This document shows, piece after piece, positions 1 to 64,000 of a DNA stretch of 64,000 nucleotides. Below the pieces are notes generated by a model. It saw only the letters and a list, made by a program, of their open reading frames with translations, did not search any database and was not told the origin of the DNA. A program made the translations under genes and the position numbers. Source of the stretch: an uncultured Methylococcaceae bacterium (GTDB lineage Bacteria > Pseudomonadota > Gammaproteobacteria > Methylococcales > Methylomonadaceae). The stretch is from positions 1-64,000 of the forward strand of contig CAJXMF010000002.1 of NCBI GenBank assembly GCA_913056195.1, written 5' to 3'. Each line of letters begins with the position of its first letter. The stretch's first letter is position 1.

Positions 1-52
1 CCTTATAAATCAATAGCCTATGCCTTCAGCCCCAAACACGCTGAGTAGTTAC
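1..52. repeat. Cut copy (copy A) of a 154-bp palindromic mobile element
   Basis: These bases equal the right-hand third of the element seen complete at 28972-29125 and 56873-57026: the end of the core (CCTT), the inner inverted repeat ATAAATCAATAGCCTATGCC, a 14-nt spacer beginning TTCAGCCCC and the terminal repeat CGCTGAGTAGTTAC ending at 52. The window edge removes the rest. Its spacer type matches the right arm of the copy at 56873. Seen directly in the sequence. Confidence 0.9.
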
Positions 53-175
53 ACATTTTTAAAGACCTTTAACGTTAAAATTTGACGACAGCCATCGACA
101 GCAGAATGCTTGTTATTTCAACCCGGATATTGAACACAAGCTCTCAACTTACAGCCTATTGCAGCAGAACTCGGA

Positions 176-1183
176 TTAACCGCCGGTGGAATTCATATGC
201 CGTAAAATGATGGGCTGTTCCCGCAAACTGAATTCGTGCTTCTCAGGCTTGATCTGCATGGAATTAACGATCACCTGCTTGAGCTTATTCATATCGCCTG
301 GATGATGGCGCACCACCTGCTTCAAATCCACTGAATGCTCATTGCCTAGACACAACAACAATCGACCCTCGGCTGTCAGACGGACTCGATTACACTGGCT
401 GCAAAAATTGGCGCTATGTGGCGAAATAAATCCCACCCGTGTATGTGAACCCTCCACCCGGTAATAAACCGACGGCCCTCCGGTTTTGTCTTGAATCGGA
501 GTCAATATAAAACGGGCTGCCAAATCCTGGCGGATTAAATGACTTGGATAAAAAGCATCGGCGCGATCATGACTATTGATAACACCCAACGGCATTTCCT
601 CGATAAAACTAATATCAATGTTTTTATCCACAGCAAATTGAACCAAATCGGTCACTTCGGCATGGTTACGATTTTTCAGCACAACAGCATTGATTTTGAC
701 CCTCTCAAAACCGGCCCGTACCGCCGCATCAATGCCTTGCAAGACAGTCTCCAGGTCGCCCGTCCGCGTCAGCATTTTAAATTTTTCCTTATCCAGTGTA
801 TCCAGACTGATATTAATGCGCTTGACCCCGGCATTTTTAATATCTGCCGCCATCTGCCCAAGCTTTGATCCATTGGTCGTCAGCACCAGTTCATTCAGCT
901 TATCCAGGCGTCCCAACTCATCCAGCAAGCTCAACACACCTTTCCGCACCAATGGTTCGCCACCGGTCACCCGAATCTTTTGCACACCCAATTCGACGAA
1001 AGCCTGACAAATAAAATGAATTTCTTCCAGAGTCAGGACCTGCGCGCGCGGCAAAAACGTCATATCTTCGGCCATACAATACTGGCAACGAAAATCACAA
1101 CGATCCGTAACAGAAACACGTAAATAATTAACCTGCCGACCGAAACGGTCGATCAGACTGTTTGCAGGATGAGTTTTTTGCAT
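176..1183 (-). CDS. moaA: GTP 3',8-cyclase MoaA (molybdenum cofactor biosynthesis)
   Basis: MoaA is the radical-SAM enzyme that, with MoaC, turns GTP into cyclic pyranopterin monophosphate, the first step of molybdopterin synthesis in the cytoplasm. The 335-residue protein has the N-terminal radical-SAM cluster motif CDFRCQYC near residues 29-36, the GGEP segment, and the second [4Fe-4S] site as FCSQC plus a later Cys in the C-terminal third. It ends in the Gly-Gly tail that is functionally needed in this family. Length is normal for the family. It stands alone downstream of tRNA-Phe; moeA lies 11 kb away on the other strand, so the Moco genes are scattered here. Confidence 0.97.
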   Translation of the reverse strand: MQKTHPANSLIDRFGRQVNYLRVSVTDRCDFRCQYCMAEDMTFLPRAQVLTLEEIHFICQAFVELGVQKIRVTGGEPLVRKGVLSLLDELGRLDKLNELVLTTNGSKLGQMAADIKNAGVKRINISLDTLDKEKFKMLTRTGDLETVLQGIDAAVRAGFERVKINAVVLKNRNHAEVTDLVQFAVDKNIDISFIEEMPLGVINSHDRADAFYPSHLIRQDLAARFILTPIQDKTGGPSVYYRVEGSHTRVGFISPHSANFCSQCNRVRLTAEGRLLLCLGNEHSVDLKQVVRHHPGDMNKLKQVIVNSMQIKPEKHEFSLREQPIILRHMNSTGG

Positions 1184-1271
1184 GAGCTAAGCAACAAAAA
1201 CAAGACATGAGTCATCATACACGCTCCAAAGCGTGAACGATACTTTTGTAAGAGATAATAAAGACACAAGA

Positions 1272-1347
<76 letters not shown>

Positions 1348-1370
1348 TTTCTTGTTCAAAAGAGCTGAGT

Positions 1371-1399
1371 ATTATAACGACCTTTATTCATTCAGTCCA
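1371..1399 (-). promoter_or_regulatory. Sigma70 promoter of tRNA-Phe
   Basis: On the minus strand TGGACT (1394-1399) stands 17 bp upstream of a perfect TATAAT (1371-1376), which lies about 23 bp before the mature 5' end of tRNA-Phe. Spacing and -10 box fit a strong housekeeping promoter; the -35 box matches consensus at four of six positions. Inferred from sequence only. Confidence 0.7.
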
Positions 1400-1410
1400 G
1401 CGATCCACTC

Positions 1411-1444
1411 AAAAAAAATCCCCGACAATGATAAAGTCGGGGAT
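1411..1444 (-). terminator. Rho-independent terminator of the Hsp70/DUF2760 operon
   Basis: A 9-bp perfect stem ATCCCCGAC/GTCGGGGAT (1418-1426 with 1436-1444) has a 9-nt loop. On the minus strand it is followed by a run of seven or more T (1411-1417). It lies about 60 bp after the stop codon of the Hsp70-like gene and just upstream of the tRNA-Phe promoter. Confidence 0.88.
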
Positions 1445-1504
1445 CGTAAAAAACATCGGAGTTTTATCGACAGCAATCAGGCTGTCATTGCATCCCTTAC
1501 CGGA

Positions 1505-3445
1505 TTAGCTTGATTCTTCGCCTGCGCGAACATCAAATTCAATTTTCCAGCGCTGACCATCCTGCTGAGAAACAGCATGCAACTCCAATGTTCCGACCTC
1601 GGTTACGGCGGCAGATAGATGAACAGGCACAACTTCACCCGCTTTCCGGCCTTCATCCGGTAAGGTGATTTCGATTTCATCCAGCTCTTCGAGCTCATCT
1701 TCAGTCCAGAAATCCAGACGTGTTCCGACCTTATCTTCCCGTCGGCTTTTCGAGGCAAAAAAGCGGAATCTGACCGGCTCGCCAACCACCAGACCAAATA
1801 CATCATCAGGCAATGCTTCTTCGGTTCCCTCCTCCATCCCGAAGGGTGCAATACACAACGCCTCTATTTCCGGCGGCATGCCAGGAACGGCCGGCATAGC
1901 GCTCTCGACACCGACATAATAAGATGCCGCCGTGCCGCCTTTAATCCGCACACCTTTGCCTTTGCGCACAAAGCCATAATAAGCCGCACCTCGGGCAACG
2001 GCCAGATCCAGGTCGGCGCCTTGTAACAATCGCGCATCCGGCGCTTGTTCGGCTTGCAGCCAGCTATTGATAACCGTCATCAGGCGTTCGGCCAAAACCT
2101 GTGCTTTTAAAACACCCCCGTTAAACAGCACGGCACTCGGATGCAAAAATGACGCATGTTCCGGCAATTTTATATCATCCAGCTCATCGGTTGCCGCAAC
2201 CTGCTTGGTTAAAAACGCCGCTAAATGGCGGGTAATGCCGGCATCCTGCGCATACGGCAAACCTTGTGATCGAAGCCCTGAGCGTGGTCGTGAAATGGGC
2301 TTTTCCGAAACCGGGACTTCTGGCAGAAAGCCTTCAACCAGAATTTGGTTTAACTCGTCGCGCGTCAATTCAGTCCTGAGGCTGCCCCCGATTAACGATG
2401 AGCCGCGATTAGCCACGACCAAGGGAATATTATCCAGCTCGGGATCATTAAACAGCTGTTCTTTAGCATCACGGCAGGCATGAGTTAACGATTGAATCTG
2501 CCAGGCCGCCAGTCGCTTACCACTGTCTTTCTCGAGCTTGGCCTTAACCGCATAGGCCAAAGCCAAATCCATATTATCGCCGCCTAACAGAATATGGTCA
2601 CCGACAGCAACACGGTTAAGCTCCAGATTACCGTCTTGATCAGTCACCGCAATCAAGGATAAATCGGTCGTTCCGCCGCCAATATCGACAACCAGAATAA
2701 TATCACCGACATTAACATGATTACGCCAGTCGCCTTCGCTGTTTTCAATCCAGCTATACAGTGCCGATTGCGGCTCCTCCAACAAAATAGCCTGGTTCAA
2801 TCCGACTGAGCGTGCCGCTTCAGCCGTGAGTTCACGTGCCGCCGGGTCAAAGGAAGCGGGAACGGTAATCGTGACATCCTGCGCGGCCAGGTCGGCATCA
2901 GGATATTTATAGACCCAGGCATCTACCAGATGCTGTAAATAGGCCTGGGTCGCTTGAAAGGGTGACACTTTCTCCACTTCATCCGGCCCATCAGCGGGCA
3001 AAATGGCTTGCTTGCAATCGACGCCCGCATGACATAGCCAGCTCTTGGCACTGGCCACCAGACGAATCGGTGTTTTGCCACCCAGATTACGGGCAATTTC
3101 ACCCACCAGAAAGTCTGGCTTGTCAGTCCACGGCAAGGCTGTTTCGCCCTCGGAAATCTCCGCCTCATGCGGTAAATAGATGAATGAGGGCAGTTGTTCC
3201 CTTTCTTCAACTTCACCGGGTGCAATCAATTGCGGAACCGCCATAACGTCCTGCACAACGTCATCGTCGGATTGATGCAAGTCGACATAGGACAAGACGC
3301 TATGCGTCGTGCCCAGATCTATACCGACTGAATAACGTGGACCTTCGGAATCCATTTGTGCTTCAGCATCATGATTCTGCGACTCAAGTGACTGATTATT
3401 ATCAGCGCCATCCTGATTAGTATCATGTCCAAATAACTCACTCAT
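1505..3445 (-). CDS. Hsp70/DnaK-family ATPase, specialised (non-DnaK)
   Basis: This 646-residue protein carries the actin-type ATPase fold of Hsp70: phosphate-1 loop GIDLGTTHSVLSYV at about 41-54, a SAK segment near 132-134 and phosphate-2 loop VVDIGGGTTDLS near 252-263. A polar, acidic extension of about 37 residues precedes the ATPase. The C-terminal part is shorter and unlike the DnaK substrate-binding and lid domains, so it is a divergent Hsp70, probably with a dedicated client. It overlaps the upstream DUF2760 gene by ATGA, indicating translational coupling. DUF2760 proteins are often encoded next to such Hsp70 homologues, but the role of the pair is unknown to me. The housekeeping dnaK-dnaJ context is absent. 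Confidence 0.88.
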   Translation of the reverse strand: MSELFGHDTNQDGADNNQSLESQNHDAEAQMDSEGPRYSVGIDLGTTHSVLSYVDLHQSDDDVVQDVMAVPQLIAPGEVEEREQLPSFIYLPHEAEISEGETALPWTDKPDFLVGEIARNLGGKTPIRLVASAKSWLCHAGVDCKQAILPADGPDEVEKVSPFQATQAYLQHLVDAWVYKYPDADLAAQDVTITVPASFDPAARELTAEAARSVGLNQAILLEEPQSALYSWIENSEGDWRNHVNVGDIILVVDIGGGTTDLSLIAVTDQDGNLELNRVAVGDHILLGGDNMDLALAYAVKAKLEKDSGKRLAAWQIQSLTHACRDAKEQLFNDPELDNIPLVVANRGSSLIGGSLRTELTRDELNQILVEGFLPEVPVSEKPISRPRSGLRSQGLPYAQDAGITRHLAAFLTKQVAATDELDDIKLPEHASFLHPSAVLFNGGVLKAQVLAERLMTVINSWLQAEQAPDARLLQGADLDLAVARGAAYYGFVRKGKGVRIKGGTAASYYVGVESAMPAVPGMPPEIEALCIAPFGMEEGTEEALPDDVFGLVVGEPVRFRFFASKSRREDKVGTRLDFWTEDELEELDEIEITLPDEGRKAGEVVPVHLSAAVTEVGTLELHAVSQQDGQRWKIEFDVRAGEESS

Positions 3446-4119
3446 AACTCAACCTCAGCCGGAGCAATAATTTTAGGATCATGTTTTTCTGTCAATTTCG
3501 GTAAATGAAATTCGGTCACACGCCAGCCTTTATGAATCAATGTACCGGTAAAAGGCGGTTGACCAACAATATTCCCGGTCAACCGAATCTCAGCCGAATT
3601 AAATCCTTCTGCCAACGTCACTTTACTGCCTTCTGTTTCCTGACGGATTGTAGCCAGACTAAAATGCTCATCAATCACTTTTTTACAGCCTTCATGAACT
3701 ACCCGAGCGGCAACACCAACATCGGCATCCCCATACTGGCTGACATCTTCATGGATAAAATCGATGAAACGCGCTTCTTTTTGCAACATCCCCAGCAATT
3801 GCAACGCCGCCTCGGGTGTGGCCTCTTTCAGCACAACGGGTTCCGGCGCAGGCCCTGGCACTTCAACGACCTTTTCAACGATTTTCTCAACAGGAACCTC
3901 AACAATTTTTTCAACCACTCTCGTTTCAGGTTCGTTCTCCACCATTTGCTGACGCGCTTGTTCAGCTTTCCTGGAGCAGCGTCTGTGACCGATCAGCACC
4001 GATAACAATACCGCAATCAGAATAAAGGCCAACAAAACGACCGTTGCCGCTAAACAAACATGCCACAAATCGAAGGTTGTCGGCCGCAGTGACAAATCAA
4101 TGCTATAAACATTATTCAT
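3442..4119 (-). CDS. DUF2760 family protein with one membrane anchor
   Basis: The 225-residue protein has a hydrophobic segment at about residues 20-45 followed by basic residues, so the bulk should be cytoplasmic. Next comes a low-complexity stretch of repeated VEKIVEVP-like units (about 68-95), probably an extended spacer. The C-terminal domain (about 100-215, with segments like LLGMLQKEARFIDF and VHEGCKKVIDEHF) matches my memory of DUF2760. It is translationally coupled (ATGA) to the downstream Hsp70-like gene and lies 11 bp after a small secreted protein gene, forming a three-gene operon. It may tether or recruit the Hsp70 partner at the membrane; that is inference. Confidence 0.82.
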   Translation of the reverse strand: MNNVYSIDLSLRPTTFDLWHVCLAATVVLLAFILIAVLLSVLIGHRRCSRKAEQARQQMVENEPETRVVEKIVEVPVEKIVEKVVEVPGPAPEPVVLKEATPEAALQLLGMLQKEARFIDFIHEDVSQYGDADVGVAARVVHEGCKKVIDEHFSLATIRQETEGSKVTLAEGFNSAEIRLTGNIVGQPPFTGTLIHKGWRVTEFHLPKLTEKHDPKIIAPAEVEL

Positions 4120-4130
4120 TTCTTTATTCC

Positions 4131-4514
4131 TTACTTAATATTGCCCGCTGCTTTGGCCGCTTCTTGATACATCAACTGTTTCAACAATCGCCGCGTTAAT
4201 TTAATTCGCATGGATTTCAAATGCCGGTCAGCGATGACAGTGGGGACTTTCGCCTCCAGATAAACCTTCCGCATATCGGCCAACACCGGCTCACATTGTT
4301 TGATAATGGCACCTGTCGCCGTTCTGCTCTCGATACTGGCATAGCCTTTCTTTTGCATTTCTTTGACGATACAGCTTTTATACTTGTATTGCGCCCCTTG
4401 AATTTTTTTTATCGTGGCATCATCCAGCACCGACCCATCCCACTTGCTCTCATTAGCATGGCTAAGCGTGCTGAATCCCACACTCAACACGACACACATT
4501 AAAAACTTGTTCAT
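4131..4514 (-). CDS. Small secreted alpha-helical protein of unknown function
   Basis: The 127-residue product begins with a clear signal peptide (MNKFLMCVVL... with a likely cleavage after SHA near residue 20), so it is expected in the periplasm or outside. The mature part is charged and mostly helical, with two cysteines (in KSCIVKEM and IKQCEPVL) that could form one disulfide. I do not recognise a family. It is the first gene of the operon with the DUF2760 and Hsp70-like genes; a periplasmic protein cotranscribed with a membrane-anchored protein and a cytoplasmic ATPase is worth noting. Confidence 0.75.
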   Translation of the reverse strand: MNKFLMCVVLSVGFSTLSHANESKWDGSVLDDATIKKIQGAQYKYKSCIVKEMQKKGYASIESRTATGAIIKQCEPVLADMRKVYLEAKVPTVIADRHLKSMRIKLTRRLLKQLMYQEAAKAAGNIK

Positions 4515-4631
4515 AACATCCCCTCATAATTTATGGATATTTAAGTTTTTAATTTTACGCGAATTTGCCGACAAACGTCCAAAGTTTCTTATTTTCAGAT
4601 AGTTGCAGCGGTTTATAAAAACGACACGGGT

Positions 4632-5171
4632 CTAATCAAGTAATGGCTTTACAAAGCGATCAAACGCCTCCTGCCTGAAAACACCTTGCTGCATAAAAAT
4701 CAAATGCCCATCTTGTCCAATCACAACGCTAAAGGGCAACACACCAAGCGGATCGCCCCATTGTCGTAGCAAACGATATTGCTGTTCCGGGTCGGCCTGT
4801 AAAACCGGGTAATTGATGCCAAGGGTACGGGCAAAGTTTTTCAGCTTCCGCCGTTCATCCAGGCCGACACTGACAACCTGAAGACCGTTGCCGGCGTAAT
4901 CGCGTTGCCAGCGTATCAAATCCGGAATTTCCAGCCGGCATGGCCCGCACCAGGTTGCCCAGAAATTCAATAAAATGACCTTGCCATGCCAGTCATAAAG
5001 ATTATGCGACTGAGCTTGCAAATCATTCAATACCAGGGGACTGATTTGCCACGCATTATCGATCGCCTTCGATTCAGCACTGGCAAGCTGGGTAAATAAG
5101 CCATTTAGCCCTATAATTACGCCGAGGGCTATTTTCAAAAAGTAAGCTGTAAAATCATTGAGTCTGTACAT
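4632..5171 (-). CDS. TlpA/ResA-like membrane-anchored thiol-disulfide oxidoreductase
   Basis: The 179-residue protein has an N-terminal hydrophobic segment (about 10-32) acting as signal or anchor and a thioredoxin-fold domain with the active site WATWCGPCRLEIP, typical of TlpA/ResA. These reductants work on the periplasmic face, often reducing apocytochrome c haem-binding cysteines or copper sites. Segments VILLNFW and GVLPFSVVIGQDG with the cis-proline fit the fold. It is monocistronic by position, transcribed divergently from the tolC-like gene with only 55 bp between them. The exact substrate cannot be told from sequence. Confidence 0.9.
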   Translation of the reverse strand: MYRLNDFTAYFLKIALGVIIGLNGLFTQLASAESKAIDNAWQISPLVLNDLQAQSHNLYDWHGKVILLNFWATWCGPCRLEIPDLIRWQRDYAGNGLQVVSVGLDERRKLKNFARTLGINYPVLQADPEQQYRLLRQWGDPLGVLPFSVVIGQDGHLIFMQQGVFRQEAFDRFVKPLLD

Positions 5172-5226
5172 TTGTTTAGTATAGAATATTAATACTTATT
5201 AAAATACTGTTTTCCTGGAATTCATT

Positions 5227-6576
5227 ATGCGTTATGCAAAAAAAATCCTGGCTTTAGCCGGCCTTTGTTTGGGGATAACCACGATTACGATGGCCGAAAA
5301 CCTGACATCTGAATCATTTACCCTGCATCAGGCCATTGATTACGCTTTGTTGCATAATCCTGATTTACAAATCATGCAAAACAGAATCCAACAGGCCAAC
5401 ACACAATTGGACCAGGCAATGTCCGCCTTTTATCCGGAAGTCAAGGCACGTTTGGGTTATGAACATTCCGACAATCCAGCCCGCGCCTTTGCCATGATTA
5501 TTGCCCAACGCCGTCTTAACCTGTCAGGCGGCACCGATTTCAATCATCCGGGCGGCGTCGATAATTACCGCCCTGAAATCAGTCTGCAATATTCCCTGTT
5601 TCGTGGCGGACAGGATTATTATGGCGGTAAAGCCGCACAATCAGGGGTCGATGCTGCCAAACTCGATAAAACCACGGTGCGCAACCAGTTAATCGAAATG
5701 ATCACCCGCAGTTTTTATCAGTATCTTGCCGCACTGGAAAACCATAAAGTGACATTGCATGCCATCGAAGCCATTGAAAGTGAATTAAAACAAAGCCGCC
5801 TGCGCTATGCCGCCGGCACCGAATTAAAATCCGACGTCCTGTCCCTGGAAGTTCAGGCCGCCGCCGCGCATGATCAGGAAATTCATGCCGCCAATGTGGT
5901 AAAACTGATAAAAACCAGTCTTAAAATTTTAATGGGATTAACGGCAGAACAAACACTGGCGTTAGATTCAAATCATAAACCCGAATTACCCCCGGAACCG
6001 GCAGACTTTACCCAACTTCTGGCCAAAGCCATGCAGCAACGTCCAGATTATCAGGCCGCCGATAAACGTTTGCAAATGGCCAAGCTCAAATTACGCGCCG
6101 CCCAAGGCGTTCATTTGCCCAGCGCCAATGCTTATGTCAATTATGGCTCAGACAGTAAAAATATCGATTTCAGCAGCAACCGGGATAATGTGACAGCCGG
6201 GGTGATGGTTGAAATGTCTTTATTCAGCGGCTTTCGTGATAGCGCCAAAGTGGATCAGGCTAAGCACCAACTCGCTATCGCGCGTAAGAACCTGACCAAA
6301 ACCCGGCTACAAATCGAAAATGATGTCAAATCAGCGCGTTTAAAACTGGCTGAAGCGTTGAACCGGGTCAATGTCGCCAAGGCCTCCGTTGCCGCGTCAG
6401 AAGAAGCCTTACGCATGGTGACCGCGCAACGCGATTCAGGCGTCGTCACTGTCACCCGTTTTATTGAAGCGCAGGTTGCACGCGATCAGGCTCATGCCCG
6501 CCACATTGCCGCCTACTTTGATGCACTCGGCGCACAAGCCCAACTCAATCAAGCCATCGGATCAATCAGGGATTAA
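5227..6576 (+). CDS. TolC-family outer membrane efflux protein
   Basis: The 449-residue protein has a signal peptide (cleavage likely after TMA, residue 23) and two homologous halves rich in long alpha helices with Ala/Gln-rich heptads, as in TolC-like exit ducts. Motifs such as LHQAIDYALLHNPDL at the start of the mature chain and RDSGVVTVTRFIEAQVARDQ near the end are typical of the outer membrane efflux family. It opens a three-gene RND operon; the adaptor gene starts 3 bp after its stop codon. It should form the trimeric channel across the outer membrane for the pump below. Confidence 0.93.
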   Translation: MRYAKKILALAGLCLGITTITMAENLTSESFTLHQAIDYALLHNPDLQIMQNRIQQANTQLDQAMSAFYPEVKARLGYEHSDNPARAFAMIIAQRRLNLSGGTDFNHPGGVDNYRPEISLQYSLFRGGQDYYGGKAAQSGVDAAKLDKTTVRNQLIEMITRSFYQYLAALENHKVTLHAIEAIESELKQSRLRYAAGTELKSDVLSLEVQAAAAHDQEIHAANVVKLIKTSLKILMGLTAEQTLALDSNHKPELPPEPADFTQLLAKAMQQRPDYQAADKRLQMAKLKLRAAQGVHLPSANAYVNYGSDSKNIDFSSNRDNVTAGVMVEMSLFSGFRDSAKVDQAKHQLAIARKNLTKTRLQIENDVKSARLKLAEALNRVNVAKASVAASEEALRMVTAQRDSGVVTVTRFIEAQVARDQAHARHIAAYFDALGAQAQLNQAIGSIRD

Positions 6577-6579
6577 ATC

Positions 6580-7665
6580 ATGCGAACTTTGCTACAAAAG
6601 AAATGGCTGATCAACACAGCCGCCATCATCCTCTTGCTTATTATTGTATTGTTTTTCTTAGGTATCATCGGTGGCCCCGACAAAGTACCACCCGGTAATA
6701 TCGAAAGCAAGCTATCGCCACTCCCCGCCGGTGCCAAAACCCTGACCGTTGGAAAACAGCTGAGCGACAATGTAATCGCCTGGCCGGGCGCGATAAAATC
6801 CCGTACTGTCGCGCGTATTGCGCCTAAATTCAGCGGCCGGATTCTTGAGGTTAAGGTTAATGCGGGCGACAGTGTCAAACAAGGCGATATTGTGGCGGTG
6901 CTGGACAAATCCGATCTTGAAGCGGCCTTTCAAGAGGCTCAATCTGCGCTAAATGCAGCGCGTGCGCAAGCCGCGCAGGCCATTGCCGATGAAAAACGCA
7001 TAAAAAAACTGTTCAGCCAGAATGCTGCAACCCGACAAAACTATGATGCGATCACCGCCCGCGCCCGCAGTGCACGCGCCATGGTCAATCAGGCATTAGG
7101 CCGGGTAAAACGCATACGCGCTAATTTAAACGAGAATATTCTTAAAGCACCTTTTGATGGCATCGTCAGTGAACGCTTGCAGGAACCGGGCGATATGGGC
7201 TTACCTGGTGTTGCTGTGGTTGTCATTCAAAAAGCCGATGACCTGAGAGCGGAGGCGGCTATTCCAACGCATTGCGCCAAACGCATTCACTTAGGCATGA
7301 AAGTCAATGTGCGCATTGATGCCCTGGGTCGCACCTTACCGGCGACTGTCGATGAAATTGTCCCGGAAATCGACCCATTCACGCATACACAATTGGTCAA
7401 AGCCAGCCTGTCGTCATCGGAAGGCCTGGTTCCCGGCTTGTTTGCCTGGATGGAACAAAGCTGTGAAAAAAATCTGCAAATTATTCTGATTCCGGCATCT
7501 GCCGTCCTTCATTTTGGTCAGTTGGAGGCGATAAAAATTGTTGAAAACAACCACGTTTATACCCGCCACATTCGTACCGGTAAACGTTACGGCGATAAAG
7601 TCGAAGTCTTATCCGGTTTACGGGAAGGTGAAACCATTCTGATCAATACAGGTTTACAGCAATGA
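6580..7665 (+). CDS. RND efflux periplasmic adaptor (HlyD/membrane fusion protein)
   Basis: The 361-residue protein has an N-terminal membrane anchor (about 8-28), a lipoyl-like half motif (GRILEVKVNAGDSVKQGDIVA near 87-107), a helical hairpin of about 65 residues, and the second lipoyl half (LKAPFDGIVSE...GDMGLPG). Beta-barrel and membrane-proximal domains follow, so domain order and length are standard. It lies between the tolC-like and permease genes and overlaps the latter by ATGA, so the three products should be made together and assemble one pump. Confidence 0.93.
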   Translation: MRTLLQKKWLINTAAIILLLIIVLFFLGIIGGPDKVPPGNIESKLSPLPAGAKTLTVGKQLSDNVIAWPGAIKSRTVARIAPKFSGRILEVKVNAGDSVKQGDIVAVLDKSDLEAAFQEAQSALNAARAQAAQAIADEKRIKKLFSQNAATRQNYDAITARARSARAMVNQALGRVKRIRANLNENILKAPFDGIVSERLQEPGDMGLPGVAVVVIQKADDLRAEAAIPTHCAKRIHLGMKVNVRIDALGRTLPATVDEIVPEIDPFTHTQLVKASLSSSEGLVPGLFAWMEQSCEKNLQIILIPASAVLHFGQLEAIKIVENNHVYTRHIRTGKRYGDKVEVLSGLREGETILINTGLQQ

Positions 7666-10600
7666 GCGAACAGCAAAACCATGCCGACAGTTTGACCATT
7701 CGCATTGTCAGGCTGTTTACCACGTCCCAGCTTTCATTATTGTTTTTGATTATCGCCTTTTTCGCGGGCGCGGCGGCACTGATCCTGACACCACGCGAAG
7801 AAGATCCGCAAATCGTGGTACCGGTGATGGATGTCTTCGTGCAATATCCTGGCGCATCCAGTGAAGAAGTCGAAATGCTGGTCACCACGCCACTGGAAAA
7901 TCTGTTATCTCAAATCCCGGGTGTCGAATATGTGTATTCTGCCTCCAGCCCGGGACAAGCGCTGGTGACAGTACGCTATTATGTCGGTGAAGACCTGGAA
8001 GACAGCCTGCTCAAAACGCGGGATAAAATCATGGCGAACGAGGATTTAGTCCCGCCCGGCGTAACGAACTGGATTGTCAAACCGGTCGAAATCGACGACG
8101 TACCGATCGTACTGCTAACCTTGTCGCCGCAAAGCCCGGTTTATGATTCCATGGCCATTCGTCGCATTGCCGATGAATTGCTCGAGCGCCTGAGAGGCAT
8201 CGATAACGTCGGTAAAAGCTGGGTTGTCGGCGGCGCCGCTCGACAAATTTCGGTCTATCCGGATCCGGCTAAAATGGCCTCGCGCAAAACCACATTACTG
8301 GATATTCAGCAGGCCCTGGCCAATACCAATGTCAATCTTCAGGCCGGCGCATTTTCACGCGACAATCAGGAAATTCTGCTGGAAGCCGGCCCACATTTTA
8401 AAACACCCGATGAAGTCGGTGCCACGGTCATTAAAAATGTCGATGGCCGACTGGTTTATTTACGCGATGTCGCCACCATTATGGACAGCCCGGAAGACCC
8501 GGAACATTACACGCGAATCGGCTTCGGCCCGGCTGTCAAGGCTATGAAACGGGTCGGACAGGCCGTTGGCTCACAAGCCAGAACAGGCGAAAGCCGGGAC
8601 ATGGTCACGATTGCTGTTGCCAAACGCAAAGGCAGCAATGCCGTTACCGTCGCTGAAGATGTTTTGACCCTGACCAAAGAGCTTCAAGGCAGCCTGATTC
8701 CAGATGATGTGTTAGTCAGCATCACCCGAAATTATGGTGAAACCGCCGATCACAAAGTGAATGAACTGGTCGAGCACTTGGGCATCGCGATCATCACCAT
8801 CGTGGTCCTGCTGGCCATGAGCCTTGGACTGAAAGAATCATTTATTGTGTCCATCGCGATACCGGCGACCTTTGCCATCACGCTGCTGTGCGATCTGCTT
8901 TTTGGTTATACCATCAACCGCGTAACCCTGTTTGCCTTGATTCTATCGCTGGGCATACTGGTGGATGACCCTATTGTTGATGTCGAAAATATCCATCGTC
9001 ATTACAAATTAAGAAAAGAGCCGCCTTTGCGAGCCTTGTTGACCGCGATCAATGAAGTCCTGCCGCCCACAATTGTCGCCACCTTTGCCGTCATTCTGTC
9101 TTTTCTGCCGATGTTTTTTATTACCGGCATGATGGGGCCTTATATGGCACCGATGGCTTTCAATGTACCGATTGCCATGCTGTTATCGCTGCTCATCGCC
9201 ATTACCGTCACCCCGTGGGCCAGCCACAAGATACTTAAGGCAGAGTATGGCAAACAGCATGACGCGCCTTTCGATTTGAAAAAATCAGGGCCTTACCGCA
9301 TCTATCACAAGATTCTGTCGCCATTGATCAAATCACCGACCCGCAGTCGCTGGTTTCTGTTGGCGATTTTCATCGCCTTTATCGGTGCAACGCTATTGGC
9401 CGTCACACGAACCGTACCGTTGAAGCTTTTACCATTCGATAATAAAAACGAATTACAGCTTGTGATTGATATGCCACGCAGCGCCACATTGGAACAAACC
9501 GATGCCGCCGCACAAGCTGTGGAGCAGTATCTGTCTACCGTCAATGAAATCACCGATTTTGAATCCTATATCGGCTTGTCGTCGCCTATGGATTTCAATG
9601 GCATGGTACGCCATTATTATCTGCGTAAGGGCAGTTATGTCGGCGATATCCGCATCAATCTGGTGGAAAAGGAAAAACGTGAATTTTCGTCACACAATAT
9701 TGCCTTGCGTATCCGGCCTGAAATAGACCGTATTGAAAAACAGTATGGGGCTAATATTAAAATTGTGGAATTGCCCCCGGGTCCGCCGGTTCTGGCAACC
9801 GTTGTGGCTGAAGTTTATGGGCCGCCTCAGGCCAGCTACAAGGATATTATCCGGGTTTCAAATAATGTCGAAAACCGGCTGCGACAGTTTGCGGGTGTCG
9901 TCGATGTCGATGACATGATTGACGAACCGCATAAACAAGTCCATTTTATCCTGAACCGGGAAAAAGCGGCGCAGCATGGCATCACCGTTGCCCAGGTTGC
10001 CAATACCCTGAAAACCGCCTTAAACGGACAGGTGACCGGCGCAGTTCATATTGTCAGCGAACGCAAACCCTTGTTGATCAATGTACAACTGCCACGGGCA
10101 TTACGTTCCTCCGCAACTGATTTATTGACGCTCAGGGTTAAAACGGCTTCGGGCAAACTGATTCCGTTGAGTGAAATCGGTCGTATGCAGGATGAATGGG
10201 GCGATCAGACCATCTATCATAAAAACCAGCACCGATTGATGTATGTTACCGCGGGAATGGCCGGACGCGCACCGGACGAAGCGGTACTCGACATGTATTC
10301 CAGCCTGGATGAAAATCCGCTACCCCCGGGTTACCGGGTGGGAATGTCCGGCGAAGGCGAATGGAAAATTACCGTCGATGTATTTCGTGATTTAGGCCTG
10401 GCCTTTGCCGCCGCACTGATTCTGATTTATATCTTGCTGGTGGCGCAAACCGGCTCGCTGGGTATTCCTGGCATTATGATGATATCTATTCCGCTGACCG
10501 TCATCGGCATCATGCCGGGGTTCTGGTTTATCAACCTGTTTACTGAACCCGTTGCAGGCTATGCGACGCCAATTTATTTCACCGCGACCGCCATGATCGG

Positions 10601-10931
10601 TATGATTGCGCTCGCCGGTATCGTCGTACGTAACTCAACCCTGCTGATTGACTTTATTGAACGCGCCTGGAACCGCGATGAAGAGACCACCCTGGCTGAC
10701 GCCTTGATTGAAGCCGGTGCTGTTCGGATGACACCGATTTTTCTGACGGCGTCCGCGGCTGTTTTCGGAGCGGCTATCATTGTTCTCGACCCAATCTTTT
10801 CCGGGTTGGCCTGGAGTTTTGTCTTCGGCATCATCGCCTCCACCCTGTTTTCACTGGTGGTTATCCCGGTGGTTTATTTCCTGCTGATGCACGACAAACC
10901 CAAAGCACGCGATCAAAGCGAAGAGGAATAA
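7662..10931 (+). CDS. RND-family inner membrane efflux permease
   Basis: The 1089-residue protein has the RND layout: TM1, a large periplasmic porter loop, TM2-7, a second loop and TM8-12. TM4 contains the paired aspartates used for proton relay in LGILVDDPIVDVENIHRH. In TM10 the position occupied by Lys in AcrB reads VVRNSTLL, so Arg replaces Lys, as I recall for a subfamily of uncharacterised RND pumps. No methionine-rich metal relay typical of CusA is evident, so an organic substrate is more likely than Cu/Ag; that is inference. Last gene of the operon; a long hairpin follows at 10944-10977. No regulator gene is adjacent. Confidence 0.93.
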   Translation: MSEQQNHADSLTIRIVRLFTTSQLSLLFLIIAFFAGAAALILTPREEDPQIVVPVMDVFVQYPGASSEEVEMLVTTPLENLLSQIPGVEYVYSASSPGQALVTVRYYVGEDLEDSLLKTRDKIMANEDLVPPGVTNWIVKPVEIDDVPIVLLTLSPQSPVYDSMAIRRIADELLERLRGIDNVGKSWVVGGAARQISVYPDPAKMASRKTTLLDIQQALANTNVNLQAGAFSRDNQEILLEAGPHFKTPDEVGATVIKNVDGRLVYLRDVATIMDSPEDPEHYTRIGFGPAVKAMKRVGQAVGSQARTGESRDMVTIAVAKRKGSNAVTVAEDVLTLTKELQGSLIPDDVLVSITRNYGETADHKVNELVEHLGIAIITIVVLLAMSLGLKESFIVSIAIPATFAITLLCDLLFGYTINRVTLFALILSLGILVDDPIVDVENIHRHYKLRKEPPLRALLTAINEVLPPTIVATFAVILSFLPMFFITGMMGPYMAPMAFNVPIAMLLSLLIAITVTPWASHKILKAEYGKQHDAPFDLKKSGPYRIYHKILSPLIKSPTRSRWFLLAIFIAFIGATLLAVTRTVPLKLLPFDNKNELQLVIDMPRSATLEQTDAAAQAVEQYLSTVNEITDFESYIGLSSPMDFNGMVRHYYLRKGSYVGDIRINLVEKEKREFSSHNIALRIRPEIDRIEKQYGANIKIVELPPGPPVLATVVAEVYGPPQASYKDIIRVSNNVENRLRQFAGVVDVDDMIDEPHKQVHFILNREKAAQHGITVAQVANTLKTALNGQVTGAVHIVSERKPLLINVQLPRALRSSATDLLTLRVKTASGKLIPLSEIGRMQDEWGDQTIYHKNQHRLMYVTAGMAGRAPDEAVLDMYSSLDENPLPPGYRVGMSGEGEWKITVDVFRDLGLAFAAALILIYILLVAQTGSLGIPGIMMISIPLTVIGIMPGFWFINLFTEPVAGYATPIYFTATAMIGMIALAGIVVRNSTLLIDFIERAWNRDEETTLADALIEAGAVRMTPIFLTASAAVFGAAIIVLDPIFSGLAWSFVFGIIASTLFSLVVIPVVYFLLMHDKPKARDQSEEE

Positions 10932-10943
10932 TTCTCATCTTCC

Positions 10944-10977
10944 GGCTGCATAAAATGGATACCCGTTTTATGCAGCC
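10944..10977 (+). terminator. Long hairpin after the RND operon (possible terminator)
   Basis: A perfect 12-bp stem GGCTGCATAAAA/TTTTATGCAGCC (10944-10955 with 10966-10977) with a 10-nt loop lies 13 bp after the permease stop codon. No run of T follows the stem on either strand, so it is not a canonical intrinsic terminator. It may mark an RNA end or stabilise the 3' end. Confidence 0.45.
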
Positions 10978-11035
10978 CCGGGAGAGGCTATAATCATGCC
11001 TTGTGTCACAGCCGCTATCAAGCGAGGGGAATTCA

Positions 11036-11491
11036 TTGGCCACATCACGTCGGCATTTCATTAAACAGCTCATCCAAATCTGCGGCCTATTTGGGCTAAA
11101 GTCTGCTTTTGCCTGGGCCGACTGGCCTGCACGCCTGTTTAATGCAACACCTTATCCGGAAACCTTGAAAAGCCTGTTTCCAGAGACTGATTTTATCGAC
11201 ACCGACAAAATTCATTTAAAACTGCCCCGCGTCGCCGAAAATGGCGCCATCGTTCCCTTAACCATTACCAGTAGCCTGCCCGATATTCAGAAAATCAGCG
11301 TATTGGTTGAAAAAAATCCCAAACCCTTGTCGGCTCAGTTTCAGCTATCACCGTTGGTAGACCCCACCCTGTCTTTACGCCTGAAAATGGCAAAAAGTTC
11401 GGCTGTGATTGTGATTGCCGAAACCCGCGATGGCCAGCTGTTCCGCAACCAAAAAACCGTTAAAGTCACAATTGGAGGTTGCGGTGGCTAA
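11036..11491 (+). CDS. soxY: SoxY, sulfur-carrier subunit of the thiosulfate-oxidising (Sox) system
   Basis: The product ends in GGCGG, the swinging-arm motif whose Cys carries the sulfur substrate in SoxY. The N-terminus has a twin-arginine-type signal (TSRRHFIKQ followed by a hydrophobic stretch), fitting export of the folded SoxYZ complex to the periplasm. I chose the TTG at 11036 because a GAGGGGA ribosome binding site stands just before it and it gives a compact Tat signal; a GTG 33 bp upstream (11003) is in frame but lacks such a site. soxZ overlaps its end by 8 bp. No soxAX, soxB or soxCD is in the window, so SoxYZ appears here as a carrier pair alone. Confidence 0.9.
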   Translation: MATSRRHFIKQLIQICGLFGLKSAFAWADWPARLFNATPYPETLKSLFPETDFIDTDKIHLKLPRVAENGAIVPLTITSSLPDIQKISVLVEKNPKPLSAQFQLSPLVDPTLSLRLKMAKSSAVIVIAETRDGQLFRNQKTVKVTIGGCGG

Positions 11492-11801
11492 TTCCAGTAT
11501 TCGCATTCGCAGTAAACGGCGCCAACAAAAAGCGCAAATCCGCATTTTAATTGCACACCCGATGGAAAATGGCCGGAATCGTGACCCCGATACGGACGAG
11601 TTCATCCCGGCGCATTTTATTCAGGAACTCGACATCAGCCTGAATGGTGAGCGCGTCATTCAGGCTGATTTAAGCGGCAGTATCGCTAAAGATCCGTATT
11701 TCAGTTTTATCTTGAATCACATTAAATCGGGTGATCGCATTCACGTCAGTTGGATCGATAACCTTGGCATCCATGACAGCCGCGAGCATCTGATTAAATA
11801 G
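11484..11801 (+). CDS. soxZ: SoxZ, partner subunit of SoxY
   Basis: The 105-residue protein matches SoxZ: an immunoglobulin-like beta sandwich without a signal peptide, with segments such as KAQIRILIAHPMENG and DPYFSFIL. It rides to the periplasm with SoxY. The GTG at 11484 is preferred because GGAGG (11474-11478) lies six bases upstream, the start falls inside the last codons of soxY, and the SoxZ-like sequence begins there. A longer reading from 11415 lies wholly over soxY and adds non-homologous residues. The moeA gene follows after 10 bp. Confidence 0.9.
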   Translation: MANSSIRIRSKRRQQKAQIRILIAHPMENGRNRDPDTDEFIPAHFIQELDISLNGERVIQADLSGSIAKDPYFSFILNHIKSGDRIHVSWIDNLGIHDSREHLIK

Positions 11802-11811
11802 AACAACATCC

Positions 11812-13071
11812 ATGATTAACAAACAACCGAGTTGCCAGGATATATTCGAAACCGGCTTAATGCCGATTGATGACGCCAAAGCCCGTATTGCGTCACTGAT
11901 CACACCACTTTCCGTTGCCGAAACCTGCCCGATCGGAAAAAGCAGAGACCGGGTATTGGCTGACGATATTACAGCGCCTTTCAATGTGCCGCCCTACGAC
12001 AACTCAGCGGTTGATGGCTATGCCATTCTGAGTCAGGATATTCCGCATCAAGGCCACAAAAAACTTGTCATCAGTGATACTCTTCATGCTGGCGATAACC
12101 GCCCTTGCCCACTGTTGCCGGGGCATTGCATCCGCATCATGACCGGCGCAAAAATTCCATCCGGCGCCGATACCGTCGTCATGCAGGAACATGCCGAACA
12201 GGTCGATGACCACATCCTCATCGACGGGCAACCTAAAGCGGGCGACAATATCCGTCGGGCAGGCGAAGATTTACGCACAGGCTCAATTATACTGCCACAA
12301 GGCAAATGCCTGACAGCGCCGGATATTGGACTCCTGGCTTCCATCGGCAAGGGTGAAATCAACGTTAAACGCAAACTGCGTGTCGCCATCGCCTCAACCG
12401 GTAATGAGGTCTTTGACATCGGCCAGAAACCGACAGAAACCGGTATTTTTGACAGCAACCGCTACAGTCTGGCAGCCGCACTTGATTCACCGGCGATTGA
12501 AATCATCAACCTCGGCATCATTAAAGATGACCCAAACCTGTTGCAACATCAGTTTCAACAGGCCAGCGAATATGCGGATGTCATTATTTCATCCGCTGGC
12601 GTCTCGGTCGGCGAGGCCGACCATACCAAAACCGCACTGCAAGCCTGCGGCCAAATCAACTTCTGGAAACTGGCCATCAAACCCGGCCGCCCTTTAGCGT
12701 TTGGCCGTCTGAACAGCAGCTTGTTTTTCGGCCTGCCCGGCAATCCTGTTGCGGTCATGGTCACTTTTTATTTGTTTGTAAAACCAGCGTTGGAACAAAA
12801 ACTCGGCGTCACTCTGCCTCGCCTGGCCCCCACATTACAGGCCAAAACAGTGGAAAACCTGCGCAAAAAACCGGGCCGCACTGAAATCGTCCGTGGCATA
12901 GTGCAACAAGCAGAAAATGGCGAATGGCAGGTCAAAACCACCGGCAAACAAGGCTCAGGAATCTTAATCTCCATGAGTCTGGCGAATTGTTTTATCGTAC
13001 TGGAACATGAGCGGGGAAGGATAAAAAGCGGTGAAACAGTCACAGTCCAACCCTTTTTTGGCCTGGTTTAA
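11812..13071 (+). CDS. moeA: Molybdopterin molybdenumtransferase MoeA
   Basis: MoeA inserts molybdate into adenylylated molybdopterin to give active Moco. The 419-residue protein shows family landmarks: PPYDNSAVDGYA near residues 63-74, IMTGAKIPSGADTVVMQEH near 104-122, the molybdopterin-binding segment SSAGVSVGEADHTK and FFGLPGNPVAVMVTF, in order, with the C-terminal beta-barrel domain. It sits 10 bp behind soxZ, so it is probably cotranscribed. Many sulfite dehydrogenases that work with Sox systems need Moco, which may explain the pairing, but no such enzyme is in the window. Confidence 0.95.
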   Translation: MINKQPSCQDIFETGLMPIDDAKARIASLITPLSVAETCPIGKSRDRVLADDITAPFNVPPYDNSAVDGYAILSQDIPHQGHKKLVISDTLHAGDNRPCPLLPGHCIRIMTGAKIPSGADTVVMQEHAEQVDDHILIDGQPKAGDNIRRAGEDLRTGSIILPQGKCLTAPDIGLLASIGKGEINVKRKLRVAIASTGNEVFDIGQKPTETGIFDSNRYSLAAALDSPAIEIINLGIIKDDPNLLQHQFQQASEYADVIISSAGVSVGEADHTKTALQACGQINFWKLAIKPGRPLAFGRLNSSLFFGLPGNPVAVMVTFYLFVKPALEQKLGVTLPRLAPTLQAKTVENLRKKPGRTEIVRGIVQQAENGEWQVKTTGKQGSGILISMSLANCFIVLEHERGRIKSGETVTVQPFFGLV

Positions 13072-13170
13072 CTCAGAACCCATTCAAAACCGTTACGGGC
13101 ATTCGTGCGTGACGTGCTGGCTGCCCGTACACAAACAATTCGCTGTTATATGGTGTTAAAGCTTAGTTAT

Positions 13171-13202
13171 TAAAGCCCCTTATACCAAAGGTGATAAGGG
13201 GC
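13171..13202 (-). terminator. Probable terminator of the metalloprotease operon
   Basis: A 9-bp perfect stem GCCCCTTAT/ATAAGGGGC (13175-13183 with 13194-13202) lies 33 bp after the protease stop codon on the minus strand and is followed there by TTTAATAA, a short U-rich tract. The stem is good, the tail weak. On the plus strand it could also end moeA transcripts. Confidence 0.5.
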
Positions 13203-13234
13203 GAGTACAGCAAAGAATCTTTATTCTTTAAGAA

Positions 13235-15358
13235 TTAACGGGGTACTAGATAACGGCCATCCAGTCGCTGCCAGCGCATATCCGGCCCGCGCCAGTACAG
13301 GTACAGTTGTTCTCTGCCGGTATAGTCAAAATACTGTAATTCAAGATCATGCATTCCTGCGCTATAGTTTTTAGCAACATAAGCCCAGCGCATGCTATGA
13401 ATACCATCAAGATCGGCAACGGTTTCATTATCAATAATCAAACGGCTGCCACCATCTGAAATCAGGAAAAAATAATAGTTGCCATCTTGCGGCAGTTTCA
13501 ATGTAGCCCGGAAACGAAAAGCGAAATGATCATCTCGATTTCGGTTCACCAAAGAGAAATCATTCTGGACACCGGTCGCAACGGGTACCAGGTTATCGAA
13601 ATCAGGTAACCGCTGCCAGTTGCCTTCATAATATACATAGCTCAACCCGCGACCGACAGTGACCGTCACCTGCCCGTAATCTTCACCGCCTCGGCCATCA
13701 CTGACCTGATAGCTGAACACATCCTGACCATTAAATCCGGCATCAGGCTGATAGAGTAATTTATTGTCTTGCTGAGAAACGCTGCCATGATCGGGCTGGG
13801 TAAAGCCTGCAAGATGCAATATATCACCATCGGTATCACTGTCATTAGCCAGGACATCAATGAGTATCTGAGTTTCTGTTGTCATTTGCACGGTATCATC
13901 GGCCGCAACAGGAAAGCTGTTAACCGGCTCAGCCAATCGCAAAGCATCCGATGGAATCAATTGATGCTTGAAACCAGGCCCTTGCCAGCCTACCTGCATC
14001 TGCGGATTGCTGCCTACCGACACAAAATCAACCACGATCCGATGTAAACCCGCCGTTAATGCAAGCCTTCCCGGCTGATTCGGAAAAGCCACATCCTGAC
14101 CATCAATGTCGACTTTAGCCAAACCGGTTGTGTTCACATCAAAGGCATAATCGCCTGTTGCTGGAATTAAAATTTGCGCATGGAAATGCATCCCAAACCC
14201 TTGGTCACGCTGTCTCGACTCCAGGCTGAAATTATGCGAAATACCCGTTACAACCGGCGTCAATGTCGAAAAATCAGGAAGCTGATTCCATGTCCCTTCA
14301 AAATATTGATAATGCACACCCCAGCCTACATTGACTGTAACCCAGGCCGAAGCATTATGACCGTTACCATCTGTAATCGTATATTGAAAATTATCCTGCC
14401 CCACATAGCCTGACGCGGGAGCATAGCGAATGCTGTCGCCATTTACGGCAACTTGCCCATGCTTTGCCGTACCGACTTCGACAATGGACAAGACGTCCTG
14501 ATCGGCATCAACATCATTTTCCAGCACATTGATATAAACGACCTCGCCTGCTTTTGTCACTGCAAAATCATCATTCGCTGTCGGTGCATGGTTCGCTACC
14601 GCTTCTGGCACCTTGCTATCAAACCAGGCGGCAATCTGGGGGCCTGATACATTGATTGCCCGAACCGCATCTGCACCGTTCACTTGCGCTGGATCAACAC
14701 CACAAGCCAGGCCATTACATTTCAAAACAGCGGGATTGGAAAAAAACTGTACGCGTCTGGCGTTATAGGCTGAAGTGTAAGCCATGGTCGTCACGAAATT
14801 ATTATCGACACCATGCCCGCGCCCCCAGACATAAAGCCCACCATTGCTATTTTGTTTATACGAATGCCCTAAACCAAGGTTATGACCGACTTCATGGGCA
14901 AATGAACTGATACAACGATCACCCACTACATTATAGGCATAGCCTTTCAGGCCGGCATAAATCTTATCGTTACGCCCGCCCAATATATAACCTACACCAC
15001 AATAAGGCCCAGTCGGTGTAATCATCGTCACGATATCGGCGCCATATTGTGACCTGAGCTGCTGCACCTGGGTATTGTCTTTCAACGCCCTCAATGTCGC
15101 GACATCGGTTTTTGGATTGGGTAAATCAAATTCCACGACCTTGACCACACGATACCGAATCTCGGCCTGACTGTTTTCCAATGCCTTATTGGCATAAGTT
15201 TCCATACTGGCGGCACGCGTCAAGGCATCAATATCCAACGTCGTTTTTGGGGGATGCAATACCAGAATATCCAAGGTATGAATTTTCGCCCAACTGCTAT
15301 GGGTTATAGCCGTCAAGCAAACCAACAAGATAATACGCACAAATGTTTTAATTTTCAT
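13235..15358 (-). CDS. Secreted metzincin metalloprotease with cadherin-like and PA14 domains
   Basis: The 707-residue protein has a signal peptide (about 1-24) and then begins at once with the catalytic domain, without a proregion. The zinc site is HEVGHNLGLGH at 155-165, the metzincin consensus, with a Met-turn candidate in TTMAYTSA. After about residue 264 two units repeat: a cadherin/Ig-like domain (with ANDDFAV... and VLENDVDADQD; VLANDSDTDGD in the second) and a PA14-like beta-sandwich (YFEGTWNQLPDF; YYEGNWQRLPDF). PA14 modules usually bind carbohydrate. It is probably a secreted protease acting on matrix or cell-surface protein. The gene upstream by 19 bp encodes a proregion-like protein. 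Confidence 0.88.
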   Translation of the reverse strand: MKIKTFVRIILLVCLTAITHSSWAKIHTLDILVLHPPKTTLDIDALTRAASMETYANKALENSQAEIRYRVVKVVEFDLPNPKTDVATLRALKDNTQVQQLRSQYGADIVTMITPTGPYCGVGYILGGRNDKIYAGLKGYAYNVVGDRCISSFAHEVGHNLGLGHSYKQNSNGGLYVWGRGHGVDNNFVTTMAYTSAYNARRVQFFSNPAVLKCNGLACGVDPAQVNGADAVRAINVSGPQIAAWFDSKVPEAVANHAPTANDDFAVTKAGEVVYINVLENDVDADQDVLSIVEVGTAKHGQVAVNGDSIRYAPASGYVGQDNFQYTITDGNGHNASAWVTVNVGWGVHYQYFEGTWNQLPDFSTLTPVVTGISHNFSLESRQRDQGFGMHFHAQILIPATGDYAFDVNTTGLAKVDIDGQDVAFPNQPGRLALTAGLHRIVVDFVSVGSNPQMQVGWQGPGFKHQLIPSDALRLAEPVNSFPVAADDTVQMTTETQILIDVLANDSDTDGDILHLAGFTQPDHGSVSQQDNKLLYQPDAGFNGQDVFSYQVSDGRGGEDYGQVTVTVGRGLSYVYYEGNWQRLPDFDNLVPVATGVQNDFSLVNRNRDDHFAFRFRATLKLPQDGNYYFFLISDGGSRLIIDNETVADLDGIHSMRWAYVAKNYSAGMHDLELQYFDYTGREQLYLYWRGPDMRWQRLDGRYLVPR

Positions 15359-15377
15359 TCTGTCATCTCCAATATCT

Positions 15378-15941
15378 TCAAGACAAGCCTTCAGGTGGTG
15401 TCAATTGCGCATCATCCTGTTTGCGAAAATAATCTAACGCACGATCATCTATTACCGTGCCGTACCCTGTCCGGTTATCAATTTCAATTTGATAAACACT
15501 ATCTTCTGTTGCCACCATCACTAGCGTTGTTTCCGGGCCACTCGTAATAGAAAACGATGACAAGGCATCACCTCCTGTGATTTTGCCTTTAACCACCTTG
15601 ACCTTGCCATCAAACTGTTGATAGTTACTTTCCACCAGGCCTTGATAACTCTTCTGCGTTTGCGGAATTTCGAAATTAACGGTTTGACCTTCCGTCAAAT
15701 TTGCCAGTTTAAGCGGTTCTGACTGGATATATGCCAGTTCAATCACCGAATCTAACGGATCCTTGTGCGGATTCTGTGCCGGATCAGCGACGTTTTGCCA
15801 CAATTTATTAATTTGTGTTTTAGAACGAACTACCTGCTTAGGGAAATTGTTAGTCTGACTTGGTGTAATTGGCACTTTTTCCTGCATAAAATAGCCCAGC
15901 ACAGCAATGCCGCTAACAAATAAAAGAATATATTTTTTCAT
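15378..15941 (-). CDS. Exported protein resembling a metalloprotease proregion
   Basis: The 187-residue protein starts with MKKYILLF and a hydrophobic segment, so it is exported or anchored. The start at 15941 is preferred over one 30 bp upstream because AGG precedes it and a normal signal sequence results. The C-terminal half (segments such as GKVKVVKGKITGG, FSITSGPETTLVMVATEDSVYQI) has the beta-strand pattern that precedes the catalytic domain in secreted reprolysin-like bacterial proteases, where it forms the prodomain. The next gene, 19 bp downstream, is a metzincin lacking any proregion. I infer a proregion or inhibitor encoded as a separate polypeptide; homology was not tested by search. 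Confidence 0.65.
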   Translation of the reverse strand: MKKYILLFVSGIAVLGYFMQEKVPITPSQTNNFPKQVVRSKTQINKLWQNVADPAQNPHKDPLDSVIELAYIQSEPLKLANLTEGQTVNFEIPQTQKSYQGLVESNYQQFDGKVKVVKGKITGGDALSSFSITSGPETTLVMVATEDSVYQIEIDNRTGYGTVIDDRALDYFRKQDDAQLTPPEGLS

Positions 15942-16139
15942 CAGAAAAAGCCTAACCTGTTTAAGTACCATTTAGTTTAGACGAGTTTTATTAGAGGTAT
16001 CTGAAAGGAGTTCACACTTTATGCCCACTAAGTGTGAGGAAGATGATAACAATGACTATCGGCCAGATCTATTTTTATCAATACTGAAGATCCGGTATGG
16101 TATTATCAAAAGAGTTTAAATGATCCAGAGGAAAATACT

Positions 16140-17516
16140 ATGAGTAAAATACTACGAATACCCGCAATATTCCTAACTATGCTACTGGCAGGGACAATTT
16201 ACAGCAGCCAGGTATGGGCAACGACCAACGTACTTTTTATTATAGACGTTTCAGCCAGGATGGCCGGTAAATTTCCTGACCAAACCAAACTGAATGATCC
16301 GACAAAAATGCAAACAGCAACAGACTCGCTTGAGTTATTGCTGGATGATTTACCTGAGGACCTTAATGTCGGACTGGAAGTGTATGGACACCGGGGCCAA
16401 AAAGACTGTACTGCAATAGATCTGTTGAATCCGGTCAGCCCGCTTAGGGAAGCGGCGATTATGGATAATGTACGCAAACTAAACCCGGAACGGGGCGCTA
16501 CGCCGCTGGCAAAAGCCTTGGAACAAGCGCCCGAGGCACTTAAATATCTGAAAGGCAGTAAAACCATTGTGCTTTTCGCTGATGGCGCTGACAGTTGCGG
16601 TGGTAACCCTGATGAAGTGGCTAAAACCCTGGAAGAGCAAGGCATTATTATCAACGTATTGGGGATTGATGTAAAAGACGATGAAAGCGCTCAACTTTCG
16701 GGTATTGCCGAAACCGGTCATGGCCTTTACTTCACCATCAACAATGCTGAAGACCTGAAAAACAGCCTTGCTGCTATCAAAGAAAGATTAATCGACAGAA
16801 AACTTGAGAAAAAGATATTTTTCCGTGATGATTTCAATGGTGACGCACTATCTGATCAATGGATGATTTTAAATCCAGACGACAAGAGAATACGCGTTGA
16901 AAATAGCGCTGTCGTTATGACTGTGAGCGCAGCAAGTAAGCCTGAAAAAGCCGCTAATATTTTGCGCCTTGGCGCGCCCGATCCGGAAAATGACTGGGTT
17001 TTTACGGCTAATTTTAATGTAATACCCCAATTGATGGCCGAAGTATTTGAACTGGGTGTGGGCAATGCTTCACAGCAAATTTCAGCTCAAATACACTTTA
17101 ATGTTAGCGATAACAGGAGCAGCGCTGTTTTCTTAAAAGGCAGAAAAGACACCCCTAAATCATCTTCCTATTTTCATAAAAAATTAATTTCTTATCCATC
17201 AAAAAGCCTGCAACAACATGCTGATTTTTATAAGAAACATATTAAATCCATCACGTTAAAACTTCAGAAATTCGGAAACCAGTATACGGTTTCAGGCAAA
17301 CTGGAAGCTGCAAAAGAAAATGACCCAACAGTCCCCTCAGACTGGATAACTTTACAAAAATTTACCTCGTTACCGCTTTCAGATGATACGTTCTTTATCA
17401 GGACGTACCTGGAAGATGTTAAAAATCAATCCTCAAAACATTCAGCAGGTAAGGTATATTTGAATTGGGTTGAAGTTGAAACAATGAAACATAGCGAAAA
17501 TTCGCCCAAAAAATGA
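16140..17516 (+). CDS. Secreted von Willebrand factor A (VWA) domain protein
   Basis: The 458-residue protein has a signal peptide (cleavage near residue 27) and a VWA domain at about 28-220. The MIDAS metal site reads DVSAR (36-40), so the second serine of DxSxS is Arg; the Thr (in RGATPLAKAL) and the Asp (in FADGADSC) are present. Two Cys in the domain (KDCTA and DSCGG) may form a disulfide. The C-terminal half, starting FFRDDFNGDALSDQW, looks like a lectin/concanavalin-type sandwich with unknown ligand. Monocistronic, divergent from the protease pair, ended by a strong hairpin. Function unknown; a surface or periplasmic binding role is inferred. Confidence 0.85.
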   Translation: MSKILRIPAIFLTMLLAGTIYSSQVWATTNVLFIIDVSARMAGKFPDQTKLNDPTKMQTATDSLELLLDDLPEDLNVGLEVYGHRGQKDCTAIDLLNPVSPLREAAIMDNVRKLNPERGATPLAKALEQAPEALKYLKGSKTIVLFADGADSCGGNPDEVAKTLEEQGIIINVLGIDVKDDESAQLSGIAETGHGLYFTINNAEDLKNSLAAIKERLIDRKLEKKIFFRDDFNGDALSDQWMILNPDDKRIRVENSAVVMTVSAASKPEKAANILRLGAPDPENDWVFTANFNVIPQLMAEVFELGVGNASQQISAQIHFNVSDNRSSAVFLKGRKDTPKSSSYFHKKLISYPSKSLQQHADFYKKHIKSITLKLQKFGNQYTVSGKLEAAKENDPTVPSDWITLQKFTSLPLSDDTFFIRTYLEDVKNQSSKHSAGKVYLNWVEVETMKHSENSPKK

Positions 17517-17525
17517 TATAAAACG

Positions 17526-17555
17526 GGCAGAAATGCGATTGATCGCATTTCTGCC
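17526..17555 (+). terminator. Strong intergenic terminator hairpin
   Basis: A perfect 14-bp stem (17526-17539 with 17542-17555; GGCAGAAATGCGAT and its complement) with a 2-nt loop lies 9 bp after the VWA stop codon. It is followed by TTCCCCTTTCTC on the plus strand and, on the minus strand, by CGTTTTATATCATTTTTT. It may therefore serve both the VWA gene and the convergent SulP transporter gene. Confidence 0.7.
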
Positions 17556-17631
17556 TTCCCCTTTCTCGCCACATCTCAAGATAAGCATCCTGCACCGACA
17601 CCTCCGGATTTATTCCGGATCAGCCATGCTT

Positions 17632-19284
17632 TTATGCATCCCGCTCATCTGCTGTCATCAGTCGTGCCGCTAATTTATTGTCAGAAAATGTCTTGATGGC
17701 TTCGCCGATTTGTTGGCACTTGCCGCCACCTGCCTCATAATCGCGGGTAAAATCATCGATAAATTGCATGACCGAATAGTCGATCAGGTAGGCATTTGAA
17801 AAATCAAGAATAATCGTCTTTCCTGGCTCAAGTTTAGAGAGCGCATTTCTTAAAGGAAGAAAATTAGAGATCAACGCTGACCCCAACAAAGTCACTTTTA
17901 TGGTCTCATCATCAGGACGTTGTATGTCGAAATAAATTTTGAATATATTTCGAGGCCAGACACCACGCAGTAATTCGATGGCCAGTTTGCCAATAATGCC
18001 CAGCATTACGCCAATGAGTAAATCTGTCGCCAAAATGCCAATGATAGTAATCATAAACAGCCATAACTGATCAAAGCCAATGTCCAAAACCTGTTTAAAG
18101 TTTTTAGGGCTGGCCAGCCGGTAACCGGTATAGACCAACAAAGCCGCTAATGTTGCCAGCGGAATATTGTGTATAACATGCGGAAACAGCAAGACGAAGA
18201 CTAAAAAAATCAATCCATGGAAGAAATTTGCCCAACCGGTTTTAGCGCCGTTTTCAATATTAGCTGAGCTTCTGATAATTTCGGAAAGCAACGGTAAACC
18301 ACCGATAAAACCACAGACCATATTGCCAACACCAACGCCCATCAAGTCCCGGTCAAGATCAGATTTACGCTTATACGGGTCAAGCTTGTCAACAGCCACA
18401 GCGCTCACTAAAGACTCAAGGCTTCCAACCAGAAAGATACTAATCACCGCACCCCAGAATTCCCACGTGTTAAACCTGGAAAAATCCGGAAAATAAAAGA
18501 ATGATGCGAGTTGATCAGGGATATCGACTAAATATTCGGGGGCAATCAAGTGTTCATGCGTTTCCAAATACGCCTTTCCCAACAAAGTTAAATGAATATG
18601 TTCATGTTGAACACCATAATATTGGCCTAAACCCATTCCACAAACCAGTACGACCAAAGGCGCCGGTATTTTTTTTAAGGTCGGATGCTTTAATAGCGGC
18701 CAAAGAATTAAAATCGCTAAACCACTGATGCCAATGAGAGCAATCCCGGGAGTGGGATTAAAAATGCTGTGAGGAACCTGTTTAAGTGTTGCAAATACAC
18801 TGCCAAAATCGGTATTAATACCCAGCATGATATGAATCTGCTTGGCCATAATGATAATGCCGATGGCCGCCAGCATACCGTGTATAACGGAGCTGGGGAA
18901 TAATACCCCTAACTGACCGGCCCGATACAGCCCAGCAATGATTTGCAAGGCACCTGCGATTACGATCGCCGCCAGGGTCAAGCGATAACCGGCCATGACA
19001 TCGCCTTGCCCCAAGGTTTCTACTGCGGAAAAAAGAACCACGATTAATCCGGCTGAAGGCCCGGTAATGGTTAAATAACTACCGTTAATACGAGAAACCA
19101 AAAGTCCACCAACAACGGCCGAAATAATACCCGCTGCGGTAGGAAAACCGGATGCCAGAGCAACCCCCAGACACAAAGGCAAAGCCAGCAGAAAAACAAG
19201 AAAACCAGCTTGCAAATCTGCACGCCAGTTTTGTTCTAAACCCGCGATACTTGTTTCAGGAATATTCTGATCTGGATTATTCAT
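17632..19284 (-). CDS. SulP-family anion transporter (SLC26-like) with STAS domain
   Basis: The 550-residue membrane protein has 12 or more hydrophobic segments with SulP motifs (LPLCLGVALASGFP near residue 35-48, TGPSAGL near 75-81, and GGLPLLSEIIRSSANIENGAKTG cut here into GGLPLLSEI and RSSANI). A C-terminal STAS domain (about 455-545) contains ILDFSNAYLIDYSVMQFI. SulP proteins carry sulfate, bicarbonate or other anions with Na+ or H+. The context does not decide; bicarbonate is attractive because many relatives with this N-terminus lie near carbonic anhydrase genes, but none is here. Upstream lies the decayed transposase. Confidence 0.9.
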   Translation of the reverse strand: MNNPDQNIPETSIAGLEQNWRADLQAGFLVFLLALPLCLGVALASGFPTAAGIISAVVGGLLVSRINGSYLTITGPSAGLIVVLFSAVETLGQGDVMAGYRLTLAAIVIAGALQIIAGLYRAGQLGVLFPSSVIHGMLAAIGIIIMAKQIHIMLGINTDFGSVFATLKQVPHSIFNPTPGIALIGISGLAILILWPLLKHPTLKKIPAPLVVLVCGMGLGQYYGVQHEHIHLTLLGKAYLETHEHLIAPEYLVDIPDQLASFFYFPDFSRFNTWEFWGAVISIFLVGSLESLVSAVAVDKLDPYKRKSDLDRDLMGVGVGNMVCGFIGGLPLLSEIIRSSANIENGAKTGWANFFHGLIFLVFVLLFPHVIHNIPLATLAALLVYTGYRLASPKNFKQVLDIGFDQLWLFMITIIGILATDLLIGVMLGIIGKLAIELLRGVWPRNIFKIYFDIQRPDDETIKVTLLGSALISNFLPLRNALSKLEPGKTIILDFSNAYLIDYSVMQFIDDFTRDYEAGGGKCQQIGEAIKTFSDNKLAARLMTADERDA

Positions 19285-19314
19285 AATCTCCTACTCATGA
19301 CTAATTAACTGATG

Positions 19315-19618
19315 TTACGCGGTCTTAAATTGTTGCAACTCAGCAACAACCTGCTGGATAGCCTAAACGAATAACTTTGCCTTCAATACAAAATGATTGG
19401 TTCAAAAATCAAAAAACCATTTCCTCCTCAATCTTTCTGATAATCGATTTAACCTGTAGCCATAGGTCTTTTGACATATACTCCCGAGCCGATAAAAAAC
19501 GGGTGACACTATCATGGCTAATCTCGCCATCTAACATGGACGACAGACCTGTTGCAGTTGCATAGCTCATGTTGCTGATTAAATAGTCTGTGTATAGGTC
19601 TAATTTTTATTTGTTCAT
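19315..19618 (-). pseudogene. Remnant of an IS4-like transposase (N- and C-terminal ends only)
   Basis: Read on the minus strand from an ATG at 19618, the frame gives a short lead, an in-frame TAA as codon 4, then DYLISNMSYATATGL, SSMLDGEISHD and SVTRFLSAREY up to KIEEE near 19421. This is the N-terminus of a widespread DDE transposase of IS4-like type. The frame then stops. Further on, 19315-19362 reads AIQQVVAELQQFKTA and stop, which looks like the transposase C-terminus. The catalytic middle is gone. The remnant lies just upstream of the SulP gene and could have contributed its promoter region. The rest of the gap (19619-19822) shows nothing I can name. Confidence 0.75.
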
Positions 19619-19822
19619 CCATGAATCTTATCAATTATTCGGGATAGCGCGTAACTTAAGTACTTTAATTACTTATTTTATCCATGTCAAACCGGGTATC
19701 TAAAACGTGTTGTGGCTGGATTACCTGGTTTGTTAAGCGCCATATCTAAGCGCGAAAATGCGTTACTGGTTAGGCCTGTACACAAACAAGATAGCGGCTT
19801 TTATGATCCCGTGCCACTTCGG

Positions 19823-20320
19823 TTAGAAAAATAGCATCAATAATATACCCGCCACGCCCCCCGCCAACACATCATCCAGCATAATGCCCAGGCCACCCTG
19901 GACTTTTCGGTCGACCCATTTAATCGGCCAGGGCTTCAGAATATCCAGTATCCGAAATAACACAAAGCCGATGACGATATTCTGCACACTGAAAGGCACC
20001 AGCCACAGGGTAATCAACAGGCCGGCCACTTCATCCCAGACAATACCGCCAAAGTCATGGCAATCCAGCTTTTGTGCCGCTTGCTCACAAATCCAGATGC
20101 CGGACAGGATGACGGATACGGTCAAGATGCTGTAGGCAATAAACCCCGCCTGATAAAACAGCCAATAAAGTGGAATCGCCGCCAGGGTGCCAAAGGTCCC
20201 AGGCATATATTTTGACAGGCCGGAGCCAAACCCGAAGGCCAGAAACAAAACCGGGTCGGTCATAATTTGCCTGGCCGACAGCCGGGCCTTGCCATAATCG
20301 CGTTTAAGAAAAATGTTCAT
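19823..20320 (-). CDS. pgpA: Phosphatidylglycerophosphatase A
   Basis: PgpA removes phosphate from phosphatidylglycerophosphate to make phosphatidylglycerol at the inner membrane. The protein of 165 residues has the PgpA signatures FGSGLSKYMPGTFGTLAAIP near the start and IVWDEVAGLL (metal-binding Asp/Glu) in the middle, plus LDDVLAGG near the end, with four membrane segments. I take the ATG at 20320, preceded by CAGGCAACAGGCT and overlapping the end of thiL by 17 bp. A longer frame to 20413 lies inside thiL and adds 31 unrelated residues. thiL-pgpA is a conserved gammaproteobacterial pair. Confidence 0.93.
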   Translation of the reverse strand: MNIFLKRDYGKARLSARQIMTDPVLFLAFGFGSGLSKYMPGTFGTLAAIPLYWLFYQAGFIAYSILTVSVILSGIWICEQAAQKLDCHDFGGIVWDEVAGLLITLWLVPFSVQNIVIGFVLFRILDILKPWPIKWVDRKVQGGLGIMLDDVLAGGVAGILLMLFF

Positions 20321-21236
20321 AGCCTGTTGCCTGAATCGTTTGAGATTTGCCGTGTTTGTTAAGCCGAAGACCGGGCTGGGATTCAACCACACCAATCCAG
20401 GTGCAGTCTGCACTTAAGAGAGGCTGTTTTTCCGGCGGCACGGTAAAACAAAGCTGATAATCGTCACCGCCTGTGAGCGGGAGCTGCCAATCGCCCGTTT
20501 GCTCAATATACTCCCGAACTGCGGCACTTAATGGAATTTGCGCCCAATCAAGGCTGGCACCCACATCGCTTTTGCTCAGAATATGGCCGAGATCTTGAGC
20601 CAAACCATCGGAAACATCAATACAGGCGCTGGCGATGCCGCGTAAGGCCAGGCCGTGTTGCAGCTGCGGTTCTGGGCAATGAAAATGTTGCAGAGCCATT
20701 TCTGGACAGGCACTTTGATAGCCCTGATAAATTTTCAGCCCTAAGCCACCATCCCCCAATGAGCCAGTGACATAAATCAGGTCACCGGGCTTTGCACCAT
20801 CACGCCGTAAGGCTAAACCTTCCGGCACAACGCCCATGGCCTGGAGGGTCAGTGTCAATGGGCCGGACGTGGTATCGCCGCCGATTAAATCAACCGTATA
20901 GCGTTCCGCGAGCTGACGAAAGCCGGCACTGAAATCTGTCAGCCAGCCTTCATCAATATGAGGTAAGGTCAGGGCCAACGTGACGGCAAAAGGCTCCGCT
21001 CCCATGCTTGCCAGATCGCTTAAATTGACCGCGAGTAATTTATGAGCTAAAAAGGCGGGTTTAACATTCTCAAAAAAATGAACACCCGCCACCATCGTGT
21101 CGGTTGTGACCGCGAGCTCATAACCTTTCGGCACACGGCACAACGCACAATCATCACCGACACCCAAACGATTGAGCCGATGTTTTACAGGCCAGTCAAA
21201 AAAACGCGCTATCAGATCAAATTCCGCCGCGCTCAA
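20304..21236 (-). CDS. thiL: Thiamine-monophosphate kinase ThiL
   Basis: ThiL phosphorylates thiamine monophosphate to the active cofactor thiamine diphosphate. The 310-residue protein has the PurM-like fold with metal-binding segments LGVGDDCAL, TTDTMVAGVHF and DLIGGDTTSGP, and DVSDGLAQDL with TGGDDYQL in the C-terminal half. The start codon is TTG at 21236, with GGAA spaced seven bases upstream inside the end of nusB; the gap to nusB is 2 bp, so it is translated in a coupled chain nusB-thiL-pgpA. Confidence 0.95.
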   Translation of the reverse strand: MSAAEFDLIARFFDWPVKHRLNRLGVGDDCALCRVPKGYELAVTTDTMVAGVHFFENVKPAFLAHKLLAVNLSDLASMGAEPFAVTLALTLPHIDEGWLTDFSAGFRQLAERYTVDLIGGDTTSGPLTLTLQAMGVVPEGLALRRDGAKPGDLIYVTGSLGDGGLGLKIYQGYQSACPEMALQHFHCPEPQLQHGLALRGIASACIDVSDGLAQDLGHILSKSDVGASLDWAQIPLSAAVREYIEQTGDWQLPLTGGDDYQLCFTVPPEKQPLLSADCTWIGVVESQPGLRLNKHGKSQTIQATGYEHFS

Positions 21237-21238
21237 AA

Positions 21239-21679
21239 CTATTTCCGCTTTTGCTGCCGGGCTTTAATCTCAGCCGTGCGCGTTTTCTGGCTGACTTTAT
21301 CCAAAATGCCATTGACATATTTATGACTGCCTTCTGCACCAAAAGCTTTAGCCAGTTCTACGCCTTCGTTGATAATGACGCGGTAGGGTGTATCCAGCCG
21401 CTTAATCAGCTCGTAAGTGCCAAGACGCAAAATGGCCCGTTCCACAGGGTCGATCTTTTCCACCGGCCGATCGACAAATTCGGCCAGGGTTTTATCAATC
21501 ACATCCAGCTCTGCCGGTACGCCATGAAATAAATCATAAAAATAACTTTTTTGCGCACCTTTTAAAAATTCCTGCTCGATAAAGTAGTCATGAATCCGGC
21601 TTAAACTATCGCCTGAAACCTGCCATTGATACAGCGCTTGCACGGCACATTCCCGGGATTTACTTTTTGAAGAACTCAT
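21239..21679 (-). CDS. nusB: Transcription antitermination factor NusB
   Basis: NusB with S10 (NusE) binds boxA RNA and allows antitermination of rRNA transcription. The 146-residue all-helical protein has the usual landmarks: SRECAVQALYQWQVSG at the start, VDRPVEKIDPVERAILRLGTYEL in the middle (split here as VDRPVEKIDPVE and RAILRLGTYEL) and NEGVELAKAFG near the end. Start ATG at 21679 overlaps the ribH stop by one base. The ribH-nusB-thiL-pgpA order is typical of gammaproteobacteria. Confidence 0.95.
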   Translation of the reverse strand: MSSSKSKSRECAVQALYQWQVSGDSLSRIHDYFIEQEFLKGAQKSYFYDLFHGVPAELDVIDKTLAEFVDRPVEKIDPVERAILRLGTYELIKRLDTPYRVIINEGVELAKAFGAEGSHKYVNGILDKVSQKTRTAEIKARQQKRK

Positions 21680-22146
21680 CAGGCACTCAGATTGTTAAAC
21701 AAGCTGACCATTTCGACCGCTGACAATGCCGCTTCGGCACCTTTATTGCCTGCTTTAGTCCCCGCGCGCTCGATGGCCTGCTCAATGCTATCGACGGTTA
21801 ATACACCAAATGTCACCGGAACATCATATTTCAAAGAGACATTGGCAATACCTTTGACGCATTCGCCGGCGACATATTCGAAATGCGGCGTTCCGCCCCG
21901 AATGACGGCACCGAGTGCGATAATCGCATCAAACTGTTTTTGCGCGGCGATGCGTTGAATGACCATGGGTAATTCAAATGCGCCGGGGGCTTTGACCAGG
22001 ACAATATCATCACGGTTGGCGCCATGTCGGACCAAGGCATCCATCGCCCCCGCTTCCAGTTGTTCGACGATAAAGCTATTAAAGCGTGAAGAAACCAAAC
22101 AAAATTTACCGCCTGCCGCGGATAAATTGCCTTCTATTATGTTCAT
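21679..22146 (-). CDS. ribH: 6,7-dimethyl-8-ribityllumazine synthase (lumazine synthase)
   Basis: It condenses 5-amino-6-ribitylaminouracil with dihydroxybutanone phosphate to lumazine, the penultimate step of riboflavin synthesis; subunits form pentamers or icosahedral shells. The 155-residue protein has the substrate-binding segments [32 protein letters not shown] (with the catalytic His) and [10 protein letters not shown], in normal order. It is separated from ribB by 178 bp filled with hairpin repeats, so it may have its own promoter or an attenuated supply from upstream. Confidence 0.96.
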
Positions 22147-22182
22147 AACTGTTCTCTTTAAGTTCTTAAATCATTGTTTCAT

Positions 22183-22211
22183 CTTGTTCCCAAACGGAGT
22201 TTGGGAACAAG
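22183..22211. repeat. Perfect hairpin repeat (GTTCCCAAAC family)
   Basis: A 13-bp perfect inverted repeat CTTGTTCCCAAAC/GTTTGGGAACAAG around a 3-nt loop lies between ribH and ribB. The same core stem occurs at 36741-36765 and, in longer form, near 52849-52951. This is a dispersed palindromic repeat; no T run follows. Confidence 0.85.
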
Positions 22212-22212
22212 A

Positions 22213-22283
22213 AATCGCGGCTAAAGCCGCTCCTACAACGTCCAATACAGCCCATGCCCCATAGGAGCGACTTTAGTCGCGAT
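22213..22283. repeat. REP-like pair (TCGCGGCTAAAGCCGCTCCTAC family)
   Basis: Two head-to-head copies, 22213-22236 and 22261-22283, each fold as a hairpin (GCGGCTAAAGCCGC; GCGACTTTAGTCGC) next to a TCCTAC/AGGAG tail. An equivalent pair is at 52746-52816. The arrangement resembles bacterial REP/BIME elements, often moved by RAYT transposases, none of which is seen here. Confidence 0.85.
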
Positions 22284-22324
22284 CAATTGGGAATGCGCAA
22301 TAATGGGGCTCTGTCTATTTACGC

Positions 22325-23428
22325 TTATTCAGTATGCTCAACCACTTCCAGGTCGAAGCCTGACAGCCCTTTGTATTTTTTATGCGCTCCCATGACTTTA
22401 AGGCGTCGCACGCCTAAATCCGCCAGAATGCGGGAGCCAGTGCCAGTCGTGCGCCAGTGACCCTCTTCGCTGTTATCATGCGGAATTTTTACGCCATTGT
22501 CTTCCATTTGGTAACGGTGAATTTGTTCCACCAATACCTTATTGGTTTCACTTGGCCTGATCACCACCAAAACGCCCTTGCCTTCTTCGGCAATTTTCCG
22601 CATCGCCTCTCGAATAGGCAAATGACTGCTCGAACGTTTGGAAAAAAACACGTCATCCAATACATTGCGGGCATGAACACGCACCAATACCGGCTCATCA
22701 CCCGCGACATCGCCCATCACCAGCGCCAAATGAACATTATTGTCATTTCTGTCCTGATAGGCATAGAGGGTGAAATCACCAAATTCAGTCGGGTAGCGGC
22801 ATTGACTGATGCGCTCCAGGGTATTTTCGTGCTGAATCCGGTATTGAATTAAATCAGCAATGGTGCCGATTTTAAGCTGGTGCTGTTTGGCAAACACATC
22901 CAGATCAGGACGCCGCGCCATGCTGCCATCTTCATTCAGAATTTCAACAATCACCGCCGCCGGCTCTTGCCCAGCCAGGCGCGCCAAATCGCAACCGGCC
23001 TCGGTGTGGCCTGCGCGATGCAAAACGCCGCCGGGCTGCGCCATCAACGGAAAAATATGTCCGGGTTGCACCAGGTCATCCGGTTTGGCCTCTTTAGCCA
23101 CGGCCTTTTGAATGGTCAATGCTCTGTCTGCTGCCGAAATACCGGTGGTTACGCCTTCGGCGGCCTCAATGGAAACGGTAAAATTTGTTGAATGTGCAGC
23201 CTGATTGTCGTTGACCATCAACGGCAATCGCAGCTGCTGGCACCGTTCTGGCGTCAATGTCAGGCAAATCAGACCGCGCCCATAACGCGCCATAAAGTTG
23301 ATATCTTCCGGCCGCACAAAAGTGGCCGCCATCACCAGATCACCTTCATTTTCCCGATCTTCATCGTCCATGATAATAACCATGCGCCCATGGCGCAGGT
23401 CTTCGATAATTTCTTCAGTACTATTCAT
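22325..23428 (-). CDS. ribB: 3,4-dihydroxy-2-butanone 4-phosphate synthase with degenerate GTP cyclohydrolase II domain (RibBX type)
   Basis: The N-terminal half (about 1-200) is a complete DHBP synthase: the acidic loop MDDEDRENEGDLVMAA near residues 20-35 and HTEAGCDLARLAG near 140-152 supply the metal and substrate residues. It makes the four-carbon unit for riboflavin. The C-terminal half has the outline of GTP cyclohydrolase II, but the zinc-binding cysteines are lost: where the active enzyme has RVHSEC and a CxC-type pair, this one reads RVHARN and SKRSSS. It should not hydrolyse GTP, so a separate ribA is needed elsewhere. This matches the RibBX variant reported in Proteobacteria. Start overlaps the ribE stop (TAATG). 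Confidence 0.93.
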   Translation of the reverse strand: MNSTEEIIEDLRHGRMVIIMDDEDRENEGDLVMAATFVRPEDINFMARYGRGLICLTLTPERCQQLRLPLMVNDNQAAHSTNFTVSIEAAEGVTTGISAADRALTIQKAVAKEAKPDDLVQPGHIFPLMAQPGGVLHRAGHTEAGCDLARLAGQEPAAVIVEILNEDGSMARRPDLDVFAKQHQLKIGTIADLIQYRIQHENTLERISQCRYPTEFGDFTLYAYQDRNDNNVHLALVMGDVAGDEPVLVRVHARNVLDDVFFSKRSSSHLPIREAMRKIAEEGKGVLVVIRPSETNKVLVEQIHRYQMEDNGVKIPHDNSEEGHWRTTGTGSRILADLGVRRLKVMGAHKKYKGLSGFDLEVVEHTE

Positions 23429-24084
23429 TAACGATAAAATCCAGAGTTTTGTAAAAGTTCTTCAGTAATGCCGCCATTCGGTTTAGCCGCCGCCTCACCT
23501 TGCATCAGCCGCTCCATATACCGCGCCAGCAAATCGACTTCCAAATTGACAGCATCACCGACCTCAGTTGTCCCCAGCGTCGTTTTCTGCAAGGTATGCG
23601 GCACGATATTGACCGCAAATTCAGCCCCCTTGACCGTATTGACGGTCAGACTGATACCATTGATGCAAATTGACCCTTTTTCGGCGATATACCGGGCCAG
23701 ATTATCCGGTGCCTTAAAGCGAAATCGAACCGAACGTCCGTCTGGCTTTTTCTCAATCACTTTGCCGAGGCCGTCAACATGCCCACTGACAATATGCCCG
23801 CCTAATCGCGTCGTCGGCATCAAGGCCAGTTCCAGATTGACGGGCATGCCGACATTGGCATCTTTCAGTGTGGTTCGCGCCAGGGTTTCATTCGAGACAT
23901 CTGCACAAAAATAATCGGCACCCAGTTCTACCGCAGTCAAACACACACCATTAACGGCAATACTGTCGCCCAGGTTTGCATCCTGCAGCGGCAATGTGCC
24001 GGTATTGAGGGTTAAACGACAATCGCCACCTTTCATTTGAATGGCGGCAATATGACCAACCGCCTGAATAATTCCAGTAAACAT
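23428..24084 (-). CDS. ribE: Riboflavin synthase (alpha chain)
   Basis: It dismutates two lumazine molecules to riboflavin and a pyrimidine that is recycled. The 218-residue protein consists of two similar beta-barrel lumazine-binding domains: MFTGIIQAVGHIAAI with GDSIAVNGVCLTAVE in the first, and GHVDGLGKVI with GSICINGISLTVN in the second, as expected. Family-standard length. It lies 1 bp after ribD and overlaps ribB by one base, so the rib genes form one tight operon headed by nrdR. Confidence 0.96.
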   Translation of the reverse strand: MFTGIIQAVGHIAAIQMKGGDCRLTLNTGTLPLQDANLGDSIAVNGVCLTAVELGADYFCADVSNETLARTTLKDANVGMPVNLELALMPTTRLGGHIVSGHVDGLGKVIEKKPDGRSVRFRFKAPDNLARYIAEKGSICINGISLTVNTVKGAEFAVNIVPHTLQKTTLGTTEVGDAVNLEVDLLARYMERLMQGEAAAKPNGGITEELLQNSGFYR

Positions 24085-24085
24085 G

Positions 24086-25180
24086 CTATTTATTTTGAGT
24101 TAAGCTGAGTCGCAAATCCGGGCCAATTTTTCGAACATCATTGAAAACAAGTTGATAGCGCTGGGCCATCGTGTCAAGCTGAGGCAAATGGAACAGCCCG
24201 CGCGCCTTATCCCCCATCACACAGGGTGCCATATACACCAGCCACTCATCGACCAGCCCGCTGTCCAGCAAGGCCGCATTCAAGGTTGCACCGGCTTCCA
24301 CCCAGACCTGATTGATCTGCTGCTGTGCCAACAGGCTGAAAACCGCGTGTAAATCCAGTGTGTTATCCGTTGAAGCCAGCTTAAAAACCTTTGCGCCCGC
24401 CTGTTCCAGCGCCTGTTTTTTATCGGCATCCGGACTGGTTGTGATAATCCAGACGGGCGATTCGGGCTGTTGGAGCATTCGCGCGCCGGACGGCATTTTC
24501 AATTGGGAGTCAAGCACGATGCGAACAGGCTGATGAACCTCGAAATCAACCCGCGCATTCAATAATGGATCATCCACCAGGACGGTATTGATACCGGTGA
24601 CAATGGCGCTGCTTTCAGCGCGCAGGCGATGAACATCGGCACGCGATGCGGCCGAGGTGATCCACTGACTTTCGCCGGATGCCATGGCCGTTCGCCCATC
24701 CAGACTCATCGCCAGCTTGCTACGCAACCACGGCAGACCGTGTCGCATTCGTTTGATAAAACCGGGATTTAAGGCTTCAGCATCCTGTTGCAGCACACCG
24801 ACATCAACCGCTATCCCCGCCTCGCACATTTTTTGCAGGCCACGCCCGGCGACTTGTGGATTAGGATCCTGCATGGCGACCACCGCCCGCGCAATACCGG
24901 CCTTTATCAAGGCATCACAACAGGGGCCGGTGCGCCCCTGATGACTGCACGGCTCAAGTGTTACATAACAGCTTGCACCACGCGCATCATCAACCTGATT
25001 GAGGGCGACGATTTCCGCATGCGGACCGCCAGCATACTGGTGCCAACCTTCCGCAATCACCCGGCCATCTTTCACCAACACACAGCCTACACGCGGGTTG
25101 GGATCTGTGGTGTATCTACCCCGTTTAGCTAAAGCGATGGCCTTGGCCATAAATTCATAATCGGTGGTGCGTGCGCTCAT
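24086..25180 (-). CDS. ribD: Bifunctional diaminohydroxyphosphoribosylaminopyrimidine deaminase / 5-amino-6-(5-phosphoribosylamino)uracil reductase
   Basis: RibD carries out the deamination and side-chain reduction steps of riboflavin synthesis. The 364-residue protein has the N-terminal zinc deaminase domain (HAEIVAL with catalytic Glu; [11 protein letters not shown] with two zinc Cys) and the C-terminal reductase domain ([20 protein letters not shown] shown in part as [27 protein letters not shown]). It overlaps nrdR by ATGA. Length fits the family. Confidence 0.96.
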
Positions 25181-25629
25181 TTGGCTTTCAGTTTGGCAAT
25201 CATGTCGGTAAATTCGCTAACATCCTCAAAACTGCGATAAACCGAGGCGAAACGAATAAAGGCGACCGGATCAAGTTGACTGAGTTCCATCATCACGACC
25301 TCGCCTAACTCACTGGCCTTAAATTCACGTTCGCCGGTATGGGTCAATGCTTTTTTAATGCGACTGATGGCCGCTTCCACCTCATCGACTTTTACCGGCC
25401 GTTTTTCCAGCGCGCGCTGAATACCGGCTCGAAGTTTGGCTTCATTGAAGGCTTCACGTTCCCCATTTCGCTTGACGATTTGTGGCAACGATAACTCCGC
25501 CACTTCGTAGGTGGTAAAACGTTCCTTGCAGGCAACGCATTCCCGCCGTCGTCTGACCTGATCGCCTTCACCAGCGAGGCGAGAATTGATAACCCGAGTA
25601 TCTTGAACACCACAAAACGGACAACGCAT
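25177..25629 (-). CDS. nrdR: Transcriptional repressor NrdR
   Basis: NrdR represses ribonucleotide reductase genes in response to ATP/dATP. The 150-residue protein has the N-terminal zinc ribbon (MRCPFC...[16 protein letters not shown] with four Cys) and the ATP-cone domain (about 50-140, with [11 protein letters not shown]-like [19 protein letters not shown]). It heads the riboflavin operon, the usual nrdR-ribD arrangement. The 90 bp upstream (25630-25719) are the promoter region; I see no clear NrdR box there. Confidence 0.96.
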
Positions 25630-25719
25630 GATTTCAATCTGTTATTTAAAGAACGGCAACGCTGAAGCGTTGAAAAGAAGGTTATTATAGGCTTCGGTTC
25701 GCGTTAAGCAAAGTGATTA

Positions 25720-26895
25720 TCAACCGGGCTGCCCATCAACGCGAGGCGTGGACAAAATCGGACTGTACACCAGAAAAAACAAAGCAAAGGCCGCTAACCA
25801 GATATAACTGGAAATCAACAGCCAGGTATCATACCCTGCCGGGAAAATGGAAGGCAGTAAAACCCGGAACAGCGCGGCAAGATTAATCAGCACAAAAGCC
25901 ACAGCAATCGCATTCGAGGCCTTCAATGCACGACCGCTATGGCCTAGGGCGACGCGCGCCATCATCCCTAAGGTAATCACACCGATACCGCCCACGGTAA
26001 AGGCATGTAAGGTGTCAGAATATGACACTACGCCATAGGCCGACAACGCCAGCATGGCAAATCCCAATAAAATCCAGGCGTAGCCCAAATAGAGCACCCA
26101 TAACAGCGGTACATACCAGATTTTCGGATTATACCAGCCCCAAACCCGCGCCAAATTGGCAAGCAGCGCCAATACAGCTACACCTGCCAGCAACGCGCCT
26201 TTTACGTCAAGCAAAACCAACCCGAAACTGACGATGGCAAACGCGACACCGGCGATATCGAATATCGGATTACGAATGGCCATCACGCCTTTAAGTCCGC
26301 GCTCGGTAAAAAAAGGAAAGACACGGCCGGCCAACACCAGAATCATGCTTAAAATAACCATCACCACCAGCGTTATCCCTTGCCAGCCTGTATTGTCTGT
26401 CACGCCCAAAATTTCCAGATGCAACAGGCCATTGCCTATCGCCATTAACATCAGCATGACTACAAATATCAGATTCCGGTAATTTGCCGTCGCCAACAAC
26501 GGACGACTGATAAGCCAGGCCAGCCATGGCAGAAAGGCAAAATCAATCGCCGCGATCAAGACATCGGGAATCAATTCAGAATAAAACGGCGTAATCCGGC
26601 CATAAAGCCAAAGCAGCCCCAAAGCTGCCAGTTGATCCGGCGTGGTTGTATCCCGGCCAGTCCAGTTTTTAACCGCCGTCAACAAAAAACCGGCAATAAC
26701 GGCGGTTGCATACCCCAGTAACATTTCATGGGCATGCCAGTAAACACTCGGAAAATACAAATCGGTATGCAGCCGACCATCGTAGATATTATTCCATAAG
26801 CTTATCAGTAACAGCGCCGACAAGCCTGCCAGGAAGAAAAAGGTTCGGAAGCCAAGAGCAAACAACGGATAATTAAAGATAGGCTTTTTATTCAT
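25720..26895 (-). CDS. NnrS-family multi-pass membrane protein (nitric oxide stress associated)
   Basis: The 391-residue protein has about 12 membrane helices and the NnrS hallmarks: PLFALGFRTFFFLAGLSALL at the start, conserved His in YWHAHEMLLGYATAV and a further GVITLGMMARVALGHSGR segment. NnrS is a haem- and copper-containing protein that protects iron metabolism during nitrosative stress in bacteria that reduce nitrogen oxides. I chose the ATG at 26895, which overlaps the DUF455 stop by 8 bp and has GGAA upstream; a longer frame to 26940 runs into DUF455. No NO reductase gene is in the window. Confidence 0.88.
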   Translation of the reverse strand: MNKKPIFNYPLFALGFRTFFFLAGLSALLLISLWNNIYDGRLHTDLYFPSVYWHAHEMLLGYATAVIAGFLLTAVKNWTGRDTTTPDQLAALGLLWLYGRITPFYSELIPDVLIAAIDFAFLPWLAWLISRPLLATANYRNLIFVVMLMLMAIGNGLLHLEILGVTDNTGWQGITLVVMVILSMILVLAGRVFPFFTERGLKGVMAIRNPIFDIAGVAFAIVSFGLVLLDVKGALLAGVAVLALLANLARVWGWYNPKIWYVPLLWVLYLGYAWILLGFAMLALSAYGVVSYSDTLHAFTVGGIGVITLGMMARVALGHSGRALKASNAIAVAFVLINLAALFRVLLPSIFPAGYDTWLLISSYIWLAAFALFFLVYSPILSTPRVDGQPG

Positions 26896-27688
26896 GCAGC
26901 TGTTCCAACCAGTCAATTTCATCAGGAGTGAAGCCTGCAATTATACGCATTTTCCGGTTAAAAGGCCCTTTTGGTTTGCCGGTATAATAATCATTCAATA
27001 ATTGTCGATAGGTTTGTTCAAAATCTTTTTGCTGCTGCGTGCAAAAAAACTTGAACCAGAACGAACCGGTTTTAACATGACCAATTTCATCCTGCAGTAT
27101 CTTAGACAGAATTTCAACACTGGTGTTATCGCCGATGTTTTGAAATTTTTCAATCATCGCCGGCGTCACATCGAGTCCACGCGCTTCCATGCATCGCGGC
27201 ACAATCGCCAGCCGCGCCAGCAGGTCATCGGCGCTATCGATCGCATGATTCCATAAGCCGCGGTGCGCCGGTAAATCACCATAATCGACGCCAAACTGGC
27301 GAAGATGGTGACGCAACATCTGAAAATGTTCCGCTTCTTCTATTGCCACCTTCAACCAATCCCGATAAAAGGCTTCTGGCAATGCTCTGAACCGATAAAT
27401 AATATCCCAGGCCAGATAAATGGCGACAAATTCAATATGGGCCAAGGCATGAAAAAACGCCGCTTTACCTTCCGGGCTATTAAGCCCTCGCTTAGGCATG
27501 TCCCGCGGAGGTAACAAGACGGGGCGGGTGGGAAAACAAACCTCGGTAACAGAGCGTATGGAACAATCGGATGTCAGATCCAAAGCGACTTGATCCAGCA
27601 GCTGTTGCGCCGCTCGCGTTCGATCAATGACCTGTTCCCGTGTTGACCGGTATAAAATAGATTCAGCCAGGCTAAAAAGCGTATCCAT
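26888..27688 (-). CDS. DUF455 ferritin-like (di-iron) protein
   Basis: The 266-residue helical protein has a ferritin-like set of carboxylate/His ligands: LAHIEFVAIYLAWD, IEEAEHFQMLRHHL and ILQDEIGHVKTG, fitting DUF455, distantly related to the tRNA hydroxylase MiaE. It is probably a di-iron oxidoreductase of unknown substrate. It lies 5 bp from the acyltransferase gene upstream and overlaps NnrS downstream, so this is one transcription unit. Confidence 0.86.
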   Translation of the reverse strand: MDTLFSLAESILYRSTREQVIDRTRAAQQLLDQVALDLTSDCSIRSVTEVCFPTRPVLLPPRDMPKRGLNSPEGKAAFFHALAHIEFVAIYLAWDIIYRFRALPEAFYRDWLKVAIEEAEHFQMLRHHLRQFGVDYGDLPAHRGLWNHAIDSADDLLARLAIVPRCMEARGLDVTPAMIEKFQNIGDNTSVEILSKILQDEIGHVKTGSFWFKFFCTQQQKDFEQTYRQLLNDYYTGKPKGPFNRKMRIIAGFTPDEIDWLEQLHE

Positions 27689-27693
27689 TCAGC

Positions 27694-28449
27694 TCATAAT
27701 CCAGCATCATTGTATTGCTGTGCCAATTGCCGATAAATCCAGTCATATAAATCCCGCAAATCCGATTGCATATGGGTCAATGCTGACTCTGTCTGAATAA
27801 AATAAGGCGCTCGAATACCGCGATAATCCATATCAAACCCCACTTTTTCAAAAATAATGCCTGAGCGTTTCATCATACGCGGCAAAAAAGGTTCCATCAT
27901 CGCAAAAACATTGGTTTTTCCGCTCAAATCCGTCATCGCCGTCGCCGCTAAAAAGGCGGCAATCGCAATCAAGGAAAAGGTTCGTCTTTCTTGCTGTGTC
28001 ACATCTAAGCCGTCAACTTCACCAAAACGCGTCAGCTCTTCTCCACTCCTGCGGCGAAAAACTCGATCGACCGCCAGTCTGGAAATTTCACAAACCGTTT
28101 TACGATCCAGCTGCATCGGTTCAATCTGTTGCTGATCCAGACTCTCGGCACAATGTTTTTCCAGCGGTAACGGTATGAATTCGCCCTTGACATGGGCCGG
28201 CACCAAACGTACACAACCTGCGGGCAAACCGCTTTCCTTATGCATAATCAAACAATGCAGGGATACATCATCATACTCATCTTTTTCTTCCTGATCAGGA
28301 AACAGATCAACGGGTTCATAACCGAATTCATCACAATAGACCCGGTAACGCACATGATAAACTTTGCTTTTCAGCTCAGCTGTTGTCGCCAATTGCACCG
28401 TGAAGTACTGCTGAAAGCTGGTGGTGGGCTTTATTTTAGTATCGCTCAT
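27694..28449 (-). CDS. PEP-CTERM/exosortase system-associated acyltransferase
   Basis: The 251-residue protein has a GNAT-like N-acyltransferase/autoinducer-synthase fold: segments VYHVRYRVYCDEFGYEP near residues 29-45 and HKESGLPAGCVRLVPA near 75-90 match the family linked to exosortase systems. In other bacteria these genes accompany PEP-CTERM protein sorting and exopolysaccharide loci. No exosortase or PEP-CTERM substrate gene is seen within the window, so the enzyme is away from its usual partners. It is 16 bp downstream of the cyclic-nucleotide-binding gene. Confidence 0.82.
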   Translation of the reverse strand: MSDTKIKPTTSFQQYFTVQLATTAELKSKVYHVRYRVYCDEFGYEPVDLFPDQEEKDEYDDVSLHCLIMHKESGLPAGCVRLVPAHVKGEFIPLPLEKHCAESLDQQQIEPMQLDRKTVCEISRLAVDRVFRRRSGEELTRFGEVDGLDVTQQERRTFSLIAIAAFLAATAMTDLSGKTNVFAMMEPFLPRMMKRSGIIFEKVGFDMDYRGIRAPYFIQTESALTHMQSDLRDLYDWIYRQLAQQYNDAGL

Positions 28450-28465
28450 TTGGTATCCTCCGAGC

Positions 28466-28939
28466 CTAACTCAGATGTTTTTCAATATCATGCGCTTTCA
28501 ATCCCCACGCCATCAGGTTTTCTATGCGTTGATTAGCCAGATCCAGACGAGAACTGATCACCTCAAACATCCCTTTGTAGAACAAATAGCCCTCGACAGG
28601 GTGGTCATCCAGAAAAACGCTGAGTTTATGCCCGTCAATTTCCAGCGCATCCACTTCGGTTGTCGCCGTCACCGTCGCCATTCGCACTTGCTCTCGATGC
28701 AAACACATTTCGCCAAATACAACACCGGGACCAAATTCACACAGCCCTGTCTTGATGCTTTTATTTTCCAACGCCACATTTCCAGTTATCTGGACTTTAC
28801 CCGACTCGATAATAAACAGCGTTTTTCCAATCTCACCTTGTCGAATAATTTCACTATTCGGTAAAAAATGCTTTCGAGACCAGGCAATATTTTGTTTAAA
28901 TTGCGGTGACTGCAAAATTTTTTTTAAAACATGTTCCAA
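28466..28939 (-). CDS. Cyclic nucleotide-binding domain protein without an effector domain
   Basis: The 157-residue protein is a single Crp-type beta-barrel: IIRQGEIGKTLFIIESGKVQI (first part), GPGVVFGEMCLHREQVRMATVTA with the phosphate-binding-cassette pattern GEM...R.ATV, and a C-terminal helix of about 40 residues. There is no helix-turn-helix, so it is not a DNA-binding regulator by itself. It is the first gene of the cluster CNBD-acyltransferase-DUF455-NnrS and could sense a nucleotide and act by protein contact. The 154-bp mobile element copy B lies 33 bp upstream of its start. Confidence 0.85.
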   Translation of the reverse strand: MEHVLKKILQSPQFKQNIAWSRKHFLPNSEIIRQGEIGKTLFIIESGKVQITGNVALENKSIKTGLCEFGPGVVFGEMCLHREQVRMATVTATTEVDALEIDGHKLSVFLDDHPVEGYLFYKGMFEVISSRLDLANQRIENLMAWGLKAHDIEKHLS

Positions 28940-28971
28940 AACAGATACCTTATTCCAAACTTAAAATAATC

Positions 28972-29125
28972 GTAACTACTCAGCGTGTTTGGAGCTGAAG
29001 GCATAGGCTGTTGATTTATCAGGCTTCTGCAACAGGACGTTGCAGCAGAGTTTACAGGGACGTATTTACGCGTCCTTATAAATCAATAGCCTATGCCCAC
29101 AGAAGAATTTACGCTGAGTAGTTAC
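28972..29125. mobile_element. 154-bp MITE-like palindromic element, copy B, with 8-bp target duplication
   Basis: Terminal inverted repeats GTAACTACTCAGCG and CGCTGAGTAGTTAC (14 bp, perfect) flank 14-nt spacers. Next come inner inverted repeats GGCATAGGCTGTTGATTTAT and ATAAATCAATAGCCTATGCC (19 of 20 match) and a 58-nt core with two small hairpins (CTGCAAC/GTTGCAG; GGACG/CGTCC). AAATAATC occurs directly on both sides (28964-28971 and 29126-29133), an 8-bp target site duplication. It carries no gene. GTAA ends with 8-bp duplications resemble IS66-family elements; that assignment is inference. Relative to copy C the core is inverted with respect to the arms. Confidence 0.9.
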
Positions 29126-29194
29126 AAATAATCTTAAAAAAGTATAGCTTAATGCCCTTAAAATTACCTGCCTTAATTACAGGAAGAATCAGTC

Positions 29195-30079
29195 ATGACC
29201 AAAACAAACTCAACCTTTTGCTTTCAACAGCTGCATATTGATGTCGCCCGCAATGCAACCGATGATTTCAATCTATTTCATGACCCGAACAAATGGCATG
29301 AAATTCGTCAGAATCCTTTTCAAGGTCCCATTGTTTTAGGCTTTCAGCTTGAATCATTGATTGAAGGTCAACTTGCAGAACACCGAAAAAACAACGCGGA
29401 TTTAAACTGCATCATCGAACGGAATTTATACTACAGCAACTACCAGTTTAATTTCGCCAATGCCGTCAAACCCGGCCAACAGGTCAATGTGGAAATAAGA
29501 CCCGCTCAATTTAAAAACAATATCCTGAGTTATCGCGTTATTGTAAAAGCCGATGGCAAACTAGCACTCACCGGCTTCAAAAAAGAATCATCCCAGCCTT
29601 TGTTTTTGCCTGAACAGGATTTTTCAACATTTCCGGATTTAAAACATCATCCCGACCGCAGCTATATTGGTGACACCGGTTTTTTCCTGAAACGTAAATT
29701 CATGAATACCAGTAATGCCAAAAACTTTTTATGTGGATCATTTATCGGCCAATCGCAATATTTCGACGAATTGAATGACAAAGTCGATTTCCCGGAAATT
29801 TTCCCCAGCAGCCTGATTTCCTGTGCCTTGCTGGAACAGGCCATGAACAAACAACATGATTTTAAAAACAACCCGATGGTCTATACCCAGCATAAAATCA
29901 GTATCGATAAAAACCGGCTTTCCCAACTCAAAAGCAATATGGCATTACACATCCTGGTACGAAAGTGCAGCGACCAGAATGATAACTATGAATGCTATGG
30001 TTTGATTCAGAAAAATTCAATTTTATTCCGCGGCCTGATCGGCCTGGCTTCTCTGGAAAGTATTGTTAACCCAGCCTGA
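29195..30079 (+). CDS. Hotdog-fold protein (MaoC/hydratase-2 like)
   Basis: The 294-residue protein opens with DVARNATDDFNLFHDP, which keeps the Asp and His of the hydratase-2/MaoC motif (usual form SGDxNPxHxD), followed by FQGPIVLGFQLESL where the usual HG is LG. The length and a second similar half suggest a double hotdog. Such proteins hydrate enoyl-CoA or enoyl-ACP, or bind acyl groups. It stands alone between the mobile element and the convergent phosphorylase gene. The RBS AGGAAGAATC lies just upstream of the ATG. Substrate unknown. Confidence 0.7.
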   Translation: MTKTNSTFCFQQLHIDVARNATDDFNLFHDPNKWHEIRQNPFQGPIVLGFQLESLIEGQLAEHRKNNADLNCIIERNLYYSNYQFNFANAVKPGQQVNVEIRPAQFKNNILSYRVIVKADGKLALTGFKKESSQPLFLPEQDFSTFPDLKHHPDRSYIGDTGFFLKRKFMNTSNAKNFLCGSFIGQSQYFDELNDKVDFPEIFPSSLISCALLEQAMNKQHDFKNNPMVYTQHKISIDKNRLSQLKSNMALHILVRKCSDQNDNYECYGLIQKNSILFRGLIGLASLESIVNPA

Positions 30080-30140
30080 TTGTGAAGCATGGTATGCGCA
30101 TATGAATCAGAGTATAGCGCGCTGACGTCCGGCGAAAAAT

Positions 30141-31673
30141 TCAATCAATCAATGGCTTGAGTACAGAACTATCCTCACCCGTTTGATAGCCATTGTTTTG
30201 CTGTGCCAGCTTTTTCGCGAATTCGAAATCAGCAGGAAACTCAGCATAAATATAATAGAGTGTTTCGCCTTTAGTCACCTCATCACCCAGTTTTTTAACC
30301 AGATCAACACCCGCTTTCTTATCCATTGGTGCACCGGCCAAACGCGCGATTTTAGCCATTTGAAAATTATCAATATGGGTGACAACGCCATCGTCTTCTG
30401 CCACAACCGGATAACTCAAATGCCCTGGCGTCAAATCGATTTCCCTGGCTCCTTGTGCCTTGATCAGCTGCTTCATTTTGGCACAGGCACGACCTGATTC
30501 CAGAATATCCCTGGCAATCGCATAACCCTGTCCGCCGCGAACATCAGGATCAAATTCGATGATACGGCCTGCCAGTTGTAACGATTTCTGGCGTAGATCT
30601 TCCGGCAGATCGGCGCTATTATTCAACACCTGCATCACATCCCGCGCTTCCAGTGTCGGCCCGATACCGCGCCCGACCGGTTGTCGGCCGTCGGTAATCA
30701 TAATTTCTAAATGAATATTCAAACGATCGCCGACAAATTCGAACAATTTACGCAATGCCAGCGCCTGACGCATTTGCCTGACTTTGGCGGTGGGCCCGAC
30801 AGGAATATCGATCAATAAATGAGTGGAACCTGCCGCGAGTTTTTTGGATAAGATTGAGGCGACCATTTGACCTTGTGAATCTATTCCCAGAGGCCGTTCA
30901 ACTGAAATCAGCAAGTCATCAACCGGCGCCAACCGGGCCGTACCGCCCCAGGCCAGACAGCCGCGCTCCAAATGCACGATTTCCTGCAATTGTTCCGGCG
31001 TTAAATTAACATTTGCCAGCACCTCCATCGTATCGGCGGTTCCGGCTGGCGAGGTGATAGCACGGCTGGATGTTTTTGGAATCAACATGCCGTGTGCCGC
31101 AACAATCGGCACGACCAGCATAGACGTACGATTACCCGGAATCCCCCCGATACAATGCTTGTCGGCGACTAACGACTCATGCCAGTCCACCTGTTCACCC
31201 GACTCCAGCATAGCCTGCGTTAAGTACAGCAATTCATCCCGATCCAGATTATTTTGCCCTGTCGCCACCAAAAATGCCGCCATTTCCATTTTTGAATAGC
31301 GCATTTCGACAATATCACATGCAATATCAGAAAAATCCTGCTTGTTTAAGCGTTCACCATTGATTTTACGCCGCACCGCATCCATCGAACGCGGTGGTTC
31401 GGCATGATTGACAGAAACGTCCGCACCTTCGTCGGCGCCCATGTTTTCGAAAGCCTGTTCTGATAAGCCCAATTCACCGGGCTGTACGATGGCGTCATCA
31501 TCGACCACGTTTAGAACCGCCATTACGCGCTTACCATTGGTTCTGATCTCGATTTTTGATAACGCCTGAAAGCCTTCGGCCCGATAAACGGGACATTGCC
31601 GATTCAAATAAGCGACATTTTCGTGATAGGTATCGATATCGACCCGACGCAATTTTAATGTTTCTGCAACCAT
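30141..31673 (-). CDS. AMP phosphorylase-like enzyme of the thymidine phosphorylase family
   Basis: The protein of about 510 residues has the nucleoside phosphorylase II fold with an N-terminal extension of about 90 residues, as in archaeal AMP phosphorylase (DeoA of Thermococcus), rather than the shorter E. coli thymidine phosphorylase. Key segments: [37 protein letters not shown] and [14 protein letters not shown] phosphorylase yields ribose 1,5-bisphosphate; here the real substrate is unknown and no RuBisCO or ribose-bisphosphate isomerase gene is near. I choose ATG 31673 because GGAG stands seven bases upstream, inside the end of bpt; upstream in-frame ATGs at 31679 and 31697 lack this spacing. 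Confidence 0.85.
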
Positions 31674-31675
31674 CG

Positions 31676-32389
31676 TCATTCTCCTGCCATGCGCCAATGT
31701 TGGCCAATTAATATTTCCAGCGGCTTGTACTGACTTTTATAACTCATTTTCGGACACTGTTTGATCCAGTATCCCAGATATACATAATCCATAGCGTGCT
31801 TTTTGGCATATTCTATTTGCCACAATACGCCATAAGTGCCAGGACTGAAATGGGCTAAGTCGGGTTCAAAAAAAGTATACACAGCGGACAGTGCATGGCC
31901 TAAAAAGTCAACGACGGCAACGGCCATCAGCTGGTCTTTCAGCTGGTCTTGTTGCCAAAATTCGACAAACCGCGTATCACACCAGGAACTGCTTAAAAAA
32001 CGTTGATATTCCGCTTCATCCACCTCGGCCATAGAGCCTCCCGGATGTTTGAAGTTTTGATATTTGAGATATAACTCGAAATGCCGCGGATCGAACTGAG
32101 CATTTTTTATGATTGTGTGCGTTTCATGATTCTTACGCCAACAGCGGCGCTGCCGCCGGTCGGATTTAAACCTGGACACAGGAATCCGCGCCGGAATACA
32201 TGCTGTACAGGCAGGACATTTCGTTGCATAGACATCATCGCCACTACGCCGAAAACCTTTTTCTATCAGCTGTGAATAGACTGACGTATTGACGGGATAA
32301 CTCGGATGCACAAATACAGATTGAGCCGCTCGATCATCAAAATAACTGCATTCATGCGGTTCGGTCAAAAATAAAGGCACCGATATCAT
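31676..32389 (-). CDS. bpt: Aspartate/glutamate leucyltransferase Bpt (N-degron pathway)
   Basis: Bpt moves Leu from Leu-tRNA to N-terminal Asp or Glu of proteins, marking them for ClpS/ClpAP. The 237-residue protein has the ATE/Bpt signatures ECSYF and [14 protein letters not shown] (Cys-rich N-terminal domain) and [20 protein letters not shown]-type C-terminal segment (part: [15 protein letters not shown]). It overlaps aat by ATGA, giving the two transferases of the bacterial N-end rule side by side. Family length is normal. Confidence 0.94.
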
Positions 32390-33081
32390 GCGTTTTTCCA
32401 GGCTTGTTCAGAGACCTTATCTGAGCAATAACGCTGCAACAGGGCATTAAATTGCGCACGTGCTATCTCTTTCGCGCCCAGACTTACCAAATGCTCACTG
32501 CGAACCTGGCAATCAACCAATTGATAGCCCCATTGCCGCAAATATGTCATCAAGGTCACAAAGGCGATCTTGGAAGCATCGGTTTGACGATGAAACATGG
32601 ATTCACCAAAAAAAACCTGCCCAATGGCCACGCCATACAAGCCACCCGCCAGCGCATCACCGTTCCAGACCTCTACCGAATGCGCGATATGATGCTGATG
32701 TAAACGCTTATAAGCTTCTAATATCTCTTCGGTAATCCATGTCTCATCGGTATCTTTCCTCGGCGCAGCACAAGCGGCCATGACCTCGGCAAAACACTGG
32801 TCAAACGTCACCCGATAAATGCCTTTACGCCGTGTCTTCTTCAGGCTGCGGGAGATTTTTTCTTGTCCCGGCACAATCACCAGTCGTGGATCGGGTGACC
32901 ACCATAAAATGGGCTCGTTATCATTATACCAAGGGAAAATGCCATGCCGATAGGCATTCAACAAGCGTTGCACCGACAAACAGCCGCCCACCGCCAACAA
33001 CCCATTCGGTTCAGTTAATGCAGTCTCAGGGTCGGGAAACGGCTGTTGCGGATCAAATGGATTGAGCATCTGTAAGGGCAT
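32386..33081 (-). CDS. aat: Leucyl/phenylalanyl-tRNA--protein transferase
   Basis: Aat adds Leu or Phe to N-terminal Lys/Arg, creating primary N-degrons. The protein of 231 residues begins near the usual F-P-D-P-ET-ALTEPNGLLAVGG segment and holds AYRHGIFPWYN, ILWWSPDPRLVI and GGLYGVAIGQVFFGESMF, all characteristic. I choose ATG 33081 (start MPLQMLNPF), 7 bp after the trxB stop and with GCGGAAC in front; the frame could extend to 33147 only by running back into trxB. trxB-aat-bpt is a compact operon. Confidence 0.94.
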   Translation of the reverse strand: MPLQMLNPFDPQQPFPDPETALTEPNGLLAVGGCLSVQRLLNAYRHGIFPWYNDNEPILWWSPDPRLVIVPGQEKISRSLKKTRRKGIYRVTFDQCFAEVMAACAAPRKDTDETWITEEILEAYKRLHQHHIAHSVEVWNGDALAGGLYGVAIGQVFFGESMFHRQTDASKIAFVTLMTYLRQWGYQLVDCQVRSEHLVSLGAKEIARAQFNALLQRYCSDKVSEQAWKNA

Positions 33082-33088
33082 GTTCCGC

Positions 33089-34081
<993 letters not shown>

Positions 34082-34246
34082 TTATACGGCCTATAAGTTG
34101 TGCATTAAACCCTGCCAAACAACTACGACAGTCTTTTACAACCGCACTCAGGCATTTTCATCGCCACTGGCTAAGAATCTGTTAAGGTGAAATATCCGAT
34201 AAATAATCTATAATGATGTTTTATTAAACATTTTTTGTAGCAAATC

Positions 34247-36526
34247 ATGGTTGCAGTCATCGAAAAAGAAACCACCATACGCGGTTTGCGTGAAGTCGCT
34301 TTTTTATTTTTTGCCAGTCTGGCGCTGTTTTTTTTAATTTCCCTGCTCACATTCAGTCTTGAAGATGCCGGCTGGACACATAGCGGCACATCCCCTGTCA
34401 TCAAAAACGCCGGGGGTATCATCGGCGCCTGGCTATCAGACTTCAGCCTCAGTTTTTTTGGCCTGATGGCTTTTTTATTCCCAGTGATGTTATTCTGGCA
34501 TGGTTACCTGACCTACACCCAGGCTAAACGGGAAAAAAATCGCTGGACACTGGCCATTCGCTGGAGCGGTTTTATGGCCACTATTTTATCGGGTGCAGCA
34601 TTACTTTATTTGCACCTGTTACGCGTTCCGTTGGAATTACCGACCACGACCGGCGGCATTATCGGCCAGGAAATCGGCGATCACCTGATAATATTACTCG
34701 GCGACTCTGGCGCGACCTTACTGTTATTGGCCATATTTTTGGCTGGCATTACCTTATTCACCGGCTTATCCTGGTTTAGCGTGATGGACAACATTGGTAA
34801 ATTAACCTTGATTATCTGTCGTTTTCTGGCCAAAAAAGGACAGGACTTTTGGCAAAACCGGCAGCACAAACCAGGTATCGCCTCGAGAAAAGCACAAAAA
34901 CCTGTCTCTAATGCAAAAGAAAAACCGGCAAAAAAATCAAAACTCAAGATTGCGCCGAGCCTGAATGCAGTTGAAGTCAGTAAACGCAGCATCAAAGAAA
35001 AACAGATCGATTTATTCGATGAAAAAGACCTGGCAGGTACGCTTCCGCCCTTATCTTTGTTGGAAAAACGAGAAACCAAGATCAAACGTTATTCCCAGGC
35101 CGAACTTGAAGAATTGTCGCGCATGGTCGAAGATGTTTTACAAGATTACAACATTGTCGCTGAAGTCGTCGCCGTATTGCCGGGGCCTGTTATCACCCGT
35201 TTTGAACTGCAGCTGGCACCCGGCGTTAAAGTCAGCCGCATAACCTCGCTAGCCAAGGATTTGGCGCGCGGCTTGTCAGTAACCAGTGTGCGCGTGGTGG
35301 AAGTGATTGAAGGCAAATCAGTCATTGGCCTGGAAATCCCTAATCAGGAACGTGAGATTGTACCGCTCCAGGATTTATTAGGTTCCAAAGCCTTTGAAAA
35401 ATCCCGCTCCATGCTGACCTTGGCGCTGGGTAAAGATATTGCCGGCAAGCCGGTCATGGCAGACCTTGGCAAAATGCCACACGCTCTGGTTGCCGGAACA
35501 ACCGGCTCTGGTAAATCAGTCGCCATCAACACCATGATCTTGAGTCTGCTCTACAAATCCACACCCGAACAGGTTCGGCTGATTATGATTGACCCTAAAA
35601 TGCTGGAACTTTCGGTTTACGAAGGCATCCCACATTTGCTGACGCCCGTTGTAACTGACATGAAAGATGCACAAAATGCCTTGCGCTGGTCAGTCGCGGA
35701 AATGGAACGCCGATACAAACTGATGTCAAAACTCGGCGTGCGTAATATCTCAGGTTACAACCAACTCATCAAAGAAGCCATTGAAAAAGGCCAGCCCATT
35801 GCAGACCCCTTGTTCCAAAATACCGACCCATTACTCGAAGAAGACTCTGAGATTCCGACGCTGGAACCATTACCCAGCATTATCATTGTCATTGATGAAT
35901 TAGCCGATATGATGATGATCGTCGGCAAGAAAGTGGAAGAACTGATTGCCCGGCTGGCACAAAAAGCCCGTGCTGCGGGGATCCACCTGATTCTGGCGAC
36001 ACAGCGGCCGTCCGTTGATGTCTTGACCGGCCTGATCAAAGCCAATATCCCAACCCGCATATCGTTCCAGGTTTCATCCCGCATCGACTCCCGCACGGTA
36101 CTCGATCAATCCGGCGCGGAAGCCTTGCTTGGCAATGGCGACATGCTGTTTTTGCCATCCGGCACCAGTATTCCCATCCGTGCCCACGGCGCCTTTGTCG
36201 ATGATCACGAAGTTCACCACGTGGTCGAATTTTTGAAAAAAACCGGCCCGGTCAATTATCTTGAAGAAATCACCCAGGAACGCAGCGATGATGGCAATGC
36301 CCATACAGGCGGTGGAGACAGTGAACTGGACAGCCTGTATGATGAAGCCGTCGCTTTTGTAACAGAGTCGCGTAAGGCCTCTATTTCCAGTGTACAACGC
36401 CGCTTTAAGGTGGGCTATAACCGTGCCGCACGGATGATTGAGGAAATGGAAGCACAAGGCGTCGTCAGCCCGGCACAAGCTGGCGGCAGCCGGGAAGTCA
36501 TCGCCCCGCCACCACCCAAGGATTAA
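34247..36526 (+). CDS. ftsK: DNA translocase FtsK
   Basis: FtsK anchors at the division septum and pumps DNA to resolve chromosome dimers at dif with XerCD. The 759-residue protein has four N-terminal membrane helices (about 20-175), a short basic linker (about 190-250), the RecA-like motor with Walker [10 protein letters not shown] and Walker [13 protein letters not shown], and a C-terminal winged-helix gamma domain ([24 protein letters not shown] in part). It is shorter than the E. coli protein because the linker is short, like many other gammaproteobacteria. A possible -10 box TATAAT lies at 34209-34214. A 61-codon gene follows after 2 bp. Confidence 0.97.
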
Positions 36527-36528
36527 AT

Positions 36529-36714
36529 ATGAACCCTTTTATTAGTGGACTCATTCTACTACTCGTACTGGCCGCCTCAGGTAGCCTGATACTGTGTCGT
36601 CGTAAATCAGTCGAACCCGGGGTAAAACTGATGCTGTTCGTGCTCTATTTTTGGGGTATCGCCTTTATCGAAACCGGCCTGTTTGCCGTGGGATACTGGC
36701 TGTTTTATCATTAA
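36529..36714 (+). CDS. Small two-helix membrane protein coupled to ftsK
   Basis: A 61-residue protein with two hydrophobic segments (about 4-22 and 36-58) separated by a basic turn (CRRKSVEPG). Its ATG is 2 bp after the ftsK stop codon (TAAAT ATG), so it is almost surely cotranscribed and coupled. I do not recognise a family. The position suggests a role at the septum or simply a conserved small membrane protein; no function can be assigned. Confidence 0.7.
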   Translation: MNPFISGLILLLVLAASGSLILCRRKSVEPGVKLMLFVLYFWGIAFIETGLFAVGYWLFYH

Positions 36715-36740
36715 GAAAAAGAGGGCAGAGCTTTTATTCT

Positions 36741-36789
36741 CGTTCCCAAACTCTGTTTGGGAACGCCTGATTTAGAAGCTCTGCTTCTC
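36741..36789. repeat. Double-hairpin dispersed repeat (GTTCCCAAAC family)
   Basis: A first hairpin CGTTCCCAAAC/GTTTGGGAACG (36741-36751 with 36755-36765, 3-nt loop) is followed by a second AGAAGC/GCTTCT (near 36774-36788). The same two-hairpin unit recurs reversed at 52904-52951. It lies after the ftsK unit, between it and the convergent slyD. Confidence 0.85.
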
Positions 36790-36892
36790 AAATGTGAATT
36801 AAGAACTGTAGTTATAGATATTTTATATCAAAGGGTTAGGAATCAGGGTTTGCTCTTAATTTGTAGTTTAGTGGTTAAATAATCCGATCGCA

Positions 36893-37369
36893 TTAATGCG
36901 CGCAGCCTTCACCATGAATATGACCATGCTCAAGTTCTTCATCGGTTGCATCTCTGACTTCGGTAACTTCTACCTCAAACGTCAAAGCTTCACCGGCGAG
37001 GGGATGATTACCATCGATAGTCACTTCATCGCCATTGACTTCGATGACGGTAATAATGCCCGGACCATTGCTGACCTGTGCCTGAAATTGCATGCCGGGT
37101 TCGACTGCCATCCCGTCAAACATGCTTTTAGGTACAACCTGAACCATCTCTGGATGTTTTTCGCCATAAGCGTTTTCAGCATCAATCGTAACCTTGAATT
37201 TTTCGCCCGCTTCTTTGCCTTCCAATGCCTGCTCCAGACCTGGAATAATATTGCCCGCGCCATGCAGATAGGTTAAAGGCTCGGCTCCTGCAGAGCTATC
37301 CAGCGTTTCGCCGGCTTCGTTGGTTAAGGTATAATGAAATGAAGCCGCTTTTTTATCGGTAATTTGCAT
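36893..37369 (-). CDS. slyD: FKBP-type peptidyl-prolyl isomerase, SlyD type
   Basis: The 158-residue protein has the SlyD layout: an interrupted FKBP domain (GETLDSS...LTYLHGAGNIIPGLEQALEG in parts), the inserted IF chaperone domain (about 70-130) and a short C-terminal tail HGHIHGEGCAH rich in His with one Cys. SlyD proteins are prolyl isomerases with chaperone activity and bind nickel or other metals through the tail, which is shorter here than in E. coli. Monocistronic; divergent from greB. Confidence 0.92.
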   Translation of the reverse strand: MQITDKKAASFHYTLTNEAGETLDSSAGAEPLTYLHGAGNIIPGLEQALEGKEAGEKFKVTIDAENAYGEKHPEMVQVVPKSMFDGMAVEPGMQFQAQVSNGPGIITVIEVNGDEVTIDGNHPLAGEALTFEVEVTEVRDATDEELEHGHIHGEGCAH

Positions 37370-37440
37370 AATATTTTCGTGTTATCGGCCCAAGGCCCGT
37401 TAAAAAATGCTCATCATATAATGTTTTAAACAAAAAGAAC

Positions 37441-37953
37441 ATGGCTCGCTGGAAATCACCCCGCCCAAAATCCTCACCCTACATCACCGAACAAGGGTAT
37501 CAACGCCTGGAAACAGAGCTCAGCCAATTATGGGAAAAACGTAAATATGTAACTGCGGCATTAGCGGCGGCCGCAGCCGAAGGCGACCGCTCGGAAAATG
37601 CCGAATACATTTATCGCAAAAAGGAACTTCGCGGTATCGACCGGCGCATTCATTATCTGCAAAGACGGCTACCTTCTCTGACCGTCGTCAGGGAAGCGCC
37701 CGCAAATCAGGATCAGATATTTTTTGGTGCCTGGGTCACGCTGGAAAAAGAGAGTGGCGAAGAAGTGTGTTACCGCATCGTCGGTGCCGATGAGATCGAT
37801 GCAGAATGCGGCTATATCAGCCTTGACTCCCCGCTGGCGCAGGCGCTGCTGAAGAAAAGCTTTGATGATGAAGTCCGCATTAAAAGCGGCGATCATGCCG
37901 CTGTGCTTTACACTATTGTCGATATTGATTACAGCGCTCCGTCAACCACTTAA
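37441..37953 (+). CDS. greB: Transcription elongation factor GreB
   Basis: GreB rescues backtracked RNA polymerase by stimulating transcript cleavage. The 170-residue protein has the N-terminal coiled coil with the tip acidic residues in AAAAEGDRSENAEYIYRKKEL (split: AAEGDRSENAEY) and the C-terminal FKBP-like domain (YRIVGADEIDAECGYIS, SPLAQALL). The YITEQGYQRLETEL start and RRIHYLQRRL fit GreB better than GreA. Divergent from slyD by 71 bp. Confidence 0.94.
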   Translation: MARWKSPRPKSSPYITEQGYQRLETELSQLWEKRKYVTAALAAAAAEGDRSENAEYIYRKKELRGIDRRIHYLQRRLPSLTVVREAPANQDQIFFGAWVTLEKESGEEVCYRIVGADEIDAECGYISLDSPLAQALLKKSFDDEVRIKSGDHAAVLYTIVDIDYSAPSTT

Positions 37954-38266
37954 TGCATAGAGGCCACAATCGACAAAGGTTTTATAGATTTGCCTTTTCA
38001 GACCGTCGCAGTTTAGCCAAAAATAGTGGAAAACCTGTAGACTCAAAAATACCGTGCCGATACTTGTGACAAAATTCCTAATAAAATCTCAGCCATTTTT
38101 GTAAAAATACCGGACGTTGTCAGGATGGTATTTCTTCAGCAACAGCACATCAATAGGCTGTGACAAACCCGATGACAATGCTTCCTGAACAAGACATGGA
38201 AAGGATTTCCCGGATGCCCTGAATAGGTTATGATCACCATATTAATATTATGTGAGTTGACACACT
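37954..38266. other. 313-bp gap between greB and the Crp/Fnr gene
   Basis: No convincing reading frame, RNA gene or repeat is seen. Its last 35 bases contain an AT-rich imperfect palindrome CACCATATTAATATTATGTG (38235-38254), listed separately as a possible operator. AT content is higher than in the neighbouring genes. Confidence 0.6.
38235..38254 (+). promoter_or_regulatory. Imperfect palindrome in front of the Crp/Fnr gene
   Basis: CACCATATTAATATTATGTG has a perfect ATATTAATAT centre with CAC/GTG ends, 12 bp upstream of the ATG. It contains TATTAT, a possible -10 box. It could be an autoregulatory site of the downstream Crp/Fnr-type regulator; it does not match the FNR or Crp consensus well. 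Confidence 0.25.
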
Positions 38267-38932
38267 ATGAAGCACGAAAGCTTATGGAAACAACATTTCC
38301 CCGGTTTTGTCGCATGTCAGGATAAAAGTGTAAAAAGTTTAATGGAATCGGCTTCTTTAGTCACTATACCAGATGGCAAAAAACTGTTTTATCCCGGTAA
38401 AATATGCACAAACTACCTGCTATTACTCGAAGGTAAGGTTAAAGCACAACTGTTATCGGAAAACGGACGGGAAATCGTGCTTTATTATGTATCGCCCGGA
38501 GATTCCTGTATTTTGACCACATCGTGTCTTTTGGGGGAAAACGACTACCCTGCCGAAGGTATCAGCGAAGGCGAGGTCACTGCCTTTTTGATAACAGCCG
38601 CCACATTCCAGCGCTGCCTGGATCATTCCGCATTTTTTCGCGAATTTGTATTCAATAATTTCTCCAGCCGCCTGTCTCATGTGCTCAACCGCATGGAAAA
38701 CGTCCTGTTCGCCGGCATCGAACAACGCCTCGCCAAGACTTTACTTACCGATAACGAACCCGTCATTTCCAAAACACATCAAGAACTGGCAACTGAATTA
38801 GGCTCAGCCCGGGAGGTCATCTCGCGCCATCTCAAACGTTTTGAAAGTCAAGGCTGGGTAAAACTGAACCGCGGCACAATTGAAATTATACAAAGCAAGC
38901 CATTGCATAATTTGAGTGGCCAACCTGAGTAG
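38267..38932 (+). CDS. Crp/Fnr-family transcriptional regulator
   Basis: The 221-residue protein has a cyclic-nucleotide-type effector barrel (about 25-140: GKKLFYPGKICTNYLLLLEGKVKAQ in parts, VSPGDSCIL) and a C-terminal winged helix-turn-helix (about 165-210) with THQELATELGSAREVISRHL as recognition region. The N-terminus lacks the FNR cluster of cysteines, so direct oxygen sensing by an Fe-S cluster is not supported; single Cys residues at several places could be redox-active. Monocistronic. The target genes are not evident. Confidence 0.88.
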   Translation: MKHESLWKQHFPGFVACQDKSVKSLMESASLVTIPDGKKLFYPGKICTNYLLLLEGKVKAQLLSENGREIVLYYVSPGDSCILTTSCLLGENDYPAEGISEGEVTAFLITAATFQRCLDHSAFFREFVFNNFSSRLSHVLNRMENVLFAGIEQRLAKTLLTDNEPVISKTHQELATELGSAREVISRHLKRFESQGWVKLNRGTIEIIQSKPLHNLSGQPE

Positions 38933-38970
38933 CAGCAGACCAGCAGATGTCCGCTACTCAAAACAATCAG

Positions 38971-39138
38971 TTACTCACCTTGCTTTTTTTCATTACCGAT
39001 AAAATGCAATATTATAAAACCGATGATAAAGCCCATTAATGCTGCCATAACCAATGGTAATGCGAATGGAATATCATGATGATCTCTCATGTTCATTTGG
39101 AATACGGTTGAAAAAACACTCAGTATAAAATCTAACAT
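38971..39138 (-). CDS. Small single-helix membrane protein (55 aa)
   Basis: A 55-codon frame with a very good ribosome binding site (GAGGAGAGAGG, seven bases before the ATG at 39138). The product begins MLDFILSVFSTVFQ, has a polar centre MNMRDHHDIPF with two adjacent His, and then one strong membrane segment (LPLVMAALMGFIIGFIILHF) before the tail NEKKQGE. I do not recognise it. It lies between the Crp/Fnr gene (convergent) and the GGDEF-EAL remnant. Coding evidence is RBS, composition and membrane pattern; no homologue was searched. Confidence 0.6.
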   Translation of the reverse strand: MLDFILSVFSTVFQMNMRDHHDIPFALPLVMAALMGFIIGFIILHFIGNEKKQGE

Positions 39139-39248
39139 TTGCCTCTCTCCTCAAGAAAATCAGATAAATGGCAATAAACAGAATATGTTTAAAAGTCCAC
39201 GATGCCATACTACCTATTCTTGAAAACATCCTCAGTGACTTAGTCACC

Positions 39249-39555
39249 TTATTCCAAAAACGCCACAAAAACCTCTTTATCTAAAGGTCTGCTTTTATAA
39301 TAACCCTGGTAGCTATCACAGACTTTCTGCTGCAAAAAGTCTAACTGTTCAGCTGTTTCCACGCCCGTTATCTTTCGCCAGATACAGCGCCATATCGGCA
39401 TGATCCATCAATATCGCGGCGCTGGTTCCATGTTCAGGATAGACACAAATACCGATACTCGCCCCGATACGCACATCATCACTTTGTTCCAGTACAAAAG
39501 GAGCCGACAAGACGTTAACAATTTTCTCGGCGAGCCGTCCTATAGGGTAAGGCAA
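39249..39555 (-). pseudogene. Remnant of a GGDEF-EAL protein with internal deletion
   Basis: After the pilR stop, the minus strand reads IGRLAEKIVNVLSAPF, then VRIGASIGICVYPEHG and ADMALYLAKDNGRGN: the C-terminal part of a GGDEF (diguanylate cyclase) domain, missing the 5' end and the catalytic GGDEF itself. At the shared bases GGGCGTGGAAACAGCTGAA the frame shifts and the other frame continues GVETAEQLDFLQQKVCDSYQGYY and KSRPLDKEVFVAFLE-stop (two pieces), the very end of an EAL domain. A deletion with short homology has fused the two ends, losing the linker and most of EAL. It should be inactive. Confidence 0.82.
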
Positions 39556-39563
39556 GTAAATAA

Positions 39564-40904
39564 TCAATCCAGCCCCAGCTTTTTCAATCGATACCGAAAT
39601 GAGCGGAACGTTAAGCCTAATTGCTTTGCTGCCGCTGTTTTATTCCATCGGTTCTGCTCTAAAGCTTGTGTCAACATTTGCTTTTCAATACCTTCCAGAT
39701 AGTCTTCCAGTGATTGGACTGAGGCGTCGAACGATTCATCGGAAACCCTTTCTGCGCCGATGGGCAAATTCAGATCATCGACGTCAATGGTATCGCCATC
39801 ATACAGCGCCAGTGCGCGTTCCAATATATTCTCCAATTCCCGCACATTGCCCGGAAAGGGATAGTTCTGTAACATCTTAATCGCGCTATCGGTCAATTTT
39901 GGGGCGCTTATTTGATTATTTTTCGCCAGCTTGGTCAGTAAAAATTCAGCTAATTGCGGAATATCTGACGCGCGCTCACGCAAAGGCGGCAAATGCAGTT
40001 CAATCACATTCAAACGATAATATAAATCCTGTCTAAAATCGCCGTTCTGCACCATTTTGCGTAAATCTTTATGGGTTGCACTTAAAATACGAACATTCAC
40101 CGTCTCCTCGTTTTGCCCACCGACCGGCCGAACTTTCTTTTCCTGAATCGCACGTAACAATTTGACCTGTAATGACAACGGCAAATCGGCGATTTCATCG
40201 AGAAAAAGCGTGCCACCATCAGCCGCCTGAAATAACCCCTTCTTATCCGCTACGGCACCGGTAAAACTGCCTTTTTTATGGCCAAAAAACTCACTTTCCA
40301 TCAATTCATGTGGAATAGAGCCACAGTTGACTGCAACAAAAGCACATTCACTTTTCGGGCTTTGCTGATGAATCAAACGGGCAACCAGCTCTTTACCTGA
40401 TCCAGATTCCCCACTGATATAAACCGGTGCCTGGCTACGTGCCAGTTTTTGGATTTTTGATCGAATGTCGCACATAACCTGCGAGTCACCGAGTAAAGTA
40501 TCGCGCATACGGCGATCTTTACCTTTCTGTTCCGGCTCTGAGAGCTGCAGGGCATTCTTTACCAGTTGCCGCAACGCGGGTAAATCAACAGGCTTGGATA
40601 AAAAATCAAATGCGCCCAGCTTCATCGCTCTAACCGCAATATCCATGCTGCCGAACGCTGTAATCACAATAACCGGCACCTGACTGTCATTCGCCTGTAA
40701 CGATTCCACTAATGCCAGGCCATCACCATCGGGCAGCTTCATATCGGTTAAACACAAATCAAAAGCATAGCGCCCCAATAACTGCTTGGCTTCCGCAATC
40801 GTCGCGGCACAATGTGCTTCAACCCCCATTCGGGATAGCGTTATATTCAACAATTCCCGAATATCGGGTTCATCATCAACGATTAAAGTCAGTGGTTTAT
40901 TCAT
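39564..40904 (-). CDS. pilR: Sigma-54-dependent response regulator, PilR type
   Basis: The 446-residue protein has a receiver domain (about 1-120; phospho-acceptor Asp in LTDMKLPDG), an AAA+ domain (about 145-370; Walker A GESGSGKE, GAFTGA loop present as GSFTGA, Walker B GGTLFLDEIADL) and a Fis-type helix-turn-helix at the end (NKTAAAKQLGLTFRSFRYRL). Sequence and partner match PilR, which activates pilin transcription with sigma-54. It overlaps the kinase gene by ATGA. The change of Ala to Ser in the GAFTGA loop is seen in many PilR-like proteins to my knowledge. pilA is not in the window. Confidence 0.88.
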   Translation of the reverse strand: MNKPLTLIVDDEPDIRELLNITLSRMGVEAHCAATIAEAKQLLGRYAFDLCLTDMKLPDGDGLALVESLQANDSQVPVIVITAFGSMDIAVRAMKLGAFDFLSKPVDLPALRQLVKNALQLSEPEQKGKDRRMRDTLLGDSQVMCDIRSKIQKLARSQAPVYISGESGSGKELVARLIHQQSPKSECAFVAVNCGSIPHELMESEFFGHKKGSFTGAVADKKGLFQAADGGTLFLDEIADLPLSLQVKLLRAIQEKKVRPVGGQNEETVNVRILSATHKDLRKMVQNGDFRQDLYYRLNVIELHLPPLRERASDIPQLAEFLLTKLAKNNQISAPKLTDSAIKMLQNYPFPGNVRELENILERALALYDGDTIDVDDLNLPIGAERVSDESFDASVQSLEDYLEGIEKQMLTQALEQNRWNKTAAAKQLGLTFRSFRYRLKKLGLD

Positions 40905-42520
40905 ACATCAAGTGTCTGTTGCCGTGCGTTTATGACAGTCAAAGTAAAATCATTGTTATGATTCTGATAAGTATAGTTTAATCGAGCCTGATTCAGTGCG
41001 GCTAATTCACGAGAAATATATAGCCCTAAACCTGTTCCACTTGTCGAGGTTGTAAAAAACGGTTCAAACAAATGTTGCTGCACCTGTTCATCAATTTCAG
41101 GCCCTGGGTTCATCACATGAATCTGCACTTTATCTTGCGCCAGTGTAACGTCGATCAAGACCGGCTGCGTATCATCCCCATATTTCAAAGCATTACGACA
41201 AAGATTGGACAATATCTGGCGCAAATGCCCTTCATCCATCTCAATTTTTATATTGCCCGCCGCGATATTAATCTTTATGGCGCGAGCCGTTTCCAGCTCT
41301 TCCCGTAAATTGTTAACAAAATCAGACAGCCACTGCTCAAGATGTATCGTCGTTTTCCGAGATATTGTTCGCCGTGACAAATGCAAAATAGACTCAATAA
41401 TGTCATTCACCCGTTGACTATGGGTATGAATAATTTCAGTCAATCGCTGATCCTCGGGTGACAGGCCCGGGGCTTCTGACAATAATTGAGCCGCATGGCT
41501 GATAGCGCCTAACGGGTTTCTGATTTCATGTGCCATACTGGCCGTTAAACGGCCTAGAGAGGCGAGCTTACTTTGCTGCAAGCGCTGATTGTATAAGGCA
41601 ATATCCTCCAGAATGAGCATATAGAATGTATTTTCAGCTATTTTAAGACGCGAGAAACGAACCTGTACTTCATTGCCACAACTTAGCATCACAATTTTAA
41701 AATCGTCTTCAGGTTGTCGCTGCCACTGCTGTAATGCCTGTGCCAGATTTTTTTCCTGAGCACTCAATTTTCCAGCCAAATGATGATGTTGCAATAAGTG
41801 TGCGAGCGCCTGATTATACAATTCAACTCTGGCGTTAATATCCAGAATCAAAATGCCGCTTTGCATAGATTGAATGATATGCTGGTTTAACTCTTCCAGC
41901 TGTACAATGGTTTTTTGCCGTTCATGTGCCAATAATTCAGAGCGCTCAGTACGTTGCGCCATGACCACCGAAAGCAAGGCAATGGTAAAATACGATGCGC
42001 CCAACATGCCGGAATAGGTTAAACTGGATGTTGACGCGTTATTGTGCAAAATGTCGTAAACCTGTTCGAATAAAACCGCAAGACTGGCCAATGCGGCGAA
42101 TAAAAAAGCACAACGCCCGCCCACCAGCATGCCACCGGCAGCAATCGAAATAACCAGCAAAATACCAATTCCGCTGGTGACTCCACCGCAGGCATGCATC
42201 AACAACGTGAGACAAATAATATCTATAAAAATAGTGATTTGTGCTTGCGTCGTATAGGATATTTTGCGCCATAAAATCAACACGCCTGACAGCAAAATCA
42301 AAATAAAATATAATCCGCCAACATTAAAATACAAAGGCCGGTCCAACATCTTCAGACTATCAGCCAGTGACGGGCTAAAATACAGCCCTATAATCACGAT
42401 GGCCGTCAGAAAGCGATAGATGAAAAATATTTTCAACAGCGCCCAGGCCTGTTCAACAGGAATACCGTATTTTTTTGAAAATGGGCACGGATACACGGTT
42501 GACGACATGTCAGAATTCAT
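40901..42520 (-). CDS. pilS: Sensor histidine kinase, PilS type
   Basis: The 539-residue protein has six predicted membrane helices (about 30-190), as in PilS, followed by a PAS-like domain (about 205-310), a dimerisation domain with phospho-acceptor His in SMAHEIRNPLGAISHAAQLL, and an ATPase domain with N box NLCRNALKYGD and G box GTGLGLYISREL. PilS senses pilin in the membrane and controls PilR phosphorylation. Transcribed first in the pilSR operon; 128 bp separate it from the divergent sucC gene. Confidence 0.87.
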   Translation of the reverse strand: MNSDMSSTVYPCPFSKKYGIPVEQAWALLKIFFIYRFLTAIVIIGLYFSPSLADSLKMLDRPLYFNVGGLYFILILLSGVLILWRKISYTTQAQITIFIDIICLTLLMHACGGVTSGIGILLVISIAAGGMLVGGRCAFLFAALASLAVLFEQVYDILHNNASTSSLTYSGMLGASYFTIALLSVVMAQRTERSELLAHERQKTIVQLEELNQHIIQSMQSGILILDINARVELYNQALAHLLQHHHLAGKLSAQEKNLAQALQQWQRQPEDDFKIVMLSCGNEVQVRFSRLKIAENTFYMLILEDIALYNQRLQQSKLASLGRLTASMAHEIRNPLGAISHAAQLLSEAPGLSPEDQRLTEIIHTHSQRVNDIIESILHLSRRTISRKTTIHLEQWLSDFVNNLREELETARAIKINIAAGNIKIEMDEGHLRQILSNLCRNALKYGDDTQPVLIDVTLAQDKVQIHVMNPGPEIDEQVQQHLFEPFFTTSTSGTGLGLYISRELAALNQARLNYTYQNHNNDFTLTVINARQQTLDV

Positions 42521-42648
42521 ATCTTAAGTCTTGTTTTATTGAAGTTGAGCGAGTATAAACTTTGTGAAATCTCTGCGTTAAGCATAACATCATCTCCCCC
42601 GCTTAAGCGTTAAAAGAGAGCAACGCTAACACCCGAATCGGAGTTCCA

Positions 42649-43821
42649 ATGAATATACACGAATATCAGGCAAAACAGTTGTTCCGAGACTATGGCATTC
42701 CCACTCCCGAGGGTGCCGTTGCCCAATCGCCTGAACAGGCGCAGGAGATTACCCGTCACGCTGACGACCATGACTGGGTCATCAAGGCTCAGGTTCATGC
42801 CGGGGCACGCGGTAAAGCCGGCGGCGTTAAATTTGCAAGCACGCCAGAGCAGGTTGTTGAATACACAAAACAGCTGCTCGGCACACGCCTGATAACCCAT
42901 CAAACCGATGCCCGGGGATTACCCGTTAATCATGTCCTGATTGAAGCCGGCACGGCGATCAAAAATGAGTATTACTTAAGTCTGTTGCTTGACCGTAAAG
43001 CGGAAAAGCTGTTATTTGTCGCCTCTGCAGCCGGCGGCATGGATATTGAAGCGGTGGCCGCACAAACACCGGACAAGATTATTGAAACCCATGTTCACCC
43101 TGCAGCCGGCCTTCAAGCCTACCAATGCCGTAAAGTTGCCAAGGCCTTAGACCTTTTAAACAAAGACTCAAGCAAACAACTCGCCCAGATCATGAACGGC
43201 ATGGTTAATCTGTTTATTGACAAAGACGCCAGCCAAATTGAAATTAACCCGCTGGTTGAAACAGAAAACGGGCAACTGTTAGCGCTGGACGCCAAAATCA
43301 ATTTCGATGATAACGCCCTCCCCGCCCATGCCGATATTCAAGCCCTGCGCGATCCGGAACAGGAAGATGCCACAGAAATCAAAGCCAGGCAATTTGATTT
43401 AAGCTATGTCACGCTCGATGGCAATATTGGCTGCATGGTCAATGGTGCAGGCCTTGCGATGGCAACTATGGACCTGATAAAACTCAAAGGCGGACAACCG
43501 GCTAATTTCCTTGATGTCGGCGGCGGCACCGATGCCAAAAAAGTCGCCGAAGCCTTTAAACTGATTCTGTCGGACAACAAGGTCAAAGCGGTACTGGTGA
43601 ATATTTTCGGTGGCATCGTGCAATGCAATCTCATTGCCGAAGGCATTATCGCCGCAACCAAAGAACTGCACTTAAACCTGCCTGTTGTCGTTCGTCTGGA
43701 AGGTACCAACGCCCAGCAAGGACTGGACCTGCTCAATACATCCGGCCTGGGCCTGACGGTTTGTGAAGACTTGAATCAGGCCGCCGAACAGGTTGTCGCA
43801 TTAGCCGGAGAACACGCATGA
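42649..43821 (+). CDS. sucC: Succinyl-CoA synthetase (ADP-forming) beta subunit
   Basis: The 390-residue protein has the ATP-grasp domain ([32 protein letters not shown]) and C-terminal CoA-ligase domain ([50 protein letters not shown]), forming the nucleotide-binding half of succinate-CoA ligase. Malate-CoA ligase (MtkA) of serine-cycle methylotrophs is very similar. Details such as [13 protein letters not shown] and the longer agreement with enteric SucC made me prefer SucC; substrate cannot be settled by eye. Overlaps sucD by ATGA. Confidence 0.85.
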
Positions 43822-44684
43822 GTATTCTGATTAACCAGCAAACCAAAGTTATTTGCCAAGGATTCACCGGTAAACAAGGGACATTTCATTCCAAACAAAT
43901 GCTGGACTATGGTACACGCCTGGTTGGCGGCGTGACCCCAGGCCGCGGTGGCCAGCAACATTTAGGACAACCGGTTTTTGATACGGTCGATGACGCCGTT
44001 AAAACCACCGGAGCCAGTGCCAGTGTTATTTATGTCCCGCCTTTTTTTGCGGCCGATGCCATCCTCGAAGCCGTCGATGCCGGCATAAAATTAATTATCT
44101 GTATTACCGAAGGTATTCCCGTATTGCACATGCTTAAAGTCAAAGCGGCCATGCAAGGTAGCGATGCATTATTAGTCGGCCCTAACTGTCCCGGCGTCAT
44201 CACGCCCGGGAAATGCAAAATCGGTATCATGCCGGCCCATATTCATCAAGCGGGCAAAATTGGTATTGTTTCCCGGTCAGGCACCTTGACCTATGAAGCC
44301 GTATTTCAGACCACACAACAGGGTTTAGGCCAATCGACCTGCGTCGGTATCGGCGGCGACCCACTGCATGGCATGAACTTTATTGATGTCTTGAGTCGCT
44401 TTCAGGACGACCCGCAAACCGAAGGCATTATCATGGTTGGTGAAATTGGTGGCAGCGAAGAAGAAGAAGCGGCTGACTATATCCGCGCCAACGTGACCAA
44501 ACCGGTCGTCGCCTATATTACGGGCCGTACCGCACCGCCGGGAAAACGCATGGGCCATGCCGGTGCCATCGTCACGGGCAACAAAGGCACCGCTGTCAGC
44601 AAAGTCAATGCCCTGAAATCTGCCGGTGTTGAAGTGGTTGACTCCCCGGGCGACCTCGGCAGTGCCATCGTTGATTATGTATAA
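43818..44684 (+). CDS. sucD: Succinyl-CoA synthetase (ADP-forming) alpha subunit
   Basis: The 288-residue protein binds CoA through a Rossmann domain ([20 protein letters not shown] in part, [10 protein letters not shown]) and has the phosphorylated active-site His in the C-terminal half ([17 protein letters not shown]). [19 protein letters not shown] and [15 protein letters not shown] are family landmarks. It forms the enzyme with SucC, and the gene pair is cotranscribed. The alternative malate-CoA ligase reading (MtkB) is less like this sequence, for example GPNCPG and [11 protein letters not shown] rather than the Mtk forms. Confidence 0.85.
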
Positions 44685-44747
44685 TACAGCTTGATGATGA
44701 GGACTCTACTATCGTCTCCATCGACAACCTTTAATTGACATCAATCA

Positions 44748-46370
44748 ATGACGCTACGCATTGCACTCGCCCAAATAAATACTACCGTCGGCGATTTTGA
44801 CGGTAATGTCGCCAGGCTCATCGACGCCGCCCATCAGGCTCGGGATCATCAACACGCCGACCTGGTGGTTTTTCCGGAATTGACGATAACAGGTTATCCA
44901 CCGGAAGATCTGCTGTTCAGACCCGATTTTATCGATCGCGCCTGGGATAACGTACAACGACTTTGTCAATCCGTGTCCGATATGAGTCTGGTTATCGGCT
45001 TTCCGCAGCGGCAAGACAACAAACTCTATAACAGCGCGGCCTTTATCCGCAATGGAAAAATCGAAGCGCTTTATCACAAACAAAAGCTCCCTAATTACGG
45101 TGTATTTGATGAACAACGCTATTTTGCAGCGGGCAATAAGCCTTGCCTGTTCCACTATAAAAACACCACATTGGCGCTGACCATCTGTGAAGATATCTGG
45201 CACAACGATGTCGTCCGCGCCAACAAGGCTGCCGGTGCCGACATTATCCTGACCCTCAACGCATCGCCTTTTCATGCGGGCAAAATTCACCAGCGCGAAC
45301 AGGTGGTCTGCGATCAGGCGAAAGCCAATCACGTCGCCATCGTTTACGTTAATCAGATCGGCGGCCAGGATGAACTGGTCTTTGATGGCGCATCGTTCGT
45401 CACCGACGCCAACGGCCAGGTCATCTTCCGGGCACACGAGTTTGAAGAACACATCAGCACCATTGAGTTTGCCAACCGAACCCCGCAACCTGCAGACTGC
45501 GCACCGCTCTATCAACCGGTCGCCAGTGAATACAAAGCCTTGGTGCTCGGTGTCAAAGATTATGTGCGCAAGAATGGTTTTAAGGGCGCGTTGCTGGGCT
45601 TGTCGGGCGGCATTGATTCTGCACTGGTACTGGCCATTGCCGTTGATGCGCTGGGCGCGGACAATGTGGAGGCGGTATTGATGCCATCGCGCTATACCCA
45701 GGATATGAGTAATGAAGACGCCATCCAGGAAGCCCGCGCCTTAGGCGTCAATTATCACATTATTCCAATAGAGCCTGCCGTCACCGCTTTCAATGAAATG
45801 CTAAGGCCAATCTTTGCAGACCAGGCAAAAGATACCACCGAAGAAAATATCCAGGCGCGTTGTCGCGGTATTATTCTCATGGCCTTATCTAACAAACACG
45901 GAAAATTACTGCTGACAACAGGCAACAAAAGCGAAATGAGTGTAGGCTACGCCACCTTATATGGCGATATGGCCGGCGGCTTTGCGCCGATTAAGGATGT
46001 GCCCAAATTACTGGTTTACAAGCTCGCAGAATATCGCAACCAGCTTTCTGCCGTCATTCCACAACGGGTTATTGACCGGCCACCGTCTGCCGAACTGGCG
46101 CCTGACCAGATCGATGCCGACTCACTCCCGCCCTATGATGTTCTCGATCCCATTCTGGAAATGTATGTGGAGCAGGATAAATCCGCCGCTGACATCATTG
46201 CCGCAGGATTTAACCCGGCCGATGTTGAACGCACCATTTCGCTTGTCGATCGCAATGAATACAAACGCCGTCAGGCACCGCCGGGCGTACGCATCACACC
46301 ACGCGCCTTCGGCCGAGATCGACGCTATCCCCTGGCATCTGCCTATCGCGGCACACAAATCCTGAAATAA
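44748..46370 (+). CDS. nadE: NAD+ synthase, glutamine-hydrolysing
   Basis: NadE amidates nicotinate adenine dinucleotide to NAD+. The 540-residue protein joins an N-terminal nitrilase-type glutaminase (catalytic Glu in FPELTITGYPPEDLL, Lys in YHKQKLPNYGVFDE, Cys in LTICEDIWHND) to a C-terminal synthetase with the PP-loop GLSGGIDSALVLAI and TTGNKSEMSVGYATLYGD. This two-domain form uses glutamine directly. It follows sucD by 63 bp and precedes a SemiSWEET gene by 5 bp. Confidence 0.96.
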   Translation: MTLRIALAQINTTVGDFDGNVARLIDAAHQARDHQHADLVVFPELTITGYPPEDLLFRPDFIDRAWDNVQRLCQSVSDMSLVIGFPQRQDNKLYNSAAFIRNGKIEALYHKQKLPNYGVFDEQRYFAAGNKPCLFHYKNTTLALTICEDIWHNDVVRANKAAGADIILTLNASPFHAGKIHQREQVVCDQAKANHVAIVYVNQIGGQDELVFDGASFVTDANGQVIFRAHEFEEHISTIEFANRTPQPADCAPLYQPVASEYKALVLGVKDYVRKNGFKGALLGLSGGIDSALVLAIAVDALGADNVEAVLMPSRYTQDMSNEDAIQEARALGVNYHIIPIEPAVTAFNEMLRPIFADQAKDTTEENIQARCRGIILMALSNKHGKLLLTTGNKSEMSVGYATLYGDMAGGFAPIKDVPKLLVYKLAEYRNQLSAVIPQRVIDRPPSAELAPDQIDADSLPPYDVLDPILEMYVEQDKSAADIIAAGFNPADVERTISLVDRNEYKRRQAPPGVRITPRAFGRDRRYPLASAYRGTQILK

Positions 46371-46375
46371 TCCTG

Positions 46376-46645
46376 ATGTTTAACCTAACACCCGAAATTA
46401 TTGGCTATATCGCCGCCACATTGACGACCACATCGTTTTTGCCACAGGCCATCATGACGATAAAAACACGCAACACCGATTCACTCTCTCTCGGCATGTA
46501 TTCTGCTTTCACCTTAGGCGTTCTGCTGTGGCTAATTTATGGGCTGAAAATTGGTGATAACGCCATTATTTTCGCAAACGCCATCACCCTGCTGTTAGCA
46601 GGCTTAATCTTATTCATCAAATTGCTTAACGGCTTCAAAAAGTAA
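46376..46645 (+). CDS. SemiSWEET-type sugar transporter (PQ-loop)
   Basis: The 89-residue protein has three membrane helices and the conserved PQ motif in TSFLPQAIMTIKTRNTDSLS, typical of SemiSWEET proteins, which dimerise to make a sugar pathway. Start ATG is 5 bp after the nadE stop, so it is cotranscribed with nadE. Substrate unknown; a sucrose or other sugar uptake link to NAD synthesis is not obvious, so the pairing may be incidental. Confidence 0.85.
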   Translation: MFNLTPEIIGYIAATLTTTSFLPQAIMTIKTRNTDSLSLGMYSAFTLGVLLWLIYGLKIGDNAIIFANAITLLLAGLILFIKLLNGFKK

Positions 46646-46720
46646 ACCGAGCTTCCTTGTATGTATGATTAACTTTCACTCAAGACAGCTCCGAAGCCTG
46701 AGCATAATAACGAGCAATCC

Positions 46721-46758
46721 GTAGGATGGATAAGCGCAGCGCAGCGCATCCACCCTAC
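46721..46758. repeat. Imperfect palindromic repeat (GTAGGATGGATAAGCGC family)
   Basis: GTAGGATGG-ATAAGCGC and GCGCATCC-ACCCTAC face each other around GCAGCGCA. This unit (GTAGGATGGATaagCGC...GCGCATCCaCCCTAC) occurs between genes in many proteobacterial genomes. Here it stands between the SemiSWEET gene and the convergent adaptor gene, where it could also act as a transcription end. Confidence 0.8.
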
Positions 46759-46779
46759 AAGACTGGGCTCGATTATGAG

Positions 46780-48030
46780 TCAATCCAGAAGCTTGACCTT
46801 CAGACCATCAACGGCAACCGGTAAAAACGTCGTCAGAATCTTATCGCCATTGTGCAAATCTGGACTATGTACCAGAATACCGCCCTTAAAATAGCCTTTC
46901 CGCTCAACGTGAAGGACTTGCAGCCGACTTGAGGCGCTATCAATCCGGTAAATGCGTTGATTGTCATACAATGCGGTCTCAGGGATTAAGGCGACATTCT
47001 GTTGTAACGGCCGATTTAGCTGTAACACGACAGCCTCGCCTAAATGCAGTTTATCGCCCGCCGTCTGTACTGAAAACAAGCCATCAATACCCCGCGCATC
47101 GGCCTGCCCGGCCAGGCGGGTTAACTGCAAGGAAAATTTGCCAGAGGCGGCATTCCCCTGTGCCTTCAAAATTTGCCCGGCATTTAAGGCATCCTGAATT
47201 TCAGCCTGATAAGAGGCCGGTATTTTTGCGCGAACCTCCAGACCATTAAACGGATAGAAACTCAGCAACACCTGACTATCTTTAACCGGATCGCCTTGCG
47301 TCACATCAACCGAGGCGACAATGCCTGCAAAAGACGCCACAATACGACTACGCTGCCAATCCAATTCAGCTAACTCGACATCGGCAACAGCCGATTCCAA
47401 ACGCGCCTGTAATTGTAATAAACGCGCCTGATGATCGGCAACGGCACGCTTCCGGTTAATCAACACCAGATCCTGGCGGCTGACGGCTTCCTGAGCCTGA
47501 TCCAATGTTGCTTTTGAACCCAGTTTTTTCTTCTGCAAACGCTGCGCCCGTTTAAGCGCTGTTTGCAACAAAGACAACACCTTTTGCTCATGCTGAATCG
47601 ACTGCTTATCGGCCCGATATTGAATTTTTTCGCTCTGAATTTGCGCTTTAAGCTCCTCGACTTTCGCTTTAGTGCGCGTCAAATACGGCTTGAAATCATT
47701 CGGATCAAGCCTCAATAGCAATTGCCCGGGGTGAATATGTTCACCTTCTCGTACCAACACCGCTGTGACCCGACTTTTTTTCGGCGCAGCAGCCTTAACC
47801 AACTCGGCTGTTTCAACCTTGCCATATAGCTTGACGACAGGCGACAAATTTTTAAGGTTTACCGTGACCGCTTCCACGCGCCATACACGCTCTGTTTTCA
47901 CCTTCGCCACGGTCTCAGGTTGCGTCACGATTAACATCGCAAACACGCCGACACCCAAAGCCACAATCAGTACAGCAAGTACGGGTTTAAAAAAAGGCTG
48001 TTCAGACCAGTGTTTGAGCCGTTGCTTCAT
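46780..48030 (-). CDS. HlyD-type periplasmic adaptor protein without a neighbouring pump
   Basis: The 416-residue protein has one N-terminal membrane helix (about 16-38), a first lipoyl half (AAPKKSRVTAVLVREGEHIHPGQLLLR, in parts), a long alpha-helical hairpin of about 110 residues rich in Gln/Lys/Ala, the second half (GIVASVDVTQGD) and beta-barrel domains. It is a membrane-fusion adaptor of the RND/ABC type. I choose ATG 48030, which is 2 bp after the trhP stop; a longer frame to 48084 enters trhP. No permease or outer membrane partner follows, so its pump must be elsewhere or the operon is broken. Confidence 0.85.
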   Translation of the reverse strand: MKQRLKHWSEQPFFKPVLAVLIVALGVGVFAMLIVTQPETVAKVKTERVWRVEAVTVNLKNLSPVVKLYGKVETAELVKAAAPKKSRVTAVLVREGEHIHPGQLLLRLDPNDFKPYLTRTKAKVEELKAQIQSEKIQYRADKQSIQHEQKVLSLLQTALKRAQRLQKKKLGSKATLDQAQEAVSRQDLVLINRKRAVADHQARLLQLQARLESAVADVELAELDWQRSRIVASFAGIVASVDVTQGDPVKDSQVLLSFYPFNGLEVRAKIPASYQAEIQDALNAGQILKAQGNAASGKFSLQLTRLAGQADARGIDGLFSVQTAGDKLHLGEAVVLQLNRPLQQNVALIPETALYDNQRIYRIDSASSRLQVLHVERKGYFKGGILVHSPDLHNGDKILTTFLPVAVDGLKVKLLD

Positions 48031-48031
48031 A

Positions 48032-49399
48032 CTAAGCGGCGACCTCGGCTTTTTCCTTATCGAAATAACGCGCCAGCAAGCCATGTTGTATATTCATTTT
48101 TGGCATCGGTATATTGACTTCATAACCGCCACCCAAGGCTTCTTGCATCGCATGTCCATAACGGTCTTCCATATGTTCGACCACCATATCATGGTTACCT
48201 TGCGGCAAAATAACTTCAATTCGGTCGCCAACGGCAAATTTGTTTTTAACCAAAATTTCGGCCATCCCTTTTTCATCATCGTAACCGACGATTTCACCGC
48301 AAAATTGTTGCTGATGGCTTTTGGAATAGCCGGTGACATAGTTCTGTTGTTCATGGGTCTGATGTCGCTGATAGAATCCGTCTGTATAACCCCGGTTGGC
48401 GAGATTTTCCAACACACCTAATAAACGGGGTTGAAATTCACGCCCTGCCAAAGCATCATCAATCGCTTGTCGGTAGGCCTGCGCAGTGCGCGCCACATAA
48501 AAATGCGATTTGGTGCGGCCTTCAATTTTCAGACTATCCACCCCTAATTCCACCAGGCGCTGCACATGCTGAATCGCACGCAGGTCTTTGGAATTCATGA
48601 TATAGGTGCCATTTTCGTCTTCCATCACTGGCATCAATTCACCCTTGCGCCCTTCTTCTTCAAGGAAATAAACCTTATCCGCCAGAGGGTGGCGCTCGCC
48701 GCCTCCACAGCCGCCCTGGTTCAAATCCGACATGGATAACGCCGCCGTATCCAACACATAATCACCCTCGGCATTTTCATGTGCCGGCAAGGTATCGTAT
48801 TTCCAGCGGCAGGAATTCGTGCAGGTACCCTGGTTAGGGTCACGGTGATTAAAATAACCTGAAAGCAAACAACGCCCTGAATAGGCAATACACAATGCGC
48901 CGTGAACAAACACCTCAAGTTCCATATCCGGGCATTCCTGACGAATCTCGGCAATCTCATCCAGCGATAATTCGCGCGACAAAATAATGCGTTCAACCCC
49001 CATTTTTTGCCAGAATTTGACGCTGGCATAATTCACGGTATTGGCTTGTACCGATAAATGAATCGGCATCTCCGGCCATTTTTCCCGTGTCATCATAATC
49101 AGCCCCGGATCGGCCATAATCAGCGCATCGGGCTGCATCGCGATAACCGGCTCCATATCCGCCAGGAAGGTTTTAATCTTACTGTTATGCGGAATCACGT
49201 TAGCCGCCATGAAAAACTTCTTGTCCTGTGCATGAGCTTCTGCGATGCCTTTATGCAAGTTGTTTTCCAAAAAATCATTATTTCTGACCCGCAAGCTATA
49301 ACGCGGCAATCCGGCATAGACAGCATCCGCGCCATAGGCAAGGGCATAACGCATATTGCGCAGAGTTCCGGCAGGCGATAAGAGTTCAACGTTTTTCAT
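48032..49399 (-). CDS. trhP: Prephenate-dependent tRNA uridine(34) hydroxylase TrhP (U32 peptidase family)
   Basis: The 455-residue protein is a close match to E. coli YegQ/TrhP: ELLSPAGTLRNMRYALAYGADAVY in parts, FMAANVIPHN, and the cluster-binding set of cysteines in HGALCIAYSGRCLLSGY and NQGTCTNSCRW. TrhP forms 5-hydroxyuridine at the wobble position of some tRNAs, using prephenate and an iron-sulfur cluster. The C-terminal OB-like domain (about 375-445, with GDRIEVILPQGNHD) is present. The downstream adaptor gene is translated 1 bp later. Confidence 0.93.
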   Translation of the reverse strand: MKNVELLSPAGTLRNMRYALAYGADAVYAGLPRYSLRVRNNDFLENNLHKGIAEAHAQDKKFFMAANVIPHNSKIKTFLADMEPVIAMQPDALIMADPGLIMMTREKWPEMPIHLSVQANTVNYASVKFWQKMGVERIILSRELSLDEIAEIRQECPDMELEVFVHGALCIAYSGRCLLSGYFNHRDPNQGTCTNSCRWKYDTLPAHENAEGDYVLDTAALSMSDLNQGGCGGGERHPLADKVYFLEEEGRKGELMPVMEDENGTYIMNSKDLRAIQHVQRLVELGVDSLKIEGRTKSHFYVARTAQAYRQAIDDALAGREFQPRLLGVLENLANRGYTDGFYQRHQTHEQQNYVTGYSKSHQQQFCGEIVGYDDEKGMAEILVKNKFAVGDRIEVILPQGNHDMVVEHMEDRYGHAMQEALGGGYEVNIPMPKMNIQHGLLARYFDKEKAEVAA

Positions 49400-49479
49400 A
49401 AAGACAGCATAACAATTTTATTCAGAACCGATTATTTTAACACTTTCCCCATTATCTGCCGAAAAACCAACCGTTTTGC

Positions 49480-51246
49480 TCAGTTTCCTACCGGCTGCGC
49501 CAGTGCATCGGCCACGATTGCGTTGACATTGCTGCCGGTCAATGCGTTCAAAAAGGCTTCCAGGTCGTCCATTTCTGTTGTGGAAAGGTGCAGGGGATGG
49601 AGCAACGGATCCAGGTTTTTATTGGCAATGCCGCCCCGATTGTAAAATTGAATAAGCTCTTTCAGCGTTGCCAATGAGCCATCGTGCATATAAGGCGCCG
49701 TCAACGCGATATTACGCAGGCTTGGCGTCCTGTATTTCCATAAGTCGGCTGGTTTCTGGGTGATTTCGTACAAGCCTAAATCATTCGGTTTCGGTTCTGC
49801 AACCTGCTCAATGATGTCACGCGCAACATCAACCAATACGCCCGGTGCCAACTGGACTTTCTGTGGTATCTTGTCGCCCATGCTTTGCCGATAACCAACG
49901 CCGGTATTATGCAGTTGATTATCGGTAAACAGTGCATATTGTTCGGTGATGCGATGGCACTGGCTGCACTGTGCTTTCGTAGTAAAAAGTCGAAAACCAC
50001 GTTTCACCTTGTCCGAAACGGCGTTTTCCTGTTTACCATAATACCAGCGATCAAAAGGCGAATCGGCGGATACCAAAACCCGTTCATAACTGGCGATGGC
50101 CTGGGCCAGATTCATCATATCCACATCGCGCCCGAACACCGCCTGAAAGCGGCCTTGATAATCCGACAGATGACGAACCTTTTCAAGCAGGCTGCCAATG
50201 GATGGATTGCCCATCTCGTTTTGCGCCAGCAGCGGCCCCCAAACTTGTTGCTCGAGATTATATTCCCGCCCATCGTGAAACAGTCGGGTTAAATACGCTA
50301 CATTATAAATGGTCGGGCTGTTACGCCTGACGGTTCGCCCTTCTATACCGACCGCCGTCGCCATTTCATGACTGCTGAAACCTTGTTCCGGAATATGGCA
50401 CATGGCACAGGAGAAGGTATTGTTCAGCGACAGGCGACGATCAAAAAACAGTTTGCGCCCCAAGGCAATTTTATCGGCCGTGATCGGGTTGTTTGCCGGA
50501 ACCGGAATGGCCGGCAAACCTAATGGCGGCTGTTGCAGATAATCCAGAAAATTGACGGCAGCGGCAGGCTGTGTTTTTGCCAGCGTTTTCTCAGCCGTAT
50601 TTTCTGACAACAAGGTCTTGATATCATTGATCAATGTATCCGCATGCAGAAAATCTACGCTGTAAATATTGCGAACCTGCTTATGGGTATCGATTAAATA
50701 AACCTTGAGTAGATGCGAAAACGTGCCGGTAAACTGGCCACGTTCATCATAAACCTTTTGCACATTTTGCCGATAATGTGCCAATATCGGCGCCAGCTGT
50801 TGTTCGGATGCCGTGGTTAAAAAAAGCCAGTCCAGACCGCTGTCTTTAAACCCTTGCCCATAGCGTTTCATGGCCTCCGGGGTATCTTGTAGCGGATTGA
50901 AGCTTAAGGTCAATAACCTTATTTTTTTTGCAATATCCGGCTGTTTCTGCAAACGTCGGCTGATTTTATGAAACACGGCCGTTGCCAGCGGACAACCGTT
51001 AATATCACTGCATGTTGAATAGATAAAACTCAGCAAAACCACTTTGTCGCCCATTAAATCGTGCAGCTTCAAATGATGGCCCTCTGAGTCGATCACTTCA
51101 CCATCGGCCGCCTGTTCGATCACGGGGAGCTGATAACTGCCCGGCGGATCGGCTTTGAAGGCCAGTGGTTTATAACCGGGCGCCAAATCCGCCCAAACCG
51201 GCGTCAACAGGCTACAAAAAACAAGCATCCACAACGCATCACGCAT
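49480..51246 (-). CDS. SCO1/SenC-like copper chaperone domain fused to a MauG/cytochrome c peroxidase-like di-haem domain
   Basis: The 588-residue protein starts with a signal peptide (about 1-20). Residues about 45-215 form a SCO-type thioredoxin fold whose metal cysteines are C79 and C85 in STCSDINGCP (spacing of five rather than three residues) with His178 in FSHLLKVYLID. Residues about 245-575 form a di-haem peroxidase with haem sites C280-AM-C-H284 and C427-SQ-C-H431. Start ATG 51246 follows GGA by seven bases; a GTG at 51288 lacks a site. It lies 43 bp after mtoX. In other bacteria SCO and MauG are separate genes beside mtoX and are thought to mature the copper enzyme. Confidence 0.85.
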   Translation of the reverse strand: MRDALWMLVFCSLLTPVWADLAPGYKPLAFKADPPGSYQLPVIEQAADGEVIDSEGHHLKLHDLMGDKVVLLSFIYSTCSDINGCPLATAVFHKISRRLQKQPDIAKKIRLLTLSFNPLQDTPEAMKRYGQGFKDSGLDWLFLTTASEQQLAPILAHYRQNVQKVYDERGQFTGTFSHLLKVYLIDTHKQVRNIYSVDFLHADTLINDIKTLLSENTAEKTLAKTQPAAAVNFLDYLQQPPLGLPAIPVPANNPITADKIALGRKLFFDRRLSLNNTFSCAMCHIPEQGFSSHEMATAVGIEGRTVRRNSPTIYNVAYLTRLFHDGREYNLEQQVWGPLLAQNEMGNPSIGSLLEKVRHLSDYQGRFQAVFGRDVDMMNLAQAIASYERVLVSADSPFDRWYYGKQENAVSDKVKRGFRLFTTKAQCSQCHRITEQYALFTDNQLHNTGVGYRQSMGDKIPQKVQLAPGVLVDVARDIIEQVAEPKPNDLGLYEITQKPADLWKYRTPSLRNIALTAPYMHDGSLATLKELIQFYNRGGIANKNLDPLLHPLHLSTTEMDDLEAFLNALTGSNVNAIVADALAQPVGN

Positions 51247-51288
51247 AATCAAATCCAGAATCAGACGTCCCTGTCCGTTTACAATCAC

Positions 51289-52653
51289 TTAGTGCTGCAA
51301 CCATTGCGCCAATACAGACTGCTCGGGTTGAGCCGGCTTTTGCGCATAAAGCGAATAGGCACCAAACCGCATCTGATGCGCCCGTCCTAATTTTTGTTTA
51401 ATAAAATCAATGGCAAACTGTTGTTTAAGCTGTTGACCATTCCATTGATAAAGCTTCAGATATTGCTCATTGTCTTTCCCTTTTTTATCCCAGTTGGCCA
51501 ATAATGATGAGGTGTAATACAGCCGTTTTCCATCCCAGCTGGATGAAACCATATTCACTTGCGCGCCGATTTTCTGTTCAAAAACCTGCTTGGGATGAAA
51601 CGGATCGGAAATATCAAATGCACGGGTTTTACCGTCCATAAAGGTATTTACCCATAACATTCCATCATCACTTTGGATAGAAATATCCACCGGCAGAGGA
51701 ATTTTGGCAGGATTACCAATATCGGCCACGGCCTTGCTTTGCCATTGTCCGTGCTTATCTTCGTAAATCAACCAGATTTTTGAGGTCAGCGCCGTGGTGG
51801 TAAAGCAGTAGTTATGATTGGGATTCCAGGCACAACGAATTTCCAGCGGTGCGCCCGGCACATCGAACACTTTTTTCGGCTGGCGCGTATGAAGATTCCA
51901 TTGCACAACGGTATTGCCAAAGCGTTTCATCGCTTCCGCATCGCCCAGCATTTTGCCAAAATCCATCATGTAATTGGACCAGCCGGTAAACGATGAGGTA
52001 AACATGGCATTTTTGCGCGGCAAGACTCTCACATCGTAGCCATAGCCATCGGCATATTGGCCGGTTTTTACCGCGCCGCGCAGATTATCGTCAGTCGGTA
52101 TCCAATGTGTGGTGATATAGTCACCGGCATTACTGTATTCCACCAGTGCCGTCCGCCCGCCATGGTCTTTGTTATTGGACAGCCCGGTAATCATCATCGT
52201 GCCGGGTAAGGCATACATGGTATGTGGGCCGACCACGCCACCACTTTTTTCGACAAAATCGGTAATGACTTTGGTTAACCTGGGATGAGCCGGATCGGTA
52301 TGGACATCGAAAATAAAAATCTTGCTGGTATCGAGGCCGCCAGCCCATAGGTATTGTCGATCATCGGTAAAGCCGGAATGGTGGGCTTCATTACGGCCAC
52401 CGACGGAAATTGTGTCGATGACTTTGCCAAAGTGAGGTGATTTTGGATTGACATCGACCGTCACCAGTTTATCTTGCTCATCACCTACACCTTCCATGCC
52501 CAACGTCCAGACATAGACAAAATCTTCCTGGCCGGTAATCTTGGCCATGTAGGGCGACTGACAGGTTTCATCGGCAGACGCCGGGCCAGACAGCAGAAAA
52601 CTGCCGATGACTAAAACAAAACTGCGCATCAGCGCTGATATTTTTATTCGCAT
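51289..52653 (-). CDS. mtoX: Periplasmic methanethiol oxidase (selenium-binding protein SBP56 family)
   Basis: The 454-residue protein belongs to SBP56: landmarks are GGRNEAHHSGFTDD, GVVGPHTMYALPGTMM, GWSNYMMDFG and HQMRFGAYSLYAQKP. Members with a signal peptide next to SCO and MauG genes, as here (signal ends near ASA at residue 27), are copper-dependent methanethiol oxidases that turn methanethiol into formaldehyde, sulfide and hydrogen peroxide. The next gene encodes a joined SCO-MauG protein, which supports this role. Formaldehyde would enter C1 metabolism and sulfide the sulfur system. Sequence alone cannot prove activity. Confidence 0.82.
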   Translation of the reverse strand: MRIKISALMRSFVLVIGSFLLSGPASADETCQSPYMAKITGQEDFVYVWTLGMEGVGDEQDKLVTVDVNPKSPHFGKVIDTISVGGRNEAHHSGFTDDRQYLWAGGLDTSKIFIFDVHTDPAHPRLTKVITDFVEKSGGVVGPHTMYALPGTMMITGLSNNKDHGGRTALVEYSNAGDYITTHWIPTDDNLRGAVKTGQYADGYGYDVRVLPRKNAMFTSSFTGWSNYMMDFGKMLGDAEAMKRFGNTVVQWNLHTRQPKKVFDVPGAPLEIRCAWNPNHNYCFTTTALTSKIWLIYEDKHGQWQSKAVADIGNPAKIPLPVDISIQSDDGMLWVNTFMDGKTRAFDISDPFHPKQVFEQKIGAQVNMVSSSWDGKRLYYTSSLLANWDKKGKDNEQYLKLYQWNGQQLKQQFAIDFIKQKLGRAHQMRFGAYSLYAQKPAQPEQSVLAQWLQH

Positions 52654-52745
52654 TATTCCTTCCTCTTTTATTACCGATGTTACGTAGTTTGATATTTTTC
52701 ACGCCATGTTGTATCGCACCAGATTGTTTTGATTAGTAACGGTTT

Positions 52746-52816
52746 GATCGCGACTAAAGTCGCTCCTACGAAGGTATAAGGTGTATTTAGCGTGTAGGAG
52801 CGGCTTTAGCCGCGAT
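52746..52816. repeat. REP-like pair upstream of mtoX
   Basis: Two head-to-head hairpin units, GATCGCGACTAAAGTCGCTC at 52746 onward (to about 52769) and TAGGAGCGGCTTTAGCCGCG (52795 onward to 52816), match the pair at 22213-22283. The surrounding gap 52654-53005 also holds a half unit at 52849-52859 (TTGTTCCCAAA) and the double hairpin at 52904-52951; otherwise nothing is seen, and mtoX and DUF4242 are both on the minus strand. Confidence 0.85.
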
Positions 52817-52903
52817 GGCAGTCTTAATGTTATAAAGGGTCGTTAATCTTGTTCCCAAATTTTGTGGAAATACATGCCGTTACAGAACAAACCAAACGAT
52901 GCA

Positions 52904-52951
52904 AAGCAGCGCTTCTAAACCCAGCGTTTCCAAACAGAGAGTTTGGGAACG
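52904..52951. repeat. Reversed double-hairpin repeat (GTTCCCAAAC family)
   Basis: The segment reads as the reverse complement of the unit at 36741-36789: a GAAGCG/GC-rich small hairpin (GCAGCGCTTC) followed by CGTTTCCAAAC and GTTTGGGAACG. A few mismatches weaken its first stem. Seen directly. Confidence 0.8.
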
Positions 52952-53005
52952 ATAAATTCTCATGTCAAACCGCGTAACATCTGTTATTTATCGTTATTTC
53001 AACGC

Positions 53006-53278
53006 TTATTCAGCCGTCGTCGGATCAATAACCGTCTTTACTTCAGACACTTTATTGGCCGGAAAGCCACCTTGTTCGGCATGCTGCCGAATCGTTTGCT
53101 CATCGGGTGCAATATAAACGCAGTACACCTTGTCCCCGGTCACATAGCTTTGCAGCCACTGGATCTTAGGCCCCATTTTGCTCAACACATCACAGGATTT
53201 CATCGAAATCTGTTGTAAATCTTCGGCCGTCAAATCCCCAGCCCCCGGTATTTCGCGTTCAATAATATATTTTGGCAT
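53006..53278 (-). CDS. DUF4242 domain protein
   Basis: The 90-residue protein with start MPKYIIEREIPGAGDLTAED and VTGDKVYCVYIAPDEQTIRQ (parts) matches DUF4242, a small ferredoxin-like alpha/beta fold of unknown, possibly metal-related role. Single gene; RBS GGAGGTGG lies six bases upstream. A palindrome-like site shared with the TetR gene promoter stands at 53299-53314, so the TetR regulator upstream probably controls it. Confidence 0.8.
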   Translation of the reverse strand: MPKYIIEREIPGAGDLTAEDLQQISMKSCDVLSKMGPKIQWLQSYVTGDKVYCVYIAPDEQTIRQHAEQGGFPANKVSEVKTVIDPTTAE

Positions 53279-53298
53279 GATGCCACCTCCACTTAGAT

Positions 53299-53314
53299 AT
53301 TAGACTGGTCGTTT
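53299..53314. promoter_or_regulatory. Candidate TetR operator before the DUF4242 gene
   Basis: ATTAGACTGGTCGTTT contains GAC-TG-GTC, arms of dyad symmetry, 21 bp upstream of the DUF4242 start. The TetR gene promoter has TTAGACGACTGGTCGC (minus strand, 54037-54052), which shares TTAGAC, ACTGGTCG and the core GACTGGTC. A shared operator is inferred. Confidence 0.4.
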
Positions 53315-53424
53315 TTAAGCCTAAAAAACGACGCCATTCAGGCCACTGCCCTGAACCCCATAAAACAAGCCATCTGCAATGAATATCATTACAATTTCCA
53401 CAGCCTTTGGCCACCTCACTCCAA

Positions 53425-54024
53425 TCAACGGATAAAATAATCCTCGAGCAAAAACCGACAACAATCGTCCAAAGGCTTTGCCGACTGCTCTATTTTCATC
53501 CGTAACAAGGCCCCTTGCCAATGGTTAGTCAGCAAATCGGCCATATATTCCGCCTCTAAATCTGTTCGAACAGTGCCTTGCCGCTGTGCTTTTTGTAAAG
53601 CTGTGCGCTGCAAGTCCCGGTAGCGGTTAACCACCCGTTTCAACGCTTTCTGGCATGCCGGACGATTATCACCAAGCTCGCCCATTAAATTGCCCAACAA
53701 ACAGCCACCTTGAAACCCGGCCTGTTCCAATTCAACAATCAAGCCCTGAAAATAATATTTCAATGCCGCCAGGGCATCTTCTTCATTTTCCTGTAAATGC
53801 TGATTCAAGCGTTGAATAAACGGCTCGATATAATGTTCGATTGCGGCGACGGCAAAACTCTCTTTACTGTCGAAGTAATAATAAAACGAACCTTTAGGCA
53901 CCTTAACGCTGTCCAGCAATTGCTTTAAGCCAGTACCATGATAGCCCTGAGCCATCAGCATCTCGACACCTTGATCAAGAAGTTTTTGCCGCTTTATCTC
54001 TTTAGCACTGCTCATCGTCTCCAT
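53425..54024 (-). CDS. TetR-family regulator, NemR-like
   Basis: The protein of about 199 residues has the TetR helix-turn-helix (GYHGTGLKQLLDSVKVPKGSFYYYF in parts) and a ligand domain with GGCLLGNLMGELGDN. The Cys falls near residue 105-108, like Cys106 of E. coli NemR, which senses electrophiles and hypochlorous species; a redox or electrophile signal is plausible. ATG 54024 and 54015 are both possible starts (a TTG at 54030 too); no site has ideal spacing. A dyad site lies directly upstream at 54037-54052. It is transcribed toward DUF4242. Confidence 0.87.
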   Translation of the reverse strand: METMSSAKEIKRQKLLDQGVEMLMAQGYHGTGLKQLLDSVKVPKGSFYYYFDSKESFAVAAIEHYIEPFIQRLNQHLQENEEDALAALKYYFQGLIVELEQAGFQGGCLLGNLMGELGDNRPACQKALKRVVNRYRDLQRTALQKAQRQGTVRTDLEAEYMADLLTNHWQGALLRMKIEQSAKPLDDCCRFLLEDYFIR

Positions 54025-54036
54025 GGCCAAATTATG

Positions 54037-54052
54037 CGACCAGTCGTCTAAA
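54037..54052. promoter_or_regulatory. Candidate autoregulatory operator of the TetR gene
   Basis: On the minus strand the site reads TTAGACGACTGGTCGC, containing CGAC-TG-GTCG, a 4-bp-arm dyad. It lies 12 bp upstream of the ATG at 54024. The core GACTGGTC recurs at 53303-53310 in front of the DUF4242 gene. Confidence 0.4.
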
Positions 54053-54147
54053 AAAGCAAGTTTTATTCATTTTTGCAAGAAAGCCAGGGCAGTTGTTTGT
54101 TTTTACTCACAGAATCAACGCGTACTAAGATGCCATAGAGACGGCTA

Positions 54148-55584
54148 TTAACACGGCCCATGTGGTGTTGTTTGACGGTTTTCCGTTGAAATGTTATCGG
54201 CAACTTTCACATTACTCGGTGGGTTTTGCTGTAAATGCCGAATCGAAGCCAGTGTGTCATTGAGCAGTTTATCCGCCAGATCACGACTGAAATTTTCTTT
54301 AATCACCATTCGCAATACAACGACATGTTCGGCGCTAGGCGGTAAGGAATAGGCCGGGACAATCCAACCATTTTTGCTTAGTTCATCAGATATGTGATAG
54401 GCCGTGAACAAACTGTCATCAATTAATCTGATAACGACAGCCGGCAGATAATTGGCATCGGTAAGAACTTCAAAGAAACCGGATTCTGCCAGTTTTTGTT
54501 CAAGATACTGTGCATTGCTCATGACCGCACTGATAATTTTACGGTAGCCTGATTTACCCAAACGTAGAAACATATAATATTGGGCCAGCAAAATGGAACT
54601 GCCTTTGGAAAAATTCAGACTATAGTTGTACATCGAACCGCCCAGGTAGTTAATTTCAAAGGGCAGCTCCATCGGCAAATCGGATTTATCCTTAAAAATA
54701 ACCGAACCCATACCCGCATAGACCAATCCAAATTTATGATTGGAAACATTGATGGACCTGACTTGTTCCAGTCTAAAATCCCACACAAACTGCGGCTGAT
54801 AGAACGGTAAAACAAATCCGCCACTGGCCGCATCGACATGGATAGGAATATCCATCCCGGTCTTTTGTTTATGGTTTAGCAATAACTGATTGATACCGCT
54901 AATGTCATCGACCTGCCCGGTAAAGGTGGTGCCAACGACCACGCCAACGGCAATGGTATTCTCATCCAGCAGCGGTTCAACATCGTCAGCGCCGATAGTA
55001 TATTTATCCTCCTGAAGCGGAATGACCCGCATTTCCACATCAAAATAACGGGCGAACTTTTCCCAGCAGGTATGAACATCGGCGCCAAAAATAATATTGG
55101 GGCGGCTGATATCCAGTCCGTCCGCTTGCCTTCTTTTACGCCAACGCCATTTGTGCGCCAATAATGCCAGCATAATCGCTTCTGATGAACCAATGGTGGT
55201 CACACCAATGCAATCACAGTCTTCCGGCGCGTTAAATAACTCCGCCTCCATTTGAATGATCCGATCTTCAATCACCTTTAATTGCGGATATTCATCTTCA
55301 TCCACCAGGTTTTTAGTCGCGCCCAGCTTGATAAGTTCATCGGCTTCCGGCTCCATCCAGGTGGTGACAAAAGTCGCCATATTTAATGCCGGATTGCCTT
55401 CCAGATTCATTTCATCAGCCACAATGCGATAGGCCACCCGCGGCATCAACGAATCTTCAGGTATCCTTTTTTTATCAATAGGTTGCGTATCCCAGCGTCC
55501 GCCATAGGTTGGCGTGATATAGGGACTTTCCTCGGATTGCTGTTTTCTGAACAGTGATTTTAATGTTTTTCTAATATTCATCAT
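54148..55584 (-). CDS. gadB: Glutamate decarboxylase
   Basis: A PLP-dependent decarboxylase converting glutamate to GABA and CO2 while consuming a proton. The 478-residue protein has the PLP lysine in SINVSNHKFGLVYAGMG, the DAASGGF segment (HVDAASGGFVLPF) and GSSEAIMLALLAHKWRWR. The C-terminal tail differs from the E. coli calmodulin-independent, pH-switching end. The gene starts inside the last codons of the MFS gene (ATGATGAAT after GGAAAA; 55584 or 55581), so the two are coupled. It may serve acid resistance or a GABA shunt; a TetR gene lies downstream. Confidence 0.92.
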   Translation of the reverse strand: MMNIRKTLKSLFRKQQSEESPYITPTYGGRWDTQPIDKKRIPEDSLMPRVAYRIVADEMNLEGNPALNMATFVTTWMEPEADELIKLGATKNLVDEDEYPQLKVIEDRIIQMEAELFNAPEDCDCIGVTTIGSSEAIMLALLAHKWRWRKRRQADGLDISRPNIIFGADVHTCWEKFARYFDVEMRVIPLQEDKYTIGADDVEPLLDENTIAVGVVVGTTFTGQVDDISGINQLLLNHKQKTGMDIPIHVDAASGGFVLPFYQPQFVWDFRLEQVRSINVSNHKFGLVYAGMGSVIFKDKSDLPMELPFEINYLGGSMYNYSLNFSKGSSILLAQYYMFLRLGKSGYRKIISAVMSNAQYLEQKLAESGFFEVLTDANYLPAVVIRLIDDSLFTAYHISDELSKNGWIVPAYSLPPSAEHVVVLRMVIKENFSRDLADKLLNDTLASIRHLQQNPPSNVKVADNISTENRQTTPHGPC

Positions 55585-56860
55585 TTTTTCCAGGTAACGG
55601 GTAGCTTTCCTTAATCAACAGACTCATGAGCAGGGCTATCATCAGGCTGATAACGATAGATGATAAGGCATATTGAAAGTCGGTGACTGAAAAATTTAAT
55701 GCCATCGTTTGAGCAGTTGTTGCTTGTCCATCTTGCAGTAGTTTTCCAATCAGAGGTTGAAACAAGGCACTGCCGCCAATCAACCAGGTATTCGTAAACC
55801 CTAACGAAGTACCTTCGGACTGCTTAGGGCCGATTTGAGCATTATTCGCATAAGCCAATACATTGCCGCAACAAAAGAAGCCCAGCAAAAAAATCAGTAG
55901 ATAGGCGGCCCACAAGGGCAATCCGGGCATATAAAGCAATACAGCCATACTGATCAATCCACCGCTGGCACCCATAGCCATCGGTAATTTAAAACGACGG
56001 ATATGGTCGGCAAACCAGCCGAAAAAGAAACTGCCGGGGATGGCGCCGATAAATAACATGGAAACAATCATTGCCGCTTCTGTCTGACCCGTATGAAATT
56101 TGGATTGAATAAACAATGTGCCCCACAGTGCTCCGAAGGCAATGAAACTGGTATTGATCGTTGCGGCATAAATTCCGCTAAACCAGGCATCACGTTGACA
56201 TAGCAAGTATTTTAAATCGGCGAGAACATGCGATTTAACGGCCGTATTTTGTTGTATTCCTGCTACCGGTCGATCACGCATAAACAGATAAATAAGTACC
56301 GATAAGGATAATCCCAAACCGGCAATGAGCCATAAGGTCTCGCGCCAACCCAGTTTCTCCGCCAATGCAGAAATGGGGCCTTCGCCACTGACTGCGCCGA
56401 TCATACCAACGACATTGGTCAATCCAACCATCGTGGCAAAACGATTGGCCGGAAACCAGTTAGCCGCCAGCTTCAAACAGGAAACAAACGAAAAAGCAGC
56501 GCCAGCGCCGACCATCATCCGCGTTAACGCCGCCTGCGCCGGTGATGAGGCATAAGAAAACAACAAACAACTGCTACTGGCAAAAAATGCCGCCAATACC
56601 AAAGGACGTTTGGGCCCAAAGCGGTCAACGATCAGGCCAACAGGAATCTGCAATACCGCGTAGGAATAAAAATAGCAGGATGCGATAAAACCGAGTGTTG
56701 CGGCATTGGTGTGAAAGGCCTTGATAAGCTGATGACCCAATGCCGCAGGAGCAACCTGGTTGATAAAGTCAAAATAAAAATACAGGGTACCTAATCCCCA
56801 CATCAACCACGGTAAAAAAAATTTTGTAACGTATACAATTTGTTGTTGTCTATTCTGCAT
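55571..56860 (-). CDS. MFS-family transporter coupled to glutamate decarboxylase
   Basis: The 429-residue protein has 12 membrane helices and the MFS loop-2/3 motif GLIVDRFGPKRPLVLAAFF (near residue 70-90). It is of the phthalate/hexuronate type by general appearance. The next gene is gadB, overlapping by 14 bp, so it may move glutamate, GABA or a related acid; the usual GadC antiporter is of a different family. I choose ATG 56860: the longer frame to 56905 reads into the mobile element copy C (its first residues PTEEFTLSSYS come from the terminal repeat), which is not coding. Confidence 0.83.
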   Translation of the reverse strand: MQNRQQQIVYVTKFFLPWLMWGLGTLYFYFDFINQVAPAALGHQLIKAFHTNAATLGFIASCYFYSYAVLQIPVGLIVDRFGPKRPLVLAAFFASSSCLLFSYASSPAQAALTRMMVGAGAAFSFVSCLKLAANWFPANRFATMVGLTNVVGMIGAVSGEGPISALAEKLGWRETLWLIAGLGLSLSVLIYLFMRDRPVAGIQQNTAVKSHVLADLKYLLCQRDAWFSGIYAATINTSFIAFGALWGTLFIQSKFHTGQTEAAMIVSMLFIGAIPGSFFFGWFADHIRRFKLPMAMGASGGLISMAVLLYMPGLPLWAAYLLIFLLGFFCCGNVLAYANNAQIGPKQSEGTSLGFTNTWLIGGSALFQPLIGKLLQDGQATTAQTMALNFSVTDFQYALSSIVISLMIALLMSLLIKESYPLPGKNDEY

Positions 56861-56872
56861 AAATAAAAGGCT

Positions 56873-57026
56873 GTAACTACTCAGCGTAAATTCTTCTGTG
56901 GGCATAGGCTGTTGATTTATCAGGCTTCTGCAACAGGACGTTGCAGCAGAGCTTACAGGGACGTATTTACGCGTCCTTATAAATCAATAGCCTATGCCTT
57001 CAGCCCCAAACTCGCTGAGTAGTTAC
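56873..57026. mobile_element. 154-bp MITE-like palindromic element, copy C
   Basis: Same terminal repeats (GTAACTACTCAGCG), inner repeats and 58-nt core as copy B, with one core difference (GCTTACAG here, GTTTACAG in B). The 14-nt spacers are swapped: left TAAATTCTTCTGTG here is the complement of the right one in B; right TTCAGCCCCAAACT is the near-complement of the left one in B. No 8-bp duplication flanks this copy (AAAAGGCT versus ATTAAAAC). It lies just upstream of the MFS-gadB start codon and could supply a promoter or insulate. Confidence 0.9.
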
Positions 57027-57270
57027 ATTAAAACAAGCATATGGCTATTTAAGCCCCTTTCTTTCGATTTCTTCAGGCGCTGAAAACTGACGGCAAAACC
57101 ATGATGACTTGCAGCGACTTCGGCCGATGAACTTGCCGATATCCTGTAAATATGGGACCATTAAAGGCTTTATCATTTGTAACGATGCCTGACGCTGCCC
57201 GATAATTTAATCTATTCGGCGGCTATCGCATCGACACTGATTTTAATTCTTAACTTACAGAGGCATATCA

Positions 57271-58437
57271 ATGGCTGGTCGCAATCATCTTTTTATCCCA
57301 GGCCCAACAAACACACCCCATTCTGTACTCAGCGCCATGCACGTCCCCATGGAAGATCACCGCTCTCCGATCTTTCCAAACCTGTTAACCCCTGTTCTGG
57401 AAGATTTAAAAAAAGTCTTTCGCACCGAAACAGGCCGCGCACTGATCTTTCCTGCAACCGGCACAGCAGGCTGGGAAATCGCCCTGACCAATACCTTAAA
57501 TCCTGGCGATAAAGTGTTGATTTACCGCTTTGGACAGTTCAGTCATTTGTGGATGGAAATGGCTAAACGCTTAGGTCTGGATGTTGAAGTTCACGAAATC
57601 GAATGGGGTAAAGGCATCCCGCTCGACCATCTGGAACAACGTCTGAAAGAAGATAAAAATCATGAAATTAAAGCCTTTTTAGCCACCCATAATGAAACAG
57701 CAACCGGCGTCACCAGCGATATCGGCGGCGTTCGTCAAGCGTTGGACAACGCTAACCATCCAGCATTTTTGTTTGTCGATGGCGTCAGCTCAATCGCCAG
57801 TATCGAATTCCGTATGGACGACTGGGGCGTCGATAGCGCCATCAGCGGCTCACAAAAAGGCTTTATGCTGCCCGCCGGTCTTGCCATTGTCGCGTTCAGC
57901 CAAAAAGCCATTGACGCCACCGAAACCGCACAATGTAAACGCGGCTTCCTGGACTTGAAAGACATGCTCAATGCTAATGACACGGGCTACACACCCTACA
58001 CGCCTTCAACACCGATGATTCACGGTCTCCGTAAATCCCTGGATTTGTTATTGGAAGAAGGTATAGAAAATGTTTATGCACGCCATGCTCGCTTAGCTGA
58101 AGGCACGCGCCAGGCCATCAAAGCCTGGGGACTGTCGCTATGTGCACAACCGGGCTGGGAGTCAGACACCGTTTCCGCCGTCGTCGTTCCTGAAGATAAA
58201 GATGCCCGCGACGTCATCGCCACCGCCTTTCACAAATACAATATTTCATTAGGCGCAGGCTTGACTGAACTGGCGGGTAAGGTTTTTCGTATTGGCCATA
58301 TGGGCGACATGAATGATGTTTCCATGCTGGGTTGTATTGCGGGTGTGGAAATGGCCATGCTTGATCACGGGTTTGATATAAAACCCGGCAGCGGCGTCGC
58401 TGCAGCAATTGAATATTACCGTTCAACCGCGGCCTAA
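57271..58437 (+). CDS. sga: Serine--glyoxylate aminotransferase
   Basis: A PLP enzyme converting serine plus glyoxylate into hydroxypyruvate plus glycine, a key step of the serine pathway of C1 assimilation. The 388-residue protein matches this family: PGPTNTPHSVLSAM, the PLP lysine in SGSQKGFMLPAGLA, ATHNETATGV and LGAGLTELAGKVFRIGHMGD. Many type I methanotrophs keep this gene. No other serine-pathway gene is seen nearby. RBS AGAGG before ATG; the gene ends in a good terminator. The 244 bp between copy C and the start show no other gene. Confidence 0.94.
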   Translation: MAGRNHLFIPGPTNTPHSVLSAMHVPMEDHRSPIFPNLLTPVLEDLKKVFRTETGRALIFPATGTAGWEIALTNTLNPGDKVLIYRFGQFSHLWMEMAKRLGLDVEVHEIEWGKGIPLDHLEQRLKEDKNHEIKAFLATHNETATGVTSDIGGVRQALDNANHPAFLFVDGVSSIASIEFRMDDWGVDSAISGSQKGFMLPAGLAIVAFSQKAIDATETAQCKRGFLDLKDMLNANDTGYTPYTPSTPMIHGLRKSLDLLLEEGIENVYARHARLAEGTRQAIKAWGLSLCAQPGWESDTVSAVVVPEDKDARDVIATAFHKYNISLGAGLTELAGKVFRIGHMGDMNDVSMLGCIAGVEMAMLDHGFDIKPGSGVAAAIEYYRSTAA

Positions 58438-58444
58438 CAGACTC

Positions 58445-58481
58445 AGGCAGCGCTTTATAAAATCTAAGCGCTGCCTGTTTT
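58445..58481 (+). terminator. Rho-independent terminator of sga
   Basis: Stem AGGCAGCGCTT/AAGCGCTGCCT (58445-58455 with 58466-58476, 11 bp, loop 10 nt) followed by GTTTTCC, 7 bp after the sga stop codon. Confidence 0.8.
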
Positions 58482-58600
58482 CCACATTCTGATGCACCCT
58501 TTCTTAGCGGTCGTCTTAAGCGGTGATTCTGGCCATTATTGCTGGCAAAGCGGGACTAACGCGCGTTAAAATAAACGGTTTTTCTCTCTGAGGAACAACT

Positions 58601-59029
58601 GTGGAAAATTTCACCCCTGTTTCCGCCTTCCTGGGCGGCAGCCTGATTGGCTTAAGTGTAATTTTATTATTACTTTACAACGGCCGTACAGCCGGCATCA
58701 GCGGGATTATGAATGGCGTTTTTTTATCACCTGGAAACGAACAACGCTGGCGCCTCGCCTTTTTGCTCGGCTTGATTCTCGGCGCGGTTATTTTTCAGCA
58801 GATCATGCCGAATTTCATTCAGTTTCGCAGCGATTACCCGCTTGTCCTGGTCGCCATTGGCGGCTTTCTGGTAGGTGTTGGCACCCGTTTGAGCAGTGGC
58901 TGCACCAGCGGCCATGGTATTTGCGGCATTGCCAACCTGTCTCGCCGTTCGATTATCGCGACACTCTGCTTTATGGCCAGCGGCTTTATCACTGTCTTCA
59001 TCACCAAACACGTGTTGTATTTAATATGA
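58601..59029 (+). CDS. YeeE/YedE (DUF395) sulfur-transport membrane protein, first half
   Basis: The 142-residue protein has about four membrane helices and the conserved Cys motif SSGCTSGHGICGIANLSRRS, typical of the YeeE/YedE family that moves thiosulfate or other reduced sulfur. The start codon is GTG at 58601, with AGGAA eight bases upstream. It overlaps the second half gene by ATGA; paired short genes like this are often called PmpA and PmpB. A link to MtoX sulfide or SoxYZ thiosulfate is possible but not shown. Confidence 0.9.
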   Translation: MENFTPVSAFLGGSLIGLSVILLLLYNGRTAGISGIMNGVFLSPGNEQRWRLAFLLGLILGAVIFQQIMPNFIQFRSDYPLVLVAIGGFLVGVGTRLSSGCTSGHGICGIANLSRRSIIATLCFMASGFITVFITKHVLYLI

Positions 59030-59439
59030 ACAAACTCTTGGTTGCCTTGATTTCTGGCATTATTTTTGGCTTGGGGCTCTCTTTATCGCAGATGGTTGAT
59101 GCCAACAAAGTCCTGGGCTTTTTGGATATTGCGGGTGACTGGGACCCGAGTCTGGCTTTTGTGATGGCAGGCGCACTCGCTGTGGCCATGCCGGGATTTT
59201 ACTGGGTAAAAAAACGTCAGCGTCCGGTTTTTGAAGACGGCTTTCATCTATCGCATAAAAAACAGATTGATAAACCGCTCGTTTTAGGCGCGATTATTTT
59301 CGGTATTGGCTGGGGTTTGAGCGGCTATTGCCCAGGCCCTGCCGTTGCAGGCATCGGCTTTGGCAACGGTGAAGCGCTCGTCATGGTCTTGGCCATTTAT
59401 GCCGGTTTTTTTGCCGAGCGTTTTATCGCTAAAAAATAA
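59026..59439 (+). CDS. YeeE/YedE (DUF395) sulfur-transport membrane protein, second half
   Basis: The 137-residue protein has about four membrane helices and the second conserved Cys motif GLSGYCPGPAVAGIGFG. ATG 59026 is the start: it overlaps the stop of the first half (ATGA) and gives MNKLLVALISGIIFGLGLSLS, a normal N-terminus; the frame could be extended only into the first gene. It overlaps xseA by TAATG, so the two sulfur genes and xseA-folM are in one line. Confidence 0.9.
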   Translation: MNKLLVALISGIIFGLGLSLSQMVDANKVLGFLDIAGDWDPSLAFVMAGALAVAMPGFYWVKKRQRPVFEDGFHLSHKKQIDKPLVLGAIIFGIGWGLSGYCPGPAVAGIGFGNGEALVMVLAIYAGFFAERFIAKK

Positions 59440-60791
59440 TGCCAACGCCTCAGCCTGAAAAAGTCTATAGCGTCAGCCAGCTTAACCGGGAAACCCGGTT
59501 GCTGTTAAGCGATCATTTTTTATCGATCCGCATTGAAGGCGAAATTTCCAACCTCACCCGCCCGGCGTCGGGCCATTTGTATTTTTCTTTAAAAGACGAA
59601 CGCGCTCAAATCCGCTGCGCCATGTTTCGACCACATCAACGCAGGTTGCGCTTTAAACCGGATAATGGCCTGCATGTTATCGCCACCGCCCAGGTCAGCC
59701 TGTATGAACCGCGCGGCGATTATCAACTCATCATCGAGCAGATGGAAGAAGCCGGCAGCGGCGCACTGCAACGCGCCTTTGAGCAATTGAAACAAAAACT
59801 GCTCGCCGAAGGCCTGTTTGAAACCCACAGGAAACGCCCGATTCCTCGCCTGCCCAGGCATATCGGCATCATCACCTCGCCCTCCGGTGCCGCCATTCAA
59901 GATATCTTAAGCGTCCTGAAGCGCCGCTTTCCCGCCATTCCGATTACCCTCTATCCGGCATCGGTACAGGGCGAGTCGGCGGCGCCGGAAATCGTTCGCG
60001 CGCTGGCGCAGGCCAATGAACACGGCGTTGCCGATGTATTAATTGTCGGCCGGGGCGGTGGCTCGCTGGAAGATTTATGGCCATTTAACGAAGAAAGCGT
60101 CGCCCGTGCCATCGCAGCCAGCGCCATTCCGGTCATTTCCGCCGTTGGCCATGAAACTGATTTTACCATTACCGATTTTGTCGCCGATTTGCGCGCGCCA
60201 ACACCTTCGGCGGCTGCCGAACATGCCGCACCGGATCAAGCTGAGTGGCTCAATACCTTCAAAGCATATGAATTAAAATTACAACAACTGATCGAATACG
60301 TGCTGGAGCAATCGACTCAACAACTGGACTGGTTGTATCGCGCTTTACAGCAACAACATCCCGCACAACAACTGGCACATAAAGGCGAGCATTTACGCCG
60401 CCTGGAAAGCCGCTTGCAACAAAGCTGGCAGCGTCAACACACGCAGCGCAACCAGCAGACGTCCAACCTGACTCACCGTTTGCGGCAACAAAACCCTGCT
60501 GTCATGGCAAAACAGCAGCGCCATAACCTGCACAACACCGAACAACGCCTGATTCGCGCCATACAATCGGCATTAACACAGGCCCGGCAACGTTACATCG
60601 CCACCACGCAAACCCTGCATGCCATCAGCCCGCTGGCAACACTGGAACGCGGTTACGCTATCGTCCAAAAAAACGACTCCATCATAAAATCCAGCCGGCA
60701 ATTACAGGTTGGCGATTCGGTCAAAACCCGGCTGGGCGAAGGCCGTTTTGTGAGTCGTATTGAAAAAATAGCCGCGCATGAAAGCGACTAA
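59439..60791 (+). CDS. xseA: Exodeoxyribonuclease VII large subunit
   Basis: XseA with XseB degrades single-stranded DNA in repair. The 450-residue protein has the N-terminal OB fold (YSVSQLNRETRLLL, IEGEISNLTRPASGHLYFSL), the catalytic core (IGIITSPSGAAIQDILSVLKRR in parts, GRGGGSLEDLWPFNEE, SAVGHETDFTITDFVAD) and a long C-terminal coiled coil. xseB is not in the window. It overlaps folM by 14 bp. Confidence 0.95.
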   Translation: MPTPQPEKVYSVSQLNRETRLLLSDHFLSIRIEGEISNLTRPASGHLYFSLKDERAQIRCAMFRPHQRRLRFKPDNGLHVIATAQVSLYEPRGDYQLIIEQMEEAGSGALQRAFEQLKQKLLAEGLFETHRKRPIPRLPRHIGIITSPSGAAIQDILSVLKRRFPAIPITLYPASVQGESAAPEIVRALAQANEHGVADVLIVGRGGGSLEDLWPFNEESVARAIAASAIPVISAVGHETDFTITDFVADLRAPTPSAAAEHAAPDQAEWLNTFKAYELKLQQLIEYVLEQSTQQLDWLYRALQQQHPAQQLAHKGEHLRRLESRLQQSWQRQHTQRNQQTSNLTHRLRQQNPAVMAKQQRHNLHNTEQRLIRAIQSALTQARQRYIATTQTLHAISPLATLERGYAIVQKNDSIIKSSRQLQVGDSVKTRLGEGRFVSRIEKIAAHESD

Positions 60792-61515
60792 AAACATCCT
60801 CATCACCGGCGCCGCCAAACGCATTGGCGCCAGTTGTGCACGCCTTCTACATACGGAAGGCCACAATATCGTGCTGCATTATCACCATTCCGAGCAACAG
60901 GCGCTGAGTTTACAACATGAACTCAACCAAATCCGCCCGCATTCCGCCTGCGGCCTGAAGGCCGATCTTAACCAGCTTGACGCCATCCGACAGCTCGCCA
61001 CCCAAGCCAGCACGCAATGGAATGGCGTTGACGTGTTAATCAACAATGCTTCAGCCTTTTTTCCGGACGACTTTGCGACAACATCGGAACAGGATTGGGA
61101 CACGCTGCTGGATACCAACCTGAAAGCGCCGTTTTTCCTGAGTCAAGCCTTGCTGCCTACATTACGCAAAAACCAGGGCTGCATCATCAATATCATCGAT
61201 ATTCATGCAGAACGCGGCCTGAAAGGCTATCCCGCCTACAGCATCAGCAAAGCCGGGTTGGCGGCCATGACACGCTCGCTGGCCAAGGAACTGGGGCCCG
61301 AAATTCGCGTCAACGGGATAGCACCGGGGGCTATTTTATGGCCGGAGCAGGCGATGGATGAGGCGACCAAAAGCGACATCCTGGCGCGTATTACATTGAA
61401 ACGCAGCGGCAGCCCACAAGATATCGCCCGCGCGGTGCGCTTTTTTATTGATGATGCCGATTATATTACCGGCCAGATTCTGGCTGTCGATGGCGGCAGA
61501 ACCCTGTTCAACTGA
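60778..61515 (+). CDS. Pteridine/dihydrofolate reductase of the SDR family (FolM-like)
   Basis: The 245-residue short-chain dehydrogenase has the NADP-binding motif TGAAKRIG, NNAS, and catalytic YSISK (Tyr and Lys). The ITGAAKRIG start fits pteridine reductases such as FolM, which reduce dihydromonapterin and dihydrofolate. It lies next to folK and folB, convergent, its stop codon abutting the folK stop with no base between (61515 and 61516). The nearby folate genes support a pteridine substrate. Confidence 0.86.
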   Translation: MKATKNILITGAAKRIGASCARLLHTEGHNIVLHYHHSEQQALSLQHELNQIRPHSACGLKADLNQLDAIRQLATQASTQWNGVDVLINNASAFFPDDFATTSEQDWDTLLDTNLKAPFFLSQALLPTLRKNQGCIINIIDIHAERGLKGYPAYSISKAGLAAMTRSLAKELGPEIRVNGIAPGAILWPEQAMDEATKSDILARITLKRSGSPQDIARAVRFFIDDADYITGQILAVDGGRTLFN

Positions 61516-62013
61516 TTACTCGCTTTCCCAGGGCGGATCGATTTTGCGTTGCTGCAGAGCCGACTTGTCGAATTCATCCCACATCTGCCGATAGCTTTTT
61601 CCAGAAACCGGGTGCGTTTCCTCGCCCGCGATTTCCGCTAAAGGCTCCAGCACGAAGGCATATTTTTCGATTTCATCCCTAGGAATTTGCAGGCGGCCAT
61701 CATGAATGACCTGATCGCCAAATAGAATCAAATCCAGATCCAGCGTTCGCGATGAAAACTTCTGACTGTTTCGACTGCGCCCATGATCAAGCTCAATCTG
61801 CCGCAGCATCTTACCGACCTGCCTGGCTTCAAGATCCGTATTAAAGCGCACAATCAAATTATAAAAATCATCGCCTTCAAATCCCATCGCTGCCGTTTGA
61901 TACAAACTGGACACATCCAGCTCCCCAAAAGCATCCTGCAACGCGCGAATACTCGATGGAATATGCTTTTCCTTGTCGATATTACTGCCAATACTGATGT
62001 AACCTGTGGTCAT
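61516..62013 (-). CDS. folK: 2-amino-4-hydroxy-6-hydroxymethyldihydropteridine pyrophosphokinase
   Basis: FolK transfers pyrophosphate from ATP to the pterin alcohol in folate synthesis. The 165-residue protein has SIGSNIDKEKHI at the start, then SRTLDLDLILFGD and IPRDEIEKYAFVLEPLAEIAG (both parts of the family signature, with metal Asp pair). It overlaps folB by ATGA. Family length is normal. Confidence 0.94.
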   Translation of the reverse strand: MTTGYISIGSNIDKEKHIPSSIRALQDAFGELDVSSLYQTAAMGFEGDDFYNLIVRFNTDLEARQVGKMLRQIELDHGRSRNSQKFSSRTLDLDLILFGDQVIHDGRLQIPRDEIEKYAFVLEPLAEIAGEETHPVSGKSYRQMWDEFDKSALQQRKIDPPWESE

Positions 62014-62369
62014 GGCTTTTTTGTCCCCCGTTCAATGACAATGCCAACATCCCGTGCCCGGCTGATGGCACCGCGTTTGTTCAAACGAATCTTGACCCAT
62101 TCAATCGGAAATTCGTTCAGCAATAGTGTCGCCACTTCTTCAATCAACTTTTCAACCAAAAAGTATTCGCTGTTTTCAACAAAGCTGACGACGCGTTCGG
62201 TGACAGCCTTGTAATCCAGCGTATCCGCAATATCATCCGATGCCGCGGCGGCACGAATATCGAAGCCCATTTCAATATCAAATACCAGCGTTTGCTTGAT
62301 TTCGCGCTCCCAATCATAGATTCCGATGACAGTGGCAACTTCTAAGCCACCTAAAAAGATAATGTCCAT
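62010..62369 (-). CDS. folB: Dihydroneopterin aldolase
   Basis: FolB cleaves dihydroneopterin to the hydroxymethyl pterin used by FolK. The 119-residue protein begins MDIIFLGGLEVATVIGIYDWER, with the substrate residues in IGIYDWERE and LIEEVATLLL. I choose ATG 62369 (CCGGAAAAACAAC in front); a longer frame to 62453 runs across the divergent promoter of plsY. folB-folK form a two-gene operon. Confidence 0.93.
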   Translation of the reverse strand: MDIIFLGGLEVATVIGIYDWEREIKQTLVFDIEMGFDIRAAAASDDIADTLDYKAVTERVVSFVENSEYFLVEKLIEEVATLLLNEFPIEWVKIRLNKRGAISRARDVGIVIERGTKKP

Positions 62370-62451
62370 GTTGTTTTTCCGGTTATCATATACGGCAAAT
62401 TTACCAGTATCATGTAAACCCGAAAGATATACAAGTTTTAGGAGCCTCAAC

Positions 62452-63024
62452 ATGCTTGAATGGTTACTCGTTCCCGCCGCCTATTTGTTCGGATCAATCT
62501 CCAGCGCCATCATCGTATGCCGCCTGATGGGCCTGCCAGACCCGCGCGAGCAAGGCTCCGGCAATCCGGGCGCGACCAATGTCATGCGTATCGGCGGCAA
62601 AAAAGCCGCGGCCATTACCCTGCTCGGCGACGCGTTGAAAGGCTTGATCCCGGTATTAATAGCCAAATCCCTCAATGCCGACAGCGTATTGCTGTCCGCC
62701 GTTGTTTTTGCCGCGTTTTTGGGGCATTTATATCCGCTGTTTTTTGGCTTTAAAGGCGGCAAAGGTGTGGCAACGTCATTTGGCTTAACCCTCGGCGTCG
62801 CCTGGCTGCTTGGCCTTGTCGTCTCGGGCACCTGGTTTCTGGTCTATAAAATCAGCGGCATATCATCCCTTTCGGCGCTAATAGCTTCGGTACTAACGCC
62901 GTTTTATGTCTGGCTCATTGTGGGTGATAGCAACCTGGTCATCACCTTTGTTCTGATCTCAAGTATTTTACTCTGGCGACACAAAGCCAATATTCAGCGT
63001 TTATTGCGCGGCGAAGAAACATAA
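62452..63024 (+). CDS. plsY: Glycerol-3-phosphate acyltransferase PlsY
   Basis: PlsY acylates glycerol-3-phosphate from acyl-phosphate, the first step of phospholipid synthesis. The 190-residue membrane protein has five helices and the three loop motifs GSISSAIIVCRLMGLPDPR, GSGNPGATNVMR and FKGGKGVATSFG. ATG 62452 has AGGAG seven bases before; the longer frame into folB is rejected. plsY divergent from folB and convergent with tsaD is the common gammaproteobacterial order. Confidence 0.95.
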   Translation: MLEWLLVPAAYLFGSISSAIIVCRLMGLPDPREQGSGNPGATNVMRIGGKKAAAITLLGDALKGLIPVLIAKSLNADSVLLSAVVFAAFLGHLYPLFFGFKGGKGVATSFGLTLGVAWLLGLVVSGTWFLVYKISGISSLSALIASVLTPFYVWLIVGDSNLVITFVLISSILLWRHKANIQRLLRGEET

Positions 63025-63035
63025 GATCAACCCTG

Positions 63036-64000
63036 TCATACCGCTGATAATTCGGCAATCGGCCAGCGCGGCCTGGCAAAAATCTGCAAATCTTCATGCT
63101 GCCCTGCAGTCAACCGCTGACATCCGGCATAGGCAATCATGGCGCCGTTGTCGGTACAAAATTCCAGGCGGGGAAAATAAAGTGATGCGCCTTGTTGCTC
63201 AGCCATAGCTTGCAACTGCCGCCGGATTTCTTGATTGGCACTGACCCCGCCCGCGATCACCAGCGTCGTCAATCCGGTTTGCTGTAATACCCGTCTGCAC
63301 TTGATTACCAGCGTTTCCGCCACCGCCTGCTGAAAGGCATAGGCCACATCGGCTTTGTCCTGCTCCGTTTTAGCGGTCGCGTTCAATGTATTCATGGTAA
63401 ACGTTTTGAGGCCGCTAAAACTAAAATCCAGCCCTGGCCGGTCAGTCATCGGGCGTGGAAAACGAAAACGCGGCGTGCCCTGCTGCGCCAGTTGCGACAA
63501 ACGCGGCCCGCCCGGATAGCCCAGCCCCAGCATTTTCGCCGTTTTATCGAAGGCTTCACCGGCTGCATCATCCAGCGATTCACCTAACAACTGATAGCGT
63601 CCAATGCCTTCAACTTTAACCAGCAAAGTATGCCCGCCTGAAATCAATAACGCCACAAACGGATAGTGTGGAGGATTATCTTCCAGCATGGGCGCCAATA
63701 AGTGCCCTTCCATATGATGAGTCGCCAGCGCAGGCACCCCCCAGGCCCAAGCCAAACTACGGGCAGTACATGCGCCCACCAACAATGCGCCCATCAACCC
63801 AGGCCCTGCAGTATAGGCCACACCATCGATGTCCTGTGGTTTCAATGCGCTTTCGACCAGACACTGTTTGATCAATGGCGTTAATTTCCGAATATGATCG
63901 CGCGAAGCCAATTCCGGCACAACACCGCCATAGGCACTGTGCATGTCAACCTGACTGTAAAGCAGGTGATGAACAAGGCCTTTACGAGCATGATAAACCG
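63036..64000 (-). CDS. tsaD: tRNA N6-adenosine threonylcarbamoyltransferase TsaD (5' end outside window)
   Basis: TsaD transfers threonylcarbamoyl to A37 of tRNAs reading ANN codons. The visible frame runs to the window edge: [19 protein letters not shown] leads into [17 protein letters not shown], so the ATG at 63944 is internal and about 17 residues are missing beyond 64000. Metal and nucleotide motifs are present: [30 protein letters not shown] and [11 protein letters not shown]. Convergent with plsY with 11 bp between stop codons. Confidence 0.95.

Follow-up and report, generated by a model that had tools for sequence, protein, structure and literature searches.

The methanethiol oxidase MtoX shows a covariation that points to one residue per helper protein: among the sequences compared, Trp225 is associated with the presence of a MauG-like di-haem protein, and Cys31 follows an SCO1/SenC protein, not MauG. 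The MtoX that supplies this numbering is encoded in the window, i.e., the whole 64,000-nucleotide stretch analysed (contig CAJXMF010000002.1 of an uncultured Methylococcaceae bacterium), next to a gene in which SCO and MauG-like halves are fused (Table 1). The reading favoured here, with a probability of roughly 0.6, is that the fused product is a bifunctional maturation protein, whose MauG half would oxidise Trp225 of MtoX and whose SCO half would serve the copper/Cys31 site. Methanethiol oxidase has a central place in the turnover of dimethylsulfide and DMSP. The nature of its cofactor has been unsettled since 2017: there is support for copper, and tryptophan tryptophylquinone (TTQ) has only been proposed. 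The fusion itself is already known; the covariation of residue and partner is new.

Table 1. Features of the mtoX locus in the window (residue numbers refer to the respective protein)
Feature	Coordinates	Strand	Remarks
Fused SCO1/SenC–MauG-like di-haem protein	49480..51288	(-)	602 aa (GTG start) or 588 aa (ATG at 51246, residue 15)
MauG/MbnH-like di-haem half, residues 263-588	49525..50502	(-)	NCBIfam TIGR04039, 246 bits, below cut-off
Tyr549, inferred axial haem ligand	49642..49644	(-)	aligned near MauG chain position 294; Y in 124/124 rows
Haem-binding CxxCH 2, residues 441-445	49954..49968	(-)	124/124 rows
Haem-binding CxxCH 1, residues 294-298	50395..50409	(-)	C, C and H each in 123/124 rows, one gap
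SCO1/SenC half, residues 65-205	50674..51096	(-)	Pfam PF02630
Distal His192 of SCO half	50713..50715	(-)	H in 131/131 rows
SCO motif C93-S-D-I-N-G-C99	50992..51012	(-)	CX5C instead of CX3C; conserved in MauG-linked SCOs
mtoX, methanethiol oxidase, SBP56 family, TCxSPY-motif cluster	51289..52653	(-)	454 aa; likely signal peptide (by eye)
MtoX Trp388 (RpMTO Trp386), second proposed TTQ tryptophan	51490..51492	(-)	conserved with and without MauG
MtoX Trp225 (RpMTO Trp223)	51979..51981	(-)	follows MauG presence; proposed MauG target
MtoX Cys31 (RpMTO Cys28)	52561..52563	(-)	C at every readable SCO locus; Pro in lineage without SCO
SCO4226-like (PF14026) small protein, 5′ of mtoX	53006..53278	(-)	recurring neighbour
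TetR-family regulator, AcuR-like but below AcuR cut-off	53425..54030	(-)	recurring neighbour

The mtoX product matches the Pfam SBP56 domain (E 4.6e-49) and scores 780 bits against the NCBIfam equivalog NF052453, above the cut-off of 650. The putative copper histidines H91, H92, H144 and H426 and the TCxSPY cysteine C31 are all present, the numbering being matched to RpMTO, the Ruegeria enzyme. A fold search returned 2ece on top and then generic propellers, adding nothing new. The fused frame opens at the base right after the end of mtoX, on the same strand, and its product combines the SCO1-SenC domain with a CCP_MauG domain (272-420) and a cytochrome c domain (428-581). These adjacent frames and matches identify the pair as MtoX and a fused SCO–MauG protein, as the preliminary description had held; its length of 588 residues corresponds to the ATG start.

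That description had also asked for a check that no stop or frameshift joins the two halves. In all 80 relatives listed (of 140 loci found) a single open frame encodes the two domains, which rules out an artefact of assembly. The closest among the matches listed is the Gigantopelta aegis methane-oxidising symbiont (88% identical), whose match coordinates coincide with those of genome G173 (the window's genus; 89%). The premise that SCO and MauG were known only as separate genes was mistaken, since the accessible parts of papers of 2017 and 2019 (PMC5739008, PMC6548844) already describe an SCO1/MauG fusion. In the group f7, SCO and MauG are truly split at five loci, and the f7 MauG groups with a fused form in the tree, which may point to fission of a fused gene. 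Further gammaproteobacterial loci, outside the set covered by that tree, have the two in separate frames as well (e.g., L226-L229, L231 and L233), and the direction of change could also be the reverse.

A tie between the fused SCO–MauG and MtoX, as proposed earlier, is borne out in a survey of 301 Methylococcales genomes (strong MtoX, E<1e-20; strong fused or split SCO–MauG, E<1e-100; rows sorted by hand). Strong MtoX occurs in 192 genomes and strong SCO–MauG in 180, with both in 172, SCO–MauG only in 8, MtoX only in 20 and neither in 101. The case that would speak against the tie, a fusion in a genome without mtoX, does occur (8/180), but all eight genomes are drafts of at least 40 contigs, and the fused gene of G120, one of the eight, sits at the end of its contig. 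Linkage between the fused gene and mtoX is often absent, as 28 of the 80 listed fusion loci carry no mtoX; still, 25 of those 28 genomes contain a clear match (27 of the 30 searched, i.e., the 28 plus those of L021 and L026).

The window residues Trp225 and Trp388 map by numbering to Trp223 and Trp386 of RpMTO, the two tryptophans named in print as candidates for TTQ, whose formation in this enzyme was proposed in 2017. Position 225 is W in 89/89 MtoX sequences that have SCO and MauG nearby; they come from 88 loci and include the window and both L217 copies. At six intact loci with SCO only it is never W (K, K, F, F, L, L); in ten MtoX of lineage f6, which lacks SCO and MauG, it is H (8), R (1) or Y (1), and in ten distant SBP56 homologues it is always P. 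The rule was fixed before further alpha- and gammaproteobacteria were sampled, and the fresh sample follows it, with F and L at two new SCO-only loci and W at the new loci that have MauG. With the addition of L021, where the fusion lies at a greater distance within the locus, 90 MauG-positive MtoX entered the column-conservation analyses. Among 156 columns at least 95% conserved with MauG, four are lost in all six SCO-only sequences and four in all ten of f6; Trp225 is the only column in both sets (chance expectation 0.10). It is also the sole column with at least three replacement residues, having six kinds, which suggests a released constraint, and it is changed in 16 of 17 MauG-less sequences.

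The exception among the 17 is G963, a one-contig genome with SCO and Trp225 in which no MauG match was found at E<=1e-20; its mtoX is frameshifted, so that decay or sequencing error is possible. Trp225 is also kept in the one-contig genome G051, where mtoX has an internal stop and no MauG is close, and in G127, G139 and G189, drafts of 380-520 contigs without a close MauG match. The divergent MtoX of G088 (L117) keeps the Cys and has Gln at 225. These counts are unthinned for relatedness, and the absence of MauG applies to the locus, not the whole genome, for G1110, G1076 and the Skermanella and Microvirga chromosomes. Six of nine SCO-only loci were counted, L142 (contig end), L169 (G963) and L117 being set apart. 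The column table leaves out duplicate short loci (L088-L120 except L117, L151-L160, L191-L214, L001) and matches spanning <250 residues. The G088 gene of L117 recurs in the distant group as L121 and is not counted among the ten distant homologues, two of which have loci (L121, L224) that also carry another mtoX with helpers. The MtoX tree uses four distant rows and omits L117, L121 and L143; the SCO tree uses 73 chosen rows.

In these alignments, Cys31 follows SCO, being C in 84/84 readable sequences with SCO and MauG and in 6/6 with SCO only, and P in 9/9 readable f6 sequences. An early idea that Cys31 is the target of the SCO–MauG pair was dropped, as the SCO-only loci keep Cys31 and lose Trp225. 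The SCO half itself matches PF02630 at 58.4 bits (gathering score 22.8). The canonical copper motif of SCO proteins is CX3C; the window has CX5C instead, and at the level of sequence the form of the motif tracks MauG: CX5C is found in 121/121 readable SCOs whose locus includes MauG, and CX3C in 7/7 SCO-only loci, in the SCO of G088 and in each of the 12 generic SCO paralogues on these loci for which a motif was listed. Among the 131 SCO rows, two that represent a single gene (L081 and L129) cannot be read at the motif, and L142 has CX5C with no MauG seen before its contig end. This suggests that the SCOs coupled to MauG form a subfamily whose copper motif is altered.

The MauG-like half falls within the di-haem peroxidase/MauG superfamily PF03150 (179.5 bits, gathering score 25.6). 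Its best family model is the MbnH-family TIGR04039, at 245.8 bits, short of the cut-off of 362.85; on the equivalog of the TTQ-forming MauG, TIGR03791, it scores 196.7 bits (cut-off 443.85). Two CxxCH sites and the conserved Tyr549, which we take from MauG to be a haem ligand, provide the two c-type haem sites and the Tyr of MauG. The predicted model of the fused protein is poor in large parts of the haem domain (mean pLDDT 70.6, pTM 0.56), and that of MtoX is weak near residue 225 (pLDDT about 65).

On the favoured reading, the fused protein, encoded in a methanethiol oxidase operon, is probably periplasmic. The MauG-type half, with two CxxCH motifs and a putatively His/Tyr-ligated haem, would most likely carry out a peroxide-level oxidation of Trp225, and the atypical CX5C half would most likely serve the copper site and the catalytic Cys31. 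We infer the chemical modification of Trp225, the type of its product and the copper loading by SCO. The product may be a TTQ-like cross-link to Trp388 or Trp225 oxidised alone, as in MbnH, which reportedly oxidises a tryptophan of MbnP. Formation of TTQ by cross-linking Trp225 to Trp388 is possible though doubtful: both residues correspond to the candidates named for RpMTO and Trp225 follows MauG, but Trp388 is conserved without MauG (f6 10/10, intact SCO-only 6/6), and the MauG half fits the TTQ MauG model less well (197 bits, cut-off 444) than the MbnH model (246). Oxidation of Trp225 alone, e.g., to kynurenine or hydroxytryptophan that shapes the copper site, is given the same limited credence. 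It fits the best family model, the best solved-structure match (6e1c, "Di-heme enzyme") and the fact that MauG is followed by Trp225, not Trp388; however, the TIGR04039 cut-off (363 bits) is not reached, and the MbnH chemistry on MbnP enters as background.

Alternatively, Trp225 may be an electron-transfer or docking residue, the MauG half being a peroxidase that clears MtoX peroxide or an electron partner, with no permanent modification. An interface residue could covary with MauG (Met230, five residues past Trp225, changes too), and di-haem peroxidases are close relatives. This is unlikely, however, as Tyr549 aligns with Met in three of the four peroxidases shown and with a gap in the fourth, MbnH having Tyr (by eye), and as Ruegeria MTO gave no peroxide according to the accessible text of PMC10936201. 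Less probable still is a coincidence of lineages in which the residues drifted for other reasons. Only a handful of lineages lack MauG (f6, a single alphaproteobacterial clade and the divergent G088), which leaves few independent events; one shared column could arise by chance at the expectation given above, and G963 breaks the rule. Against this, the column common to both sets is a tryptophan that had already been singled out in print, together with one other; its six replacements suggest released constraint, and two fresh SCO-only loci fit.

A fuller scheme, held at slightly under even odds, sorts MtoX into three maturation grades: I, with a CX5C SCO and MauG, Cys31 and a MauG-modified Trp225; II, with a CX3C SCO alone, Cys31 and no Trp225; and III, with no helper and neither residue. 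MauG would install a tryptophan-derived cofactor in grade I only, and the remodelled SCO would pass substrate or copper to MauG, which would explain why the two are fused. The earlier proposal that copper delivery and MauG action are coupled gains independent support in that the SCO motif changes with MauG; however, SCO occurs naturally without MauG, so that the steps are separable in evolution and the fusion alone is no proof of obligate coupling. Activity has been reported for human SELENBP1 produced recombinantly with copper and, in the accessible account, for Ruegeria MTO expressed from an mtoX plasmid in E. coli, and the modification is thus not strictly needed for some activity. The sulfide product given in the preliminary description is disputed, the accessible text of PMC10936201 having sulfane sulfur instead.

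In f6, an SCO4226-like gene is present on 8/10 loci and a TetR gene on 8/10, as near many SCO–MauG-linked mtoX. Relocation of the f6 MauG elsewhere was rejected: the MauG-like proteins found in seven f6 genomes group on a long branch of their own, with no SCO match >60 bits on those loci, and G035 has only weak matches. This lineage without both genes and the clade with SCO only supply natural contrasts. The covariation gives a means of sorting metagenomic SBP56 proteins by sequence and narrows the cofactor question to a short test by mass spectrometry and mutagenesis.

Among known systems, the mto clusters of Methylophaga thiooxydans, in the accessible text of PMC6548844, likewise have SCO1 and MauG in one polypeptide directly 3′ of mtoX, dimethylsulfide-induced there, and the window shows the same arrangement of both domains in one gene adjoining mtoX. 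The window's host, in contrast, is a relative of the Gigantopelta symbiont, and its fused gene is followed by TrhP and an RND adaptor, whereas TlpA-like, persulfide dioxygenase and sqr genes follow in Methylophaga. In Ruegeria pomeroyi and Hyphomicrobium, as far as the accessible accounts and locus L170 show, mtoX, SCO and mauG have the three functions and the order seen in the window, and the Ruegeria SCO also has CX5C, but SCO and MauG are separate genes there. The MauG of methylamine dehydrogenase is also di-haem, its chain 11-296 aligning with residues 274-551 of the fused protein and a Tyr lying close to the aligned ligand position; the window half, however, stays below the TTQ_mauG cut-off, is fused to SCO and presumably acts on MtoX. 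MbnH (6e1c) is the closest solved sequence and NCBIfam model, but the curated cut-off is not reached and the adjoining gene is mtoX rather than one of the MbnP type. Finally, the SCO half shares the Pfam family, the two Cys and the distal His of SCO1/SenC copper chaperones, whereas its CX5C loop is two residues longer, as in all readable MauG-linked members.

The frame of mtoX in the window scores 780 bits on the NCBIfam methanethiol oxidase equivalog (cut-off 650), and the fused frame opens at the base right after its stop, with an ATG at residue 15 that gives the 588 aa of the preliminary description. The claim made there, i.e., mtoX with an adjoining fused SCO–MauG polypeptide, is borne out by the frames and by the domain and family matches. 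Upstream of mtoX are genes for a small SCO4226-like protein and a regulator of the TetR type; downstream of the fused gene come a U32 protein of the TrhP type and an RND adaptor. Both upstream genes recur on mtoX loci, including L132–L141, L002, L004 and L005; the small protein occurs on 18 of 88 SCO+MauG rows (presence on loci of unequal length, not adjacency). Among the matches listed, the closest relative of the fused protein belongs to the methane-oxidising Gigantopelta aegis endosymbiont; its coordinates coincide with those of G173, a genome listed in the same genus as the window's.

Features of the mtoX region and of the fused protein
Feature	Position	Strand	Remarks
mtoX	52653-51289	minus	454 aa; NCBIfam methanethiol oxidase equivalog
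Fused SCO1/SenC-MauG frame	51288-49480	minus	602 codons; single frame
SCO1/SenC domain	fused-protein residues 65-205		
CCP_MauG domain	fused-protein residues 272-420		
Cytochrome c match	fused-protein residues 428-581		
SCO4226-like small protein	53006-53278		PF14026
TetR regulator	53425-54030		AcuR-like

One scan returned relatives of the fused protein at 140 loci. The 80 listed are mostly from Methylococcales; the others come from Sedimenticola, Thiolinea and further Gammaproteobacteria. The halves are fused in all 80 loci listed (of 140), which speaks against an artefact at the join. A locus-level search found no mtoX on 28 of these 80; in 25 of the 28 genomes concerned a clear mtoX lies elsewhere (27 of 30 genomes searched in all). 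Of 301 Methylococcales genomes, sorted by hand from the search rows, 172 have both SCO–MauG and mtoX, 8 have SCO–MauG only and 20 mtoX only, ten of the latter being family f6; 101 have neither. MtoX of the window type is uncommon outside this order, being found in 4/348 other genomes across the phylum and in 5/195, 7/199 and 7/318 in three further draws (some genomes recur among the four), and in 18/203 genomes of the class, including the window's and one other Methylococcales.

Family f7 (genus g35, L082–L086) carries mtoX, SCO and MauG as separate genes; behind them lies, at four of five loci, a frame similar to class III alcohol dehydrogenase and, at several, one similar to S-formylglutathione hydrolase (both named by eye). 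Because the f7 MauG groups with a fused form, gene fission is suggested for this split arrangement. A tandem pair of mtoX lies beside SCO and MauG at L217 (G1050), the second copy reading TSSWTGWSNYMRDQ, with Trp225 kept and Met230 replaced by Arg. An extra separate MauG-like frame follows the fused SCO–MauG at L230 (G1316) and L224 (G1365), and on Rhodobacterales plasmids (L172, L173) a 2Fe–2S protein gene follows the distant SBP56 genes in place of SCO/MauG.

Natural contrasts are provided by MtoX lacking one or both helpers. No close SCO–MauG was found in the ten f6 genomes, all with MtoX. Their MtoX sequences make up a single clade (support 100) nested in the gammaproteobacterial MtoX; SCO4226-like and TetR genes are each present on 8 of 10 f6 loci (not necessarily adjacent). 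On four plasmids, two from Skermanella and two from Microvirga, mtoX is accompanied by SCO, and a plasmid-level search returned no MauG match on them; eight plasmid-derived distant SBP56 loci gave no SCO or MauG match above 40 bits. The divergent G088 locus has SCO (CX3C), no close MauG, and an MtoX with the Cys kept and Trp225 missing.

In a first comparison of columns, residue 225 was W in MauG-associated MtoX; the four plasmid loci with SCO only had K, K, F and L, the f6 sequences H, R or Y, and distant SBP56 P. The rule linking Trp225 to MauG was fixed before further sampling and then tested on G963 and fresh loci. The first test failed, as G963 has Trp225 and SCO with no MauG match in the genome, its mtoX being frameshifted; in the fresh sampling, two new SCO-only loci had F and L, and MauG loci W. 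In the final table of 128 rows, Trp225 is present in 89/89 MtoX with SCO and MauG close by, 0/6 from intact SCO-only loci, 0/10 from f6 and 0/10 distant SBP56, two of which (L121b, L224b) sit on loci with another mtoX and helpers. The corresponding counts for Cys31 are 84/84 readable, 6/6 and 0/9 readable, its column not being reliably aligned in distant SBP56. Trp225, and Cys31 where readable, are also present at all eight loci that have no close partner. For three of these (L026, L125, L126) the fusion lies elsewhere, on the locus or in the genome; three (L144–L146) come from draft genomes; L168 lies at a contig end; and at L143 (G051, one contig) mtoX is interrupted by an internal stop, the genome having no close SCO–MauG. 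This last locus shows an apparent joint decay of mtoX and SCO–MauG.

Of the 156 conserved columns compared, Trp225 is the single one that both MauG-less groups have lost, against a chance expectation of 0.10; it is also the only one with at least three kinds of replacement (six kinds, changed in 16/17 MauG-less sequences). Met230 is replaced in 16/17 by a single kind, Arg, and its conservation in the MauG group is incomplete (87/90). The residue rule is new and testable; the independent events behind it are few, and one clear case contradicts it. All 121 readable SCOs from loci with MauG, whether fused or split, have the motif CX5C; CX3C is the motif of all 7 SCO-only SCOs, G963 included, and of twelve generic SCO paralogues that lie on the same loci. 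The SCO-only SCOs group among MtoX-linked SCOs (16-row group, support 92/71), and the eight generic paralogues in the tree stand apart (100/100).

Both CxxCH haem sites of the MauG half are conserved, as is Tyr549, which aligns near chain position 294 of MauG, the axial tyrosine of that protein. The MauG half scores higher on an MbnH-like model than on a TTQ MauG model, below both cut-offs. Conserved di-haem ligands and model scores favour a reading in which the MauG half would oxidise Trp225 of MtoX, perhaps to TTQ, kynurenine or another group. The proposed coupling of copper delivery and MauG-type cofactor formation is partly supported.

Among open-licence papers, including passages of PMC5739008, PMC6548844, PMC10936201, PMC10362175 and PMC9003020, no report of Trp225/Cys31/CX5C covariation was found. 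According to PMC5739008, the TTQ tryptophans show strict conservation across three domains of life; contrary to this statement, Trp225 is not strictly conserved in the present alignment, and the tryptophan meant may be that three columns before Trp225 in distant SBP56. Cys31 corresponds to Cys28 of RpMTO, reported as the methylthiolated catalytic Cys (PMC10936201). N-terminal sequencing of the native Hyphomicrobium enzyme read DETXNSPFTTALITG, where X falls at the equivalent Cys; as this is expected for any unprotected Cys, it proves nothing. Ruegeria MTO made in E. coli and human SELENBP1 were both reported active, which counts against a strict need for helpers. Many methanotroph genera have putative MTOs (PMC9003020). 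A SCO1/MauG fusion is present in both mto clusters of Methylophaga thiooxydans and induced on dimethylsulfide (PMC6548844), and PMC5739008 also notes the fusion, so the arrangement in the preliminary description was already published, and the fusion in the window is a further member of it.
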